A stretch of DNA of 64,000 nucleotides from Microbulbifer sp. Q7. GTDB lineage: Bacteria; Pseudomonadota; Gammaproteobacteria; Pseudomonadales; Cellvibrionaceae. How positions within the stretch are numbered: position 1 is the stretch's first letter; every line of letters starts with the position of its first letter. The stretch spans positions 1,272,501-1,336,500 of the forward strand of contig NZ_LROY01000002.1 of assembly GCF_001639145.1 (NCBI RefSeq), given 5' to 3'. Positions 1 to 64,000 of this stretch are shown here, in pieces. The position numbers and the translations under genes are program-made. Under the pieces are notes generated by a model that ran no database searches, was not told where the DNA came from, and saw only the letters and a list, made by a program, of their open reading frames with translations.

Positions 1-109
1 ACATCTGGGCAGGTTTCTGCAATAATTGGAAACTGAAAGCGATTAGTTGAGAATATTTATCAAATCGTCGCGGGATAACCGTACGGCAGAAATGGCTGCG
101 AAAAGTCCT

Positions 110-135
110 GTGAACCAGTGCTATTAACTGGTCAC
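110..135. promoter_or_regulatory. Inverted repeat upstream of the Lrp-family gene
   Basis: The arms GTGA(A)CCAGT and ACTGGTCAC face each other across a short A/T-rich centre, about 115 bases before the regulator gene. The left arm carries one extra A. Lrp/AsnC proteins often bind such sites in their own promoters, so an operator is possible, but a plain transcript hairpin is equally compatible. The rest of bases 1-249 shows no gene. Confidence 0.3.
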
Positions 136-249
136 ATCCGTTATCCTCCTAACTACGGTAATCGGCAGCCTCAACGCACCTGACCAGCAGCACGCTGCCT
201 GCACGGCTCGCCATTGTGAACAAGAAAATCAGGAACACCGGGTAACCCT

Positions 250-732
250 ATGGCCTATCTACTGGACGCCATCGACAAGCACATTCTGGAAATTCTTCAG
301 GAAGACGCGACCATTCCCAACATCGAGCTGGCAGAAAAAGTCCACCTGTCACCGTCGCCCTGCTCCCGCCGCGTCAAAAACCTGCACGAACAGGGGTTTA
401 TCAAGCGCGCGGTCACCCTGCTGGAGCCGGACAAAGTGGGCCTGCCCGTGAGCGTGTTTATCCAGGTGACCCTCAACCACCAGGTGAAGAAAGAGCTGCA
501 GCACTTTGAGTCCACCATCGGCCAGTGGCCGGAAGTGATGGAGTGCTACCTGATGACCGGAGACTTCGACTACCTGTTGCGGGTGGTGGTGCCCAATCTG
601 CATGCGTATCAAGAGTTTCTGGATAAAAAGCTGACCGAGCTGCCCGGCATTGACCACATCAAAAGCAGCTTCTCCCTGAAGCAGGTGCGCTACCGGACTG
701 AGCTGCCCCTCGATCAATTGCTGGAAAAATAA
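250..732 (+). CDS. Lrp/AsnC family transcriptional regulator
   Basis: A 160-residue protein of the usual length for the Lrp/AsnC family. Residues about 5-52 form the N-terminal helix-turn-helix (LDAIDKHILEIL, then IELAEKVHLSPSPCSRRVKNL). Residues about 70-150 form the RAM ligand-binding and oligomerisation domain, with the family-like ending LTELPGIDHIKSSFSLKQV. Such proteins sense amino acids and act as octamers or dimers on nearby or global amino acid genes. The target cannot be read from the neighbours: an antisense DUF2905 gene ends just after it. It could be a local regulator or the global Lrp; the RSSFSLKQV-type ending is common to both. Confidence 0.93.
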   Translation: MAYLLDAIDKHILEILQEDATIPNIELAEKVHLSPSPCSRRVKNLHEQGFIKRAVTLLEPDKVGLPVSVFIQVTLNHQVKKELQHFESTIGQWPEVMECYLMTGDFDYLLRVVVPNLHAYQEFLDKKLTELPGIDHIKSSFSLKQVRYRTELPLDQLLEK

Positions 733-738
733 TACGCG

Positions 739-945
739 CTAGCGGCGAAACCAGCTCAGGATGAGGCTCAGCACCACGCTGACAATGATCATGGAAACAA
801 TGGGAAAATAGAAGCGGCTGCGCTCGGTCTCGATCCGAATATCACCGGGCAGCCGCCCAAACCAGTTCACCAGCCAAGGCGCATAGTTCAGCGCCAACCC
901 CACTACGATCAGCACACAGCCAGCCACGATCAACCAGCGTCCCAT
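739..945 (-). CDS. DUF2905 family small membrane protein
   Basis: The 68-residue protein begins MGRWLIVAGCVLIVVGL and ends with a second hydrophobic stretch (FYFPIVSMIIVSVVLSLIL). Between them lies the LPGDIRIE motif that is the signature of DUF2905. The frame is open further upstream, but I place the start at 945. GGGAGG lies nine bases before this ATG, whereas the ATG at 954 directly abuts it, and family members are about 65-70 residues long. Two membrane helices are predicted. The function is unknown. It converges with the Lrp-family gene, six bases apart, and its start faces the amidohydrolase gene at 1125. Confidence 0.85.
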   Translation of the reverse strand: MGRWLIVAGCVLIVVGLALNYAPWLVNWFGRLPGDIRIETERSRFYFPIVSMIIVSVVLSLILSWFRR

Positions 946-1124
946 CGCCACCATCCTCCCGGCACCATACTCCTGGCACCTATAAGCTCCAGAACATTTC
1001 TGTACGTCTTGCAGTGTAACCCGCATCCGGTATTCCGGCAGGCGGCGGCTAAATTGGCAGCCGCAAGCTCCACTGTTACCATCGAAGAGACCCTTCGATA
1101 GACGCTGATACAAGGCTAATAATT

Positions 1125-2777
1125 ATGCGCCTCTTACCTACGCTCGTTAGTTTGGGCACCCTGCTTGCCTCATGGCAACTTGGGGCCACAACCCTGATGC
1201 ACAACTTCGACGGCTACCAGGCCAGCGAACACCGCCTGGAACAGTTCAATACGCTGGTATTCGATGAGGGCAAGGTCCTGGCCACCGGCGATTTTGCCCA
1301 ACTGCGCAAGCAATACCCTGAGGCGACAACCATCGACGCCGGCGGCAAGCTGCTACTTCCAGGCCTGATCGACGCCCACGGTCATGTGCTTGGGCTGGGC
1401 AGGCTACAGCAACAGCTGGACCTGCGGGGTCTCGATTTGCCGCAAACCCTCCACGCCATCAAGCAGTTTGCACGCAAACAGCAACCGGGCGAATGGCTGA
1501 TCGGACGCGGCTGGAACCAGGTGCTCTGGCGTGGCAAGCAGTTTCCCACAAGCGCACAGCTCGACGCCTTGGATATCGACCAGCCAATCTGGCTGCAGCG
1601 CGTCGATGGGCACGCAGGTTGGGCCAATAGCGCCGCCATGAAACTTGCCGGTATCACCGCGGACACGAAGGCCCCCGACGGCGGCGAGATCATTCGCGAC
1701 GAAGAAGGTAAGCCAACCGGCGTGCTCATTGATAACGCCATGGGGCTTATCCAGGGTGTCGTCCCGCAACCCACCCTGCAGGAGGAAAAAGCGGCACTCA
1801 CCACGGCGTTCGAACTGGCGCTGTCCCTCGGGCTCACCGGGGTACACGACGCCGGTGTCAGCGAACAAACCCTGAAGGCCTACCGCGCCCTTGCCGCCGA
1901 AGACGCGATACCGTTGCGTGTGTATCCGATGATTTCTTCCGACGACCCGAAGTTGCCCGCACTGCTTGGCGCAGGTCATGTGGGTGCCCCGAATGAAAAA
2001 CTCTACGTGCGCAGCATTAAGGTGTATGCCGACGGCGCGCTCGGCAGCCGCGGGGCCGCGCTGCTGGAGCCCTACCATGATCGCCCGAAGGAAAAAGGTT
2101 TGTTGATTTACTCGCAAAGTGAGTTGAGCAAACAGATGCAGCTTGCGACGGACAACGGCTTCCAGGTAAACGTGCACGCGATCGGCGACCGCGCCAATCA
2201 CATCGTTCTGGAGATTCTGCAGTCCCTCAACAAAAAGCAGGACCAGAAACCGTTCCGCCACCGAATCGAACATGCGCAGGTGCTGACCCTCAACGACATT
2301 GAGCGCTTCCCATCACTGAACCTGATCGCCTCGATGCAACCGGTGCACGCGACCAGCGACAAGAATATGGCCGGCGACCGCCTCGGTGAACAGCGTCTCG
2401 AAGGTGCCTATGCTTGGCGGAAATTTCTCAGCCAGGGCACCAAACTGGCGGCGGGTTCCGACTTCCCGGTAGAGCCGGTTAACCCCCTCTTCGGCCTGCA
2501 CGCCGCGGTCACCCGGCGCGATCGTCAGGGAGCCCCGGAGAAAGGCTGGCTGGTGGAAGAAGCCATGACACTGGAAGAAGCGCTGCGCGCCTTTACCCTG
2601 GACGCGGCCTACGCCAGTCACCAGGAAAACTTCATCGGCAGTCTGGAACCCGGAAAGTTTGCCGACTTCATCCTGCTCGATCGCAACCTCTTCACCATCG
2701 ACCCGCAGGAAATCTGGCAAGCCAATGTGTTGGAAACCTGGGTAGAGGGAGAACGGGTATTTGCGCGCAGCGAATAG
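1125..2777 (+). CDS. Secreted YtcJ-type amidohydrolase
   Basis: A 550-residue metal-dependent hydrolase of the amidohydrolase_3 (YtcJ/exoenzyme regulatory protein AepA-like) group. Residues 1-21 form a signal peptide (MRLLPTLVSLGTLLASWQLGA), so it should act in the periplasm. LIDAHGH places the first two metal ligands at H85 and H87. Later family motifs are KVYADGALGSRGA, VHAIGDRAN, RIEHAQVL and the metal-binding aspartate in GSDFPVEP. The substrate is not identifiable; relatives act on cyclic amides or formamide-like compounds. A weak AAGG lies nine bases before the ATG. A bidirectional terminator follows at 2833-2870. Confidence 0.9.
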   Translation: MRLLPTLVSLGTLLASWQLGATTLMHNFDGYQASEHRLEQFNTLVFDEGKVLATGDFAQLRKQYPEATTIDAGGKLLLPGLIDAHGHVLGLGRLQQQLDLRGLDLPQTLHAIKQFARKQQPGEWLIGRGWNQVLWRGKQFPTSAQLDALDIDQPIWLQRVDGHAGWANSAAMKLAGITADTKAPDGGEIIRDEEGKPTGVLIDNAMGLIQGVVPQPTLQEEKAALTTAFELALSLGLTGVHDAGVSEQTLKAYRALAAEDAIPLRVYPMISSDDPKLPALLGAGHVGAPNEKLYVRSIKVYADGALGSRGAALLEPYHDRPKEKGLLIYSQSELSKQMQLATDNGFQVNVHAIGDRANHIVLEILQSLNKKQDQKPFRHRIEHAQVLTLNDIERFPSLNLIASMQPVHATSDKNMAGDRLGEQRLEGAYAWRKFLSQGTKLAAGSDFPVEPVNPLFGLHAAVTRRDRQGAPEKGWLVEEAMTLEEALRAFTLDAAYASHQENFIGSLEPGKFADFILLDRNLFTIDPQEIWQANVLETWVEGERVFARSE

Positions 2778-2832
2778 TAGGTAAGACGGTAACGTCAATT
2801 ACGCAACCGTCACACAACCATCCCATATCCAT

Positions 2833-2870
2833 AAAAAAAGCCGCGCCCCATTCGGGACGCGGCTTTTTTT
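2833..2870. terminator. Bidirectional intrinsic terminator
   Basis: The stem A7-GCCGCG / CGCGGC-T7 with a short loop is flanked by A and T tracts on both sides. It can therefore end the amidohydrolase transcript on the plus strand and the M3 peptidase transcript on the minus strand. Confidence 0.9.
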
Positions 2871-2909
2871 GTGGAACCCTGGGTACTACTTTAGGTACCG
2901 GGCTACCGT

Positions 2910-5126
2910 TTACTCACCAGCGGACGCTGTACCCTCTTCGCCGGGCACCGGGAAACCACGGTCACGCATCAGCGGCTCGATACCCGCATCGCGACCACGG
3001 AACAGACGGTAAGCTTCTGCCGGGTCAATGGCGTTGCGCGGTGCGAACAGGTATTTAACCAGCTTGCCGGCCACTTCCTTATCGTAGAAACCACCTTCTG
3101 CTTCAGCGAAGGCTTCAGAAGCATCGGAAGTCAGCACGTCGGCCCACATGTAACCGTAGTAACCAGCGGAGTAACCTTCACCGGAGAAGATGTGTCCGAA
3201 GTGTGGGGTGCGGTGACGCATCACCAGCTCGGACGGCATGCCCAGTGCATTCAGGGTTTCACGCTCGAACTTGTCCGGGTCGATACCCTTCGGGTCGGTA
3301 GTGTGCAGCTTCATGTCCACCAGCGCGGACGCCAGGTATTCGGTGGTGGCGAAGCCCTGGTTGAAGTTGGCTGCTTTCTTGATCTTCGCCACCAGCTCTG
3401 CGGGAATCGGCTCACCGGTTTTGGCGTGCACCAGGTAATTGTCGATGATCGGATCGGTGCTCAACCAGCGCTCCAGCAACTGGGACTGGAACTCGGTGTA
3501 GTCGCGCACGCCGCCGTTAAGGGTCGGGTAGCTCACGTTGGACGCCAGGAAGTGCAGCGCGTGACCGAACTCGTGGAAGAAGGTTTCCGCATCGTCCCAG
3601 CTCACCAGCACCGGCTCACCGGGTGCACCCTTGATAAAGTTGGAGTTGTTGGAAGCCAGTACGGTTTCCTTGCCATCGAAGGTGGTGTGATCGCGGTACA
3701 TGCTTGCCCAGGCACCGGAGCGCTTGCCGGAGCGGGCGAACGGGTCCAGATACCACAGGCCGATATGCTCGCCGCTGGTCTTGTCCGTCACTTCCCAGAC
3801 TTTCACGTCTTCATGGAAAACCGGCACACTGCCCTCTTCCACCGGGCTGAAACTGAAGTCAAACAGCTCACCGGCAACGTAGAACATGCCTTCACGCAGA
3901 TTGTCCAGCTGCAGGTACTGTTTGACTTCATCGGAGTTCAGGTCGTACTTCGCCTTGCGCACTTTCTCTGCGTAGAAACGGTAGTCCCACGGCTTGATTT
4001 TGATGCCGGCCTTTTCCGCATCAGCCACCGCCTGCATATCAGCGACTTCTTCGTGAACCCGCGCTACGGCTGCCGGCCATACCGCTTCCATCAGCGCGAT
4101 GGCATTTTGCGGGTTTTTCGCCATACGGTTCTGCAGGCGCCACTGGGCGTAGTTATCGAAGCCAAGCAGTGCAACACGCTCATCACGCAACTGCAGAATT
4201 TCGGCAATGATCGCGTTGTTGTCGTGCTCACCACCGTTGTCGCCACGGCTGTAGTAGTTGGTCCACACCTTCTCGCGCAGCGCGCGGTCTTCGGAATAGG
4301 TCAGGAACGGATCCATGGAAGAGCGGGTGTTCTTGATTGCGTACTTGCCCTTCTGGCCTTTTTCTTCCGCCATAGAGGCGGCGGCTTTGACGAAGGACTC
4401 CGGCAGGCCCGCCAGCTGGTCTTCGGTCAGGAAAATATCGTAGCCTTCTTCGTCGGCCAGCACGTTGTTGGCAAACTTGGTGTGCAGCTCGGCCAGGCGG
4501 TTGTTGATTTCTGCATAGCGCTTCTTGTCTTCACCGGAAAGCGTCGCGCCATTGGTGGCGAACTCATCGTATACCAGCTCAACCACGCGCTTCTGCTCCG
4601 CGGTAAGGTCAGAGCTGTTGCGGGAATCAAAGACAGCCTTTACGCGCTGGAACAGTTTGTCGTTCTGAATGATCTTGGAGCTGAAAGCTGCCAGCTTCGG
4701 CGCCATTTCCGCCTGCACGGCACGGAATTCCGGGGTCGACATGTTGCCGCTCCAGATACCCCAGTAGGTGAACACCTGGCTCAGTGCCTTGCCGCTGCGC
4801 TCCATCTCTTCAATGGTGTTGGCAAAGGTCGGCGGCGCCGGGTTGTTGGCAATCTCGTCGATTTCTGCCAGGTTCTGCGCCATGCCGTACTCCAGCGCCG
4901 GCTTCAGATCTTCCACCTTCATCTTGTCGAATGCGGGCACACCACCGTAAGGGCCCTTCCACTCCGCCAGCAGCGCATTATTTTTTACGACATCTGCGAC
5001 TACTTCGGCAGAAGCCACCACTTGCTCTGCCGGCTTCGCCGCCTGTACGTTTTCTGCTTCTTTACTGCAGCCAGCGGCGGCGGCCAGCGCCGCGGCGATG
5101 GACATTGCGATCAGTGTTTGACGCAT
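2910..5126 (-). CDS. M3 family zinc metallopeptidase, lipoprotein
   Basis: A 738-residue peptidase of the Dcp/oligopeptidase A (M3A) family, which cuts short peptides. The zinc site is H518-EFG-H522, with the third ligand in YTEFQSQ (E545), equivalent to the glutamate of thimet oligopeptidase. Unlike cytosolic Dcp and PrlC, it starts with a lipoprotein signal (LAAAAGC, lipidated Cys20), so it is probably anchored in the outer membrane or periplasm. The frame extends to 5318, but the ATG at 5126 fits: GAGAGG lies nine bases upstream and the signal peptide starts there. It is transcribed alone. It probably degrades peptides outside the cytoplasm. The exact M3 subgroup is uncertain. Confidence 0.93.
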   Translation of the reverse strand: MRQTLIAMSIAAALAAAAGCSKEAENVQAAKPAEQVVASAEVVADVVKNNALLAEWKGPYGGVPAFDKMKVEDLKPALEYGMAQNLAEIDEIANNPAPPTFANTIEEMERSGKALSQVFTYWGIWSGNMSTPEFRAVQAEMAPKLAAFSSKIIQNDKLFQRVKAVFDSRNSSDLTAEQKRVVELVYDEFATNGATLSGEDKKRYAEINNRLAELHTKFANNVLADEEGYDIFLTEDQLAGLPESFVKAAASMAEEKGQKGKYAIKNTRSSMDPFLTYSEDRALREKVWTNYYSRGDNGGEHDNNAIIAEILQLRDERVALLGFDNYAQWRLQNRMAKNPQNAIALMEAVWPAAVARVHEEVADMQAVADAEKAGIKIKPWDYRFYAEKVRKAKYDLNSDEVKQYLQLDNLREGMFYVAGELFDFSFSPVEEGSVPVFHEDVKVWEVTDKTSGEHIGLWYLDPFARSGKRSGAWASMYRDHTTFDGKETVLASNNSNFIKGAPGEPVLVSWDDAETFFHEFGHALHFLASNVSYPTLNGGVRDYTEFQSQLLERWLSTDPIIDNYLVHAKTGEPIPAELVAKIKKAANFNQGFATTEYLASALVDMKLHTTDPKGIDPDKFERETLNALGMPSELVMRHRTPHFGHIFSGEGYSAGYYGYMWADVLTSDASEAFAEAEGGFYDKEVAGKLVKYLFAPRNAIDPAEAYRLFRGRDAGIEPLMRDRGFPVPGEEGTASAGE

Positions 5127-5425
5127 TGAGTAGATCCTCTCGTGACATGAAATTATTAAATTTTTAGCTGCCCGGAGTGTACCCCAGCGACAAGCGAGAT
5201 CGCTACGATGCGGGCACAAGGCCGCAGCTTTATCGGCCAGGTGCCGCTCTCGCGACACATTCCCCCGGCACTGATCAACTTTACGGAGTATTTTGTGGGG
5301 ACAGGTTTTTAGCGTCATTCGATAACGGCTTATTAAGTGGATAGTTTTAGACTGCTGGACACATAGTACCGGTGGCGTTGTCGCACCGCCGCCAGCACGT
5401 CAACAGATTCAGTGCTCAGGTGAAA

Positions 5426-6106
5426 TCAAACGCGCCGGTCTTCCACGATATCGCCCACCGCCAGCAGCTCCTCATCGTGAGTCACTTCTCGCCAGGGTTC
5501 ATTGATTCCGGCCTCGACCCAGCTTTGCATACCGGGCAGCGCCAGAATGCGCTCGCAGTAGTCCATCGCTTCTTTGCCGAGGGAGAGCTGGTAGCCTTTC
5601 AGGCGCAAGACGACCGGTGCGAAGAACGCATCGACCGCTGTGAATTCCCGCCCCGCCAGAAATGGCCCGCCGAATCGGGAAAGTCCCTGCTGCCACAGCT
5701 CGTCGATGCGATCCAGGTCTTTTTGCAGAGCGTCGTCGATGCGATGCAGCGACACCGTTACCCCACAGTTCATGCTGCACTGGTTACGCAGGGCGAAAAA
5801 GCCGGCGTGCATTTCGGAAGCGGCGCAGCGCGCCCAGGCTCTCGCCTGCTTGTCCTCCGGCCAGACGCGCGGATGAGATTCGTACAGGTATTCGGTGATG
5901 GCGAGCGATTCCCAAACAGTGGTATCGCCGTCGACCAGACACGGTACCAGGCCGGTTGGGGAGAATTTGCGGAATTTATTCCAGCTGCCGCCCTCGTCGA
6001 AGGGCTCCAGCTGTTCCTCAAAGGGAATTTCCAGTTCGGTGGCCAGCAGCCAGGGGCGCAGCGACCAGGACGAATAGTTTTTGTTGCCGATAAACAGTTG
6101 ATACAT
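5426..6106 (-). CDS. Glutathione S-transferase family protein
   Basis: 226 residues with a thioredoxin-like N-terminal domain (MYQLFIGNKNYSSWSLRPWL, with a likely glutathione-contacting serine in YSSWS). PCLVDGD and TVWESLAITEYLYE follow, the latter being the usual glutathione-binding ESxAI motif. The C-terminal half is helical. The frame is open to 6301, but the ATG at 6106 begins the conserved domain and follows GGGAGA. It lies 46 bases downstream of the DAHP synthase on the same strand, so co-transcription is likely. The substrate is unknown. Confidence 0.9.
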   Translation of the reverse strand: MYQLFIGNKNYSSWSLRPWLLATELEIPFEEQLEPFDEGGSWNKFRKFSPTGLVPCLVDGDTTVWESLAITEYLYESHPRVWPEDKQARAWARCAASEMHAGFFALRNQCSMNCGVTVSLHRIDDALQKDLDRIDELWQQGLSRFGGPFLAGREFTAVDAFFAPVVLRLKGYQLSLGKEAMDYCERILALPGMQSWVEAGINEPWREVTHDEELLAVGDIVEDRRV

Positions 6107-6152
6107 CCTGGTCTCCCTCTCCCAATTAATGGTTTGCTTGGCGTTAAGCTGT

Positions 6153-7586
6153 TTATGCCTTGCCGCCGGTACCATTTCGGCCGTCGCGCAGCATTTCAGA
6201 AATACAGAAGGCGAGCTCCAGCACCTGGTCTGCATTGAGTCGCGGGTCGCACTGGGTGCGGTAGCAACTGGCGAGATCTTCGTCGGAAATTTTCCAGGCA
6301 CCGCCGGTACACTCGGTGACGTGCTGCCCGGTCATTTCCAGGTGAATACCACCAGGGTGTGTGCCCTCGGCACGGTGCACCGCAAAGAAATCCCGGATTT
6401 CCCGCAGAATGTTATCAAAATTGCGGGTTTTGAAGCCGCTGGATGCCTTTTCGGTGTTGCCGTGCATGGGGTCGGTGCTCCACACAATAGAGCGCCCTTC
6501 CTTTTCCACCGCACGCACCAGCGCGGGCAGTTTATCGCCCAGGGTATCGGCGCCCATGCGGGTAATCAGGGTCAAACGACCGGGCTCATTGTTCGGGTTC
6601 AAGCGATCAATCAGTCGGATCAACTCATCGGTCGCCATACCCGGCCCCACTTTGACCCCGATGGGATTCCACACCCCGGCGAGGAATTCAATATGCGCGG
6701 CATCCAGCTGGCGAGTGCGCTCACCGATCCACAGCATATGGGCGGAGCAGTCGTACCATTTGCCCGTCAGGCTATCGGTACGAGTGAGCGCCTGCTCGTA
6801 ATTCAGCAACAACGCTTCGTGGGAAGTGAACAGTGTTGTCTCGCGAATGGCCGGTGTATTGGCGGAGTTGACGCCGCACACCGCCATAAACTCCAACGCA
6901 TCCTGCAGACGTTCTGCCAGCTGCGCATAGCGGTCTCGCTGCGGGTTGTTTTCCAGGTAGCTCAGGTTCCAGGCATGCACCTGATGCAGATCGGCCAGCC
7001 CCCCCTGGGCAAAGGCACGCAGCAGGTTGAGGGTGGCCGCGGACTGGTTGTAGGCGGTGAGCATGCGCCTGGGGTCAGGTACGCGGGCTTCCGCAGAAAA
7101 GTCGATACCGTTGATGATATCGCCCCGGTAGCTCGGCAGCTCGACACCATCCACGGTTTCCATGTCGGCCGAACGCGGCTTGGCATACTGCCCGGCCATG
7201 CGCGCGACCTTCACCACCGGCAGGTTGCCGGCAAACGTGAGTACCACCGCCATCTGCAGCAACACTTTGAAGGTGTCGCGAATACGGTTGGCATTGAAGT
7301 CGGAAAAGGATTCTGCGCAGTCGCCACCCTGCAATAAAAACGCCTTACCCTGCGCTACTTCCGCCAGCTGGCGGCGCAGCTCCCTCGCCTCCTCCGCAAA
7401 CACCAGCGGCGGGTAATCGGCAAGTTCTCGCTCAACGGATTCCACGGCATCGAGGGATGGATAGCGGGGCTGCTGGTGCGCTTGCAGTTTGCGCCAGCTG
7501 GAAGGGTCCCAAGGTTTTACCAGGGGTTCAGGCTCTTGGGACGGCTTGGTGGATTGGGACACGGGGACTTTTACCTCAACTTCCAT
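6153..7586 (-). CDS. Class II 3-deoxy-7-phosphoheptulonate (DAHP) synthase
   Basis: This enzyme condenses phosphoenolpyruvate with erythrose 4-phosphate, the first step of the shikimate pathway. Class II signatures are visible: [18 protein letters not shown], the metal-binding cysteine in [25 protein letters not shown] and GITFHMTGQH-like [15 protein letters not shown]. The start is uncertain. The frame can open with TTG at 7625, which sits inside a perfect 27-base palindrome and has no ribosome site. I prefer the ATG at 7586 (477 residues). The tyrosine/aromatic aminotransferase gene lies upstream on the same strand, which fits aromatic amino acid synthesis. Confidence 0.93.
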
Positions 7587-7612
7587 ATGCGGCTCGAAAT
7601 CAGATTCAACGG

Positions 7613-7639
7613 TCTGTGCCGCCAATTTGGCGGCACAGA
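7613..7639. promoter_or_regulatory. Perfect 27-base palindrome before the DAHP synthase gene
   Basis: Two 13-base arms, TCTGTGCCGCCAA and TTGGCGGCACAGA, are exact reverse complements around a single central T. The site lies 27-53 bases before the ATG at 7586. No T tract follows on the minus strand, so it is not a simple terminator. It looks like an operator or a stable leader hairpin. Confidence 0.65.
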
Positions 7640-7703
7640 GTCTGGGAGCAATTTCACCGGCGGTCCCAGGGCCGCCGTTTCGAATCGGGAATGCAGAGCG
7701 CCG

Positions 7704-8903
7704 TTATCCGGCGTCGAGCACTTCCGCAACCGACTTGCAGAAGTACGCCATGTTGCTCTGGCTCAGGCCAGCGATACTGATACGGCTGGAATCTACCATG
7801 TAAATGGAATAATCCTGCTGCAGTTTATGCACCTGTTCCGGGGTAATTCCCAGGAATGAGAACATACCTTTCTGCTTTTCGATAAAACTGAAGTCGCCCG
7901 CGGCGCCGGCATCCCGCAAACTTTCCACAACACCACTGCGCAGGCTATTGATGCGCTCGCGCATCTCGGTGAGCTCCGCTTCCCAGTTGGCGCGCAGGCC
8001 CGCGTCAGTGAGGATGGACTCGACAATGGCGCCACCGTGATTGGGTGGCATGGAGTAGTTGCCGCGCACCACATTCAGCAGCTGACTCTGACCGCGATCG
8101 GCGGCCGCCGCGTCGCTGTAAATGACCATGGCGAGGCCGACCCGCTCGCGGTACAGACCGAAGTTTTTCGAGCAGGATGCGGCGACCAGCATCTCCGGCA
8201 CCGATTCCGCCATCAGACGCAGGCCGTAAGCATCGGCCTCCAGACTGTCACCGAAGCCCTGGTAGGCCATGTCAATGAAGGGGGTGAAACCCTGCTTCTG
8301 CGCCATTTCCGCCAGCACCTTCCACTGCTCGCGAGTCAGGTCGGCTCCACAGGGGTTGTGGCAGCAGGCGTGGAACAGCACCAGGTCACCTTCACCGACC
8401 TGCTTCAGGGTTTCCACCATCGCGTCGAACTGCAAGCTGCTGGTGGCGCGGTCGTAATAGGGATAGCTCTTGATCTCCAAGCCGGCATTGCCCAGCAGGG
8501 GCACGTGATTGGCCCAGGTGGGGTCGCTCACCCAGATGGTGGCGCCCGCTTTGGCACGATCGGAAAACTCAGCCAGAACACGCAGGGCACCACAGCCCCC
8601 CGGCGTCTGTGCAGAGCGCACGCGGTTGCCAACCAACGCGGGGTGGCCGGCACCCAGCACCAGTTCCTGCATCGCGCTGTTGAACCCAGGGGTTCCCGCC
8701 GGACCGATGTATGCCTTGGTCTCCTCACCGCGCAACAGGCGGGTTTCCGCTTCCTTGACGGCCTGCAGAACCGGGGTATGCCCCGCTTCATCCTTATAAA
8801 CACCCACCCCCAGGTCGATTTTGTTGGGGTTATCGTCCGCACGGTAGGTGGCGAGAAGCCCCAGAATGGGGTCTGCGGGCAGGCTCTTCAGGTGGTCAAA
8901 CAT
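7704..8903 (-). CDS. Aromatic amino acid / aspartate aminotransferase (class I)
   Basis: 399 residues, the normal length for the AspC/TyrB group of PLP-dependent aminotransferases. It contains the N-terminal substrate-domain motif NKIDLGVGVYKDEAG. Further motifs are GGCGALR, HACCHNPCGADLT (cofactor-binding asparagine), DMAYQGFGD and the PLP lysine K246 in SCSKNFGLYRERVG. The start is supported by GGAG seven bases before the ATG. It probably makes or removes tyrosine, phenylalanine or aspartate. Its position just upstream of DAHP synthase favours the aromatic role, but the sequence alone does not separate TyrB from AspC. Confidence 0.92.
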   Translation of the reverse strand: MFDHLKSLPADPILGLLATYRADDNPNKIDLGVGVYKDEAGHTPVLQAVKEAETRLLRGEETKAYIGPAGTPGFNSAMQELVLGAGHPALVGNRVRSAQTPGGCGALRVLAEFSDRAKAGATIWVSDPTWANHVPLLGNAGLEIKSYPYYDRATSSLQFDAMVETLKQVGEGDLVLFHACCHNPCGADLTREQWKVLAEMAQKQGFTPFIDMAYQGFGDSLEADAYGLRLMAESVPEMLVAASCSKNFGLYRERVGLAMVIYSDAAAADRGQSQLLNVVRGNYSMPPNHGGAIVESILTDAGLRANWEAELTEMRERINSLRSGVVESLRDAGAAGDFSFIEKQKGMFSFLGITPEQVHKLQQDYSIYMVDSSRISIAGLSQSNMAYFCKSVAEVLDAG

Positions 8904-9001
8904 GGAAACTCCTGGTAATTCGCGCCGATGCGCTCACAACGCATCGAGCAGTGAATGGTCAAGTCAGAAAGATGGGATAAGAATGGCAGATGAACCGGAG
9001 A

Positions 9002-9523
9002 TCAGTCGATCAGGCCGCGATTGGCCCAGTCCTGCGCGCGCGCCATCAGCTTTTCAATAATACTGTCGAGCTGGTTGCGCTCGTCCGCCGACAGCGAGCC
9101 CATCAGGTCGTTCTCATACTGTTGCGCCAGCGGCACAATACGTTCGTACACGTCCCGGCCCAGATCCGAAAGATTGAGCACCTGGCGACGGCGATCCGCG
9201 AGGTCTTCGCTGCGGGTGATGTAATCGTTTTTGATCAGAATCGACACCGCACGGCTGATTGCCACCTTGTCCATCGCCGTTTGCTCGACCAGATCCGCAG
9301 CGGACAGGTTCGGGAAACGGCCTAAAATGGCCATGACACGCCAGGCGGGAATGGTGAGGTCGAAACGCGCGCTGTAGGCATCCGCAATCGCGTTGCTTAC
9401 CCGGTTGGACAAAACAGAAAGACGATAAGGCAGGAACTTCTCCAGACGCAGATCGTCCGGGCGCACCGCATCCATAGGGTCGGAAAGCTCAGTCTTGTCG
9501 CTAGTGGTGTTATCAATTGTCAT
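9002..9523 (-). CDS. MarR family transcriptional regulator
   Basis: A 173-residue winged-helix repressor or activator. Residues about 50-140 carry the MarR fold: LTIPAWRVMAILGRFPNLSAADL, the recognition helix MDKVAISRAVSIL, and the wing ITRSEDLADRRRQVLNLS with the typical DxRxR motif. It lies 98 bases upstream of the aminotransferase on the same strand and is divergent from maiA (tyrosine breakdown). It may therefore control aromatic compound genes. Two palindromic motifs in the divergent region at 9598-9637 are candidate operators. The inducer is unknown. Confidence 0.9.
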   Translation of the reverse strand: MTIDNTTSDKTELSDPMDAVRPDDLRLEKFLPYRLSVLSNRVSNAIADAYSARFDLTIPAWRVMAILGRFPNLSAADLVEQTAMDKVAISRAVSILIKNDYITRSEDLADRRRQVLNLSDLGRDVYERIVPLAQQYENDLMGSLSADERNQLDSIIEKLMARAQDWANRGLID

Positions 9524-9863
9524 CGCGGTTTTGTTGCCTGCTTTTCATTCGCCTGCCCTCTTTGCACTCTTTGCACTGGGCGGGGAATGGGTTGTACCAG
9601 TTTTTAAATGTAACTAAAATTGGTTTCAAATGTAACCACTGCCGCAGGATTTTTTGCCAGCACGATGGCCGGGTCGCCAACTCCGGAAAGGAAGGGAGAT
9701 GTGAAGAACTCCAGTGACCACGCATCGAACCAGCCTGAGCAAGCTGGTCACCCACTCAGAAAAATTGGCAGCACATTATACGGTGCCTGACGTGGATTTT
9801 GTCAGGCCGCGCGACCACTGACGCAAACAATTTGCGCCCCGAACCGCACAGGATGCAATAAAT
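9524..9863. promoter_or_regulatory. Divergent regulatory region between marR-type gene and maiA
   Basis: 340 bases without a gene. AAATGTAAC occurs twice, at 9606-9614 and 9628-9636, so 22 bases apart (two helical turns). The second copy lies inside the near-palindrome GGTTTCAAATGTAACC (9622-9637). The first lies inside a weaker AGTT...AACT pair. This is the pattern expected of MarR dimer sites. No clear promoter hexamers were assigned. Confidence 0.5.
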
Positions 9864-10499
9864 ATGGAACTCCACGGTTATTTTCGCTCTTCCGCCAGCT
9901 ATCGCGTGCGCATTGCGCTCAACCTGAAGGGACTGGAATACGATTACCATCCGGTAAATCTGCTCAAGGGAGAGCAAAAAGAACCCCACTACCGCAGCCT
10001 GAACCCGCAAGGGCTGGTACCGGCACTGATCGACAGCGGGCACGTGCTGACCCAATCCCTGGCGATTATGGAATGGCTCGACGAGCAACACCCCCAACCC
10101 GCCCTGCTGCCAAGTGATCCGTTGGCGCGCGCCCGGGTGCGGGCGCTGGCCTACAACGTGGCCTGCGACATCCAACCCGTACAGAACCTGCGTGTGCTGA
10201 AATACATCCAGTCCGAACTGGGCGCCAGTGATGAACAGAAGGTTATGTGGATTCGCCACTGGATCGATGGTGGCTTCGCGGCGCTGGAAACGCAGCTGGA
10301 TGGACAGGGAGACATCTTTGCCAACGGCGATGCACCGGGCCTGTTCGAGTGCTGCCTGATTCCGCAGATCTACAATGCCGAACGGTTCGGCGTGGCGCTG
10401 GACCAGTACCCTCGCATTGCGAAAATTGCCAACGCCTGCGCCGCGCTACCGGCATTTGAACAGGCGCGCCCGGAAAATCAGCCAGATAGTACGGTTTAA
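9864..10499 (+). CDS. maiA: Maleylacetoacetate isomerase (zeta-class GST)
   Basis: A 211-residue glutathione-dependent isomerase that converts 4-maleylacetoacetate to fumarylacetoacetate in tyrosine and homogentisate breakdown. The N-terminus FRSSASYRVRIALNLKGLEY matches the zeta-class active-site segment; the usual cysteine in SSCxxR is alanine here, as in many bacterial members. LNPQGLVPALID and TQSLAIMEWLDE provide the glutathione site, and the ending has the QIYNAERFGVALDQYP family motif. The other homogentisate genes (hmgA, fahA) are not in the window. It diverges from the MarR gene, which may regulate it. Confidence 0.93.
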   Translation: MELHGYFRSSASYRVRIALNLKGLEYDYHPVNLLKGEQKEPHYRSLNPQGLVPALIDSGHVLTQSLAIMEWLDEQHPQPALLPSDPLARARVRALAYNVACDIQPVQNLRVLKYIQSELGASDEQKVMWIRHWIDGGFAALETQLDGQGDIFANGDAPGLFECCLIPQIYNAERFGVALDQYPRIAKIANACAALPAFEQARPENQPDSTV

Positions 10500-10513
10500 C
10501 GGCACACCCGCCG

Positions 10514-11512
10514 CTACCGCTCTCGTTCAGGAGTCCCTGGCACCTCGCCCGACAATGTCAGGGGCTCCTTGAAGGTCAGCGTCCGGTAGGGGAACGGAAT
10601 CTCAATACCGGCCTCATCCAACGCACGTTTCACGGCCGTTACCACTTCCCCACGTGAGCGACGCTCCTCGAAGGGGGTAGACCCGGCCCACCAGGTGACC
10701 TCAATATCAACACTGCTGTCGCCGAACCCCTGAGGGAATATCTGTATCGGCTCATCCTCTTTGACGGTTTCACATTCGCCGACGGCGGCCTTGATCACCT
10801 CCACTGCGGTAGAGACATCCTCACCATAGGCGATGCCGGCAATAATGGTAATACGCCGCTTGTTTCGGTCCGTGAGAATCTCACAGGGATTTTTAAACAA
10901 AAACAGATTGGGCACGATCACCAGCTCTCCGGTGGTTCGGCGAATAGCGGTGTTGCGCACCTCTACCGCTTCTACCCTGCCCTCCACGCCTTCACACTTG
11001 ATCACATCACCGGCTTCAAACGGAAACCGCCATAAAATCAGTATCCCGGCGAAGAAATTCTCAAAAATATCTCTGAAGGCAAACCCCACCGCCACCGACA
11101 GCAGCCCGAGCCCGCCGAGGGCCTTGGCCGGTGTGAGGCCGGGAAACAGTACCATCGCGGTGATAAGCACTCCCAGCACCCAGATGAAGATGCGTGTCAG
11201 GCGAACCAGTAAATCCTGAAGCGACGGTTTGCGCGTGGTTTTCCGCGCGAAACGACGGGCGGCCTTTCCCACGAAGGTGGCGATAATCCATGTCAGCACC
11301 AGCATCAAAACACTGGCGATGAAAAAAGGGATGTGTGCAAGGAAGCCTTCCCAGATGCCATCAAGGGAGGCCATCACCGTATCGACCACGTGGGACAGAG
11401 AGGAGGGTTCTACCTTTGCCAGCTCCAGGGCATCGGCAAGCTCCTTGGCCTTATCCGCGCCGTCCTGATTATTCTGGCCCAGCGGATTCGCTTGCAGCGG
11501 CCAGCTAGGCAT
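10514..11512 (-). CDS. MscS family mechanosensitive ion channel
   Basis: A 332-residue small-conductance type channel that would release solutes on osmotic downshock. Three membrane segments are visible: IPFFIASVLMLVLTWIIATF, FIWVLGVLITAMVLF, and the pore helix GLGLLSVAVGFAFRDIFENFFAGILIL. The cytoplasmic beta domain follows (DVIKCEGVEGRVEAVEVRNTAIRRTTGELVIVPNLFLF). The ATG at 11512 lies inside the end of the upstream dioxygenase gene (ATGCCTAG, 8-base overlap), so translation is probably coupled. The N-terminal 50 residues are polar and not conserved. Confidence 0.93.
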   Translation of the reverse strand: MPSWPLQANPLGQNNQDGADKAKELADALELAKVEPSSLSHVVDTVMASLDGIWEGFLAHIPFFIASVLMLVLTWIIATFVGKAARRFARKTTRKPSLQDLLVRLTRIFIWVLGVLITAMVLFPGLTPAKALGGLGLLSVAVGFAFRDIFENFFAGILILWRFPFEAGDVIKCEGVEGRVEAVEVRNTAIRRTTGELVIVPNLFLFKNPCEILTDRNKRRITIIAGIAYGEDVSTAVEVIKAAVGECETVKEDEPIQIFPQGFGDSSVDIEVTWWAGSTPFEERRSRGEVVTAVKRALDEAGIEIPFPYRTLTFKEPLTLSGEVPGTPERER

Positions 11513-12428
11513 CGCTTACCCGGTAATCGTGGAGGCGCAGCCACCGGGTGGCGATCCATTTCTCCCCCGCAATCACCGGACTGCCACCATGCAGCGTCAG
11601 GCGGTCAAGCTCTCCTTCATCATTGGCAAACGAAAAGAACAGGCCGCACCCTTTTTTGGGCATCACATCCAGGGATACTTTGGGGAACACCGTAGAACCG
11701 CCGGCCTCCACGTTGTTCAGGTACATCACCAGAGTGCCCACACGCTGGCCGCCACGCGCCAGTACTTTCTGATTACCGGGTTTCTGGGGGTTAAAGAAAT
11801 CAAAGTGGGGCCGATACTCTGCCCCCTCCTGGTAGTGCAACACCTGTATTGGCTCACCACGACTCTCCGGCACACCCAGCAAACGCTCGATACGGGCCTC
11901 AATGGCGGCGATCAAAGGGGTAGCGCGCGACTCAAAATAGGTGCCAGAGCTGGTTCTTACGTCACCGAGATCGAAGGTGCCGCTTTCTGAATTCACTACC
12001 CGTGAGCGCTTGAGCCTGGGGCGTGATAGCTCAATCAGCGCATCGCACTCACTCTCGGACAGCAAATTGCCAAACAGCACCACATTCGGTCGCTGCATCG
12101 CCAGCAGAACTTCCACCTGCTGGTCCCCGAGGTCGTACAGGTTCTTTTGCGGATGAAACAAGCAAAAGCGACTGCCGTCATATTCCTCCTCTGTCGCAGC
12201 CTGAGGCGGGGTGACTGCAGTAGTGCCAGCATCAGGCTGGGCACCCGAACCTGCAGCCACATTGCCGCCAGCTGAATAGGCCGCAATACATTGCTCAACA
12301 GCACGCTCGATGGAGGGTTGGTACCCGGCTTTCAGCAGTGCATCCATCACATTCGCCTGACACTGGCCGCGCTCCACGGCCTGCTGCATCCACTGCTTCA
12401 AGTCAGGCTGAAGCTCTGTAAATTCCAC
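11505..12428 (-). CDS. 2OG-Fe(II) dioxygenase, prolyl 4-hydroxylase-like
   Basis: 307 residues. The C-terminal domain has the iron triad of prolyl 4-hydroxylases: H208 and D210 in YRPHFDFF, distal H280 in LTLHGGSP, and the 2-oxoglutarate-binding K290 in AGEKWIATRW. The N-terminal about 100 residues are a helical region (PDLKQWMQQAVERGQC) and a low-complexity linker. I place the start at the GTG at 12428, because AAAGGAG lies six bases before it; the frame stays open to 12542 with no ribosome site. The likely reaction is hydroxylation of a prolyl or other protein residue; the target is unknown. It overlaps the mscS-type gene. Confidence 0.9.
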   Translation of the reverse strand: MEFTELQPDLKQWMQQAVERGQCQANVMDALLKAGYQPSIERAVEQCIAAYSAGGNVAAGSGAQPDAGTTAVTPPQAATEEEYDGSRFCLFHPQKNLYDLGDQQVEVLLAMQRPNVVLFGNLLSESECDALIELSRPRLKRSRVVNSESGTFDLGDVRTSSGTYFESRATPLIAAIEARIERLLGVPESRGEPIQVLHYQEGAEYRPHFDFFNPQKPGNQKVLARGGQRVGTLVMYLNNVEAGGSTVFPKVSLDVMPKKGCGLFFSFANDEGELDRLTLHGGSPVIAGEKWIATRWLRLHDYRVSDA

Positions 12429-12695
12429 AAGACACTCCTTTGCTCTCGCCCGGCCCATGCTGCGGGGCCAACTCGCGCACTGAGTATAGTCCGCCCCCTC
12501 TGCCCTATCGCGCGGCCCAGGTGCTGCCACTGAGCACCCCATCCCAGCGTTGAACCCACTGTCACTACCGGTGTCTACCCACCAGTCTGGGCAGGGAATG
12601 CCAACTCGCCAAGAATGGATAGCACCGGAATGCGATTCCGCTAGACTTGGTTTTTAACGACACGCCAAACCGGCCCTCGACGACCGCTGAACAAG

Positions 12696-13202
12696 GTGAC
12701 CCGCTTGATCCGCTCACTCCGCCGCTACGCGCTCTGTGCGCTCCTGATCCCTTTCCTGGCTCCCGTCCTGGCACTGACCGGCTGCGCCACCCTGTCACCG
12801 GGCTTTGAAAAACCGGATGTGCAACTTACCGCGCTGGAACCCTTGCCCGGCGATCGCAGTGGCAACCTGCGCTTTCGTATCCACCTGCGTGTATTCAACC
12901 CCAACAACACGGACCTCGCGCTCTCCGGCCTCTACTACACGCTTAAGCTGGCCGGGCACAAGGTCGTGACCGGCACCTCCAATACCCTGCCGGTAGTGCC
13001 GGCGTACGGGCAGCAAGCCATCAGCGTGGATGCGTCTGCGAACCTTATGGGGTCTTTTATGGCGGCGGCGGAACTGATCCGGTTGCAGGGCAATACCGTG
13101 CCCTATGAACTGGAGGCCAAGCTGGGGCTGAAGGCATCGCTGCTACCCGCGATTCGGGTATCCAAGCGGGGGGAGATCCAACTGGGGCAATACCAGCGCT
13201 GA
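12696..13202 (+). CDS. LEA type 2 (WHy-domain) lipoprotein
   Basis: About 168 residues with a lipoprotein signal (PVLALTGC) and a single water-stress/hypersensitive-response (LEA_2) domain. The domain is recognised from FRIHLRVFNPNNTDLALSGLYYTLKLAG and the alternating strands that follow. Bacterial members sit on the outer membrane and are linked to desiccation or stress, but the exact role is unknown. Two starts are possible: GTG at 12696, or TTG at 12705 with AAGGTGA five bases upstream. The second is arguably better. The gene is divergent from the dioxygenase. Confidence 0.85.
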   Translation: MTRLIRSLRRYALCALLIPFLAPVLALTGCATLSPGFEKPDVQLTALEPLPGDRSGNLRFRIHLRVFNPNNTDLALSGLYYTLKLAGHKVVTGTSNTLPVVPAYGQQAISVDASANLMGSFMAAAELIRLQGNTVPYELEAKLGLKASLLPAIRVSKRGEIQLGQYQR

Positions 13203-13320
13203 TACCGCGCCAAGAGAGCGGCACGGCGGGCGGGGAAAGAAGACGGTGTCAGGGAAGGGACACGGGCTGGGCCGGCGAAATGCCAACCCAGCCGGGTCAG
13301 GAAAGGCACAAAAAGGCGGC

Positions 13321-13362
13321 GAGACTATCGACGCGAGACTATCGACGCGAGACTATCGACGC
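13321..13362. repeat. Three tandem copies of a 14-base unit
   Basis: GAGACTATCGACGC is repeated three times without a mismatch. The stop codon of the minus-strand membrane protein gene (13353-13355) lies within the third copy, so the array forms the 3' end and trailer of that gene. Confidence 0.9.
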
Positions 13363-13766
13363 GCGGCTACGATACCGCCGGTCATGGCCGCCACGGAGCT
13401 GAGAATACCCAGCCCTACCAAGCTATACAGGCTAATGCTCTGCTCGGCCATGGCAGCCAGCGCTTCCTGCAACGGGAACTGCCAGCAGACGATAGCGGAT
13501 GCCGCGATCACCGCCGCATACTGGTAACGCGTGGCACGACGCTCGGAACGCTTCGCCGGCACGGGCGGCAGATCCACCATCACGCGCTCACAGAAGCCGT
13601 CATCGTCCAGGTGAGGCTCGTTGAACTGCAGCTGCTGAGAAAGCCAGGTGTCAAAATCTGGCGAGTCACCACCGATAACACCGGACTCAGAGTGCACAAC
13701 ACCGCCTTTGATTACCATACCTGGAATACCTGCTGTATCACTTGTGGAATTTCTTGAATCAGCCAC
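13353..13766 (-). CDS. Hypothetical membrane protein, possible anti-sigma factor
   Basis: 137 residues, starting with a GTG that overlaps the sigma factor stop (GTGGCTGA, 8 bases), so it is translationally coupled to it. The first 85 residues are polar and end in DGFCERVMVDLPPVPAKRS. Two hydrophobic segments follow (YAAVIAASAIVCWQFP and SLVGLGILSSVAAMTGGIVAA). No HxxxCxxC zinc anti-sigma motif is present. The role as anti-sigma factor is inferred only from position and topology. The 3' end runs into a tandem repeat. Confidence 0.7.
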   Translation of the reverse strand: MADSRNSTSDTAGIPGMVIKGGVVHSESGVIGGDSPDFDTWLSQQLQFNEPHLDDDGFCERVMVDLPPVPAKRSERRATRYQYAAVIAASAIVCWQFPLQEALAAMAEQSISLYSLVGLGILSSVAAMTGGIVAARR

Positions 13767-14313
13767 TGACTACCTCCTCCCGCCAGGCCTGCAGTAACGA
13801 CTGCAATTTGGCCCTTGCGCGATTAACGTGGGATTTTACCGTGCCCAGCGGCAATTTCATAATTGTGGCCGCTTCCTCGTGGGAAAAGCCGCGCTGCATA
13901 CACAGATGCACCGCCTGTCGCTGGGCGTCACTCAATTCCCCCATTGCCGAATTCAGGTCTCTGGCCATGCCCAGTTGCTGTGCTTCTTCGACACTTTCCT
14001 GGGCCTGGGCGCGGTCCACCGCCTCCTGATCCACCTCGGGCGTATTTTTGCGCTTGTGACTCATGACCAGATTGTAGGCGATGCGGTACAGCCATGTGCT
14101 GAAGCGCGCATCCCCACGAAACGCCGGCAGCGCCTTGTAGGCCTTGATGAAGGCCTCCTGCGCCATGTCGTCGGCAAGACCCTGATCGCCATTGCACAGC
14201 TGGCGGAGCGAGAATCGCAGCTGTGACTGATAGCGACGAACCAGCTGGGCATAAGCCCGCTGGTCCCCGTCTTCGACGACGCGCCTGATCAGATCCTCAT
14301 CATTGAGGTCCAT
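13759..14313 (-). CDS. ECF (RpoE-like) RNA polymerase sigma factor
   Basis: 184 residues, typical of extracytoplasmic function sigma factors. Region 2 spans about 8-90 (LVRRYQSQLRFSLRQL, DDMAQEAFIKAYKALPAFRGDARFSTWLYRIAYN). Region 4 spans about 125-180 (ELSDAQRQAVHLCMQRGFSHEEAATIMKLPLGTVKSHVNRARAKL). It directs RNA polymerase to stress promoters. It follows the DUF6249 gene by 12 bases and overlaps the next membrane protein gene, so all three form one operon. The stimulus is unknown; envelope stress is the usual one. Confidence 0.93.
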   Translation of the reverse strand: MDLNDEDLIRRVVEDGDQRAYAQLVRRYQSQLRFSLRQLCNGDQGLADDMAQEAFIKAYKALPAFRGDARFSTWLYRIAYNLVMSHKRKNTPEVDQEAVDRAQAQESVEEAQQLGMARDLNSAMGELSDAQRQAVHLCMQRGFSHEEAATIMKLPLGTVKSHVNRARAKLQSLLQAWREEVVSG

Positions 14314-14325
14314 GGGTGGTAATCC

Positions 14326-15207
14326 TTAACCGGCCTGCTGGTGATCGAGTTTCCAGTTCCAATACCGGGCGACCCCGATAAACAGTGGTATCAGACCCAG
14401 GCTGCCAGCCCCAATACCCGAAGCGACCGTCAACCAGATGAAGATGGCAGCGCCCACCGCCATCAGGGTGAAACCGCGGTCTTTGGTGCTGGCGGCACGC
14501 TCGCCTTCCATAGCGTCCAACAGCTCCGGCGGAATATCACGCCCTTCCGCGACCATGCGATTGATGTTGTCCATCAGCAGCTGCTTCTTGCGGTAGCTGT
14601 TGCGGGTCACCAACCACACGATCATGATCGGGGTACCAAAGAGCGCGACGATCGCGACAATACCGATCAACCACTCCATATCCGGACCGCGGCTACGCTC
14701 TACGTGGCGCTCCCGATACTCACCGTGCTCGGCCCGGGCGCGCTCCACTTCGGCGCGGATGCGCTCGGCACGCTCCATATCCGCGTTGATACCGATACTG
14801 ATATTGCGCGGCACCGAATTGAGCGCCTCTTCGACCACCAGCCCCTTCTCATCGAGAATCCCTTTCTCTTCGAGTTTCTCGTAGATACGGCGGGTAACCG
14901 CGCCACCAAACTCCTCGCCCAGATCGATCTGCACGTCGGCGCTCTCGCCATTTTCGTCGCGGGCGTGGATCCGCAGGCTGCCGTCTTCCTGGCGCAGGAT
15001 CCGCACCTGTTTAGACACCTTGTTTTCTGCCGACTTCGCCGGTGCCTCAGGCGCAACCACCGGCGCCGGGGGTTGCGGCGGCTGCGGGGCTACCGCCTCA
15101 TCGTCCTGTGCCAGCAAGCTGCCGGAAGCACCCATTGCCAGGGCCGCCACAAAGGCGCACGCCCAGCGAGGCTGTCGGTTACGCGTAGTTAATTCATTCG
15201 CTCTCAT
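14326..15207 (-). CDS. DUF6249-type secreted/membrane protein
   Basis: About 293 residues. A signal peptide (WACAFVAALAMGASGSLLAQ) is followed by a proline/alanine-rich linker and a charged region (KQVRILRQEDGSLRIHARDENGES). An arginine/glutamate-rich helix comes next, then membrane segments (WLIGIVAIVALFGTPIMIVWLV and two near the end). RNSYRKKQLLMDNINRMVAEGRDIPPELLDAM is the DUF6249 core. The ATG at 15207 is chosen because the signal peptide starts there; the frame is open to 15483 but that part looks non-coding. It is the first gene of the sigma factor operon. Its function is unknown. Confidence 0.82.
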   Translation of the reverse strand: MRANELTTRNRQPRWACAFVAALAMGASGSLLAQDDEAVAPQPPQPPAPVVAPEAPAKSAENKVSKQVRILRQEDGSLRIHARDENGESADVQIDLGEEFGGAVTRRIYEKLEEKGILDEKGLVVEEALNSVPRNISIGINADMERAERIRAEVERARAEHGEYRERHVERSRGPDMEWLIGIVAIVALFGTPIMIVWLVTRNSYRKKQLLMDNINRMVAEGRDIPPELLDAMEGERAASTKDRGFTLMAVGAAIFIWLTVASGIGAGSLGLIPLFIGVARYWNWKLDHQQAG

Positions 15208-15494
15208 TGATGTTATCTCGCTCTTACTAATCTGACCGGCTGAAAAGGCCCACCTCGGGCCCAGGGTCTGTGCGACAGCAGCTTGTACATAATTTGGCCA
15301 CCCTGTATCCGGGCGGCCATCTGCAGTACCTTCTACCAGACAGGCCTGCCGCACTGCTGTCACACGGCCGGGCTTTACCCTTCTCCTGATGGACGCAGCG
15401 GCGATCCGCTTTGGATGCAAAGCAGATGCAAAAATAATCAGGGAAACGGTCTTGTAACCCCCCGCAGCCACTTTATCACGCAAACGGGATACCT

Positions 15495-16154
15495 ATGACT
15501 TCACACACCCCAGCCACCACGCCTCAACACAGCACCACCGCCACACCTACCTCGGTCCTCGAGTTCTGGTTTGGCAGTGACGAACTCCAGCGCGACCCGC
15601 CAGCACATCAGCGCGCACACTGGTTCCAGCGTAGTGACGAATTCGACGCCGAAATCCTCAACCGGTTTGGCAGTGCCATTGACGCCGCGCTAGCGGGCGC
15701 ACTCGGGCACTGGACCGACTCCACCGAGGGCCGGCTGGCGATGATCCTCGTGTGCGACCAGTTCACCCGCAATGTGTTTCGCGGCACCGCCCGGGCATTT
15801 GCCGGCGATGCTGTAGCGCTGGAGATCAGCCAGGCCATGATCCGCAGCAACCAGCAACGCCAGTTAGCGCTGCATCAGCGCGCCTTTGTAGGAATGCCCC
15901 TGGAGCACTCCGAGCTGGCCGAGGTGCAGGCCCAGTCGGTGGCCTACTTCGACCAGTTGCGGCACGACTTCCCCGCGGACCGCCCCGGGGTGAGCGAGGA
16001 AGCGGCAAAAGCGGCCGAAGATTACTACCGCTTTGCCGTCGCGCACCGGCGGGTAATTGATCAATTTGGGCGCTACCCCCATCGAAATGCGGCACTCGGG
16101 CGGAAAAATTCTGCACAAGAACAGGAATGGCTGGATAATGGTGGCGGGTTTTAA
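15495..16154 (+). CDS. DUF924 family protein
   Basis: 219 residues with the full set of DUF924 motifs: VLEFWFG near the start, DQFTRNVFRGTARAFAGDAVAL, MPLEHSE, and at the end HRRVIDQFGRYPHRNAALGR with the final GGGF. The fold is helical and resembles tetratricopeptide proteins. The biochemical role is not established. The first 20 residues are threonine/alanine-rich and unconserved. It stands alone, with no visible operon partner; yebG starts 137 bases later. Confidence 0.9.
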   Translation: MTSHTPATTPQHSTTATPTSVLEFWFGSDELQRDPPAHQRAHWFQRSDEFDAEILNRFGSAIDAALAGALGHWTDSTEGRLAMILVCDQFTRNVFRGTARAFAGDAVALEISQAMIRSNQQRQLALHQRAFVGMPLEHSELAEVQAQSVAYFDQLRHDFPADRPGVSEEAAKAAEDYYRFAVAHRRVIDQFGRYPHRNAALGRKNSAQEQEWLDNGGGF

Positions 16155-16207
16155 CACACCAGTGGATGACCGCATTGAGCGGTTGACACTGGATACCCAT
16201 ACAGATA

Positions 16208-16223
16208 CTGTATATTCATCCAA
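16208..16223. promoter_or_regulatory. Candidate LexA (SOS) box upstream of yebG
   Basis: CTGTATATTCATCCAA matches the LexA consensus (CTGT-N8-ACAG, A/T-rich centre) perfectly in the left half and about half in the right. It lies 68-84 bases before the yebG ATG. YebG is an SOS gene in E. coli, which supports the assignment. Confidence 0.5.
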
Positions 16224-16291
16224 GTCAAACAACACACGGTTATTGCCCGGCATCAGTCCGGAATCACTGTATAAGACAACAGGAGGCCCTT

Positions 16292-16588
16292 ATGGCGGTA
16301 GTAGCGGTTTGGAAATGTGATAGAGACGGAGCCATGTTCGACAACAAGAAAGACGCCGAAGAACACGACAAGATGCTGGAACTGGCCGCCAACATTACCG
16401 CGCTGATTGAGCGCAATGTTGATGGTGTTTCCGAAGAAGCCTGTGAAGAAATCGGCCTGATGCTGGCCAAGCGCCGGGACGTACTGGCCAAGGCCTGCAA
16501 AGGCAAACCGGAAGCGCTGCTGGAAGAAGAGCAATCGGACGAGCAGGCAGACAGCGAAAACGTTACCCCGCTGGCAGCCAACCAGTAA
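16292..16588 (+). CDS. yebG: YebG family SOS-associated protein
   Basis: 98 residues. The N-terminal MAVVAVWKCDRDGAMFDNKKDAEEHDKMLELAANI is the conserved YebG core, and the tail is acidic, as in the family. In E. coli yebG is DNA-damage inducible under LexA; its function is poorly known. The start is firm: AGGAGG lies five bases before the ATG. A candidate LexA box lies upstream, and an intrinsic terminator at 16691-16713 closes the unit. Confidence 0.9.
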   Translation: MAVVAVWKCDRDGAMFDNKKDAEEHDKMLELAANITALIERNVDGVSEEACEEIGLMLAKRRDVLAKACKGKPEALLEEEQSDEQADSENVTPLAANQ

Positions 16589-16608
16589 TGTAAACAAGCA
16601 ATGGCCGC

Positions 16609-16641
16609 CCGCGCAGCCGGATTCCCCACCCGGCTGCGCGG
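16609..16641. other. Strong hairpin after yebG
   Basis: The 12-base arms CCGCGCAGCCGG and CCGGCTGCGCGG are perfect complements around a 9-base loop. No T tract follows, so it is not itself a classical terminator. It may protect or help terminate the yebG transcript ahead of the terminator at 16691. Confidence 0.6.
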
Positions 16642-16654
16642 AACGAGCCCCAGA

Positions 16655-16690
16655 TTTCCACCCCTGTACTCTTTTCCACCCCTGTACTCT
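16655..16690. repeat. Perfect tandem duplication of 18 bases
   Basis: TTTCCACCCCTGTACTCT occurs twice head to tail with no mismatch, directly before the yebG terminator. It looks like a recent slippage or duplication product in non-coding DNA. Confidence 0.9.
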
Positions 16691-16713
16691 GCCCGGCTTG
16701 CCGGGCTTTTTTT
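16691..16713 (+). terminator. Intrinsic terminator of yebG
   Basis: The stem GCCCGGC/GCCGGGC with a two-base loop is followed by seven T residues on the plus strand. Confidence 0.9.
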
Positions 16714-16724
16714 ATGAGAAGTGG

Positions 16725-17117
16725 TTAGAACGCAGCGGCGATATTGATTACCGCCAGAATGATAATCACCAGCCAGGTCAGTGAGGTGCCAATAAAGCGG
16801 CCGGGATGATAGCCGCCCCGCCCGGCAATCAAGCCGATCGCGTGCAGGAGCCGCCCCAGAACCAGGGCCCCACCCAGGCAATGCAGCCACAGGTGAGAAA
16901 GGCCATTGATCTCCGCAATCAGCATCAAAATCAGCGCCAGCGGAATATATTCAATCGCGTTGGCATGGGTGCGAACAACGATCTGCCCCTCTTTATCGCC
17001 ACCGGTACCCAGACCCACTTTCTTGCCGCGACGAAAGGCCACCACCTTGAATGCCAGGGCGATCACCAGCAGCGCACACAGGCCCGCATAGAGCGCCGTC
17101 ACTTGTAAACTCATCAT
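16725..17117 (-). CDS. MAPEG family membrane protein
   Basis: 130 residues with four hydrophobic segments, which is typical of the membrane-associated eicosanoid and glutathione metabolism (MAPEG) family. The family motif is seen in VVRTHANAIEYIPLALILMLIAEI, with RTHAN-EY being the signature. A second conserved stretch is GRLLHAIGL. Bacterial YecN-like members are inner-membrane proteins of uncertain role, perhaps glutathione-dependent. Two ATG codons (17117 and 17114) are possible starts. The gene lies 32 bases downstream of the amidohydrolase pair on the same strand and could share its transcript. Confidence 0.9.
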   Translation of the reverse strand: MMSLQVTALYAGLCALLVIALAFKVVAFRRGKKVGLGTGGDKEGQIVVRTHANAIEYIPLALILMLIAEINGLSHLWLHCLGGALVLGRLLHAIGLIAGRGGYHPGRFIGTSLTWLVIIILAVINIAAAF

Positions 17118-17149
17118 CTCAGGGGTTTACTCCTATTTGTTGGTTTTTA

Positions 17150-18436
17150 TTACTTCTTGTAGCCGTGTCCAGTACCGGCACCGGGGTGCAGATACCGATC
17201 GCGCAAGCGCGTTGAACGGTTTTCCAGAGATTGCGGTTTTCCGTCGATTACAACGAGCTCCGCAAAGCTGGTCACTTCCAGTGGATCGCCGCTCCACAGC
17301 ACCAACTCCGCCGCACCCCCCGGCGCCAGCACACCACCCTCAAGGCCAAACACCTGGGCAACATTTGCCGTAATCGCACGCACGCCCTCTTCAAAAGGCA
17401 GTCCGTACGCCACGGCATTGCCGGCGCCCTGGCGCGAGAGGTAGCTGTTGTGGGTACCGGCATAGCCGGGTCCGCCAATTACTACGGTCACGCCCGCCTT
17501 TTGCAACAGTGCGGCGTTATCCAGGCGCGCGCCGAGCTTCTCAAACGCGGTGGGCGTATTGCTCATTGCGTCAATGACCACCGGAACCCGCGCGGCGGCC
17601 AGTTGCTCCGCGACCATCCAGCCTTCCGAAGCGCCCTCAATAATCAGCTTCAGATCGAACTGCTTTGCCAGCGCCAGCAGTTGCAGGATATCGCTAGCCC
17701 GGTTGGCATTCACCAGCAGAGATTGCTCGCCGCTGAGCAGCGGCTGCAGGGACTCAAGATCGGCAATGGAGAAATCGAGGTCTCGCCACTCGCCGCGGCG
17801 AACGGCATCGCGGTTGTCCGCGTATTCCTTTGCCTGTCCCAACGCGGCCTGAATCTGCGCGTATGCGCGCGCACGGCTACCGCCGGCCAGGGAAGCGCCG
17901 TATTCACCGTAATAGATTTTTTGCAGCAGTGCCCGATCCGTCACACTGTCAAAATCCCCGGTGAGCTTTATGCCAAAACCCTGACCGGCAAAAATCTTCT
18001 GCTGGCTATTGGGTACCACCACGGCGCGCGTAACGCCACCGGCGCGGTTGAACGGAATTAACGTGGAGTGCGGGTTGAAGGCGACTACCGGATTGAAACC
18101 GGCACCGATAGAGCTGTCTTCAATCGCGCCATCATTGGTCGACGCCGCCGCCCCGATTTCCGTAAGCCCCAGTTCGCTATTCGGTGCGATAAGGCCCGGG
18201 GTGACCACTTTGCCGCGGCCATCAATCACCAGGTCTGCCGTCATAGTGCCGAGATCATCGGCAATCTGCGCAATGCGGCCATCTTTGACCAGTACATCCC
18301 CGATTTGCAGGGTGCCCTGATCACTCAGAGTGATGACCTTTGCGCCCTTGATCAGCAGTGTTTCCGCCAACGCCACTGGCGCCGTGAAAAATACAGAGGC
18401 CAGCACACCCATCTTCAGCAACTGTTTCATTTTCAT
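17150..18436 (-). CDS. Secreted amidohydrolase-like protein lacking the HxH motif
   Basis: 428 residues with a signal peptide (LLKMGVLASVFFTAPVALAE). The amidohydrolase beta-sandwich and barrel features are visible (LLIKGAKVITLSDQGTLQIGDVLVKDGRIAQI; GKVVTPGLIAP; ending in APGGAAELVLWSGDPLEV). Where active members have PGxIDxHxH, this one has PGLIAPNSELG. Neither HxH nor the later barrel histidines can be found, so the metal site appears lost. The ATG overlaps the stop of the upstream amidohydrolase (TAATG). The two may form a pair in which this is the non-catalytic partner; that is inference. Confidence 0.85.
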   Translation of the reverse strand: MKMKQLLKMGVLASVFFTAPVALAETLLIKGAKVITLSDQGTLQIGDVLVKDGRIAQIADDLGTMTADLVIDGRGKVVTPGLIAPNSELGLTEIGAAASTNDGAIEDSSIGAGFNPVVAFNPHSTLIPFNRAGGVTRAVVVPNSQQKIFAGQGFGIKLTGDFDSVTDRALLQKIYYGEYGASLAGGSRARAYAQIQAALGQAKEYADNRDAVRRGEWRDLDFSIADLESLQPLLSGEQSLLVNANRASDILQLLALAKQFDLKLIIEGASEGWMVAEQLAAARVPVVIDAMSNTPTAFEKLGARLDNAALLQKAGVTVVIGGPGYAGTHNSYLSRQGAGNAVAYGLPFEEGVRAITANVAQVFGLEGGVLAPGGAAELVLWSGDPLEVTSFAELVVIDGKPQSLENRSTRLRDRYLHPGAGTGHGYKK

Positions 18437-19878
18437 TAGCGCTCTCCTCCTTCTGGCAGACGCTCACCCTCGGCATCCAGAATCCCCAACTCAAAATCAC
18501 TGTGCGGCTGTCGTTCGGGGTTATCGCGGTCGTACATCAAATTGCCATCAATAAAAACTTTTTCGGCTTTGCTGTAGACGCTGAACGGATTGCCAGACCA
18601 CACCACCACGTCCGCCATCTTGCCTTTTTCCAGGCTGCCGGTGACGTCGTCAATACCGAGGGACTTGGCCGGATTCAGGGTCATCCAGACCGCGGCGTGG
18701 CGCGGCTCGATATGGAAACCGGCGCGCTGGCCTGCCACCATCGCCTTGGCAGTTTCCTCGTTGAGGTGCTGGATACCCACCGCAGAATCCGAATGGATCA
18801 ATGCGCAGGCCTTGGCCTGGTCAACAATGGCAATATTGGCTTCGGTCATATCAAACGCTTCGTGCTTGAAGCCCCACCAGTCCGCCCACATGGCTGCACA
18901 AACGTTGTTCTCTGCCAGCAAGTCAGCGACCTTGTACGCCTCTACCGCGTGGTGGAAGGTGGAAATCTGAAATCCGAACTCCTCCGCCACATCCATCATG
19001 ATGGCCATTTCTTCACCGCGGTAGCAGTGGTTGTGTACCAGGATATCGCCGTTCAGCACGCCTGCCAGGGTCTCCATCTGCAGGTTGCGGTCCGGCTCTT
19101 CCCCGCCATTTTTCTCGTAGTTATCCCACTTGTCGCGATAGGCGGAGGCTTCAATCCAGGCCTGGCGATAACCGGCCACGTTGCCCATGCGCGTTGAGGG
19201 CGCACTGCCCTTGCCGCCATAGACCCGCTTGGGGTTCTCGCCACAGGCCATTTTCAGGCCATAGGGCGCGCCGGGGAATTTCATATCCTGCACGCTGCGG
19301 CCGGGTACGTTTTTCAGAGTGACACCGCGGCCGCCAAACAGGTTGGCCGAGCCCGGAAGAATCTGCAGCGTGGTCACGCCGCCCGCCAGGGCCAGCGCAA
19401 ACTGCGGATCCTGTGTCCACACGGAGTGCTCTGCCCACACCTCGGCGGTGTTCGGCGAGGTCATTTCGTTACCATCCTGGGAGGATTCAATCGCCGGTGC
19501 GGGGTAGTCCCCAAGGTGGGAGTGGACATCAATAATGCCCGGGGTCACCCATTTGCCGGCCCCCTCCACCACCATACCCTTCTTGGGGGCCTTCAGGTCT
19601 TCACCGATGGCTGCAATCTTGCCGTCTTTCAGTAATACATCCGTATTGTTCAGCTGTTCACCGGTGCCAGTTAACACGGTCGCTCCGCGAATCAGAACCG
19701 GGGCTGTCTCGTCGGCTTTATAGGTCGACGGGAATGCGCCCTGGCGCGCGAAATCGGCCCCGTCTGACTTGTCCTGTTTATCACCGCCGCACGCACTGAG
19801 CGCCACGGCCAGTACCGTACTGCCGGCCACGGCCAACAGACGTTGCCGCACATTATTCGAATCCAGAGTTGGCCGCAT
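18436..19878 (-). CDS. Amidohydrolase family lipoprotein
   Basis: 480 residues. A lipoprotein signal (TVLAVALSAC) places it in the periplasm or outer membrane. The metal motif is intact: PGIIDVHSHLGDYPAP. Further features are VTTLQILPGSANLFGGRG, a second-site VHNHCYRGEEM, and STFHHAVEAYKVADLLAE. The ending LEKGKMADVVVWSGNPFSVYSKAEKVFIDG is the usual amidohydrolase C-terminal strand region. The frame opens at 19893, but the ATG at 19878 follows AGGAGG by five bases. It is the first gene of a coupled pair with the metal-site-less paralogue. The substrate is unknown; peptidase or imidazolone-type hydrolase activity is known in relatives. Confidence 0.9.
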   Translation of the reverse strand: MRPTLDSNNVRQRLLAVAGSTVLAVALSACGGDKQDKSDGADFARQGAFPSTYKADETAPVLIRGATVLTGTGEQLNNTDVLLKDGKIAAIGEDLKAPKKGMVVEGAGKWVTPGIIDVHSHLGDYPAPAIESSQDGNEMTSPNTAEVWAEHSVWTQDPQFALALAGGVTTLQILPGSANLFGGRGVTLKNVPGRSVQDMKFPGAPYGLKMACGENPKRVYGGKGSAPSTRMGNVAGYRQAWIEASAYRDKWDNYEKNGGEEPDRNLQMETLAGVLNGDILVHNHCYRGEEMAIMMDVAEEFGFQISTFHHAVEAYKVADLLAENNVCAAMWADWWGFKHEAFDMTEANIAIVDQAKACALIHSDSAVGIQHLNEETAKAMVAGQRAGFHIEPRHAAVWMTLNPAKSLGIDDVTGSLEKGKMADVVVWSGNPFSVYSKAEKVFIDGNLMYDRDNPERQPHSDFELGILDAEGERLPEGGER

Positions 19879-20016
19879 TGCCCCTCCTACCACTGCTGTT
19901 GTTATAGAAAATCAGATTGAAGATCAGCGCCCATGCTAGCAGCAATTCAGGAATCCGCCAGCACCGCACATGACGCGGCCGACCAGATGCTTTGGCCAAT
20001 CGAGACAGTCAACGCA

Positions 20017-20131
20017 GGAAGTTTCTGTGGAGATAGATACAGGAGGTTACTGCAGGGGTAGAAACAGGAATTGATACGGGGAGTTGATGAAGAGAATTGA
20101 CGCAGAGGGTTACACCCAGGAATTGAAGTAA
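20017..20131. repeat. Degenerate array of about nine 12-14-base repeats
   Basis: The stretch divides into units that begin with GGA, GGG or GAG and often continue with TTGA or TTAC. Examples are GGAGATAGATACA, GGAGGTTACTGCA, GGAATTGATACG, GGGAGTTGATGAA, GAGAATTGACGCA and GGAATTGAAGTAA. Units are imperfect, so this is a decayed short tandem array in the intergenic gap. No open frame crosses it convincingly. Confidence 0.5.
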
Positions 20132-20158
20132 CGCCCGGGCGCAGCCCCAGTGCGGCGG

Positions 20159-20470
20159 TTAATAATGCAGCAGCTTGATAATCCGCTCGCCATTATCACA
20201 CTCGCCCACCACTTCCGGTTCAGAGAGCTTTGAGCCCGCCTGGATAATCTTGTTACTGGGGTAGGAAACAAAGCAGGCGAAGTTAAAGTTCACCGCCCAG
20301 TTGCAGCGGATCAACCCGTCATCCTCATCGTAGAAGCGCTCCTGGCAAAAGCTCAGGTTAGGGCTCTGCCCTCCGCCCAGCTGCGGCTGGCCGGGGTCTT
20401 CCGTTTGTGCGCTGGTCACCAACGCCATCACGGCCAATAAAACGCCTGTAGACACAACCCAGCGCATCAT
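20159..20470 (-). CDS. Small secreted cysteine-containing protein, unknown
   Basis: About 103 residues. It begins MMRWVVSTGVLLAVMALVTSAQ, a clear signal peptide, followed by a glycine/glutamine-rich linker. The globular part holds four cysteines (FCQERF, IRCNW, FACFV, GECDN), suggesting two disulfides in the periplasm. The frame extends to a TTG at 20491, but the ATG at 20470 has AGG six bases upstream and starts the signal peptide. I do not recognise the family. It is divergent from the ychJ-like gene. Confidence 0.65.
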   Translation of the reverse strand: MMRWVVSTGVLLAVMALVTSAQTEDPGQPQLGGGQSPNLSFCQERFYDEDDGLIRCNWAVNFNFACFVSYPSNKIIQAGSKLSEPEVVGECDNGERIIKLLHY

Positions 20471-20630
20471 CTCATACCTGCCTTTCGCCAAAACGGCGCC
20501 CGTTACTACTTTGAGCCTAGCAGGTACTGCGCCTATTTCCTCTCAAGACCCGACCAGTCAGTTTTTCACCGCCCTGTTATCATATACGGCACATGCCAGA
20601 GATCACCAAGCACCGGAGCCTGTACCGATC

Positions 20631-21029
20631 ATGTCAACGCCCGCCACGTCTGCGTCCCCGCCCTGCCACTGTTGCTCCGGCAAGCCACTCGCGCAGTGTT
20701 GCGGGATTTACCTGAGCGGCCAAGTCTACCCCAATACTGCCGAGGCGCTGATGCGCAGCCGTTACAGTGCATTTGTGACCGGCAACCTGCCCTACCTGAC
20801 AAAAACCTGGCACCCGGACACCTGCCCCGAGCTCAACAGCGACGATTTGACCACCCGGTGGCAAGGGCTCGAAGTGGTAAAAAGCAAACAGGGGCTGAAG
20901 AAGTCCATTGTCGAGTTTCGAGCCTGGTTTACCGATGGCGACACCGAGCGTGCGCTGCACGAAATTTCCCTGTTCAAGCTACACAAAAAACGCTGGGTCT
21001 ATGTGGAACCGCTGGACAAGTGGCCGTAA
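20631..21029 (+). CDS. ychJ: YchJ family SEC-C domain protein
   Basis: 132 residues. The N-terminal CHCCSGKPLAQCCGIYLSG is the SEC-C-like zinc motif. The family core EALMRSRYSAFVTGNLPYLTKTWHP and VVEF-like IVEFRAWF follow, then the ending EISLFKLHKKRWVYVEPL. These match YchJ/UPF0225 throughout. The start is the ATG before STPATSASPP; the open frame further upstream (to 20511) lacks conservation. The function is unknown; a zinc-binding protein related to the NTF2-like fold is expected. Confidence 0.92.
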   Translation: MSTPATSASPPCHCCSGKPLAQCCGIYLSGQVYPNTAEALMRSRYSAFVTGNLPYLTKTWHPDTCPELNSDDLTTRWQGLEVVKSKQGLKKSIVEFRAWFTDGDTERALHEISLFKLHKKRWVYVEPLDKWP

Positions 21030-21222
21030 ATCGGCGCAAGCTGAACCCTCCGATAGATAAGGATTTGCGTGTCATTATTAGCCACATCGCCGTGCGTAAT
21101 TCCGCCAGTGCCATAATGTAAGACCAGAGCAATCAATAATTTTGATTTATCGATAACAACTGTACGGTGCATGGCAGGTTCGAATTGCACGCTGAGTGCC
21201 GGCAGTATTGCTTGAGGATTGT

Positions 21223-22596
21223 ATGTCTACCGATCTCGTTGATGCACAGGTATCGCCTACCGGGCAGTTTGACATTCTGTCCAAATACGAAATTAACAAG
21301 CTGGCCCGGCACAGCCATGGCCCGCACTATCAAATGTTCCGCAACTGCGCCCTGGCAGTTCTCAACTGCGGAAACTACATGGACGACGGTAAAGAACTGC
21401 TGGAGAAATACCGGGATTTCGATATTGCCGTAGTACCCACCGAGCGCAGCGTCAAACTTGAAGTGAAAAATGCCCCGGCCTCGGCGTTTGTCGACGGCAA
21501 GATGATCCAGGGCATCGCCGAGCACCTGTTTGCGGTGCTGCGTGACATCATTTACGTGAACAGCGAAATTACCGGAAACCCGCGCTATGACCTGGTATCG
21601 GCCCAGGGGGTGACCGATGCGGTATTCCATATCCTGCGCAATGCCGGCACTTTTGATGGCGACCGCACCCCCAGGCTGGTGGTGTGCTGGGGCGGCCACT
21701 CGATTTCCCAGGAAGAATACGACTACACCAAGCGCGTGGGTTACGAGCTGGCGCTGCGCCACCTGGACATCTGTACCGGCTGCGGCCCCGGTGCCATGAA
21801 GGGGCCGATGAAAGGCGCCACCATCGGCCACGCCAAGCAGCGCTACCGCCACGGGCAATATCTCGGCATCACCGAGCCGGGCATCATTGCCGCGGAAGCC
21901 CCCAATCCGATCGTCAACGAACTGGTGATCATGCCGGATATCGAAAAGCGGCTCGAAGCCTTCGTGCGCACCGGCCACGGAATTATCGTGTTCCCGGGGG
22001 GCGCCGGCACGGCGGAAGAGATTCTGTATCTGCTGGGCATCCTGCTCCACGAAGAAAATCGCGAGCAGCCCTTCCCGGTCATCTTTACCGGCCCGGCCAG
22101 CGCCGCCGACTATTTCATCCGCATTGACCAGTTCATCGGTTCCACCCTGGGCGAAGCCGCCCGCTCGCGCTACCAGATCATCATCGATGACCAGCAGGAA
22201 GTGGCCCGGCAAATGGCTGCCGGTATCCAGCAGGTGCGCCAGTACCGCAAGGAAACCGGCGATGCCTATTACTACAACTGGCAGTTGAGAGTCTCCACCG
22301 AGTTCCAGCGGCCCTTTGCGCCCACCCATGAAAATATGCGCGGGCTCGCGCTGCACCAGAACCAGGAGCCCTATCTCCTAGCGGCCAACCTGCGCCGGGC
22401 GTTCTCCGGCATTGTTTCCGGCAATGTGAAGGATGAAGGCATTCGCAACGTAGAGAAAAACGGGCCTTACGAATTGTGCGGCGATCCGGCACTGATGCAG
22501 AGCATGGACAGCCTGCTGGAATCCTTCGTCAAACAGCAACGGATGAAGCTGCCGGGCAAGACCTACACACCCTGCTATCGCATTGTCGGCGAGTAG
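21223..22596 (+). CDS. ppnN: Nucleotide 5'-monophosphate nucleosidase (LOG family)
   Basis: 457 residues, the length of E. coli PpnN (YgdH), which cleaves purine and pyrimidine nucleoside monophosphates to base and ribose phosphate and is tuned by (p)ppGpp. The central LOG domain is seen in RLVVCWGGHSISQEEYDYTKRVG, CTGCGPGAMKGPMKGA and the phosphate-binding FPGGAGTAEEILYL. The N- and C-terminal extensions match PpnN rather than short LOG proteins. The ATG at 21223 has GAGG six bases upstream; an in-frame ATG at 21196 does not. A bidirectional terminator follows. Confidence 0.94.
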   Translation: MSTDLVDAQVSPTGQFDILSKYEINKLARHSHGPHYQMFRNCALAVLNCGNYMDDGKELLEKYRDFDIAVVPTERSVKLEVKNAPASAFVDGKMIQGIAEHLFAVLRDIIYVNSEITGNPRYDLVSAQGVTDAVFHILRNAGTFDGDRTPRLVVCWGGHSISQEEYDYTKRVGYELALRHLDICTGCGPGAMKGPMKGATIGHAKQRYRHGQYLGITEPGIIAAEAPNPIVNELVIMPDIEKRLEAFVRTGHGIIVFPGGAGTAEEILYLLGILLHEENREQPFPVIFTGPASAADYFIRIDQFIGSTLGEAARSRYQIIIDDQQEVARQMAAGIQQVRQYRKETGDAYYYNWQLRVSTEFQRPFAPTHENMRGLALHQNQEPYLLAANLRRAFSGIVSGNVKDEGIRNVEKNGPYELCGDPALMQSMDSLLESFVKQQRMKLPGKTYTPCYRIVGE

Positions 22597-22621
22597 GCTT
22601 TTCGCAAACCCCCAGACGAAA

Positions 22622-22650
22622 AAAAAGCGCAGCTCGAGGCTGCGCTTTTT
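22622..22650. terminator. Bidirectional terminator between ppnN and gcvP
   Basis: The perfect 12-base arms AAAAAGCGCAGC and GCTGCGCTTTTT lie around a 5-base loop. They sit between two convergent genes and serve both strands. Confidence 0.93.
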
Positions 22651-22653
22651 GGT

Positions 22654-25548
22654 TCAGTCTTCTGCGTAATCCGTCATCGGCGGGCAGGCACAAATCAGGT
22701 TTTTATCCCCGTACACATTGTCCACCCGGCCTACCGGCGGCCAGTACTTTCTCTGGCGCAGGCTGTCCAGCGGAAACACCGCCTCGGCCCGGCTGTAGGC
22801 GTGATTCCACGGCTCCACCGCCAGCACTTCCGCCGTATGCGGGGCATTGACCAGCGGATTGCTGTCCAGCGGCCACTCACCCCGCTCGACCCGGGCAATC
22901 TCCTCGCGAATCTGGTTCATCGCATCGCAAAAACGGTCCAGCTCCTCGATCGATTCACTTTCCGTGGGCTCGATCATCAAGGTGCCGGCCACCGGGAAAG
23001 ACATGGTGGGCGCGTGGAAACCGTAGTCGATCAGGCGCTTGGCCACGTCGTCGACAGAAATACCGCTGGTTTCCTTCAGCGGCCGCAGGTCCACAATGCA
23101 CTCGTGGGCTACGCGGCCGTTGCTACCGCGATACAGAATCGGATAGCTATCCTGCAGGCGTGCCGCAATGTAGTTGGCATTGACGATGGCCAGTTCGGTA
23201 GCCTTGCGCAATCCATCGCGGCCCATCATGCGGATATACATCCAGGTAATCGGCAGAATGCTGGCGCTGCCGGCGGTGGCCGCCGATACCGGCGCACCAT
23301 GGCGATTGGCCTGGGCAATGCCTTTACTGCCGGCAGACACCGCACCGGGCAGGAATTCCGCCAGATGCGCACCCACCGCCACTGGCCCCACACCGGGGCC
23401 GCCGCCACCGTGGGGAATACAGAAGGTTTTGTGCAGGTTCAGGTGGGAGACGTCCCCGCCAAATTTGCCCGGCTGGCACAGGCCCACCATGGCATTGAGG
23501 TTGGCACCATCGATATACACCTGGCCGCCGTGACGGTGCACGATCTCGGCAATCTCACGAATACCTTCCTCGAATACCCCGTGGGTAGAGGGATAGGTCA
23601 CCATGATCGCCGCCAGCCGCTCGGCGTGCTCGCTGGCTTTCGCGCGCAGGTCTTCCAGGCTGACATTCCCGTGCTCATCGCACTTCACCACCACCACACG
23701 CATACCGCACATCTGTGCAGAGGCGGGGTTGGTGCCGTGGGCGGAGCTGGGTATCAGGCAGATATCGCGCTCCGCGTCACCGCGGCTGGCATGATAGGCG
23801 CGGATTGCCAGCAGCCCGGCGTACTCGCCCTGGGAACCCGCATTGGGCTGCAGGGAAATGGCATCGTAGCCGGTGATTTCGCACAGCATGGCTTCCAGGC
23901 TGTCTATCATTCCGCTGTAGCCATCCACCTGCTCTGCCGGCGCCAGCGGGTGCACGTTGGCAAATTCCGGCCAGGTCACCGGCAGCATTTCCGCGGTGGC
24001 GTTGAGCTTCATGGTGCAGGAGCCCAGCGGAATCATCGAGCGATCGAGGGCGATGTCCCGGTCCGCCAGAGTGCGCAGGTAGCGCAGCATTTCGGTCTCG
24101 GAATGGTAGCGGTTGAACACCTCGTGACTGAGCAGCGCGTCGCTGCGCAGCAGGTTGCCCGGCAACACCGGCGCTTCACGGGTTTCAATGCTCTCGAAGT
24201 TCAAGCGGCTTTCTGCCTCAAACACCGACCACAGCACTTCCACCTCTTCGCGGGTCGCGGTTTCGTCGAGGGAGATCCCCACCCGTTCGCCGTCGATCAC
24301 CCGCAGGTTTATCCCCTTGTGCTTCGCCGCATCGTGCACCCTGGCGGCACCGCCGTTTACGCGCACGCTCAGGGTGTCAAACCAGGTCTCGTTCTCCACC
24401 TCGCAGCCCAGCTCCTGCAAGCCAAGGGCCAGCACGCTGGTGAGGTAATGCACCCGCGCGGCGATGGTACGCAGCCCCTGGGGACCGTGATACACCGCAT
24501 ACATCGACGCCATGACCGCCAGCAAGACCTGCGCGGTACAGATATTGGAGGTGGCCTTTTCCCGACGGATATGCTGCTCGCGGGTCTGCAGGGCCAGCCG
24601 GAACGCGGGCTTGCCATTGGCATCGATCGACTGGCCGACCAGACGCCCCGGCAAGGAGCGTTTGAAGGACGCACGGGTTGCCATATAGGCCGCGTGCGGG
24701 CCACCAAAGCCCATGGGCACACCGAAACGCTGGGTGGAGCCGACCGCGACATCCGCCCCCAGCTCCCCCGGCGAGGTCAGCATGACCAGGCTCAGGATAT
24801 CCGCGGCCATCACCGCCAGGCCGCGCTGCGCATGTACCGCATCGATCACTGCGCGGTAATCCCGCACGGCGCCACTAACCCCGGGGTACTGCAACAGCAC
24901 ACCAAACACGGCAGTCGCATCCAGGTCTGTGGCGGGGTCCCCGACAATCACCTCAATACCCAGCGGCTCCGCGCGGGTCTGCAGTACCTCGATGGTCTGC
25001 GGCAGGCAATCGCGATCGACAAAAAAGGCCCGCGCTTTGGACTTGGACATACGCTGGCACAGGGTCATCGCCTCGGCGGCCGCGGTGGCTTCATCCAGCA
25101 TCGACGCATTGGCCAGATCCATACCGGTCAGGTCACTGACCATGGTCTGGAAGTTAAACAGCGCCTCCAGCCGGCCCTGGGAAATCTCGGGCTGGTACGG
25201 GGTATAGGCGGTGTACCAGGCCGGGTTTTCGAGGATATTGCGCAGCACTACATTGGGAGTGCGGGTGCCGTAATAGCCCTGGCCGATAAAGGAGCGGAAC
25301 GATTGGTTGGTCTCTGCCAGCGCACGCAACTCCGCCAGCGCCTCGTGCTCGGGCACACCCTCGGGCAGCGCCAGTGCCGCCGGCATGCGAATGCCACCGG
25401 GAATCACATCGTCGATGAACGCATCGACACTGGAATGCCCAAGCGCTTCCAGCATCCGCGCGAGATCGTCCTGCGAGGGGCCGATATGGCGATGGGTAAA
25501 TTCGTCGCGACGCTCCAGGTCGCGCAGGGTTTGCTTTGCTTGCAGCAT
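22654..25548 (-). CDS. gcvP: Glycine dehydrogenase (decarboxylating), P protein
   Basis: 964 residues, full length for the single-chain P protein of the glycine cleavage system. It decarboxylates glycine on PLP and passes the aminomethyl group to lipoyl-GcvH. Signatures are [17 protein letters not shown] at the start, the glycine-rich [12 protein letters not shown], and the PLP lysine K707 in [19 protein letters not shown]. The last gene of the glyA-sdaA-gcvT-gcvH-gcvP operon, 24 bases after gcvH. GGAG lies nine bases before the ATG. A terminator follows the stop codon. Confidence 0.97.
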
Positions 25549-25572
25549 TTGAATCGTCTCCGCTCCTGAAAA

Positions 25573-25947
25573 TTATTCGCCGTCGACCAGCGCGGCGTAG
25601 GCATCCGCACTCAGCAGCGCCTCCAGCTCCGCCGGGTTTTGCGGTCGTACACGCATAAACCAGCCCTCGCCCATGGGGTCGCTGTTGACCAGTTCCGGTT
25701 CATCCGGCAGCGCACCGTTGACCGCGACCACCGTGGCCGCGAACGGCAGGGAGATATCGCCCGCCGCTTTTACTGACTCGATCACCGCCACTTCATCACC
25801 GGCGGCCAGCTCAGCGCCCTCTTCCGGCAGTTCCACAAACACCACATCCCCCAGCTGCGACTGGGCAAAATCGGTAATGCCGACGGTCACTTCGTCGCCT
25901 TCCACAGAGAACCACTCGTGGCTTTCGGTATATTTCACATTGCTCAT
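25573..25947 (-). CDS. gcvH: Glycine cleavage system H protein
   Basis: 124 residues. It carries the lipoyl arm that shuttles the aminomethyl group between the P, T and L proteins. The lipoylated lysine is K60 in VIESVKAAGDI. The family start KYTESHEWFSVEGDEVTVGITDFAQ and the PELVNSDPMGEGWFMRV segment are intact. It lies 30 bases downstream of gcvT and 24 bases upstream of gcvP, in the same operon. Confidence 0.97.
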   Translation of the reverse strand: MSNVKYTESHEWFSVEGDEVTVGITDFAQSQLGDVVFVELPEEGAELAAGDEVAVIESVKAAGDISLPFAATVVAVNGALPDEPELVNSDPMGEGWFMRVRPQNPAELEALLSADAYAALVDGE

Positions 25948-25977
25948 ATTCTTTTTCCTGAAATTCAGTTGGGCTAC

Positions 25978-27093
25978 TTAACCGCGGTAATAACGCTGGG
26001 GGACAAAGGGGGTCTTGGCCACGGCGATGGGGATGCTCTTGCCGCGCACCAGGGCCTGCAGGCTGGTGCCGATTTTTTCGTAGCCGCGATCCACATAGGC
26101 CATGCCAACCGCGGCGCCCAGGGTGGGTCCGTAACCGCCACTGGTGACCTTGCCCACAACATTGCCGGCCTCATCGATCAGGTCGGCGCCGGCGCGCACC
26201 GGAATCTTGCCCTGCACCGAGAAGCCCACGCGCTTGCGCGCCACACCCTCGGCGATCTGCGCGAGTACCACATCGGCACCGAGGAATCCGCCGGCCTTGG
26301 CGCCGTCGGCGCGGCGCGACTTGGCAATGCTCCACAGCAGGCTGGCTTCCACCGGGGTTGTGTCGCGGTCCATATCGTTGCCGTACAGACACAATCCGGC
26401 TTCCAGGCGCAGGGTGTCGCGGGCACCGAGGCCGATCATCTGCACGCGGCCATCGTCCAGCAGGTTGCGGGCCACCCTCTCCACCGCACTGGCCGCCACG
26501 GAAATTTCAAACCCGTCTTCACCGGTGTAACCGGAGCGGGTCACATAGCAGTCTTCGCCAAACAGCTCGACACGCGCACCGCGCATAAACGTCAGCGCAC
26601 AGGTTGCGGGTGCCAGCTCGCCGATCAGTTCACCGGCCATGGGGCCCTGAACCGCCAGCAATGCCTGCTGGCCGAGCACGCGGATATCACAGCCGCGCAG
26701 GTGCTGCTGCAAATGCGCGATATCCGCCGCGGCGGTTGCGGCATTCACCACCAGGAAAAATTCGTTCTCTGCCCAGCGGGTAATAATCAGGTCATCGAGA
26801 ATGCCGCCGGTTTCCGACGTCATCACCGCGTAGCACTGCTGATTGATCGCCAGCCCCTGTACGTCGATGGGCAACAGCTTTTCCAGCGCGCTCGCCGCAT
26901 CGCTGCCGCGCACCACCAGCTGCCCCATGTGGGAAACATCAAACACGCCCACCGCTTCGCGGGTGTGCAGATGCTCCTGAACGATGCCGGTACGGTACTG
27001 AATGGGCATGGCGTAACCGGCGAACGGCACCATTTTTCCGCCGAGTTCCTCGTGCAGTGCGTACAGTGGCGTCTTGCGTACTTCATTATTCAT
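25978..27093 (-). CDS. gcvT: Aminomethyltransferase, T protein
   Basis: 371 residues. It moves the one-carbon unit from the H protein to tetrahydrofolate and releases ammonia. Family motifs are KMVPFAGYAMPIQY, the folate-site VFDVSHMGQLVVRG, LDDLIITRW and RSGYTGEDGFEISV. The C-terminal domain ends with SGGYGPTLGAAVGMAYV. It sits between sdaA (13 bases upstream) and gcvH (30 bases downstream). The operon links serine deamination and glycine cleavage, feeding one-carbon units and pyruvate. Confidence 0.97.
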   Translation of the reverse strand: MNNEVRKTPLYALHEELGGKMVPFAGYAMPIQYRTGIVQEHLHTREAVGVFDVSHMGQLVVRGSDAASALEKLLPIDVQGLAINQQCYAVMTSETGGILDDLIITRWAENEFFLVVNAATAAADIAHLQQHLRGCDIRVLGQQALLAVQGPMAGELIGELAPATCALTFMRGARVELFGEDCYVTRSGYTGEDGFEISVAASAVERVARNLLDDGRVQMIGLGARDTLRLEAGLCLYGNDMDRDTTPVEASLLWSIAKSRRADGAKAGGFLGADVVLAQIAEGVARKRVGFSVQGKIPVRAGADLIDEAGNVVGKVTSGGYGPTLGAAVGMAYVDRGYEKIGTSLQALVRGKSIPIAVAKTPFVPQRYYRG

Positions 27094-27106
27094 GGTGTTC
27101 TTTTCC

Positions 27107-28507
27107 TTAACATTCGATCACGCTGACGGGCAGATCGATGGCGTTTACCGCCAGGCCACCGCGCGCGGTTTCTTTGTATTTGTCCTGCATGTCGCGACCG
27201 GTGTCGCGCATGGTGCGAATGACTTTGTCGAGGGAGATAAAGTGTTCGCCATCACCGCGCAGGGCCATGCGCGCCGCACTGATCGCTTTCACGGAGGCCA
27301 TGGCGTTGCGCTCGATACAGGGCACCTGTACCAGGCCGCCGACCGGATCGCAGGTAAGACCCAGGTTGTGCTCCATGGCTATTTCCGCCGCGTTTTCCAC
27401 CTGTTGCGGGGTGCCGTCCAGCACTTCCGCCAGCCCGGCCGCGGCCATGGAACAGGCGGAGCCTACCTCCCCCTGACAGCCCACTTCCGCACCGCTGATG
27501 GAGGCGTTTTTCTTGAACAGAATGCCCACGGCGGCGGCGGTGAGCAGAAAACGGATAACGTCTTCTTCCGTGGGGTTGCGGGAAAAGCGCATAAAGTAGT
27601 GCAGCACCGCCGGGATAATGCCGGCGGCACCGTTGGTGGGCGCGGTCACGATGCGCCCGCCCGCCGCGTTTTCTTCATTCACCGCCAGCGCATACAGGCT
27701 CACCCAGTCCAGCGCCGACAAAGGGTCAGACAGGCAGGCTTCCGGGCGGCTGCGCAGTTGCTGGTAGAGGTTGGCCGCGCGGCGCTTCACCTTGAGGCCA
27801 CCGGGCAGGATGCCCTCGTTGTGCATACCGTTGGTCACGCAGTCCTGCATCACCTGCCAGATTTTCAGCAGGCCGGCGCGGGTCTCCGCTTCGCTGCGCC
27901 AGGCCGCCTCATTGGCCAGCATTACATCGCTGATCTTGAGATTTTCGCGCTTGCAGATCGCGAGCAGCGCTTCCGCAGTGTCGAACTCGTAAGGCACCAC
28001 CAGCGCCTGCTCCAGGGCATTTTCTGCCTGCGCCTCCGCTTCGGTCACCACAAAGCCACCGCCAATGGAGTAGTACACCTCTTCCGCCAGCACCCGCCCG
28101 CGCGCATCCAGCGCACTAAAGCGCATGCCGTTGGCGTGCAGCGGCAATTCTTCCTCACCGATCAGCAACAGGTCCTGCTGCGGATCAAACGGAATCACCC
28201 GCTCCCCCGCCAGGTTCAGGCTGCAGCACTGCTCGATCGCGGCCACACGTTCATCCACAGTACTGGTATCCACCCATTCCGGTTGCTCACCTTCCAGCCC
28301 CAGCATGACCGCCTTGGTGGTACCGTGGCCGACACCGGTGGCGCCGAGCGAGCCGAACATATGTGCGGTGACGCGTGACGCCTCCGCAAAGCAGCCCTGG
28401 TCCCGCAATAACTGCAGGAACAGGCCCGCCGCCTTCATCGGACCCACGGTGTGGGAGCTGGACGGACCGATACCGATCTTGAACAGGTCAAAAACACTCA
28501 GCGACAT
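27107..28507 (-). CDS. sdaA: L-serine dehydratase (ammonia-lyase), iron-sulfur type
   Basis: 466 residues, a fused-chain type 2 serine dehydratase that turns L-serine into pyruvate and ammonia. The start [27 protein letters not shown] is diagnostic. The cluster cysteines are in [16 protein letters not shown] and [21 protein letters not shown]. The ATG at 28507 lies two bases after the glyA stop (TGATCATG). A longer open frame upstream overlaps glyA and is not conserved. With glyA and gcvTHP it forms a serine/glycine catabolic operon. Confidence 0.96.
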
Positions 28508-28509
28508 GA

Positions 28510-29823
28510 TCACGCGGCTCCGTGCGACTGGGCCGTGGGATACACCGGAAAGCGTGCACACAGTGCCGACACATTCGCGCGCACGCGCGCCTGCACTTCC
28601 GCCAGCGCCTGCACTTCCGCCAGCGCTTCCGCTTGTGACGGCGCGAGCTGTTCGAGGATGTCGCACATCCAGTCCGCCAGCTGCTCCGCCTCCGCGGTAC
28701 CCATGCCACGCGCGGTAATCGCCGGCGTGCCGATACGCACACCGCTGGTCACAAACGGCGACTGCGGATCATGGGGTACCGTATTTTTGTTGACGGTGAT
28801 ATGCGCCGCGCCCAGCGCTGCGTCTGCGGCCTTGCCGGTTACGCCGCGCTTGCTCAGGTCGATCAGCAACAGATGGTTTTCGGTACCGCCGGAGACGATG
28901 TCGAAACCGCGCCCCATAAATACCGCCGCCATCGCCTTGGCGTTATCGATCACACGCTGCTGGTAGGTCACGAACTCCGGCGCCAGCGCTTCCTTGAACG
29001 CCACCGCTTTGGCGGCAATCACATGCATCAGCGGGCCGCCCTGGATACCGGGGAAAATCAGGGAATTGAATTTTTTGCCCAGCCCCTCCGGGTCGCGGGA
29101 CAGAATCAGGCCGCCGCGGGGACCGCGCAGGGTTTTGTGGGTTGTGGTGGTCACCACATCCGCCACCGGCACCGGGTTGGGATACAGGCCCGCCGCCACC
29201 AGGCCGGCCACGTGCGCCATATCCACGAACAGATAGGCACCCACCTTGTCGGCGATGGCACGGAAGCGGGTCCAGTCCATGATTTGGGAGTAGGCCGAGA
29301 AGCCGGCAACGATCATTTTCGGCTTGTGCGCCAGTGCCAGTCGCTCGACTTCGTCGTAGTCCACTTCGCCGGTCTCGGGGTTGAGGCCGTACTGCACCGC
29401 GTTATACAGGCGGCCGGAAAAATTCGGCTTGGCGCCGTGGGTCAGGTGCCCACCGTGATCCAGGGACAGGCCGAGAAAAGTATCCCCCGGCTGCAGCAGG
29501 GCCATGTACACCGCCGCATTGGCCTGGGAACCGGAGTGCGGCTGCACGTTGGCGTACTCGGCACCAAACAGCTCCCGGGCGCGGTCAATGGCCAACTGCT
29601 CCACCACATCCACATGCTCGCAACCGCCGTAGTAGCGCTTGGCCGGATAGCCCTCGGCATACTTGTTGGTGAGTACCGAGCCCTGGGCGGCCATAACCGC
29701 CTGACTGGTGTAGTTCTCTGACGCAATCAGCTCAATGTGTGCTTCCTGACGCGCGCGCTCGGCCTGGATTGCGGCATACACGTCACCATCGACGTGTTTG
29801 AGGTAGGTCTCTATCGGGTCCAT
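28510..29823 (-). CDS. glyA: Serine hydroxymethyltransferase
   Basis: 437 residues. It interconverts serine and glycine using tetrahydrofolate. PLP binds K230 in [40 protein letters not shown] and the SGSQAN motif are intact. It is about 20 residues longer than the usual 417. Part of the excess is a tail with ALAEVQ repeated twice, caused by an 18-base tandem duplication at 28590-28625. First gene of the serine/glycine operon, divergent from a LysR regulator. A second housekeeping copy may exist elsewhere. Confidence 0.97.
28590..28625. repeat. 18-base tandem duplication inside glyA
   Basis: CCTGCACTTCCGCCAGCG occurs twice head to tail, encoding the repeated ALAEVQ near the GlyA C-terminus on the minus strand. 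A partial third copy (CTTCCGC) follows. Confidence 0.9.
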
Positions 29824-29903
29824 GGACTGCTCCTGATTCTTATCTATTGAGGGATGCTAGCCGCGGGGATAGAATCTGTTAAATTTATACTTCTGATCCT
29901 CCT

Positions 29904-29918
29904 ATAAGATTTTCTTAT
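29904..29918. promoter_or_regulatory. Candidate LysR-type operator overlapping a start codon
   Basis: ATAAGATTTTCTTAT has perfect 6-base arms around TTT and has the shape of a LysR-type (T-N11-A) binding site. Its right arm includes the first bases of the LysR gene start codon. It lies 81-95 bases before glyA on the other strand, so one bound regulator could affect both directions. Confidence 0.5.
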
Positions 29919-30786
29919 GCAGCTTTCTCACAAGAACCTCCCCACCGAATGGCTGCGCACGCTGGTCACCGTGGTCGACAACGGGGGATTCAGTCAGGCC
30001 GGGGAACTGCTCGCGCGCACGCAGCCCGCAATCAGTCGGCAGATCAAGGAATTGGAAGAACGGCTGGGCAGGCAACTGCTGTTGCGCTCGGGCCGCACCC
30101 TCAACCTGACGGAGAGCGGCCTGCGGGTGTACGACCAGGCAAAGAAAATCCTCGCCCTCAACGACGAGCTGGTGTTCGAGTTCAGCGGCGCCTCGGTAAC
30201 CGGCAAGCTGCACCTGGGTATTCCCAGTGAATTCGCCTCGGTACTGCTACCCCGCATCATCGGCCAGTTTTCCCAGAGCTACCCGGAGGTCTCGCTGGAA
30301 GTCACCAGTGATCTCAGCCGCAACCTGCTGGCCAAGGGGCAACGGGACCGCTTTGACCTGATACTGGCACTGCAGGAAAAACCCGACAGCGCGGAAGGCC
30401 AGCTGGTGATCCGCGACGACCTGGTGTGGGTGGCCAGCCACAAGCATTCCGCACACCTGCTGAAGCCGCTGCCACTGGTGCTGGCACCGGATGGCTGTAT
30501 GTACCGCAAGCGCGCGGAAGCGGTGCTGCAATCGGCGGGTATCGCCTCGCGCAACGTGTTTACCATTCCCGACCTGAACGGCATCCAGTCGGCGCTGGAA
30601 GCCGGGCTCGGCATCACCGCCCTCACCCGCAGCACCGTCCCGGAATCCCTGCGGGTACTGCGCCCTTCCCGCAGCCTGCCCAAGCTGGGGGAAATCGGCA
30701 TCGGCCTGCATTTCAAGCACCGCCGCCCGAGTGAAGCCGCTTTGCGTCTTGCCGAGCACTTGCAGAGCGGCCTCAGCCTGAGCTAG
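29917..30786 (+). CDS. LysR family transcriptional regulator
   Basis: 289 residues. The winged helix-turn-helix occupies about residues 8-66 (WLRTLVTVVDNGGFSQAGELLARTQPAISRQIKELEERLGRQLLLR). The type 2 periplasmic-binding-like effector domain starts at about residue 93 (GKLHLGIPSEFASVLLPRII). It is divergent from the glyA-sdaA-gcvTHP operon with 93 bases between them, so it probably controls that operon, perhaps sensing serine or glycine. It is not clearly GcvA. A palindrome overlaps its start codon, which suggests autoregulation. There is no good ribosome site. Confidence 0.92.
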   Translation: MQLSHKNLPTEWLRTLVTVVDNGGFSQAGELLARTQPAISRQIKELEERLGRQLLLRSGRTLNLTESGLRVYDQAKKILALNDELVFEFSGASVTGKLHLGIPSEFASVLLPRIIGQFSQSYPEVSLEVTSDLSRNLLAKGQRDRFDLILALQEKPDSAEGQLVIRDDLVWVASHKHSAHLLKPLPLVLAPDGCMYRKRAEAVLQSAGIASRNVFTIPDLNGIQSALEAGLGITALTRSTVPESLRVLRPSRSLPKLGEIGIGLHFKHRRPSEAALRLAEHLQSGLSLS

Positions 30787-30837
30787 AACAATAGCTTCTG
30801 CGACTTTCCCAAACCTTTTTACCGGCACCCCACTCCG

Positions 30838-31620
30838 ATGACACCCGAGCTGCTCTTCGAAGATGACCACCTGATAGCCGCCTACAAGCCCGAAGGCTGG
30901 CTGGTGCACCGCTCCGATATCGACAAGTACGAAGACCGCATTCTCCTGCAGTACCTGCGCGACCTTGTCGGCGCGCATCTGTACCCGGTGCACCGGCTCG
31001 ACAAGCCCACCTCCGGCGTGATCGTTTTCGGCAAGAGCGGCGCGGCCGCGGCCAAATTACAGACGCAGCTCGACAGTGACAGCGCCATTAAACAGTACCT
31101 GGCGGTGTGCCGGGGCTACTGCCCCGAGCAGGGCATCATCGACCACCCACTGCCCCCCGTCGCCGACTTCAAGCACCAGCGCAAACGGCCCAAAAGCGAC
31201 CTGCCCAAACAGAGCGCTATCACCCTCTACCGGCGCATCGCCACCGTCGAGCTACCCTACCCGGTGGACCGCTACCCCAGCAGCCGCTACTCACTGGTGG
31301 AAGTCGAACTGAAAACCGGCCGCCGACACCAGATCCGCCGCCACTTCAAACACCTGTCGCACCCGCTGATTGGCTGCCCCAAATACGGCAAGTCCACCCA
31401 CAATCACTTCTTCGCAGAACAACTGCACTGTGCAAGACTACTGCTGCATGCCTACCGGCTGTGTTTACGTCACCCGGAAACCGGTGAGGAAATGACCTTC
31501 GTGGCACCGCCCAAGGGATGCTTTAGGTCGCTGCTGAAACAGTTTGGCTGGCGCTTGCCGGATAGCCCGACCTCACCGGCGGCCGCGCTGGCCGAACATA
31601 GCCAGCAACGACGCAATTAG
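30838..31620 (+). CDS. truC: tRNA pseudouridine(65) synthase
   Basis: 260 residues of the RluA/TruC family, which isomerises uridine in RNA. The catalytic aspartate is D55 in VHRLDKPTSGV. GRRHQIRRHFKHLSHPLIGCPKYG is the TruC-like C-terminal motif. The N-terminus ELLFEDDHLIAAYKPEGWLVHRS fits TruC better than RluA/C/D, because no S4 domain is present. It follows the LysR gene by 51 bases on the same strand. Confidence 0.92.
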   Translation: MTPELLFEDDHLIAAYKPEGWLVHRSDIDKYEDRILLQYLRDLVGAHLYPVHRLDKPTSGVIVFGKSGAAAAKLQTQLDSDSAIKQYLAVCRGYCPEQGIIDHPLPPVADFKHQRKRPKSDLPKQSAITLYRRIATVELPYPVDRYPSSRYSLVEVELKTGRRHQIRRHFKHLSHPLIGCPKYGKSTHNHFFAEQLHCARLLLHAYRLCLRHPETGEEMTFVAPPKGCFRSLLKQFGWRLPDSPTSPAAALAEHSQQRRN

Positions 31621-31674
31621 CGGGCACGTTTTCAGCACCGCGCCACCACAGGAATCAGACTCGACCAGACTGCC

Positions 31675-32163
31675 ATGCCAAAGACTCAGCCCACGCCCGA
31701 GCACTACTATCGCTGGTCCTCATTCGACGAGCTTACAACCCGCGAGCTCTACGATATCCTGCGCGCACGGCAGGAAGTGTTTGCGGTGGAACAGGCATGT
31801 GTCTACCAGGACGCAGACGGCAAAGACCAGAACGCCTGGCACCTCACCGGCTGGAGCGGCGCATCCGACAATCCCACCCTGGTCGCCTACCTGCGCGTTG
31901 TAGCGCCAGGAGCAAAATATGCTGAACACTCCATCGGACGGGTGCTGACCTGCCAGAGCGTGCGCGGCACCGGAATCGGTCGGGAATTGATGCGGCTGGG
32001 GATTGAGCACACCCAGCGGGAATTCCCGGGGGCGCCAATACGCATATCGGCGCAGCTCTATTTAAAGCGCTTCTATTCCGCGCTTGGCTTTACACAAACC
32101 TCAGAAATCTACGACGAAGACGGCATTCCGCATATCGAAATGCTGTATACCCCGTCGGACTGA
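31675..32163 (+). CDS. ElaA-like GNAT acetyltransferase
   Basis: 162 residues. The start RWSSFDELTTRELYDILRARQEVFAVEQ-C-YQDADGKD is the ElaA signature. The acetyl-CoA motif A is seen in GRVLTCQSVRGTGIGRELM. The ending has the YSALGFTQTSEIYDEDGIPHIEML block. The substrate is unknown. It directly precedes the SRAP gene, so the two may be co-transcribed. Confidence 0.9.
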   Translation: MPKTQPTPEHYYRWSSFDELTTRELYDILRARQEVFAVEQACVYQDADGKDQNAWHLTGWSGASDNPTLVAYLRVVAPGAKYAEHSIGRVLTCQSVRGTGIGRELMRLGIEHTQREFPGAPIRISAQLYLKRFYSALGFTQTSEIYDEDGIPHIEMLYTPSD

Positions 32164-32184
32164 GTGCAAAAACAAGGTAAGGGT

Positions 32185-32832
32185 ATGTGCAGCCTCTTTG
32201 ACGTAGACGACGATGCAGGCCTCGAGCGGTTCATCGAAGACCACGGCATTCACCATCCACAACGCCTGTTATTTGGCCGCCGACGACGCCCCACCACAAA
32301 CGTCAGTATCGTCACCGGCCGCCACGGGCACTCGACGATTGAAAATGCGATCTGGCACCTTTATCTGCAGCGCGAAGGCGATCGCTGGAAGCCTCACAAA
32401 AAGTACTGGTCCATCAACAGCAACTGGAAAAAACTGGGCCAGCGCCCGGAATACCGGAAATCCCGCTGCCTAATCCCCGCCACCGCCTGGGTGGAAAGCC
32501 AAAACGGGAAAAATCCCGTGGAATTCAGCTTTGGCGATCACCAGCCATTCTTCTTCTGCGGACTGTATAAAAGCTGGGGAGAGACCTTGAGCTGCAGCAT
32601 CATTACCCTGGATGCGCACCCGGATACAGCGCAATACCATGAAAAGAGCTTTCCCATGATCGCGCCGGATAACCGTGAATTTATTACGCGCTGGCTTGGC
32701 CCGGATGAAAATACCCTGCCGTTTGAGCCCTACTTGCGCGCGGATAAAACCATCACTGGAGCGCCGCTCATTGCGCAGCCGGTGGCCAGAGCCACCGCCA
32801 TGGAATACGTGGGAGCACGGCAGGAAGTGTAA
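32185..32832 (+). CDS. SOS response-associated peptidase (SRAP, YedK/HMCES)
   Basis: 216 residues. SRAP proteins shield abasic sites in single-stranded DNA by forming a thiazolidine bond through an N-terminal cysteine. I choose the ATG at 32185, which gives MCSLF with Cys2 at the required position; the frame is open seven codons further upstream. The active-site blocks are present: KSRCLIPATAWVES-NGKNPVEF (glutamate) and QYHEKSFPMIAP (histidine). The motif after Cys2 is SLF instead of the common GR. No LexA box was seen upstream. Confidence 0.88.
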   Translation: MCSLFDVDDDAGLERFIEDHGIHHPQRLLFGRRRRPTTNVSIVTGRHGHSTIENAIWHLYLQREGDRWKPHKKYWSINSNWKKLGQRPEYRKSRCLIPATAWVESQNGKNPVEFSFGDHQPFFFCGLYKSWGETLSCSIITLDAHPDTAQYHEKSFPMIAPDNREFITRWLGPDENTLPFEPYLRADKTITGAPLIAQPVARATAMEYVGARQEV

Positions 32833-32917
32833 AAAGATGGGCTGATGAAAAATTCAGCTGCAGGGAACCGGGCAGGAGTGTCATTACCGAACGATAACTA
32901 AAGAGAACTCACGATAG

Positions 32918-33232
32918 CTATCCATAAAACACTGCCAGCCAGATCGTCGTCTCACCGGGGCTCGTCCAGATAACCCGATGGCGCTGGTGCGCGGGAATGT
33001 TGACGAAATCCCCGGCTTCCAGCAATCGCTCCTCACCACCTTCAAACAGCAACCGCCCCGCCCCTTGCAGCACCACCACCCACTCGTTTTCGTCCTGGTC
33101 GTACCACTCGCCTTCAGGGGTGGTGTGGCCGTGTGAAACGATACGTTCAATTCGCACACCGTCGCGAGACAACAAATCAATGAATTGTTCCTGCTGAGCA
33201 GCTTCAGGGAGTTTGGAAAAAATATTGTCCAT
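32918..33232 (-). CDS. Single-domain cupin protein
   Basis: About 104 residues. Cupin motif 1 is HGHTTPEGEWYDQDENEWVVVLQG (two histidines and a glutamate as metal ligands), and motif 2 is EAGDFVNIPAHQRHRVIW. It resembles the small YlbA/phosphoribosylaminoimidazole-linked cupins of unknown function. The start is uncertain: ATG 33232 is used here, but GTG codons at 33241 (AAAGAG five bases upstream) or 33247 are possible. It lies downstream of kynureninase on the same strand, 51-66 bases away. Confidence 0.85.
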   Translation of the reverse strand: MDNIFSKLPEAAQQEQFIDLLSRDGVRIERIVSHGHTTPEGEWYDQDENEWVVVLQGAGRLLFEGGEERLLEAGDFVNIPAHQRHRVIWTSPGETTIWLAVFYG

Positions 33233-33298
33233 TGATGACACGCTCACTCTTTAAGATTCAGCGTTCGAGAATGCAAATCCAGAAAAATCGGCAACCTG

Positions 33299-34597
33299 TC
33301 AGGTGACCTTTTTGCGGACATTGAACTCAGGGAGCGCGTACAACTTCTTCTCCATGATGGCTGCAAAGCGCTCAAGTGCCTTATCCAGGCCGCAAAAGCT
33401 CAGGTAGAGCGGAGAAAAACCGAAGCGGAGGATGTTGGGCGCACGGAAGTCGGCAATCACCCCCTCGGCAATGAGGCACTGGCAAATGGCGAACGCCTGC
33501 GGATGTACATAAGCCAGCTGCGCTCCCCGCTCGATATGCGCCAACGGCGTAGCCAGCTCAAGTGACTGCAACGATGGTAACTCCATCATCCGCGCAGCGA
33601 AGTAGTCCGCCAGATTCAGTGCTTTTTGCTTCACCTGCCTGATATCAACATCGCGGTAGACATCCAGTGCGGCATCCAGCACGCTCATCGAGAGGATCGG
33701 TGGGGTACCCGCCAGGAACTGCCGGATATCTCCTGCCGGGGTGTACTCTGGTGAGAATTCAAACGGGGATTGGTGGCCCATCCAACCCGCCACTGGCTGC
33801 CGCAGGGCGGCGTGATGGCGGCGCGCGGCATACACAAACGCGGGCGCACCCGGGCCGCCGTTGAGGTACTTGTAGCCACAGCCAACGGCAAAGTCCACAT
33901 TCCAATGATCCAGTTCCAGTGGCATCACGCCGGTACTGTGGGCCAAATCCCAGATTACCAGCGCGCCATGCGCCTGCGCCGCCCGGGTGAGCCGCGCAAT
34001 ATCGTGGGCGTAGCCACTGCGAAAGTTCACCTGCGTTAGCAGCAGCACCGCCACCTGATCGTCGAGTGCGCCCTCAATCTCCTCCTCGGGCAATACCTCC
34101 AGCTCGCATTGCGTCTCGCCCAACAGCTGCTGCAAGCCCTGCACCACATAAAGATCCGTTGGGAAGTTATCCCGCTGCGAGACTATTTTTCGCCGGCCAG
34201 GATTGAGCCCAAGGGCTGCGGAAAGTACCTTGAACAGATTGATCGACACGGAATCACAGCAGATCACCTGCCCCGGCGCAGCACCCAGCATTGGGGCTAT
34301 TTTATCGCCCACCGTTTGCGGCAGGTCGATCCAGCTGTGCTTATTCCAGCTGCAGATCAGGTCTTCCCCCCACTGCTGGTCCAGCACCGCCTGCGCGCGC
34401 TGCCGGGCAGCCACTGGCATGGGGCCGAGGGAATTGCCATCGAGATAGACGCTCTGTGCAGGCAATAAAAACTCGTCCCGCTTGTGCCGCAGAGGGTCAC
34501 TCCGGTCCAGCGCCTCGGCGTCCGGCAAAAGCGAAGCAGGCCCTGCGGCCAACGAGGGATCTTTTCGGTACTTTGTGAGAACGTCCAACAAACTCAT
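33299..34597 (-). CDS. kynU: Kynureninase
   Basis: 432 residues. A PLP enzyme that cleaves kynurenine to anthranilate and alanine in tryptophan breakdown. Conserved parts are VYLDGNSLGPMP, FPTDLYVVQGL, VNFRSGYAHDI, DLAHSTGVMPL, and the PLP lysine K243 in GCGYKYLNGGPGAPAFVY. The ending GFSPLYLSFCGLDKALE is typical. It is 15 bases downstream of an exported alpha/beta hydrolase that may act as kynurenine formamidase. Tryptophan dioxygenase is not in the window. Confidence 0.96.
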   Translation of the reverse strand: MSLLDVLTKYRKDPSLAAGPASLLPDAEALDRSDPLRHKRDEFLLPAQSVYLDGNSLGPMPVAARQRAQAVLDQQWGEDLICSWNKHSWIDLPQTVGDKIAPMLGAAPGQVICCDSVSINLFKVLSAALGLNPGRRKIVSQRDNFPTDLYVVQGLQQLLGETQCELEVLPEEEIEGALDDQVAVLLLTQVNFRSGYAHDIARLTRAAQAHGALVIWDLAHSTGVMPLELDHWNVDFAVGCGYKYLNGGPGAPAFVYAARRHHAALRQPVAGWMGHQSPFEFSPEYTPAGDIRQFLAGTPPILSMSVLDAALDVYRDVDIRQVKQKALNLADYFAARMMELPSLQSLELATPLAHIERGAQLAYVHPQAFAICQCLIAEGVIADFRAPNILRFGFSPLYLSFCGLDKALERFAAIMEKKLYALPEFNVRKKVT

Positions 34598-34612
34598 TCA
34601 TCTACCACTTGG

Positions 34613-35515
34613 TCAGGCATCGTAATTTTGCAGCTGGCTCAGGGTTTCCAGCAGGGTCTGGAACGCCGGCGTACCGGGGTGCACCCAGTCAAAATGGCCG
34701 GCCCCGGGCTCAATTCTGGTAGTGACATTATCCGCTCGTAGGCTTTCGAGCTGTGCGCGGGGCACAATCTGGTCACCGTCGCCCTGTAACAGGATCACCG
34801 GGACATTGATACCCAGCGTTGCAGGGTTGGCGGCCGCATAGGCCGCAGGTGCTTCACCGGGCGCTGCCCCCATAAACAGTGCAGCCGCCTTTTGGCAGCC
34901 ATTGGTCCCACCCGCATAATCCGCAATATCGGTAATGGCCGCCAGCCCCAGCGCAGATACCCTGGGCGCCTGCCCGGCAAACACCTCGCCCCAGGAAGCC
35001 GCCAACAACAGGGCCAGATGCCCACCCGCCGAATGACCGACGAGCACCACTTCATCGTGATTCAAGCCATCGAGCGGAAGTTTGCGGATTGCCTGAACGC
35101 CGCGCTGCAAGTCGTGCAGGCTTTGCGGCCAGCTACTGGCGTTTTCATCGGACCGGCGGTATTCCAGGCTCCATACGGGATAACCCTCCAGGGCCAGGGC
35201 AGTTGCCAGCGCGCGGGTATGGTTAATGTCATAGGCACTCAGCCAGCAACCCCCGTGTACCAATACAACGGTGGGCTTGCCCTTGGGCTCGGGATCGTCA
35301 GGTAGCCAGAGTAAACCGTACTGGTCCGGGTGCTCGCCATAGGGAACCTTGCGGTCATACTCCCGGAATGTGAGCGCCGTTACATCGTTGTAACTGGGGT
35401 TTGGCGCAACCGGCTTGTACCCAGATTCCCGAGGCTCCCCCGAGGCCGTGGCCGCAACCATCAGCAACCCGGACGTCATCCACCCAACCAAAAGCAACTT
35501 AACCAGCGTGTTCAT
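34613..35515 (-). CDS. Exported alpha/beta hydrolase, possible kynurenine formamidase
   Basis: 300 residues with a signal peptide (LLLVGWMTSGLLMVAATASG). The oxyanion-hole motif is HGGCW (87-91), the nucleophile S161 lies in GHSAGG, and the late acid/histidine pair lies in LLQGDGDQIVP and GAGHFDWVHPG. GGAGGAG lies seven bases before the ATG. BD-FAE/kynurenine formamidase-like proteins share the HGG(C/F)W and GHSAGG motifs, and kynU lies 15 bases downstream. A formamidase role is therefore plausible, but a periplasmic location would be unusual. Confidence 0.88.
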   Translation of the reverse strand: MNTLVKLLLVGWMTSGLLMVAATASGEPRESGYKPVAPNPSYNDVTALTFREYDRKVPYGEHPDQYGLLWLPDDPEPKGKPTVVLVHGGCWLSAYDINHTRALATALALEGYPVWSLEYRRSDENASSWPQSLHDLQRGVQAIRKLPLDGLNHDEVVLVGHSAGGHLALLLAASWGEVFAGQAPRVSALGLAAITDIADYAGGTNGCQKAAALFMGAAPGEAPAAYAAANPATLGINVPVILLQGDGDQIVPRAQLESLRADNVTTRIEPGAGHFDWVHPGTPAFQTLLETLSQLQNYDA

Positions 35516-35771
35516 CTTGGCTCCTCCCTACCAAAGATCCTTGGGCACCACCATGCCCAGTTACCCACTCACAGGTCAAGACCTGCGCCCAGCCGCGCCA
35601 GCCGTTGCTCCGAATATCCCCACATGCCATCAAAACGGGCATCCGTAATGGCACTGACAGAGCGCCAATAAGCGGTATGGACAAGCTTCTCGGGCAGTTT
35701 GATACTTATTCAACCGATGGCAAAGGTGCAAAAATGTGTGCACCAATGATACGGCCTAACAGAGAAGGCAG

Positions 35772-36263
35772 ATGACTTACGCACCCTCTTACCAACCCTC
35801 CAAAAGCCCCATCCTGAAACTCTGGAAAAGCTTGGGCGGCAATAGCTTTGGCCGCTGGCTGGTGAGCAAGATCGTCTGCTTCAATGCCCCCTACTTCAGC
35901 TCGATCAAACCGCGCTTCACCCAGATAAAGCCGGGCCTGGTTGAGGTAACACTGAAGAAACGCCGCGCAGTGCAAAACCACATTAAAACCGTACACGCCA
36001 TCGCCATGTGTAACGCCGCAGAGCTGGCGGGAGGCGTGTGCCTGGACGTATCCCTGAACGGAAATTTCCGCTGGATTCCGGTGGGTATGACCGTGCAATA
36101 CCTGAAGATGGCCAAGACCGACCTGCGCGCCGTGTGCAAGGTAGACGACTTTCATTGGGATTCTGCGCAGGATGTGGTGATGCCCGTCAGTGTGTTTGAT
36201 ACCAATGGCGAGGAGGTCTTCCATGCGGACATCACCATGCGGATTTCACCTAAGAAAAAATAG
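35772..36263 (+). CDS. DUF4442 hotdog-fold protein
   Basis: 163 residues. The layout matches DUF4442, a thioesterase-like hotdog family: a helical N-terminus (ILKLWKSLGGNSFGRWLVSKIVCFNAPYF), then KKRRAVQNHIKTVHAIAMCNAAELAGG, then strands VGMTVQYLKMAKTDLRAVC. The central helix with NHIKTVHA is where hotdog thioesterases keep their active site. The substrate is unknown, though acyl-CoA is likely. It is the last normal-composition gene before the A/T-rich island. Confidence 0.85.
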   Translation: MTYAPSYQPSKSPILKLWKSLGGNSFGRWLVSKIVCFNAPYFSSIKPRFTQIKPGLVEVTLKKRRAVQNHIKTVHAIAMCNAAELAGGVCLDVSLNGNFRWIPVGMTVQYLKMAKTDLRAVCKVDDFHWDSAQDVVMPVSVFDTNGEEVFHADITMRISPKKK

Positions 36264-36878
36264 GTTTTCTCGACTGGACGTGGCGGGTGTCCCGCCGGCT
36301 CGCACATAGTGAGGATGCAGGAAGCCTGCTCTGCACTCATTAGATTACAAGCCTCGCAAAGCAATACTTCGCTCTGCCCCCAATTATTTCTGTCAGAGAC
36401 CAAATTACCTCCCGGAGGCTACTGAAGGCCAATAGGGAAAAGCTCGCGCCTCTCGGTATACAGGAAACATTCAGGACGGATTTTTTCCTCGCGAACAAAT
36501 CACGCCCGCACCCCTTGTGGGGCGGTGCAATCTATGAGGCTTGAAACGTTTGACAAACTAGTCAAGATGTTCTCCGCGATTCACACATGAATTCTAGCGA
36601 CCACGCAGAACTACGCACCGAGTAATTAGTGCAACCAATTCACAGGGAACGAGATTTAGCTTTTACACCAAAACCTCACGCTGCTCGTCATTCAATCTCT
36701 CCCTTTTACTCCGTAAATTCTATTGAATGGTGCCACCTCCATATATCCTACAACTATTTTTGGGGACCAATAAAACTTCAATTAATTGAATTATTTACAA
36801 GCGGAATTGACAGAAAGCCGAAAATTACCAGCCACCTTAAATCCAGATAGAACCCCACTTAAAACAACAAAATTATAT
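36264..36878. other. A/T-rich non-coding left flank of the island
   Basis: 615 bases without a convincing gene. It starts with a 6-3-6 hairpin (GGCGGG TGT CCCGCC, 36282-36296), becomes A/T-rich towards the right, and holds the 14-base perfect palindrome TTCAATTAATTGAA (36777-36790). No direct copy of the tRNA-Pro 3' end was found. It may be the remnant of an insertion. Confidence 0.5.
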
Positions 36879-39434
36879 TCACCGCACATATTTCATTTTT
36901 AATCCATGCTTATACAAACCACCAGCACGCCACTCTCCGGGGTAACCTGTTCGCTCTTCGAAAACACCAATTTTTTTCATACTCTCAAGAGCAGTTTTTA
37001 TTTTTGTTAAATCCACATCCAAACTACCCTGCAGGTTGCGAGCCATTTCATTTCTCTTGAATGGTGTGGCACAACCCTCAAAAAGCGAGACAAATTGATC
37101 CACAAGCTCGCGATTACGACTAACATTTTCATCCAGATACAAAACGTTGTACAACTCTTGAGTAATCTCCTGCATAAATGAAAGCGACGCCAATGAGTGT
37201 GCTTCCAGCATATTCAGGTGGTTCACTTTCCCATCAACGATTGCTTCTCTTTTACTTTTCTTTGATAGAGACTCCAGCTCAAACAGAAAGCGTTCAAAAA
37301 GCCGAGGATAAAATGATGCACCACCATCTTTATCACCAGAAGTGTCCGAAAAATAGGTTTTGAAAAATGTGTAAGTGAGCAAATTGTTCCTGCGTATTTT
37401 TTCCGGAAAAAAACCATGCAGATACAGCTTGTACTCACTTTCCGAAAGAGACCCACTCTTAATATCCGGCAATCTCTTAGCGACCTCTTCAACCTGATCT
37501 CCAAACTCACTCTTAAACCAATCATTCACCAAAATTTTAGCCAAAAGAAAATTAAATATCGCATCTCGATCCCAATATAACTCCACCGTCTTATTGGCGA
37601 TTTGCTGCTCTACATTTTGCACGGACCCAGCCTGAAGATCACTACGCAAGAAAAGTCGAAAATCCACATAATGACTAAATCCCTTATCCGACTGGAGACT
37701 CAACAGAAACATAAAGAGAGACTCGACGAACTCTTTCATATCCTTAGCGGAAACGGCAGTCTCGACGCCATCAATTACAAAAAACCTCTTCTCATCAAGA
37801 GTCTTTAGCTTTTCGGCCACGACTGCTGGCTTGGCTTGCAACAAGCACAACTCCCCCCCCTGAACAACCCAATTGTCCACAGCACTTTCTAGAAAATCTA
37901 TATTCCTAGTGTCGCCAGCCTCAATAGCAATGCTCAACAACGCCCACCAAAATGATTGGTAATCCCCATCAACTGACTCAAGAATTTTATTGAAAATAAT
38001 CGAATTACTTTTAACCCCTCCGGATGGAAAGTCATTTGTTGCCAATAACGGCTCAGCCAAACCGCTTCCGATAAAACGCGCAAACAGCCTTGTTTTACCG
38101 GTGCCTTTCCGCCCGAAAATATATTTAAATGGGCTATCATTCTTAAAGAGATTTCGAATAGATCGAGTCTCAACAAAAAGATCTGCAGCGTTCGCACCAC
38201 TCAAAGAAAAATTTGGATCGCCCAAATTTGAATGCTCTCGCTCAATCGAGCCAGACAACTCCAAAACTTCCCTCAAGTTCGAAATGGCAGACAAATTATC
38301 CCTCGACAAACTATCCAGCGGCGGCATTGCGGATCGCAAATAGGCTCGATCATGAAACCAATTAATCCAAAACGTTTTCAGTACTTCATCAGGTAAAGGC
38401 TCAGAATCAGGCCCCGATAGATTTTCTGATATATCGTTCAACAACCCATCAATTTGCGCTATGTGCTTTTTCTCTATTGCTTGGGATGTCGCTTCAGGAT
38501 CGAGAGAGAATGAGACAAATGCTCCGGGGGTTTCGGGATAAACCGAAAAAAGAGACCGGTACAATGAGTGGCGCTCGTTGGAGAGCCCATCTAACCGAAT
38601 GTTGACCACCACCGAACCTGGCCATTGTTGAATTATTGGTACAGCCGAAAGATTAAAACCGGTACGATGATCAAATAACACCACATCGTACCCCTCCCCC
38701 TCTTTTAGAGCTTCGGCATAGGTTTTCAATTTTTCCACACCATCCATTAGGACGCTATTATCCATTGATGCGCGAAGAGCAAAGGCAGAGAAATCCATGT
38801 CGTATTTCTCTGCATCTGGCCTACAAGCGACCAAGTCAACCACCCCCCCCTGTTTAGAGAAGGGTTCAGCTCGTATTGGTTCAATTTCATCAGACCAGCC
38901 ACATATTCCCATAAATGTCGAGGAAATGGAGCTTACGCTTAACCCCATCATTGCAGGCATTGATGGAGCCTCTAGATCCGCGTCTACAATTAAGACTCTA
39001 TAGCCACTCTCCGAGAGCGACGCAGCTAAAGCACAAAGGACACTAGATCGTGCTTGGCCACCCTTATAGCCATAAAAATGAATTGCTCTCACACCTTCTG
39101 ATCGTGCGATTATGGGAAGCCCGCCTCTCGAGCCTCTATCCAGTAGCGGCAACCAATGAGCAACAGATCCTGTTGATGGAATATAAAAATACTCACTCTC
39201 CCTTTCCGCCTCTGTTACCGGTTTTATCTCTATCGAATTTAAAATACAAAGCCGCTCTATCATTGCGAGTGGAATCTGCAATTTTTTTGCGACCGCCTGC
39301 AGTCGCGCCTCTTCAGGTACAACGCCAAACTCACTCGCTATACAGAATATATATAAGCATGGCTGTAGATATGAAAGCTCTATGAATTCGTAAGCATTTC
39401 GCAATTCTGTAAGCAATTCTTGTGTTGTTATCAT
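36879..39434 (-). CDS. Two-domain ATPase: variant ParA/MinD-like plus second P-loop NTPase
   Basis: 851 residues. Residues 1-100 are a small helical domain. Residues about 117-300 look like a ParA/MinD-type fold: variant P-loop K124-GGQARSS, VLIVDADLEAP (151-157), and DHRTG (255-259) as Walker B. The signature-loop GK is replaced by R, as in proteins called KGGVGR-variant ATPases. Residues about 430-650 hold a canonical P-loop, GRKGTGKT (441-448), with RFFVIDGVET as Walker B. The last 100 residues look like a winged helix. It is A/T-rich, unlike its neighbours, and has two G8 tracts. ATG 39434 is used; a TTG at 39449 overlaps the upstream gene. The function is unknown; a conflict/defence role is inferred. 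Confidence 0.8.
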   Translation of the reverse strand: MITTQELLTELRNAYEFIELSYLQPCLYIFCIASEFGVVPEEARLQAVAKKLQIPLAMIERLCILNSIEIKPVTEAERESEYFYIPSTGSVAHWLPLLDRGSRGGLPIIARSEGVRAIHFYGYKGGQARSSVLCALAASLSESGYRVLIVDADLEAPSMPAMMGLSVSSISSTFMGICGWSDEIEPIRAEPFSKQGGVVDLVACRPDAEKYDMDFSAFALRASMDNSVLMDGVEKLKTYAEALKEGEGYDVVLFDHRTGFNLSAVPIIQQWPGSVVVNIRLDGLSNERHSLYRSLFSVYPETPGAFVSFSLDPEATSQAIEKKHIAQIDGLLNDISENLSGPDSEPLPDEVLKTFWINWFHDRAYLRSAMPPLDSLSRDNLSAISNLREVLELSGSIEREHSNLGDPNFSLSGANAADLFVETRSIRNLFKNDSPFKYIFGRKGTGKTRLFARFIGSGLAEPLLATNDFPSGGVKSNSIIFNKILESVDGDYQSFWWALLSIAIEAGDTRNIDFLESAVDNWVVQGGELCLLQAKPAVVAEKLKTLDEKRFFVIDGVETAVSAKDMKEFVESLFMFLLSLQSDKGFSHYVDFRLFLRSDLQAGSVQNVEQQIANKTVELYWDRDAIFNFLLAKILVNDWFKSEFGDQVEEVAKRLPDIKSGSLSESEYKLYLHGFFPEKIRRNNLLTYTFFKTYFSDTSGDKDGGASFYPRLFERFLFELESLSKKSKREAIVDGKVNHLNMLEAHSLASLSFMQEITQELYNVLYLDENVSRNRELVDQFVSLFEGCATPFKRNEMARNLQGSLDVDLTKIKTALESMKKIGVFEERTGYPGEWRAGGLYKHGLKMKYVR

Positions 39435-39441
39435 ATTGGTA

Positions 39442-39867
39442 TTAAACAACCTTACTTTGGATAAAAGCGTGAACCCTTTTGGTTAACTGGTGGAGCGTTT
39501 TTAAACACTCTTCTGCAGAGTGTTGGTTATCCCAGTCATTTTCATGTCTGAGATAGCGAATGTACGGATAGTTATCAGGGGGCACCATAGTAGGCCCCGC
39601 CCGCCCCTCGCTCCAAAGCGCAGCAAGAGCATTTCTAAGCTGTGAACCTAAAGGCTTAATTGTTGCACCTTTACTCTTGAGTCTCGGAATACTAGCTAAC
39701 CTAAGGAACATACCAGGGACATCGTGGCTGGGCCTCACCCCTCCCCCCTCTCGCCTCAAAATCCCAACTAGTTCAATTTCAATAGCGACCAAATTGCAAT
39801 AAGCCGCAATTAAATTGTTGTTTGAAGCATGACCAGCGAAAGCTGCGGTATTGTACTTAAGTGACAT
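39442..39867 (-). CDS. Small helical protein partnered with the two-domain ATPase
   Basis: 141 residues, mostly helical by eye: NNLIAAYCNLVAIEIELVGIL near the start and HQLTKRVHAFIQ at the end. A proline/aromatic patch (PPDNYPYIRYLRHENDW) lies between. I do not recognise the family. HEPN-like or adaptor folds are possible but unproven. It ends seven bases before the ATG of the large ATPase gene, and its stop falls within the reach of a TTG start of that gene, so the pair is one operon. A TATACT hexamer lies eight bases before its ATG and no ribosome site is seen, which suggests a near-leaderless transcript. Confidence 0.7.
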   Translation of the reverse strand: MSLKYNTAAFAGHASNNNLIAAYCNLVAIEIELVGILRREGGGVRPSHDVPGMFLRLASIPRLKSKGATIKPLGSQLRNALAALWSEGRAGPTMVPPDNYPYIRYLRHENDWDNQHSAEECLKTLHQLTKRVHAFIQSKVV

Positions 39868-39875
39868 TGTTTAAA

Positions 39876-39881
39876 AGTATA
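39876..39881 (-). promoter_or_regulatory. Candidate -10 element for the island operon
   Basis: TATACT on the minus strand sits within an A/T-rich stretch eight bases before the small gene's ATG. No good -35 hexamer was found 17 bases upstream. If used, the mRNA would start at or next to the ATG. Confidence 0.35.
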
Positions 39882-39991
39882 TTATTCTGAATGAGCACTA
39901 GACATAGTAATTGCTCTGATCAACTTGCTCAAACAATAAGAATGAATAGATTAGCGGCGCCAATTGAATTTGTGCAGCAGAAAGGAAGCAC

Positions 39992-40019
39992 AAAAAAGCC
40001 CGCTCAGTGGCGGGCTTTT
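39992..40019 (-). terminator. Intrinsic terminator downstream of tRNA-Pro
   Basis: The stem AAAAGCCCGC/GCGGGCTTTT has a short loop and six T residues on the minus strand. It lies 28 bases after the tRNA 3' end and marks the boundary with the island. Confidence 0.9.
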
Positions 40020-40046
40020 AAGTCGTTGGCTAGGCAACGTAAATAA

Positions 40047-40123
40047 TGGTCGGAGTGGCCGGATTTGAACCGACGACCACCACACCCCCAGTGTGGTGCG
40101 CTACCAGGCTGCGCTACACTCCG
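40047..40123 (-). tRNA. tRNA-Pro (anticodon GGG)
   Basis: 77 bases including an encoded CCA. The acceptor stem is CGGAGTG/CACTCCG, the T loop is TTCGAAT, and the anticodon stem CCACA/TGTGG encloses the loop CTGGGGG. It is transcribed in the pheST-ihfA direction and ends in a terminator before the accessory island. Confidence 0.97.
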
Positions 40124-40260
40124 ATAAGAGCAAATCAAGCCGGGTAAAAACTACGTAAGTGCTTGATTTATAAGGGGCATCGCTTGGCGATGAGGCGCAA
40201 ATCATACCGAAGTACGGAGGGAATGCAAGCCCGTTTTGCGCCTTTTTGACTCAGGTTAGA

Positions 40261-40626
40261 TCAGGCTTCCACTTCCAGCAATTCCAGCACACCTTCCAGC
40301 TCGGCGATCATTTGCGGGATCACCTGTTGCAGCTGTACGGTCTGAACTTTTTCTGAGCTGCCGGTTTCCATCTGCAGGCGTGCGCCGCCGATGGTGTAGC
40401 CTTCTTCGTACAGGAGTGCGCGGATCTGGCGGATGAGGATGACGTCCTGGTGCTGGTAGTAGCGGCGGTTGCCGCGACGCTTCACCGGACTGAGCTGCGG
40501 GAATTCCTGTTCCCAGTAGCGCAGCACATGCGGTTTGACTGCACAAAGCTCACTCACTTCACCAATGGTGAAATAGCGCTTGCCCGGGATTACCGGGAGT
40601 TCGCTGTTATGACTCGCTTCCAGCAT
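40261..40626 (-). CDS. MerR family transcriptional regulator (ihfA-linked)
   Basis: 121 residues. The MerR winged helix is clear: [63 protein letters not shown]. It lacks metal-binding cysteines and has only a short C-terminal helix, so it is not a metal sensor. It overlaps the end of ihfA by 20 bases. This linkage to ihfA is conserved in Pseudomonas relatives. Its target is unknown. Confidence 0.93.
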
Positions 40627-40912
40627 CTTCTTCTACTCGTGCCTTGAGTTTTTGCCCCGGCTTGAAGGTGACTACCCTTCTTGCGGAAATGGGGATTTCT
40701 TCACCAGTTTTCGGGTTCCGTCCCGGACGCTGGCTTTTGTCACGCAAGTCGAAATTGCCAAACCCCGACAGTTTGACCTGCTCGTTATTTTCAAGGGCGT
40801 TGCGGATTTCCTCGAAGAAATATTCGACGATTTCTTTAGCTTCGCGCTTGTTGAAACCCAGCTCTTCGTACAACTTCTCGGCGAGCCCGGCCTTGGTCAG
40901 TGCCTCTGTCAT
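40607..40912 (-). CDS. ihfA: Integration host factor subunit alpha
   Basis: 101 residues. A DNA-bending HU-family protein that pairs with IhfB. The family core is [59 protein letters not shown], including the beta-arm [10 protein letters not shown] that enters the minor groove. The N-terminal [25 protein letters not shown] matches IhfA. It follows pheT at a distance of about 125 bases, the classical gammaproteobacterial order. Confidence 0.96.
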
Positions 40913-41038
40913 TGGTTCCTGCCCAACAGATTCAGAGGCGTCGACTCCGGTTTAAGCCTGGTACCGCATCGGCTTGGAACCCGGTAGCAGACGCTCTCGG
41001 GATACGCGCATCAGCCACGTATCCCGGAGCGGACCGGT

Positions 41039-43429
41039 TTAACGCTGGCTGGCGTTGTATTTTTGTTCTAATTGACCGACTACCGCATCAATGGCGGCAT
41101 TGATTTCTTCGTCGTTAAGGGTGCGCGAGGGATGCTGAAAGGTCAAGCCCATCGCGACACTTTTTCTATTAAAATCAATGCCTTTGCCCTGATAGACGTC
41201 AAAAACGTTGAAGTCTGTCAAAAATTCGCCGGAAGCTGCGATGGCGGTTTGCGCCAGCTGGCCTACGGGGATTTCAGCATCCACCAGCACGGCGAGGTCG
41301 CGGCGCACCTCCGGGAACTTGGATAGCGGAGCAAAGGCAGGAATGACCGCCTGCCCCAATTCATCCAGGCTCAACTCAAACAGGAAGGCGCCCTTGGGCA
41401 GGTCGTAGGCCTTCTGCAGTTCCGGGTGCAGGGCACCCAGTACGCCCACAGGCTCGCCATTGCGCAGCAGCTCGGCGCACTGCCCCGGGTGCAGCGCGGG
41501 GTGTTTGGCCGGTACGAAGGTGAACTCGGCCTCGGCTTCGTAATGGGTCAGCAGGGCTTCCACGTCGGCCTTGATATCGTAGAAATCCACCAGATCTTTG
41601 GAACCGGCCCAGCCTTCTGGCTGACGGGTGCCGTAGATCAGGCCGGCGATCATGCGCTCCTGCTTGAGTGCTTCGCGAGACTGGTCATGGCCGGGAACGA
41701 AACGCAGCCCGGTCTCGAACAGGCGCAGGCGATCCTGCTGGCGGTTGAGATTGTACTGCAGGGTTTTGACCAGGCCCGCCATCAGGGTTGGGCGCATCAC
41801 CGAGAGCTCTGCACTGATGGGGTTCTGCAGGGCTACCGGCTCTACTTCCGGGTCGAATTTGGCGGAAGCGTCGCGATCGATAAAGCTGAAGGTGATGGCC
41901 TCTTGATAGCCGCGGGCCAGCAGGGTCTGCTCCAGGCGGGATTGCGCCACCTCCGCTTCGGCGCGGGGCACGATGTCCAGCGCGGCCTTCATGGCAACGC
42001 TGGGGATACGGTTGTAGCCGTAGACCCGCGCCAGCTCTTCCAGCAGGTCGGATTCGATGGCGATATCGAAGCGGAAGCTGGGCACCAGGAAGGTCCAGCC
42101 GTCGGCGTCTTCACCAATCTTTTCCAGCCCCAGGCGGGTGATAATCTCGACGATCTCGGCATCGCTCATGTCGATGCCCAGGCCGCGGCTCACGCGCTGA
42201 CGGCGCAGGGTGATTTTGCGCTCGGCAGGCATCGCCTCGGTGACTTCGCGCAGGTGGACCGGACCCGGCTCGCCGCCGACGATCTCCAGCAGCAGCTGGG
42301 TAGCGCGCTCGATGGCCTTTTCCTGCAGACGGTAGTCGACGCCGCGCTCAAAGCGGTGCGAGGAGTCGGTGTGCAGGCCGTAGGAACGCGCCTTGCCGGC
42401 AATGGCCAGCGGGCTGAAGAAGGCACTTTCCAAGAAGATGTCTTTGGTGGCTTTGGTGACGGAAGAATCCAGGCCACCCATGATGCCGGCGATGGCCAGC
42501 GGGCCTTTTTCGTCGGTAATCAGCAGGGTGTCGGCATTCAGCTCTACTTCCTGCTCGTCCAGCAGGGTGAGCTTCTCGCCCTGCTCTGCCATACGCACCG
42601 TGATACCGCCGTTCAGTTTGGCGAGGTCGAAGGCGTGCATGGGCTGGCCCAGCTCCAGCAGTACGTAGTTGGTAACGTCTACCACCGGATCGATGCTGCG
42701 TAGTCCGCTGCGACGCAGGCGCTCCTGCATCCACAGGGGTGTTTGTGCATCGATATTGATGTTGCGGATGATGCGGCCTACGTAGCGCGGGCAGGCATTT
42801 TCGGCCAGCAGGGAAACCGGCAGGCTGTCGCCGATCACCGGGGCAACTGGCTCAATGGCCGGCTCGCAGACTTCGCAGCGGTTCAGTACGCCCACTTCGC
42901 GGGCAATGCCGGCGACGCCGAGACAGTCTGAACGGTTCGGGGTGAGATCCACCTCGATGGTGCTGTCGTCCAGCTTCAGGTATTCACGCAGGTCGGTGCC
43001 GGTGACGGCGTCTTCGGGCAGCTCCCAGATGCCGTCGCTGTCGTCACCCAGTTCCAGTTCGGTCTGGGCACACAGCATGCCGAAGCTCTCGACTCCGCGC
43101 AGCTTGGCTTTCTTGATTTTGAAATCGCCGGGCAGTTTGGCGCCGACGAGGGCGAACGGAATCTTGATGCCGGTGCGCGCATTGGGTGCGCCGCAGACTA
43201 CCTGCATCTCCCCGTCCGGGTGGCCCTTCACTTTGCACACGCGCAGCTTGTCGGCGTCCGGGTGCTGCTCGCAGCCCACAATTTCACCCACCACCACACC
43301 GGAAAATGCGCCGGCTACGGGTTCTACGGCGTCTACTTCCAGGCCCGCCATGGTGATCTGGTCGGCCAGCTGTTGTGCTGTCAGGTCCGGGTTTACCCAC
43401 TCCCGTAACCAGGCGTTGCTGAATTTCAT
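41039..43429 (-). CDS. pheT: Phenylalanyl-tRNA synthetase beta subunit
   Basis: 796 residues, full length. Domains in order are the N-terminal B1 and OB-fold tRNA-binding region (VVVGEIVGCEQHPDADKLRVCKV), the B3/B4 editing domain (DPVVDVTNYVLLELGQPMHAFDL), B5, the catalytic-like core (VYGYNRIPSVAM), and a C-terminal anticodon-binding domain (FPEVRRDLAVLVD). It forms the alpha2-beta2 enzyme with PheS, whose gene lies 80 bases upstream. Confidence 0.97.
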   Translation of the reverse strand: MKFSNAWLREWVNPDLTAQQLADQITMAGLEVDAVEPVAGAFSGVVVGEIVGCEQHPDADKLRVCKVKGHPDGEMQVVCGAPNARTGIKIPFALVGAKLPGDFKIKKAKLRGVESFGMLCAQTELELGDDSDGIWELPEDAVTGTDLREYLKLDDSTIEVDLTPNRSDCLGVAGIAREVGVLNRCEVCEPAIEPVAPVIGDSLPVSLLAENACPRYVGRIIRNINIDAQTPLWMQERLRRSGLRSIDPVVDVTNYVLLELGQPMHAFDLAKLNGGITVRMAEQGEKLTLLDEQEVELNADTLLITDEKGPLAIAGIMGGLDSSVTKATKDIFLESAFFSPLAIAGKARSYGLHTDSSHRFERGVDYRLQEKAIERATQLLLEIVGGEPGPVHLREVTEAMPAERKITLRRQRVSRGLGIDMSDAEIVEIITRLGLEKIGEDADGWTFLVPSFRFDIAIESDLLEELARVYGYNRIPSVAMKAALDIVPRAEAEVAQSRLEQTLLARGYQEAITFSFIDRDASAKFDPEVEPVALQNPISAELSVMRPTLMAGLVKTLQYNLNRQQDRLRLFETGLRFVPGHDQSREALKQERMIAGLIYGTRQPEGWAGSKDLVDFYDIKADVEALLTHYEAEAEFTFVPAKHPALHPGQCAELLRNGEPVGVLGALHPELQKAYDLPKGAFLFELSLDELGQAVIPAFAPLSKFPEVRRDLAVLVDAEIPVGQLAQTAIAASGEFLTDFNVFDVYQGKGIDFNRKSVAMGLTFQHPSRTLNDEEINAAIDAVVGQLEQKYNASQR

Positions 43430-43509
43430 AATCTGTCTCTAATTCTGTATTACTTGCGCGCTTCGCGCGGTTCACCGGGCAGATTTTCGCCCCTGCAAAA
43501 TGGATTCGG

Positions 43510-44721
<1,212 letters not shown>

Positions 44722-44739
44722 TCATTCTGCAGGCGCTAA

Positions 44740-45099
44740 TTAAGCTGCCAGGGCTGCCTTGGCTTTTTCAACTACGGCAGCAAAAGCGGCTTTATCGTAT
44801 ACCGCCAGATCAGCCAGAACACGGCGATCCAGTGCGATATCCGCCTTCTTCAGGCCGGCAATCAGTCGGCTGTAGCTCAGGCCTTCAGCGCGGGACTGGG
44901 CGTTGATACGCGTGATCCACAGAGCGCGGAAGTTACGCTTCTTAACGCGACGGTCGCGGTAAGCGTACTGACCAGCTTTGATGACTGCCTGCTTGGCTAC
45001 GCGGAATACACGCGAACGCGCACCGTAATAACCTTTAGCCTGCTTCAGAATTTTCTTGTGACTACGACGCGCCACTACACCACGTTTTACACGGGCCAT
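44740..45099 (-). CDS. rplT: 50S ribosomal protein L20
   Basis: 119 residues. The family start [38 protein letters not shown] is intact, as is [25 protein letters not shown]20 binds 23S rRNA early in assembly and in many bacteria also represses its own operon. It lies 36 bases downstream of rpmI. Confidence 0.98.
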
Positions 45100-45135
45100 A
45101 TCAATATCCTCTTAAAACTTTACGTGTGCAGCCAA

Positions 45136-45330
45136 TTACTTGGCGCGCAGCATACGATCGACCAGGGTGGCATCAGACTTGTTCAAAGTGTTGGTGCCGC
45201 GCAGCTGACGCTTACGCTTGGTGGTCATCTTGGTGAGGATGTGGCTCTTGTTCGCGTGCTTGTGCTTGTAGCCCGAAGCCGTCTTTTTGAAGCGCTTGGC
45301 AGCGCCACTGTGTACTTTTGCTTTCGGCAT
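45136..45330 (-). CDS. rpmI: 50S ribosomal protein L35
   Basis: 64 residues starting [33 protein letters not shown], the standard L35 sequence. The ATG at 45330 has GGAG eight bases upstream; four extra codons before it are not conserved. It sits between infC and rplT. Confidence 0.97.
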
Positions 45331-45380
45331 TTTGTACTCCAAAGTAAATAATGACCCACGAATGGGCTTTGTTTAATGGG

Positions 45381-45400
45381 CCACAGGCCGAGACCTGTGG
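45381..45400 (-). promoter_or_regulatory. Leader hairpin before rpmI-rplT
   Basis: CCACAGG and CCTGTGG pair around a 6-base loop in the 144-base infC-rpmI gap. A second small CCCA/TGGG hairpin (45355-45366) lies nearer the start. Such structures serve as L20 autoregulatory sites in other bacteria; here that is inferred. Confidence 0.4.
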
Positions 45401-45474
45401 CTATGCGGGAGTGAGAAGGCAGCCGTCGCCCGATCACTTCCCGAAAAGAAGACTCAAGTATTGCTACTCAAGCC

Positions 45475-46014
45475 TTACTTTTTCTTTTTACTGGGGGCGA
45501 TGACCATGATCATCTGACGGCCTTCCATCTTCGGCCGCTGCTCCACAGTACCCAGCTCCTCGAGATCTTTCTCGATACGCTGCATCATTTCCATCCCCAG
45601 CTCCTGGTGGGCCATTTCACGGCCGCGGAAGCGCAGGGAGACTTTTGCCTTGTCGCCCGCTTCCAGGAAGCGGGTCAGGTTGCGCAGCTTGATCTGGTAG
45701 TCGCCGATATCGGTACCGGGACGGAACTTCATTTCCTTGATCTGCTGCTGCTTTTGTTTCTTCTTAGCCGCATTTTTGGCCTTTTTGGCCTCAAAAATGT
45801 GCTTACCATAGTCCATGATCTTACAGACTATGGGATCGGAGTCCGAGGCAATTTCAACGAGATCCAGGCTGGCCTTCTGTGCTAGTTCCAGCGCCTCTTC
45901 CAGAGAGACAATACCTACCTGTTCACCATCCGCACCAATCAGTCGCAGTTGCGACGCCTCGATCTGATCATTGATACGGGCCTTCTTGGACTTTCCTTTC
46001 ATATCTCGTTTAAT
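45475..46014 (-). CDS. infC: Translation initiation factor IF-3
   Basis: 179 residues if read from an AUU start at 46014 ([19 protein letters not shown]), or 175 from the ATG at 46002. The AUU reading is preferred: GGAG lies nine bases before it, nothing precedes the ATG, and the resulting IKRDM segment matches the IKREM start known in Pseudomonas. AUU starts are the known autoregulatory device of infC. The body is intact ([65 protein letters not shown]). Confidence 0.95.
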
Positions 46015-46057
46015 AACACTCGTCTCCGATAATTAATAATGTGTCTACAAAGGCGCT

Positions 46058-47992
46058 TTAAGCGTTAGCGCCTTCCATAGACGAACGGCCGCGGCGAGCC
46101 ACATCCTGGCGAATAAGATCAAGGAATGACTCGTAAGTCATGGTTCCCAGATCCTCACCACTGCGTGTGCGCACGGCGACCGTATTGTTTTCCACTTCCT
46201 TATCGCCAATTACCAGCAGATAAGGAACACGCTGAAGCGTGTGCTCGCGGATTTTAAAGCCGATCTTCTCGTTTCTCAAGTCGGCAGCGGCGCGGAAACC
46301 TTCTGCACCCAGCTTGGACTCAAGGTTTTGGCAATATTCCGCCTGGCGATCCGTAATATTCAGCACCGCCACCTGTTGCGGCGCCAGCCACGTGGGGAAG
46401 GCACCTTCGTAGTTCTCGATCAGGATACCGATAAAACGCTCGAATGACCCGAGAGTCGCACGATGCAGCATCACCGGGGTCTGGCGGGAGCCATCTTCCG
46501 CTACATACTGGGCATCCAGGCGGCCCGGCATGGAGAAGTCCACCTGAATAGTACCGCACTGCCAGACGCGGCCGAGGCAATCTTTCAGGGAGAATTCGAT
46601 TTTCGGCCCGTAGAAGGCGCCCTCGCCCGGCAGCTCTTCCCACGGCAGGTCGGCGGCATTCAATGCGTCCGCCAGGGCCTTCTCCGCCTTGTCCCAGCTT
46701 TCGTCGGAGCCGACGCGCTGTTCGGGACGGGTAGATAAACGATAGATCACTTCCTCGAAGCCGAAGTCTTTATAGACCGCGTGCAGCAGGTCCATGAACT
46801 CGGACACCTCGGACTGGATCTGGTCTTCGGTACAGAAGATATGGCCATCGTCCTGCACGAAGCCGCGCACCCGCATCAGGCCATGCAGGGAGCCGGAGGG
46901 CTCACTGCGGTGGCAGGAGCCGAACTCGGCCAGGCGCAGGGGCAGATCGCGGTAGCTGCGCAGGCCCTGATTGAACACCTGCACGTGGCAGGGGCAGTTC
47001 ATGGGCTTGATGGCGAACTGACGCTCGTCGCTGGTGAGGGTAAACATGTCATCGCCGAACTTGTCGGCATGACCGGACTTCTGCCACAGGGAGAAGTCCA
47101 CCAGCTGCGGGGTCTTGATCTCTTTATAGCCGCGCTCGCGCTGACGCTCGCGCATGTACTGCTCAACGGTGCTGTAGACGGTCCAGCCGTTCGGGTGCCA
47201 GAACACCATGCCCGGCGCTTCTTCCTGGATGTGGAACAGGTCGAACTTCTTGGCCAGCTTGCGGTGATCGCGCTTTTCCGCCTCGGCGATACGATGCAGG
47301 TAGGCCTTGAGCTCTTTCTTGTTGCTCCAGGCAGTGCCGTATACGCGAGTCAGCATTTCGTTGTTGGAGTCGCCGCGCCAGTAAGCGCCGGCCACCTTGG
47401 TCAACTTGAAGGCCTTCAGCTTGCCGGTAGACGGCACGTGCGGGCCGCGGCACAGGTCTTCAAAGTCGCCCTGGCGATACAGGGAGATATCTTCATTGGT
47501 GGGAATGCTGGCGATGATCTCTGCCTTGTATTCCTCACCAATTTCGCGGAAGTGCTTCACCGCGTCATCGCGGGGCAGCAGACGGCGGCTGACCGGAATA
47601 TCTTCCTTGGCCAGCTCTTCCATACGCTTCTCGATCTTCTCGAGGTCTTCCGGGGTAAATTGGCGCTCGTAGGCGAAATCGTAATAGAAGCCGTCTTCGA
47701 TCACCGGGCCGATGGTGACCTGGGCGCCCGGGTACAGCTGCTTGACCGCCTGGGCCAGCAGGTGGGCGGTGGAGTGACGGATGATTTCCAGGCCTTCTGG
47801 CTGGCGGTCGGTCACAATCGCCAGCGCGGCGTCGTGATCGATGACAAAACTGGTATCCACTTCCTTACCGTCTACTACGCCTGCCAGGGCAGCTTTTGCC
47901 AGGCCGGGGCCAATATCGTTGGCAACGTCGAATACGGAAACAGGATTGGAGAATTCGCGACGGGAACCGTCAGGGAGGGTGACAACAGGCAT
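46058..47992 (-). CDS. thrS: Threonyl-tRNA synthetase
   Basis: 644 residues. An N-terminal TGS domain ([24 protein letters not shown]) is followed by the editing domain ([34 protein letters not shown]). The class II core has [11 protein letters not shown] (zinc cysteine), [17 protein letters not shown] [17 protein letters not shown] and motif 3. An anticodon-binding domain closes the protein. AAGGAAG lies five bases before the ATG. First protein gene of the thrS-infC-rpmI-rplT cluster, downstream of tRNA-Val. Confidence 0.98.
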
Positions 47993-48123
47993 TGCACTTC
48001 CTTATCTATCAGTGGCGATCCCTACGAAAGACCGCATGACTTATGGTGATGGCGGGCTGGAAGCCCGAAGCGAGTCAAATCAGCCTAGCAGAACTAGCGC
48101 ATTAGAGGAGACTCACGGGAAAT

Positions 48124-48200
<77 letters not shown>

Positions 48201-48643
48201 AAAGACTGGCAGACTGGGAACATTCAATAAGACAGGCCCCGCTGCAGAGGACGCGAACTTTAGCACCAGCTTTTGGCCATTTCAACACGCTTTGAAGAAA
48301 TTATTTTCCCGCCATTTCCCGCTGGTGAGAGCATCCCTCCAGAGCAGGTAATAAGGGCGAAGTTTCTTGCGCCGCAATTACCCGCTTCAGCGGGTACCGA
48401 GTAGACCGACCGTCCACCCTTATGGCTTAATGTGGCTTCCCCCGGAATGAACCGCAGGCGATTCATGCTCTCCCAAATGGCAGTCAAAACAGTCTGGCTA
48501 AAGCTACGCACTCATCGCGTCGGCCTGCTGTCACCTGCCTGAATTTCACCAGTCACGAACGACAACAGCCGCGCCGCAAGGCCCAGGTTGTTCGTCAAAC
48601 CCTCCGGCCTTAAGGCGCCAATCAAGTAGTAAGGCACAAGGCC
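48201..48643. other. Intergenic region between tRNA-Val and the EamA gene
   Basis: 443 bases. It must hold the promoter of tRNA-Val (minus strand) and that of the transporter gene (plus strand), but I could not assign clear hexamers. A minus-strand open frame of 83 codons (48260-48511) has no recognisable features and is not called. Confidence 0.4.
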
Positions 48644-49636
48644 ATGGAAAATACCCAATCCTCCACGAACACTAACGGCTTCCTGCTCGCCCTCGGCGCA
48701 GCTGCCCTCTTCTCCATCAAAGCCATCTTTATCAAGCTGGCCTACCGCCACGGCGTGGACGTGGAGACATTCATCCTGCTGCGTATGGCACTGGCGCTGC
48801 CGTTTTACGTGGCAATCCTTATGTTGCTGAAGCGACAGCAGGCGTGGCGCCCGGTCAGCCGCCGCAATCTCCTGCTCACGGTGATCCTTGGACTCTGTAG
48901 CTATTACCTGGCGAGCTATCTCGACCTGCAGGGATTGCGCTACATCAGCGCCAACTTTGAGCGCCTGATCATCTACCTCTACCCCACCCTGGTGCTGTTC
49001 CTGGGCTGGTGTTTTCTGGGTAAGCGGATATCCATCCCGCAGCTGCTGTGTATCCTGGGCGCCTACGCGGGCATTTTGCTGATCTACTGGCAGGACCAGA
49101 ATTTCAGCACCGGCGCCCTGCCCCCGACCTGGGTCAACCTGGATGCAATCAGCTGGGGCGCGCTGCTGACCTTCGGCAGCGCACTGAGCTTTTCCATTTA
49201 TGTGGCATTCAGTGAGGGTGTGATCCGCCAGCTCGGCAGCCGTCAATTTACCGCGCTGGCGATGATGGTAGCGAGTGCGGCAATCGCATTGCACTTTGCG
49301 GTACAGGCCGACTGGGGCCGGCTCCATCAGCCGTGGCCGGTCTATGGCTACGCGCTGACGGTCGCCTTCGTGTGCACGGTCGTGCCGTCACTGATGATGA
49401 GTGCAGCCATCCAACAGATCGGCTCGGCCAGCACCGGCGCAATCGGCACCTCCGGCCCGGTAATCACCCTGATTGCGGCGGCACTGGTATTGGGTGAACC
49501 CTTCTCCGTTTACCATTTTGCGGGCATGGCGATCATTCTCGGCAGCCTGCTGGCGATGAAAAAGGTCAATGGGATAAAGACCGTACCGGTGACGACGGCG
49601 GAAATACCGCAAAAACCGGAAGTCCAGTCCCGCTAG
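48644..49636 (+). CDS. EamA/DMT family permease
   Basis: 330 residues with ten hydrophobic segments arranged as two five-helix EamA repeats. The first starts GFLLALGAAALFSIKAIFIKLAY and the second SWGALLTFGSALSFSIYVAF. Conserved spots are PTLVLFLGWCFLGKRI in repeat one, and GPVITLIAAALVLGEPFSVYHFAGMAIILGSLLAM in repeat two. Such inner-membrane permeases export or import small metabolites such as amino acids. The substrate cannot be read. It is transcribed alone, 236 bases before the Anbu operon. Confidence 0.92.
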   Translation: MENTQSSTNTNGFLLALGAAALFSIKAIFIKLAYRHGVDVETFILLRMALALPFYVAILMLLKRQQAWRPVSRRNLLLTVILGLCSYYLASYLDLQGLRYISANFERLIIYLYPTLVLFLGWCFLGKRISIPQLLCILGAYAGILLIYWQDQNFSTGALPPTWVNLDAISWGALLTFGSALSFSIYVAFSEGVIRQLGSRQFTALAMMVASAAIALHFAVQADWGRLHQPWPVYGYALTVAFVCTVVPSLMMSAAIQQIGSASTGAIGTSGPVITLIAAALVLGEPFSVYHFAGMAIILGSLLAMKKVNGIKTVPVTTAEIPQKPEVQSR

Positions 49637-49810
49637 CCCAGCACCGCCTGCGCCTTATTCATCCCCTCTATGGGGCACCGCGACGCAACTCCGCGCGCGG
49701 TCGCCCCATTTCCGCCCGCTCTCCCGGCCAAATCCCGAATATTCCCCAGGCTCCTCATCGGCACACCCCAGTTTTGGGCAAAGCCGCGCCCCGCTCTGGC
49801 TCACAGGCAC

Positions 49811-49826
49811 TGGCACGGTGCTTGCA
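49811..49826 (+). promoter_or_regulatory. Consensus sigma-54 promoter of the Anbu operon
   Basis: TGGCACGGTGCTTGCA matches the RpoN consensus TGGCACG-N4-TTGCA at every defined base, with GG and GC at the correct 12-base offset. Transcription would start near 49837, about 36 bases before the ATG. No activator site was identified upstream. Confidence 0.85.
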
Positions 49827-49872
49827 AATTTATGGGAGCAAATTAACAAAAAAATAAAACGGGGACCCATGG

Positions 49873-51306
49873 ATGACGGCAATTGAACAACCTGCACCCC
49901 ACCTCTACGATGAGATGCTGTGTAGCGACGGCGTTCACGAGCACTACCGGGCCTACCTGCAATGGCTTGAGAATACGCCGGACGCCACCCTGGAACAAAA
50001 GCGCCGCGAGGCCGACACCCTGTTCCGACGATTCGGAATCACGTTCAATGTGTATGGCGAAGAAGAAGGCACCGAGCGCCTGATCCCCTTCGACCTGATC
50101 CCCCGCATCATCCCCGCTTCCGAGTGGGCCCACCTGGAACTTGGCCTGCGCCAGCGGGTTACCGCGCTGAATCACTTTCTGCACGATATCTATCACGACC
50201 AGAAAATCCTGCACGCGGGGATTATTCCCACCGAACAGGTGCTGACCAACCAGCAATTCCAAGTGGCGATGCTTGGGGTCGACCTGCCCGGGAACAACTA
50301 CATCCCTATTACCGGGGTCGACCTGATTCGCGACAACAACGGCGAGTACTTTGTACTGGAAGACAACCTGCGCACGCCGTCTGGGGTCTCCTACATGCTG
50401 GAAAACCGCAAGATGATGATGCGCCTGTTTCCTGAACTGTTTCTGGCGCAGAGCGTGGCCCCGGTGGAGCACTACCCCAACCTGCTTCTGGAAACCCTGC
50501 AGGGCTCCAGCGGCGCCGACAACCCGTGCGTGGTGGTGCTGACCCCCGGGCGTTACAACAGCGCCTTTTTCGAGCACGCCTTTCTCGCGCAACAGATGGG
50601 CGTTCCCCTGGTAGAAGGTGCCGACCTGTTCGTGCGCAATGGCTGTGTATTCATGCGCACCACCACCGGCCCGCGCCAGGTGCATGTGATTTATCGCCGT
50701 ATTGACGATGCCTTCCTCGACCCGCTGGCCTTCGCCCCCGACTCCATGCTCGGCGTACCGGGGCTGCTTTCCGCCTACCGCGATGGCAACGTCATCCTCG
50801 CCAATGCGCTGGGCACTGGCGTCGCCGACGACAAGTCCATTTATCCCTATGTGCCGGAGATGATCCGCTTTTATCTGGATGAGGAACCGATCCTCAACAA
50901 CGTGCCTACCTGGGTGTGCCGGCGGGAGGAAGACCTGGCCTATGTACTGGAGCACCTGGAAGAGCTGGTAGTAAAGGAAGTGCACGGCGCCGGCGGCTAC
51001 GGCATGCTGATCGGCCCCAAGGCAAGCCGCGAGGAACTGGACACCTTCCGCCGGCTATTGCGCAACAACCCGGCCAACTACATCGCCCAGCCCACCCTGT
51101 GCCTGTCCACCTGCCCCACCATGGTGAATGAGGGCATTGCGCCACGGCATATCGACCTGCGGCCATTTGTGCTGAGTGGCAATGAAATAAAACTGGTGCC
51201 CGGCGGACTCACCCGGGTGGCCCTGCGTGAGGGCTCCCTGGTGGTCAACTCTTCCCAGGGCGGCGGCACCAAAGACACCTGGGTACTGGAGGACGCCGTA
51301 TGCTGA
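49873..51306 (+). CDS. Circularly permuted ATP-grasp protein (type 2)
   Basis: 477 residues of the COG2308 family, a predicted ATP-dependent ligase with a permuted ATP-grasp fold. Signature blocks are RLIPFDLIPRIIPASEWAHLE near residue 60, GVDLIRDNNGEYFVLEDNLRTPSGVSYM, and VVKEVHGAGGYGMLIGPKAS for ATP binding. The end is DLRPFVLSGNEIKLVPGGLTRVAL...SSQGGGTKDTWVL. First gene of four overlapping genes behind the sigma-54 promoter. The substrate is unknown; formation of a peptide-like amide bond has been proposed for the family. Confidence 0.93.
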   Translation: MTAIEQPAPHLYDEMLCSDGVHEHYRAYLQWLENTPDATLEQKRREADTLFRRFGITFNVYGEEEGTERLIPFDLIPRIIPASEWAHLELGLRQRVTALNHFLHDIYHDQKILHAGIIPTEQVLTNQQFQVAMLGVDLPGNNYIPITGVDLIRDNNGEYFVLEDNLRTPSGVSYMLENRKMMMRLFPELFLAQSVAPVEHYPNLLLETLQGSSGADNPCVVVLTPGRYNSAFFEHAFLAQQMGVPLVEGADLFVRNGCVFMRTTTGPRQVHVIYRRIDDAFLDPLAFAPDSMLGVPGLLSAYRDGNVILANALGTGVADDKSIYPYVPEMIRFYLDEEPILNNVPTWVCRREEDLAYVLEHLEELVVKEVHGAGGYGMLIGPKASREELDTFRRLLRNNPANYIAQPTLCLSTCPTMVNEGIAPRHIDLRPFVLSGNEIKLVPGGLTRVALREGSLVVNSSQGGGTKDTWVLEDAVC

Positions 51307-52235
51307 GCCGCACCGCAAACAGTATTTACTGGATGGCTCGCAGCCTGGAGCGGGCGGAGAACCTCACCCGCCTGCTGGATGTCTGCCACAACATGTCGCT
51401 GATGCCGAATTCCAAAGGTGGCCAGCAGGAACTACTGGCGCCGCTGACCATCACCGGTCGCTTGGATCAGTTCCGCGAAAGCTACCCGGAGCTCAATGCC
51501 GAGGCATTGCTGGCTTTCTTCCTGTTCGACGAAAGTAATGACGGCTCCATATTCAGCAGCATTCGATCTGCCCGCGACAACGCCCACAGCGTGCGCGACA
51601 AACTTTCCTCGGAAGCCTGGGAAAGTATCAATGCCACCTGGCTGGAACTGCGCCATCGCCGCCAGCGCGGCATCAGTCACGAGGGGGTAAAAAGCCTGAT
51701 CGACTGGATCAAGCAACGCTCCCACGAATTTCGCGGCGCTGCCTACGGCACAATGCTGCATAACAACGTCTTCCACTTTATGCGCCTGGGGACCTTTATC
51801 GAGCGGGCGGACAACACCACGCGCATCCTGCGGGTAAAACTGGAGGTTATGGAATCCCAGCACAACAGCAATCACGCGATTGATTTCTATCAGTGGAACG
51901 CCCTGCTGCAGAGCCTTGGCGCCTATGAGGCGTACCACGATAAATACACCGGCGGGCTCTCCACCCGCAACGTGACCGAGCTGCTGATTCTTTCGGCGGA
52001 ACTGCCGCGCTCGCTGCGCTACTGTATCGGCGCCTTGATGAGCCAGCTGATCGCCATTGAGGGCGAGCAGGGCCAGGCCGCCAAGCGCCTGTGCGCGGAA
52101 CTGCACGCGCGCCTGGAGTACGGTGAGGTCGACTTCATCCTTCGCTTCGGTCTGCACGAGTACCTGAACGATCTGCTGCGGCGTATTCACACCATCGGCG
52201 ACGAGATTCACCGCAGTTACTGGGAGGGCGCATGA
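51300..52235 (+). CDS. Alpha-E domain protein (DUF403)
   Basis: 311 residues, almost wholly helical, starting MLSRTANSIYWMARSLERAENLTRLLDV, which is the alpha-E (COG2307) signature. Later conserved stretches are GTMLHNNVFHFMRLGTFIERADNTTRILRVK and YQWNALLQSLGAYEAY. The ATG overlaps the ATP-grasp stop (ATGCTGA, 7 bases). Alpha-E proteins always accompany the permuted ATP-grasp proteins. The role is unknown; a partner or substrate-carrier role is inferred. Confidence 0.93.
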   Translation: MLSRTANSIYWMARSLERAENLTRLLDVCHNMSLMPNSKGGQQELLAPLTITGRLDQFRESYPELNAEALLAFFLFDESNDGSIFSSIRSARDNAHSVRDKLSSEAWESINATWLELRHRRQRGISHEGVKSLIDWIKQRSHEFRGAAYGTMLHNNVFHFMRLGTFIERADNTTRILRVKLEVMESQHNSNHAIDFYQWNALLQSLGAYEAYHDKYTGGLSTRNVTELLILSAELPRSLRYCIGALMSQLIAIEGEQGQAAKRLCAELHARLEYGEVDFILRFGLHEYLNDLLRRIHTIGDEIHRSYWEGA

Positions 52236-53083
52236 AGCTCAGCATCGACCATATCACCGACTTCACTTATGACACCGAGGTGACCCACAGCATCCAGTAT
52301 CTGCGACTGACACCCCAGTCGTCTGCGGGCCAGCAAATTCTGAACTGGCATCTGGATGCACCAGGCAGTGTGCATCGCACCCTCGACACCTACGGCAACA
52401 TACTGCACGTATGCACCGTGGACCAACCGCACCAGGGTATTACCATTCGCGCCCAGGGCACGGCGGAGATCAGCGAGGAAGACCAGCCGGAGCGGGAAAA
52501 CCGGATACCGCCGCAGGTATTTCTACGAACCTCCCCACTGACGGAGCCCAGCGAAGCGATACGCGAATTTGCGCGCGGGTTCCGTCCTGCGGGCGAGCGA
52601 CTGCACACCGACCGGCACGCACTGATTGAAATGATGGCCGCACTGCTGGAACGCATTCCCTACCGCAGCGGCATGACCCATGCGCACAGTAGCGCAACCG
52701 ACGCCTTTGCCCAGGGTTTTGGTGTGTGTCAGGATCACAGCCACATTTTTATTGCCTGTTGCCGCTGGCTGGGTATCCCGGCGCGCTATGTCAGTGGCTA
52801 TGTGGACGCCGGAGATGACCAGCATATCGCCAGCCACGCCTGGACGGAGGCCTGGGTGGACGACGCCTGGTGCAGTTTTGATGTGAGCAACGGGCTCGCT
52901 ACCGCCAGCCACCACCTGAAACTGGCCCACGGGATTGATTATCTCGACGCCTCGCCGGTACGCGGCATTCGCTGGGGCGGCGGCGCAGAAAATATGCACG
53001 CCTATGCCCTGGTGGACCAGGTCGATCGCCGCACCGCGCAAAGTAAAATGCAGCGACACGAACAACAACAGGCACAGCAGTGA
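52232..53083 (+). CDS. Transglutaminase-like cysteine peptidase
   Basis: 283 residues. An N-terminal beta domain (bacterial transglutaminase-like N, residues about 1-95) precedes the papain-like core. The triad is C166 in FGVCQDHSH, H202 in ASHAWTEAWV and D217 in CSFDVSNG. ATGA overlaps the alpha-E stop, so translation is coupled. It may cut or form amide bonds in the product of the ATP-grasp enzyme; that is inference from operon context. Confidence 0.94.
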   Translation: MKLSIDHITDFTYDTEVTHSIQYLRLTPQSSAGQQILNWHLDAPGSVHRTLDTYGNILHVCTVDQPHQGITIRAQGTAEISEEDQPERENRIPPQVFLRTSPLTEPSEAIREFARGFRPAGERLHTDRHALIEMMAALLERIPYRSGMTHAHSSATDAFAQGFGVCQDHSHIFIACCRWLGIPARYVSGYVDAGDDQHIASHAWTEAWVDDAWCSFDVSNGLATASHHLKLAHGIDYLDASPVRGIRWGGGAENMHAYALVDQVDRRTAQSKMQRHEQQQAQQ

Positions 53084-53150
53084 TCCGACTCATGACAAGC
53101 TTCGCCACTGGTGCTACCTTTCCAGCGCACATCACGCGCACAGGATTTCC

Positions 53151-53861
53151 ATGACGTACTGTATTGCCATGCGATTGAACGAGGGGCTGGTTTTTGCCTC
53201 CGATACCCGTACCAACGCCGGTGTCGACCAGGTTGCCAGCTTCCGCAAAATGCACCAGTTTCAGCAACCCGGGGAGCGGTGCTTTACCTTGCTCACATCC
53301 GGCAACCTCGCCACCTCACAGAATCTGATCAGCCGCCTGCAAATCCAGATTACCGAGGAGGAAACGCCCAACCTGTTTTCCGTCGACAGCCTGTTTCGCG
53401 CCGCAGAACTGATCGGCGAGCAGGTCAAGTCGATCATTTCCCACAATGCCCACGGACAGCAGAATGCCGGCGTGGATTTCGGTAGTCATGTGTTATTCGG
53501 TGGCCAGATACGCGGCGAGGAACCCCGCCTCTTCCATATCTACCCCGAGGGAAACTTCATCGAAGCCACCAACGATACCCCCTACCTGCAAATCGGTGAG
53601 AGCAAATATGGCAAGCCGATCCTGGACCGCATCATTCACCACGATACCGGGCTGAACCAGGCGGTGAAATGTGCGCTGATTTCCTTCGACTCCACCATGC
53701 ACTCGAATTTGTCGGTGGGCATGCCGCTGGACGTTGCGGTATACCGCAACGACGCGCTGGAGCTGAGCATGGAACGGATTGAAGAGGATGATGCGTATTT
53801 CAACCGCTTGCGGCGGTCCTGGAGTGCAGGCATCAAGCTGCTGTTTGACGATATGCCGTGA
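53151..53861 (+). CDS. Anbu-type proteasome beta-subunit homologue
   Basis: 236 residues of the bacterial Anbu (HslV-like, Ntn-hydrolase) family. After removal of Met1 the protein starts with Thr. Counting from it, Asp17 (FASDTRTNAG) and Lys32 (SFRKM) fall where proteasome beta subunits keep their catalytic Asp17 and Lys33. AGGA lies six bases before the ATG; the open frame further upstream overlaps the transglutaminase gene and is not conserved. Known Anbu genes sit in the same ATP-grasp, alpha-E, transglutaminase operon. The physiological substrate is unknown. Confidence 0.92.
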   Translation: MTYCIAMRLNEGLVFASDTRTNAGVDQVASFRKMHQFQQPGERCFTLLTSGNLATSQNLISRLQIQITEEETPNLFSVDSLFRAAELIGEQVKSIISHNAHGQQNAGVDFGSHVLFGGQIRGEEPRLFHIYPEGNFIEATNDTPYLQIGESKYGKPILDRIIHHDTGLNQAVKCALISFDSTMHSNLSVGMPLDVAVYRNDALELSMERIEEDDAYFNRLRRSWSAGIKLLFDDMP

Positions 53862-53896
53862 GTGAGGGCGGTACAGCACCACCCTCAACCTGCGAG

Positions 53897-55183
53897 TTAG
53901 CCGAGGTCTCGCATCAGCATGGCGTATTCCGCAACCCCGTGCGGCAGGGTTACAGGTAATGGAATACGCACGGTGTGCCCGGAGCCGGGTGCGACATCCA
54001 CAGCGTCGCCACTGGTGTTCTCGATCCCCTGCAGCTGGAACCGGTGGTTGCCCTGCGGAGTAATCAGCTCCAGCGTATCGCCGCGCTCAAACCGGTTTTT
54101 CACATCAACCTGAACCCAGTCCCCATCCACGGACGTTACCTCAGCGACGAACTGCTGGTTCGGATTGCTGGAGGCACCCTTCTCGTAGTTCTGGAATTCG
54201 CTGGGCACATGGCGACGGTAAAAACCCTCGGTGTACCCACGGTTGGCCAGGTGCTCGAGGCTTTTCATCAGGCCGAAGTCAAATTCGCGCCCGGCTTTCG
54301 CATCTTCGATGGCCTGCCGGTATACCTGCGCAGTGCGCGCCACATAGTAGTGTGACTTGGTGCGACCCTCGATCTTGAGGGAGTGAATGCCCATGTCGAC
54401 CAGCCGCTTCACATGCTGCACCGCACGCAGGTCTTTGGAGTTCATGATGTAGGTGCCGTGCTCGTCCTCGTACACCGGAATCAGTTCGTCAGGGCGGCTT
54501 TTCTCCTGCAGCAACATGGCCTGGGGTTCCGCCTGCTGTACGACGAGATCACCGGTTTCTGTCTCCCGTGCCTCGTGCGCACTGTACTCCCAGCGGCAGG
54601 CATTGGTGCAGGCGCCCTGATTGGAATCTCGGTGATTGATGTAGCCCGAGAGCAGGCAGCGCCCGGAGTACGCCATACACAATGCGCCGTGCACAAACAC
54701 CTCAAGCTCCATCTCCGGGCAGCGCTGGCGGATTTCCTCGATTTCATCCAGGGACAACTCACGCGAGAGGATCACCCGCTCCAGCCCCTGCTGCTGCCAG
54801 AATTTCACGGTGGCCCAGTTGACCGCGTTCGACTGCACCGACAGATGCACCGGCATGTCGGGCCACTGCTCGCGCACCAGCATGATCAGCCCCGGATCCG
54901 ACATGATCAGCGCATCCGGCTGCATGGCGATCACCGGCTCCATATCCCGCAGGTAGCTGCGTAACTTGTCATTGTGCGGCGCCACATTGCTGGCCACGTA
55001 GACCTTCTTACCCTGGCCGTGGGCCTCCTCGATGGCCGACGCCAGGTTCTCCACCTTGTTGAACTCGTTGTTGCGCACACGCAGGCTGTAGCGCGGCTGA
55101 CCGACATAAACCGCATCAGCGCCGTAGGCAAATGCATAGCGCATACTTTTCAGGGTGCCGGCGGGAGAGAGCAACTCGACCAT
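53897..55183 (-). CDS. trhP: U32 family peptidase-like tRNA hydroxylation protein
   Basis: 428 residues matching the YegQ/TrhP branch of the U32 family, needed for 5-hydroxyuridine formation at tRNA position 34 in E. coli. The start is MVELLSPAGTLKSMRYAFAYGADAVYVG, and the U32 signature EVFVHGALCMAYSGRCLLSGYINHRDSNQGAC-NACRWEY holds cluster-binding cysteines. SLKIEGRTKSHYYVARTAQVYRQAI and a beta-rich C-terminal domain follow. It lies 56 bases downstream of uvrB, with a strong hairpin between. Confidence 0.92.
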   Translation of the reverse strand: MVELLSPAGTLKSMRYAFAYGADAVYVGQPRYSLRVRNNEFNKVENLASAIEEAHGQGKKVYVASNVAPHNDKLRSYLRDMEPVIAMQPDALIMSDPGLIMLVREQWPDMPVHLSVQSNAVNWATVKFWQQQGLERVILSRELSLDEIEEIRQRCPEMELEVFVHGALCMAYSGRCLLSGYINHRDSNQGACTNACRWEYSAHEARETETGDLVVQQAEPQAMLLQEKSRPDELIPVYEDEHGTYIMNSKDLRAVQHVKRLVDMGIHSLKIEGRTKSHYYVARTAQVYRQAIEDAKAGREFDFGLMKSLEHLANRGYTEGFYRRHVPSEFQNYEKGASSNPNQQFVAEVTSVDGDWVQVDVKNRFERGDTLELITPQGNHRFQLQGIENTSGDAVDVAPGSGHTVRIPLPVTLPHGVAEYAMLMRDLG

Positions 55184-55203
55184 GGTGGGGGTACCTCATA
55201 GAC

Positions 55204-55224
55204 CCCGCTCGCGCCGCGAGCGGG
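55204..55224. other. Hairpin between uvrB and trhP
   Basis: Nine-base perfect arms CCCGCTCGC and GCGAGCGGG surround a three-base loop. There is no T tract on either strand, so it is more likely a processing or stability element than a terminator. Confidence 0.55.
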
Positions 55225-55239
55225 TAACAATAGAAACAA

Positions 55240-57246
55240 TCAGGCCTGCTCCTTGATCCGCGTGATTTCATCACGCAGCTTGGCGGCGGCCTCAAACTCC
55301 AGATTCTTGGCGTGATTGTACATCTGCTCTTCCAACTGTTCGATACGCGCCCAGCGCTGCTGATCGGTAAGGGGCTTCTGGTCGGCCTTGTACGCACCGC
55401 CCTTCTCCGCCACTTTGCGACGGGACTTGGGCACGCCCGGCGCCACCGCGCCCTCCAGGATATCCGCCACACTCTTGTGGATACCTTTCGGAGTAATCCC
55501 ATGTTCGACGTTGTGCGCCAGCTGTTTTTCCCGGCGACGCTGGGTCTCGTCGAGCGCTCGACGCATGGAATCGGTCACCTTGTCGGCGTAGAGAATCGCC
55601 CTGCCCTCGAGGTTACGGGCCGCACGGCCGATCGTCTGGATCAAGGAACGGTCTGAGCGCAGGAAACCCTCTTTGTCCGCATCGAAGATGGCCACCAGAG
55701 ACACCTCCGGCATGTCCAGACCCTCCCGCAGCAGGTTGATGCCCACCAGCACATCGAACTCACCAATACGCAGGTCACGGATGATCTCCACTCGCTCCAC
55801 CGTGTCGATATCGGAGTGCAGGTAGCGCACACGCACGCCGTTGTCGCGCAGGTAGTCGGTCAGGTCTTCAGCCATGCGCTTGGTGAGCACGGTAATCAAC
55901 ACCCGCTGATCCTTGGCCACGCAGCGGTGGATCTCCGACAGGGTATCGTCCACCTGTGTGGCCGCCGGGCGCACTTCCACTTCCGGGTCTACCAGCCCCG
56001 TCGGGCGAACCACCTGCTCAATCACGGCCCCTGCGTGCTCCGCCTCGTACTTGCCCGGCGTCGCAGAGACGAAAATGGTCTGCGGCGAGAGCGCTTCCCA
56101 TTCCTCAAATTTCATCGGGCGGTTATCCAGAGCGGATGGCAGGCGAAAACCGTATTCCACCAGTGTCTCTTTACGCGAGCGGTCCCCCCGGTACATGCCG
56201 CCAATTTGCGGCACCGTCACATGGCTCTCATCAATAAACAGCAGCGCATCGTGGGGCAGGTAATCAAACAATGTGGGCGGCGGCTGACCGGAATCGCGAC
56301 CGGACAGGTAGCGTGAATAGTTCTCAACCCCGTTGCAGTACCCGAGCTCCTGCATCATTTCCAGGTCGTAACGGGTGCGCTGCTCCAGCCGCTGCGCCTC
56401 CAGCAGCTTGTTGTTTTCGCGCAATTGCTTCAGGCGCTCCTCCAGCTCCTCCTTGATCTGGTCAATGGCCTTGACGATGGTTTCGCGGGGCGTCACGTAG
56501 TGTGATTTGGGGAAAATAGTGATACGCGGCACCTTGTGCAGCACTTCCCCGGTGAGGGGATCAAACAGGGTGATTTCTTCAATTTCTTCATCGAACAGGG
56601 AGAGGCGCACCGCCTCAAGATCCGAATCTGCCGGATAGATGTCGATGATGTCCCCGCGCACCCGATAGGTGGCGCGGCGGAAATCGGCGTCGTTGCGGGT
56701 GTACTGTAACTCCGCGAGACGCCGCAAGATGGTGCGCTGATCCACGATATCCCCGCGATCCAGGTGCAACACCATTTTCAGGTACTTGTCCGGGTCGCCC
56801 AGACCGTAGATGGCCGAAACCGTGGCCACCACAATGACGTCCTTGCGCTCGATCAGAGCCTTGGTGGCCGACAGGCGCATCTGCTCGATATGCTCATTCA
56901 CCGAGGCATCCTTCTCGATAAACGTATCGGAAGATGGCACGTAGGCTTCGGGCTGGTAGTAGTCGTAATATGAAACGAAGTATTCCACGGCGTTGCGCGG
57001 GAAGAATTCCTTCAGCTCACCGTAGAGCTGGGCCGCGAGGGTCTTGTTGTGCGCCATCACTATGGCGGGCCGCTGCACCTGGGCGATCACATTCGCCATG
57101 GTGAAGGTCTTGCCCGACCCGGTCACCCCGAGCAGGGTCTGGTGGGCGAGGCCGTCACCAATGCCCTCCACCAGAGACTCGATTGCGGCCGGCTGGTCAC
57201 CGGCCGGCTCGTATTTGCTCACCACCTCGAAGGGTCGCGTTTCCAT
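55240..57246 (-). CDS. uvrB: Excinuclease ABC subunit B
   Basis: 668 residues. The damage-verifying helicase of nucleotide excision repair. The P-loop is GVTGSGKTF (K46), the beta-hairpin region is [19 protein letters not shown], and the DEAD-like box is [13 protein letters not shown]. The C-terminal UVR motif for UvrC binding is [23 protein letters not shown]. The start [19 protein letters not shown] at 57246 is the conserved one; 33 extra open codons upstream are leader. A 15-base palindrome lies at 57271-57285. No LexA box was found. Confidence 0.97.
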
Positions 57247-57270
57247 AAGCACTATCTCAACAACGATCCG

Positions 57271-57285
57271 CACGGGATACCCGTG
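57271..57285. promoter_or_regulatory. Palindrome in the uvrB leader
   Basis: CACGGGATACCCGTG has 6-base perfect arms, 25-39 bases before the uvrB ATG. It does not match the LexA consensus; its function is unknown. Confidence 0.45.
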
Positions 57286-57405
57286 TCTGTTAGCCCGAAA
57301 TTGTAGGCGGACGAGCACCTGTGCGACAAATATACCCTTCCACACTCAGTCACCGGCGAGAAAATAAACACTGCAAAATCAAAGGCTTATTTTTGAGTAA
57401 AAGGG

Positions 57406-57434
57406 TTGACCTGCTTTGGGCCGCTCTATAAGAT
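57406..57434 (+). promoter_or_regulatory. Sigma-70 promoter of the tRNA-Asn genes
   Basis: TTGACC and TAAGAT are separated by 17 bases. A G/C-rich discriminator (ACGCGCC) follows, as is usual for stringently controlled stable RNA promoters. The tRNA starts 46 bases after the -10. Confidence 0.8.
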
Positions 57435-57480
57435 ACGCGCCACCTGACCGGGACGGCTTTTGCAAGACCGATCAGACAGT

Positions 57481-57556
57481 TCCGCCTTAGCTCAGTTGGT
57501 AGAGCAAATGACTGTTAATCATTGGGTCGCTGGTTCGAGCCCAGCAGGCGGAGCCA
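57481..57556 (+). tRNA. tRNA-Asn (anticodon GTT), copy 1
   Basis: 76 bases with encoded CCA. The acceptor stem is TCCGCCT/AGGCGGA, the anticodon loop is CTGTTAA, and the T loop is TTCGAGC. It is identical to copy 2. Confidence 0.98.
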
Positions 57557-57561
57557 AATTC

Positions 57562-57597
57562 AAAATCCCCGCAGCCTTGAACGGCTACGGGGATTTT
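57562..57597 (+). terminator. Terminator after tRNA-Asn copy 1
   Basis: The stem AAAATCCCCG/CGGGGATTTT has an inner AGCC/GGCT pair. The T tract is short (TTTTATT), so read-through into copy 2 may occur. Confidence 0.8.
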
Positions 57598-57655
57598 ATT
57601 TAGAGCTATGCTCTCTCAGGGTCGCCTTCACCAAGAGGCCACCCTACCCCAAAAT

Positions 57656-57731
57656 TCCGCCTTAGCTCAGTTGGTAGAGCAAATGACTGTTAATCATTGG
57701 GTCGCTGGTTCGAGCCCAGCAGGCGGAGCCA
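57656..57731 (+). tRNA. tRNA-Asn (anticodon GTT), copy 2
   Basis: 76 bases, identical to copy 1, starting 175 bases after it. The duplicated stretch covers only the tRNA and a few flanking bases; the trailers and terminators differ. Confidence 0.98.
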
Positions 57732-57738
57732 AAAAATG

Positions 57739-57774
57739 AAACCCCGCACCTGAAAAGGTCGCGGGGTTTTCTTT
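57739..57774 (+). terminator. Terminator after tRNA-Asn copy 2
   Basis: The stem AAACCCCGC-ACCT / AGGT-GCGGGGTTTT, with one bulged C, is followed by T-rich DNA on the plus strand. Confidence 0.88.
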
Positions 57775-57800
57775 TGCCTGACGGAAAAAGAGAGACAGAA

Positions 57801-57832
57801 AAAGAAAAGGCCCCGCGGAATCCGCGAGGCCT
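57801..57832 (-). terminator. Terminator of the surface-sugar operon
   Basis: On the minus strand the G/C-rich stem AGGCC-CGCGG / CCGCG-GGCCT is followed by TTTCTTTTT, 50 bases after the stop of the WbpM-like gene. Confidence 0.85.
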
Positions 57833-57881
57833 GATCAACGTCACCCTGATCATTGAACTCAGGACACACGAGCCGGACACC

Positions 57882-59876
57882 TCAAACCTCGGGCAATTTT
57901 CCTTTCAAGCGCTGCTCCACCCCACTCCTGTCAGGTAGTGGCAACGCCTTCACTTCAGCACCACCAGCCGACAACAAAGCCGCATCACGCCCTCCCAATG
58001 ACTGGGCCCACACGGTATCCACCAGCGGCTGCTTCGGCGCGTAATCCTTTACCGCCTCGATCAGCAGCCGATGCACACTTTGCGCATCCTGCAGGGTACA
58101 GGCACTCCTCAGCTCTCCTAGCAACCGCTGCAGCTGCTCGCTGGGCAAACGCTCTTCCTCGGCGCGCATGATGGAGGGGTGATCGGTGCCCGCCACCTTA
58201 TCCCCCAGCAACAGTTCTTCGTACAACTTTTCACCGGGACGAAGCCCGGTAATCTGGATTTCAACATCGCCATCCGGGTTCGCTTCGTCGCGTACTGTGT
58301 GCCCCATAATCTGCACCAGACGACGGGCGATATCCAGGATACGCACGGGTTCACCCATATCCAGCACGAAAACCTCACCCTTACGCCCCATACTGCCCGC
58401 CTGCAGCACCAGCTGCGCAGCCTCAAGAATGGTCATAAAGAAGCGGGTCACCTTGGGGTGCGTGACGGTTACCGGGCCACCGGCGTTGATCTGGTCGGTA
58501 AACAGCGGAATGACCGAGCCCGAAGAGCCCAGCACATTGCCAAAGCGCACCATACACACCCGCGTCCGCCCGAACCGGCGACCAAAATCCTGACAGATCA
58601 ACTCCGCCAGGCGCTTGGTGGCCCCCATTACGTTGGTGGGTCGCACGGCCTTGTCCGTCGAAACCAGTACGAACTGCTCAACGCCGGAGGCTTCCGCCGC
58701 CTCGAGCACCGACAGGGTGCCGAGCACGTTGTTCTCGGCACCCTCCACGACATTCTGCTCCACCAGCGGAACATGTTTGTAGGCCGCCGCGTGGTATATG
58801 GTTTGCACCTGGAAAGCGCTGATGATCTCGGCGACCCGGGCGCGGTTGCGCACGTCCCCCAGCAGTGGCGTCACCTCGACAGTAAGATTTTCATCCTGTC
58901 GCTGCTGACACAGCTCGCGCTCAATCTGGTACAGGGAAAATTCAGACGCCTCCAGCATGATCAGCTTTGCTGGCCCCCACTGGACAATCTGTCGACACAG
59001 CTCAGAACCGATGGAGCCTCCGGCCCCGGTAACCAACACAACCTTGTCTGTAATCGAGGCGGAAACAAGATTCTTCTGTGGCTCCACGGGAGCCCGCCCC
59101 AAGATGTTTTCATAAATCTGGGAGACATCCGACACACGGCCGGCACCATCGACCAGCTCTTCCATACCCGGAACCACTTTCACCACCACACCGCGCTCAC
59201 GCAGGCCGCGAGTGATTTCTCGCCGACGACGCTTGGGAACACCGGGCATGGCTAGCAGCACTTCAGCAATATCCCGCTCGGCAATAACCTCAAGAATTTT
59301 TGCCGGGCTGTAGACCAGAACGCCGTCGATCAGCGTATTTTGCTTGGAAGCGTTGTCATCAAAGAAGGCCACGGTTTTGTAGGTTTCACCGTGAATCAGG
59401 CCCTTGTAGAGCTGCAGGCCAGCGGTACCGGCACCGTAAATGGCCACCCGGGTTTTATGAATTTCAAGGGCCATCTGGTAATAGACACGCACCAACCAGC
59501 GGGAGCCACCCACAGTGATCAATGCAAAGCACCAGTAAATGACAGGAACCGAGCGCGGTACCCCGGCGTAGGTAAGGTAGGATGCAACCGCCAGCACCAC
59601 CGCAGACGCCGTCACCCCCTGCAGAACGGCCACCAGAGCCTGCTGCCCCATATAGCGGATAACAGTGCGGTAGAGTCCCAGACGCAGGAAGATAAAGCTG
59701 CTGGAGACCAGGGTCAGCCCGAGGCAGAGCGCCATTTCGGGCTCGGCGATCAATGCCGCACCATCAAAGCGAATGGTCATCGCCAGCAGGAATGCCGTGG
59801 TCAGCATTAGCAGGTCGTAACACACCATCAGCACTGGCTTGTAGTTCTTTTGTGCGGCCTTGTAAAAGCGCTTCAC
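57882..59876 (-). CDS. WbpM/CapD-type nucleoside-diphosphate sugar 4,6-dehydratase
   Basis: 664 residues. Four membrane helices in the first 120 residues precede a first Rossmann-like domain (RVAIYGAGTAGLQLYKGL). The catalytic SDR domain follows (VVLVTGAGGSIGSELCRQIV). The usual SDR tyrosine of YxxxK is methionine here (NVMGATKRLAE), as in WbpM and its relatives. It probably makes a UDP-4-keto-6-deoxyhexose for the first sugar of an O-antigen or capsule. It is the last gene of an operon with the sugar transferase (80 bases upstream) and the SDR epimerase. Confidence 0.94.
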   Translation of the reverse strand: MKRFYKAAQKNYKPVLMVCYDLLMLTTAFLLAMTIRFDGAALIAEPEMALCLGLTLVSSSFIFLRLGLYRTVIRYMGQQALVAVLQGVTASAVVLAVASYLTYAGVPRSVPVIYWCFALITVGGSRWLVRVYYQMALEIHKTRVAIYGAGTAGLQLYKGLIHGETYKTVAFFDDNASKQNTLIDGVLVYSPAKILEVIAERDIAEVLLAMPGVPKRRRREITRGLRERGVVVKVVPGMEELVDGAGRVSDVSQIYENILGRAPVEPQKNLVSASITDKVVLVTGAGGSIGSELCRQIVQWGPAKLIMLEASEFSLYQIERELCQQRQDENLTVEVTPLLGDVRNRARVAEIISAFQVQTIYHAAAYKHVPLVEQNVVEGAENNVLGTLSVLEAAEASGVEQFVLVSTDKAVRPTNVMGATKRLAELICQDFGRRFGRTRVCMVRFGNVLGSSGSVIPLFTDQINAGGPVTVTHPKVTRFFMTILEAAQLVLQAGSMGRKGEVFVLDMGEPVRILDIARRLVQIMGHTVRDEANPDGDVEIQITGLRPGEKLYEELLLGDKVAGTDHPSIMRAEEERLPSEQLQRLLGELRSACTLQDAQSVHRLLIEAVKDYAPKQPLVDTVWAQSLGGRDAALLSAGGAEVKALPLPDRSGVEQRLKGKLPEV

Positions 59877-59956
59877 GATTCCCCCGATACGATCCGCTTC
59901 CGAATCCTTTTGATTTATTTACTACCCCAGTAAATTCTGCCCATCCCGTGGGACCT

Positions 59957-60850
59957 TCACAGCAACCCGGATACTACCAGAAGTACCGCCAGCAATGACG
60001 TGCTCAGCATCACGACCAACTCGATAAGCAGCGACGTCTTTACACCGTATTTCAAGGCCATCTGCTGATAAAGGTGCTGGCGATGCGCCTCCCACCAGCG
60101 CTCCCCTCTCACCATCCGCAGCATCAGCGTGGCCGTTGCATCCAGCCAGAACGGACAAAAAATCAACAGTGGTACCAACCAGTGGAATGCCCCCTGCTGC
60201 CAGCCACTGAGCCCGATGGCAAAAGCCGCCAAGCCGATGCTGGTCGACCCTGCATCCCCAAGAAAAATTCGCGCCTGCGGCCAATTGTAGTACAAGAAAA
60301 CGACACTACAGGACGCCAGCAGCAAACATACACCCGCCAACTCAAAGGCGCCGCCCCAGAAACTAATTAACCCCAGTGCAGCAAAACCGATCGTCGTCAT
60401 GCTGCCGGCGAAACCGTCCATCCCGTCCATAAAGTTGTACAGGTTGATCGTCCAGATACCCCCAATTACCAGAGGAATCCACACCAGCCAATGAGCCAAC
60501 TCCGGCGTCAGGCCATACAACACCAGCAAGACGGACAGACAATGGACACTAAACCGGCTTCTAGCATTCAGGGGGCGGAGATCGTCGAACAGAGAGATCG
60601 AAAACAGCGCAACAAATGCCAAACCGATCGGCGGCGAGATGGGTAGCGGGCCAACCAATAACCCGACTGCCACACCGGAAATCACGGCCCAACCACCAGT
60701 GCGCGGCACCGGGGCTTCATGCAGGGAACGATGGTTTGGCGTGTCCAGCGCCAACTGGCCGAGGCGCGTCAGCAGCAACCACAAAACGGATGTGGTGACA
60801 GCAAATCCCACAATTATTGGTACCAACCAGCTCCCGAGGAGTCCGCTCAT
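59957..60850 (-). CDS. WecA/WbpL-type sugar-phosphate transferase (glycosyltransferase 4)
   Basis: 297 residues with about nine to ten membrane helices. It starts polymer synthesis by moving a sugar-1-phosphate from a UDP-sugar to undecaprenyl phosphate. Active-site motifs are FDDLRPL, NLYNFMDGMDG, FLGDAGSTSIG and the cytoplasmic HRQHLYQQM. DTPNHRSLHEAPVPRTGG near the start is the N-terminal family motif. The ATG directly follows the epimerase stop (TAGATG), so the two are coupled. Confidence 0.95.
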   Translation of the reverse strand: MSGLLGSWLVPIIVGFAVTTSVLWLLLTRLGQLALDTPNHRSLHEAPVPRTGGWAVISGVAVGLLVGPLPISPPIGLAFVALFSISLFDDLRPLNARSRFSVHCLSVLLVLYGLTPELAHWLVWIPLVIGGIWTINLYNFMDGMDGFAGSMTTIGFAALGLISFWGGAFELAGVCLLLASCSVVFLYYNWPQARIFLGDAGSTSIGLAAFAIGLSGWQQGAFHWLVPLLIFCPFWLDATATLMLRMVRGERWWEAHRQHLYQQMALKYGVKTSLLIELVVMLSTSLLAVLLVVSGLL

Positions 60851-61792
60851 CTAACCCTCCCCCAGGAATTGATCGTATCGCTGTAGCGGCTGCCAGTTGA
60901 GCCGCCTTTTCAGGCGCTGCGCACTATAAATCTCGCTACGCTGCAGATCAACAAAACCTGTCTTAACACCCAAAAATGACAAAAACCTAAACGGCAGTAG
61001 CAGCAGATCCGCAAACAGCTGACTGCTTACTACCCGCCGCCCACTGGCTGCGGCACCAACCAGCGCCAGGTTGTAATACCCTGGCTCGGCGACAACAAAG
61101 GTTTCTCCCCGACACTCCGATCGGCCGACGGCCAAGATCGCCGCCAGCAGATCCTCCAGCGCTACGACGCTGCGGTACCCGGTCGCCGGGACAATTGGCA
61201 ACAGCGAGCACCAGGCGCGAAGCCGGGACCTCAGTGAAATGGCACGCTTGGAGGGCAAAGCGCCAGTAGCGGATGAGTCAGCAACGACAACTCCACAATC
61301 TCCATAAACGGCCGCGGGGCGCAATACGTTGACACGGGTTTTGCCAGCGCAGGCAAGCAGCAACCGTTCTGCATGCCACTTGCTGGCCCCATATGGGTCC
61401 GTTGCCGGCACACCGCCCTCTTCCGTCACTACCTCTCCTGCAGGCGCCATTACCGCCTTGATACTGGACAGGTATAAAAACTGCTCGACTTCTGCAGCCT
61501 CTGCCAGCTTCAGTAACGCTTCCGGCAAGGTGCAATTCAGACGGCGCGCCAGCTCGGGCCTGCGATAGCAATCTCGCGGCGACGCCAAGCCTGCCGCATA
61601 GACCACAATGTCGCCAGGCTCAAACAGACCGGAGAACGAAGCAGCATCAAAGGCAGTGTTCTGGTGATGATCACAGTGGGACGGGCCAGACGCGTGACGG
61701 GAAATGGACAGCACCGGGACTCCGGCACTCACCAGATAACCGCACAACGCCGAGCCTATATAGCCGGAACTTCCAATTACCACCCACCGCAT
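60851..61792 (-). CDS. NAD-dependent epimerase/dehydratase (extended SDR)
   Basis: 313 residues. The nucleotide-binding GSSGYIGSALCGYLV lies at the start and the catalytic Y-x3-K in DPYGASKWHAERLLL. It matches the UDP-glucose 4-epimerase/WbpV/WbpK-like group, which reduces the 4-keto sugar made by WbpM-type enzymes. The C-terminal part (SEIYSAQRLKRRLNWQPLQRYDQFL) is typical of that group. It is the first gene of the three-gene surface-sugar operon. The exact sugar is unknown; UDP-QuiNAc or UDP-FucNAc would fit. Confidence 0.92.
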   Translation of the reverse strand: MRWVVIGSSGYIGSALCGYLVSAGVPVLSISRHASGPSHCDHHQNTAFDAASFSGLFEPGDIVVYAAGLASPRDCYRRPELARRLNCTLPEALLKLAEAAEVEQFLYLSSIKAVMAPAGEVVTEEGGVPATDPYGASKWHAERLLLACAGKTRVNVLRPAAVYGDCGVVVADSSATGALPSKRAISLRSRLRAWCSLLPIVPATGYRSVVALEDLLAAILAVGRSECRGETFVVAEPGYYNLALVGAAASGRRVVSSQLFADLLLLPFRFLSFLGVKTGFVDLQRSEIYSAQRLKRRLNWQPLQRYDQFLGEG

Positions 61793-61843
61793 CTTGCGAT
61801 TCTTGACCTCTCAATCTTCGGGCACGCATTGCGCACGCCATCA

Positions 61844-61875
61844 AAAAAAAGACAGCGCCGAAGCGCTGCCTTTTC
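61844..61875 (-). terminator. Terminator of the comEA-like gene
   Basis: On the minus strand GGCAGCGC TTCG GCGCTGTC is followed by eight T residues. UUCG is a very stable tetraloop. Confidence 0.95.
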
Positions 61876-61881
61876 AAATAC

Positions 61882-62178
61882 CTACAGCTGAATACGATCC
61901 TTGTTTTTCTCAAGCGTGGCCAGCCCGATACCCTTGACCTCCAGCAGCTGGTCTACGCTGGAAAATTCACCGATGGATTCACGGTACTTCACGATCAGCT
62001 CTGCTTTCGCGGGACCGACACCCTCCAGCGAGGCAGACAACTCCTCCGCGCTCGCCGTATTCAGGTTTACCTGAACCTGCTCCTGCGTGACCACTTCGTC
62101 TGCGCTGGCCAACTGAGCATTAGCCAGTAACAGAAAAACGGCAAACAGTGCAGTGAGCGGGAATCGAAAAAAATTCAT
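61882..62178 (-). CDS. ComEA-like helix-hairpin-helix protein
   Basis: 98 residues: a signal peptide (LTALFAVFLLLANAQLASA), then a tandem helix-hairpin-helix domain. The domain is recognised from VNLNTASAEELSASLEGVGPAKAELIVKYRESIGEFSSVDQLLEVKGIGLATLEKNKDRI. It probably binds DNA in the periplasm during uptake. A gene of this type beside the WbpM gene is also known in Pseudomonas. A single-gene unit with a UUCG terminator. Confidence 0.93.
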   Translation of the reverse strand: MNFFRFPLTALFAVFLLLANAQLASADEVVTQEQVQVNLNTASAEELSASLEGVGPAKAELIVKYRESIGEFSSVDQLLEVKGIGLATLEKNKDRIQL

Positions 62179-62339
62179 GGCAAAATCCTTTTATTGGTTA
62201 ACAGGTAGTCTTCACTCCGTGGGACCACAAACCTCCCCATGCGCGTGCGACTTTACCAGTTATTTCCCTGAATTTAAGCGATCTGCCGTTACACGCCATT
62301 ACACACACATACAGCCCGTCACAAACTGGCACGCACGTA

Positions 62340-63056
62340 TTATGCAGACGGCTTTTCAATATCGCGCACAATCGCTCTCAGTGCTGCAGCCGGATCTTCC
62401 GCTGCAGTAATGGGGCGGCCAATCACCAGGTAATCGGACCCATTACGCAATGCATCTACCGGAGTGACAATTCTGCGCTGGTCGCCAGCGTCCGCGCCGG
62501 CCGGTCGGATGCCCGGTGTTACCAGCTTGAACTCAGAACCACATGCTGCTTTTAGCGCTTCCGCTTCCTGCGCCGAACATACTACGCCGTCCAGCCCACT
62601 GACTTTCGCCAGTTCGGCCAGCGCCACCACCTGCTCCTTCAGTGGCCTGTTCACACCCACGGGGGCCAACTCATCCTCCGCGGTGCTGGTCAGTACGGTC
62701 ACCCCAATCAGTAGTGGACGGTTTACGCCGAGAGGGGCCAGCGCATCTGCGGCAGCGCGCATCATCCGCTCCCCGCCACTGGCATGCACATTGACCATCC
62801 ACACACCGAGGTTGGCTGCCGCACGCACCGCAGCGGCGACCGTATTGGGGATGTCGTGGAATTTCAGATCCAGGAACACCTGGAAACCGGATTGCACCAA
62901 GCTGCGCACCAGATCCGGTCCGGCAATGGTAAACAGCTCCTTGCCAACTTTGACACGACACACCGCAGGATCCAGCTGCGCAGCCATTGCCAAGGCTGCT
63001 TCTGCCGTATCGTAATCCAGCGCCACGATTACCGGGGAAGATACAGAGTCAGTCAA
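62340..63056 (-). CDS. pyrF: Orotidine 5'-phosphate decarboxylase
   Basis: 238 residues. It makes UMP from OMP, the last step of pyrimidine synthesis. The catalytic lysine is in [12 protein letters not shown]. Other conserved parts are [33 protein letters not shown] and LVTPGIRP. I use the TTG at 63056, which has GAGG six bases upstream; the TTG at 63068 overlaps that ribosome site and has none of its own. It lies 53 bases after lapB, probably in one transcript. Confidence 0.96.
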
Positions 63057-63109
63057 TGAACACCTCAAAATTAAAGAAAAGAAGAAACGGCAGCGTGCGC
63101 AACCGGCGA

Positions 63110-64000
63110 TTACTCGCCTTCGATGCCCTTGACGGAGCGCACGCTATCCCAACGCTTGCAGCTGGGGCAAAGCCAATGCAGCTGGTTGCCGGAAAACCCG
63201 CAGCTGTTACAACGGTAATGGGGACGGCTGGCAATCAGCTGGTCAATCAGGTTTTTCAGGAGAAACAGATTCTCACGGGCGCGACCCTGGGTGCTGTCGA
63301 CATGCAGGTCCAGAAAATGCCCGAGTCCGCGCAAAGACGGCCGAATCGCCAGTTGCTTGCCGATAAAGGCCGCCGCATCCGCTTCGCTTTGCTGCTGATG
63401 AATGCGCTCGGTCAGGGCAATAAGAACACTGTTTGAGGGGTGCTCCTTGAGGAGACGCTCCAGATAAGCCACCAGGCCACTCTCGTCACCCAGCGCCTCG
63501 TAACAAGTAATCAAAAGCTCAAGAATTTCCGGAATATAATCCGGGCTCTGACGCGGAATCCGCTCCAGAACCTTGATCGCCTCCCTGGAGTGCCCAAGCA
63601 AGTGCTCCAGACGGCCGAGCAACAGGTTGGCACGCACCGAATGGCGGTCGTAACCCAATGCAGCATCAATATGCTTGCGTGCACTGAGGTAATCTTTGCC
63701 ATTGATGGCTTCTTCCGCCAGCTCGCAGCAAAAGTGCGCCTGCACTGGCGCCCACTCTTCAGGAAGACGCTTGAAGCGGCGCCCATGCAACAGATTGACC
63801 GCATGAATCGCCTTGGCCCACTCTCGCTCATCCCGATAGACCTCTACCAGATATTCGAGACTGGTGCTGCGCAATTCGGAGGACGTTTCGACCAGCTCCT
63901 GCAGCAGACGCTCGGCACGATCCAACCAGCCAGCCGCAATATAGTCCCGGGCCAGCTCCAGTTGTGCCTTTTGCTGACTGATACGATTCAGGCTCGGACG
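63110..64000 (-). CDS. lapB: LapB (YciM) lipopolysaccharide assembly regulator, 5' end cut
   Basis: At least 296 residues; the start lies beyond the window end, and the frame is open to base 64000 ([25 protein letters not shown] continues upstream of the first internal start). Tetratricopeptide repeats run through the protein, and it ends with a rubredoxin-type zinc site, [26 protein letters not shown], as in E. coli LapB. LapB promotes FtsH-dependent degradation of LpxC to limit LPS synthesis. Its place before pyrF is the usual one. The N-terminal membrane anchor is not visible. Confidence 0.93.

Follow-up and report, generated by a model that had tools for sequence, protein, structure and literature searches.

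A mobile gene pair behind tRNA-Pro in Microbulbifer sp. Q7 as a candidate uncatalogued two-gene defence module

Introduction

Does the gene pair directly behind tRNA-Pro(GGG) in Microbulbifer sp. Q7 encode a defence system that is missing from the current model libraries? The pair lies in a stretch of 64,000 nucleotides (hereafter the window). A reading of the sequence alone had proposed that its two genes form an uncatalogued defence module. The proposal is supported by the co-occurrence of the two genes, by a variable chromosomal site with known defence systems, and by the lack of a covering library model. Since the pair travels between unrelated bacteria and occupies a spot that holds anti-virus systems in sister species, we consider it probably a bacterial defence of some kind, and an uncatalogued one.

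Results

Organization of the gene pair

Both open reading frames described in the sequence-only reading, one for an 851-residue ATPase and one for a 141-residue helical protein encoded just upstream, were found where it had placed them (Table 1). On the minus strand the small gene comes first, and its stop codon lies 7 nt ahead of the ATPase ATG. An alternative ATPase start, the TTG at 39449, would give a protein of 856 residues. Since the relatives align from the ATG, the ATG at 39434 was taken as the start. The G+C content of the cassette is 42-45% per kilobase against mostly 55-65% in the surroundings, in agreement with the earlier description of an A/T-rich pair amid G/C-rich core genes.

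Table 1. Features of the gene pair and of its chromosomal site (positions in the window)
Feature	Position	Strand	Basis or remark
ATPase gene, 851 aa	36879..39434	-	ORF; stop codon inside coordinates; ATG at 39434
N-terminal alpha/beta domain, residues 1-112	39099..39434	-	predicted secondary structure
ParA/MinD/FleN-type P-loop domain, residues ~113-396	38247..39098	-	
Deviant Walker A K124-GGQA-R129-SS	39042..39065	-	signature Lys present, Walker-A Lys to Arg
Second P-loop ATPase domain, STAND/Sll1717-like, residues ~418-765	37140..38183	-	NF047389 match below cut-off
Canonical Walker A GRKGTGKT, residues 441-448	38091..38114	-	alignment
Putative C-terminal winged-helix-like segment, residues 771-845	36900..37124	-	predicted secondary structure only
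Small gene, 141 aa, helical with beta-hairpin, predicted HEPN-like fold	39442..39867	-	ORF, model
tRNA-Pro (GGG)	40047..40123	-	near edge of variable site
Terminator-like hairpin behind tRNA	39994..40019	-	pattern match; such sites no commoner than in shuffles
Core gene, 163 aa, far-edge flank	35772..36263	+	conserved with L040, L042, L044 up to 36262-36277
67-nt relic of P2-like phage replication gene (Phage_GPA)	36279..36345	+	86.6% to L044, 80% to L056

Domains and motifs of the ATPase

The ATPase belongs to the ParA/MinD superfamily, because it exceeds the gathering score of the family profile and its model has the MinD/ParA fold. The structural match list of this model (pLDDT 83.6, pTM 0.53) was filled by the ParA domain; the archaeal ATPase SSO1545 (2fna) appeared at Foldseek rank 38 with an E-value of 1.1e-4, a match that was not placed within the ATPase. 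Pfam cut-offs were passed only for the generic ParA-type domain and NCBIfam cut-offs not at all, and the matches of AAA_22 and ATPase_2 in the second ATPase domain were weak and below cut-off. No Pfam family matched residues 1-115 at E <= 0.01, and a PDB sequence search with residues 418-851 gave two chance matches only.

Conservation was analyzed on an alignment of 39 rows (36 of the 120 listed homologues, L001, L002 and the window). The sequence-only reading had stated that the signature lysine of the first site is replaced by arginine, and this statement has to be corrected. In KGGQARSS, K124, the ParA/MinD signature lysine, is kept; it is the ordinary Walker-A lysine, at the position of R129, that became arginine. 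Both K124 and R129 are invariant in the alignment, the row of the window included. The catalytic Walker-A lysine of ParA/MinD (KGGxxK) is absent from the ATPase, with R129 in 39/39 rows, and arginine occupies this position in 119/119 ATPase homologues among the matches listed (P0002-P0120). Outside this count stands P0001, a shortened copy of the window's ATPase without the first P-loop site. The motifs DADLEAP and DHRTG were found as described. The claim of two NTPase sites, the second of them canonical, held as well: GRKGTGKT is invariant in the 39 rows, and its letters are identical in 118 of the 119 homologues among the matches listed. As for the winged-helix-like end, the secondary-structure elements predicted for residues 771-837 follow each other in an order that fits this description, and the assignment stands at the level of predicted secondary structure.

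Three ATPase homologues (P0109, P0111 and P0116) are longer, with 1006-1011 residues. The aligned one, P0109, has about 150 extra C-terminal residues beyond the winged helix, with no Pfam match.

Structure and conserved residues of the small protein

The model of the small protein is confident (pLDDT 94) and suggests a HEPN-like fold. The structural comparison proposed in the sequence-only reading, which yielded the ParA fold for the ATPase, gave for the small protein an alignment list headed by HEPN domains, whose scores do not exceed the chance range. A five-sequence profile found 54 homologues of the small protein, of which P0144, P0161 and P0172 were left out of the alignment. In its 52 rows the conserved residues are E30 (51/52), H48 (52/52), Y100-P101, R104-Y105 (R104 in 52/52) and D111.

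An alternative site of HEPN-T/AbiV proteins is described in PMC3710099. It consists of an acidic residue in helix 2, a histidine in the insert between helices 2 and 3, and an arginine before helix 4. By our own matching of the helices, E30, H48 and R104 lie at the corresponding helices. The small protein resembles HEPN-T (PF05168)/AbiV in its acidic residue in helix 2, its histidine before the next short helix and its arginine before the last helix. It differs from them in an extra beta-hairpin at residues 85-94, in a partner that is not a nucleotidyltransferase, and in having no significant sequence match to them. The shared E/H/R residues do not by themselves prove HEPN membership.

A HEPN identity by sequence was rejected, since neither Pfam, nor the PDB profile, nor hhalign gave a significant result. 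The HEPN families PF05168 and PF18728 matched 0 of the 52 small-protein members at E <= 1, and the PDB sequence profile search gave chance matches only. In hhalign the small-protein family reached E-values of 0.24 and 0.039 against 17 PF05168 sequences and 0.69 against 3 AbiV sequences. No significant match was obtained in a viral fold library, and no family matched in the Pfam, NCBIfam or PADLOC scans (0 PADLOC families). The Rx4-6H HEPN motif anchored on R104 occurs in 0/52 rows; the bare pattern occurs anywhere in the small protein in 21/52 rows, and in 4/17 sequences of the PF05168 reference set. The HEPN assignment is retained as a reading of the structure and the residue pattern.

Co-occurrence and distribution of the two genes

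The small gene was found directly upstream of the ATPase gene in 5/5 genome loci, one of which is broken by a contig end. In Oryzomonas (L002), Ferrimonas (L003) and Paraburkholderia (L004), a small homologue of 142-146 residues lies directly upstream, overlapping or nearly so. The contig of L001 ends within the small gene, the last ~33 positions of which are in place (E 0.18 alone). The genome of the window and those of L001-L004 have one match each to the small-protein profile (E <= 1) and one full-length ATPase each; two of the genomes carrying the pair have further short ParA-like matches. Among 58 relatives, either gene occurs only in the genome of the window, and both are present there. 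The two genes are one mobile unit.

The pair is beyond chance: at E <= 1e-3, 8000 scored candidates yielded 407 ATPase homologues (120 are listed), and the small protein has the 54 homologues given above. By matching contig sizes, 13 of the 54 small homologues could be linked to the 119 listed ATPases; all 13 are among the 31 whose contigs measure at least 3.2 kb. When the contig sizes were shifted, the mean number of links was 0.44 and the maximum 3. The distances among the ATPases and among the small proteins are correlated over 15 pairs (r = 0.75; 0/5000 permutations), and also over the 11 pairs inferred only from contig size (r = 0.67; 1/5000 permutations).

The ATPase was found in 1/398 genomes of a phylum sample (E <= 1e-40) and in 1/369 genomes of a class sample (E <= 1e-50), the positive genome being the window's own in each; the phylum, class and relatives samples overlap. 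Since the homologues are distributed sporadically and the site is variable, a housekeeping function was rejected, as the sequence-only reading would expect.

A plasmid or phage core gene was also considered and rejected. No match to the ATPase was found in 72,556 plasmid records or in the phage records, though one of 106 pattern-matching stretches in IMG/VR (L006) encodes it. There the ATPase gene (L006:1-2640) stands at the start of a phage contig, its upstream side lying beyond the contig end. Downstream of it come a single small ORF without a match and then the genes for portal, head-maturation protease, major head and tape-measure proteins; the ATPase gene is perhaps accessory cargo of the phage. 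In L004, the pair is followed on its strand by a gene for a NACHT ATPase (PF05729, E 7e-10).

The chromosomal site behind tRNA-Pro

The site was compared in 34 of 36 same-genus relatives (L038-L071); G752 and G762 were left out, the match in G762 being at a contig end. Homology with the window ends at the tRNA 3' end in 12 loci, including L039, a contig terminating there, and at most 66 bases past it in 22 loci. Leaving aside the Phage_GPA relic, homology with L040, L042 and L044 begins again at the far core gene (36262-36277). The cargo varies to the extent that each protein family (ORFs of at least 90 aa) was seen in at most 4 of the 34 loci. Cargo common to some loci includes type I restriction genes (L046/L054/L061) and several genes of L059/L060.

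The site is highly variable and contains known defence systems in several sister species, which agrees with the proposed association with variable or defence loci. We scanned 20 cargo proteins from 18 loci, a non-random selection of large ORFs from stretches of at most 9.7 kb; the L040 protein among them is located past the far core gene. A PADLOC match at E <= 1e-10 was obtained for 9/20 proteins and not for the other 11, some of which are ordinary genes. The matches include DRT4 (L041, 715 bits), PDC-S37/Hhe-related (L045, 1180), a type I REase (L046, 1413), Ppl (L057, 495), DRT3b (L065, 704) and PDC-S49 (L052, 110). Weaker matches were seen in L063 (~90 residues) and L068 (helicase). The match in L051, a cyclase-like protein found again and again in four genomes, is probably a chromosomal gene product. 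Among 13 comparison proteins from elsewhere in the window, the sole PADLOC match was a weak and partial one to a helicase.

The Phage_GPA relic, a remnant of an element that occupied this site earlier, comprises 17 codons with 71% identity (E 0.003-0.010). The whole gene of L056 matches Phage_GPA in Pfam with an E-value of 3.6e-86. L038, L041 and L056 carry a complete or almost complete Phage_GPA, and fragments of it are present in L042, L043, L044, L063 and L068 and, weakly, in L040. These occurrences point to P2-like elements or satellites as the vehicle. We infer that such elements insert repeatedly at the site, leave cargo and decay. No attachment-site repeats pairing the tRNA 3' end with the far edge were found in 35700-40300. 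The search for RNA families returned the tRNA only, and promoter-like and terminator-like sites showed no excess over shuffles.

Comparison with known systems

The best NCBIfam match of the ATPase is NF047398 (KGGVGR-motif variant AAA ATPase), which covers residues 121-281 with an E-value of 9.3e-20 and 71.8 bits and does not reach the curated cut-off of 90 bits. Like this family, judged by the motif in its name, the ATPase has arginine for lysine in a ParA-like P-loop, and its KGGQAR agrees with the KGGxxR P-loop of AAA_KGGVGR. It differs in the fusion to a second full ATPase and in the small helical partner gene. Residues 549-836 match profile positions 179-422 of 454 of NF047389 (P-loop ATPase, Sll1717 family) with an E-value of 2.4e-14 and 53.3 bits, below the 75-bit curated cut-off. 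The PADLOC search that the sequence-only reading had proposed gave PDC-M28B, which has a similar P-loop, as a best stretch of 49 residues around the first P-loop (E 2.7e-13). With 49 of 438 model positions covered, no full-length relationship was seen; a PDC-M28 system, that is, a full-length M28B with its partner gene, was not found. Among the library models searched (Pfam, NCBIfam, PADLOC), none gives good coverage of either protein, and none covers both halves or the pair.

HEPN RNases act as shut-down effectors in PrrC, RloC and AbiJ-type proteins, and PrrC and RloC are under NTP control. Those are single proteins with a canonical HEPN motif (PMC3710099), whereas here the genes are separate, the ATPase is another one and the motif is the alternative one. 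Kaur et al. 2020 (PMC7159879) describe STAND-type conflict systems with MinD/ParA-like domains, which they connect with peptide processing in actinobacteria and with VMAP systems. The named loci of the present two-gene unit come from proteobacteria and a desulfuromonad, and the accessible text of that paper names no such pair. The pair is undescribed among the literature matches listed, which cover the open PMC literature (subscription papers and most preprints lie outside it), and the terms 'KGGVGR', 'Sll1717' and 'PDC-M28' have no mention there. Its parts resemble known kinds, STAND/ParA-variant conflict ATPases and HEPN effectors, in a combination not found reported in the open PMC literature.

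Discussion

We put at about even the chance that the pair is a two-gene anti-phage module of the abortive-infection type, in which an ATPase switch controls a HEPN-fold effector. The 851-residue protein would then combine sensor and switch in its degenerate ParA/MinD-like domain, its STAND/Sll1717-like ATPase with an intact site and its winged-helix end. Before infection the ATPase would keep its small partner inactive or would assemble with it, and infection or foreign DNA would cause a nucleotide-driven rearrangement of the ATPase. The lysine-less ParA domain may be a nucleotide- or DNA-binding sensor, or a dimerisation element. The 141-residue partner, as a HEPN-fold effector, would then target RNA, either by cleavage or by binding that blocks translation. 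Its site would be E30/H48/R104 in place of the usual Rx4-6H, and the outcome would be shut-down of the cell. A bolder and tentative proposal is that the pair represents a new NTP-gated abortive-infection class, in which a lysine-less ParA domain with retained nucleotide or DNA binding would sense the invader, an attached STAND-type ATPase would serve as readout and a HEPN-like RNase with the rare E/H/R site would be released, and that P2-like elements ferry it and other defence systems between species via one tRNA-Pro site.

It is worth noting that the same observations can be interpreted in other ways. The pair may serve defence with the roles exchanged, the ATPase acting as effector and the small HEPN-like protein as a non-catalytic adaptor or a recognition subunit that binds nucleic acid or nucleotide. 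This appears to us rather doubtful. In its favour, none of the 52 rows has the canonical HEPN RNase motif at R104, and HEPN domains without it are thought to bind RNA and not to cut it, according to PMC3710099. The ATPase is moreover the larger and more conserved protein (mean column identity of 45% in 39 rows vs 38% in 52 rows), with an extra N-terminal domain that has no family match. However, there is no obvious need in a pure adaptor for the full or almost full invariance of E30, H48 and R104, and no known effector domain (nuclease, protease or other) was matched in the ATPase in Pfam, NCBIfam or PADLOC.

A toxin-antitoxin or addiction module, in which the pair would stabilise mobile elements and any protection against phage would be incidental, is unlikely. 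Such a module would explain why the small gene comes first and (nearly) overlaps the second and why phage-derived remains lie at the site, and the classical arrangement of HEPN toxins includes a partner that neutralises them, as in HEPN/MNT (PMC7641770). The lack of a match in the plasmid records, however, speaks against it, as does the apparent persistence of the pair while the surrounding element has decayed. Known antitoxins are also far smaller than an 851-residue two-ATPase partner. The ParA domain and the winged helix could also point to a system for DNA partition, element maintenance or transcription control, and not to defence. We regard this as quite improbable, because the Walker-A lysine is lost in all 119 homologues among the matches listed and no occurrence was found in the plasmid records. 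The conserved partner is a small helical protein, and the few loci read showed no ParB-like gene nearby.

If the pair is indeed a defence module, it would be a scattered and rare two-gene system missed by the libraries searched. It would also assign a function to the fused Sll1717-like ATPase and to a group of ParA domains with the arginine variant, and would offer a tractable case for the role of a ParA domain without the catalytic lysine. The tRNA-Pro site is a ready place to seek more uncatalogued systems.

Two other loci with this site may be mentioned here. In L043 (842-3157), a 772-residue STAND-like protein (AAA_16/NB-ARC, below cut-off) without a PADLOC match at E <= 1e-10 adjoins tRNA-Pro and is followed by transposase genes. 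At the same tRNA-Pro site in L051 (3449-6381, minus strand), an HSP90-like ATPase of 604 residues, for which the PADLOC scan, covering the ATPase only, gave no match, lies beside a 372-residue TPR-like neighbour; these two genes could possibly form an uncatalogued system.
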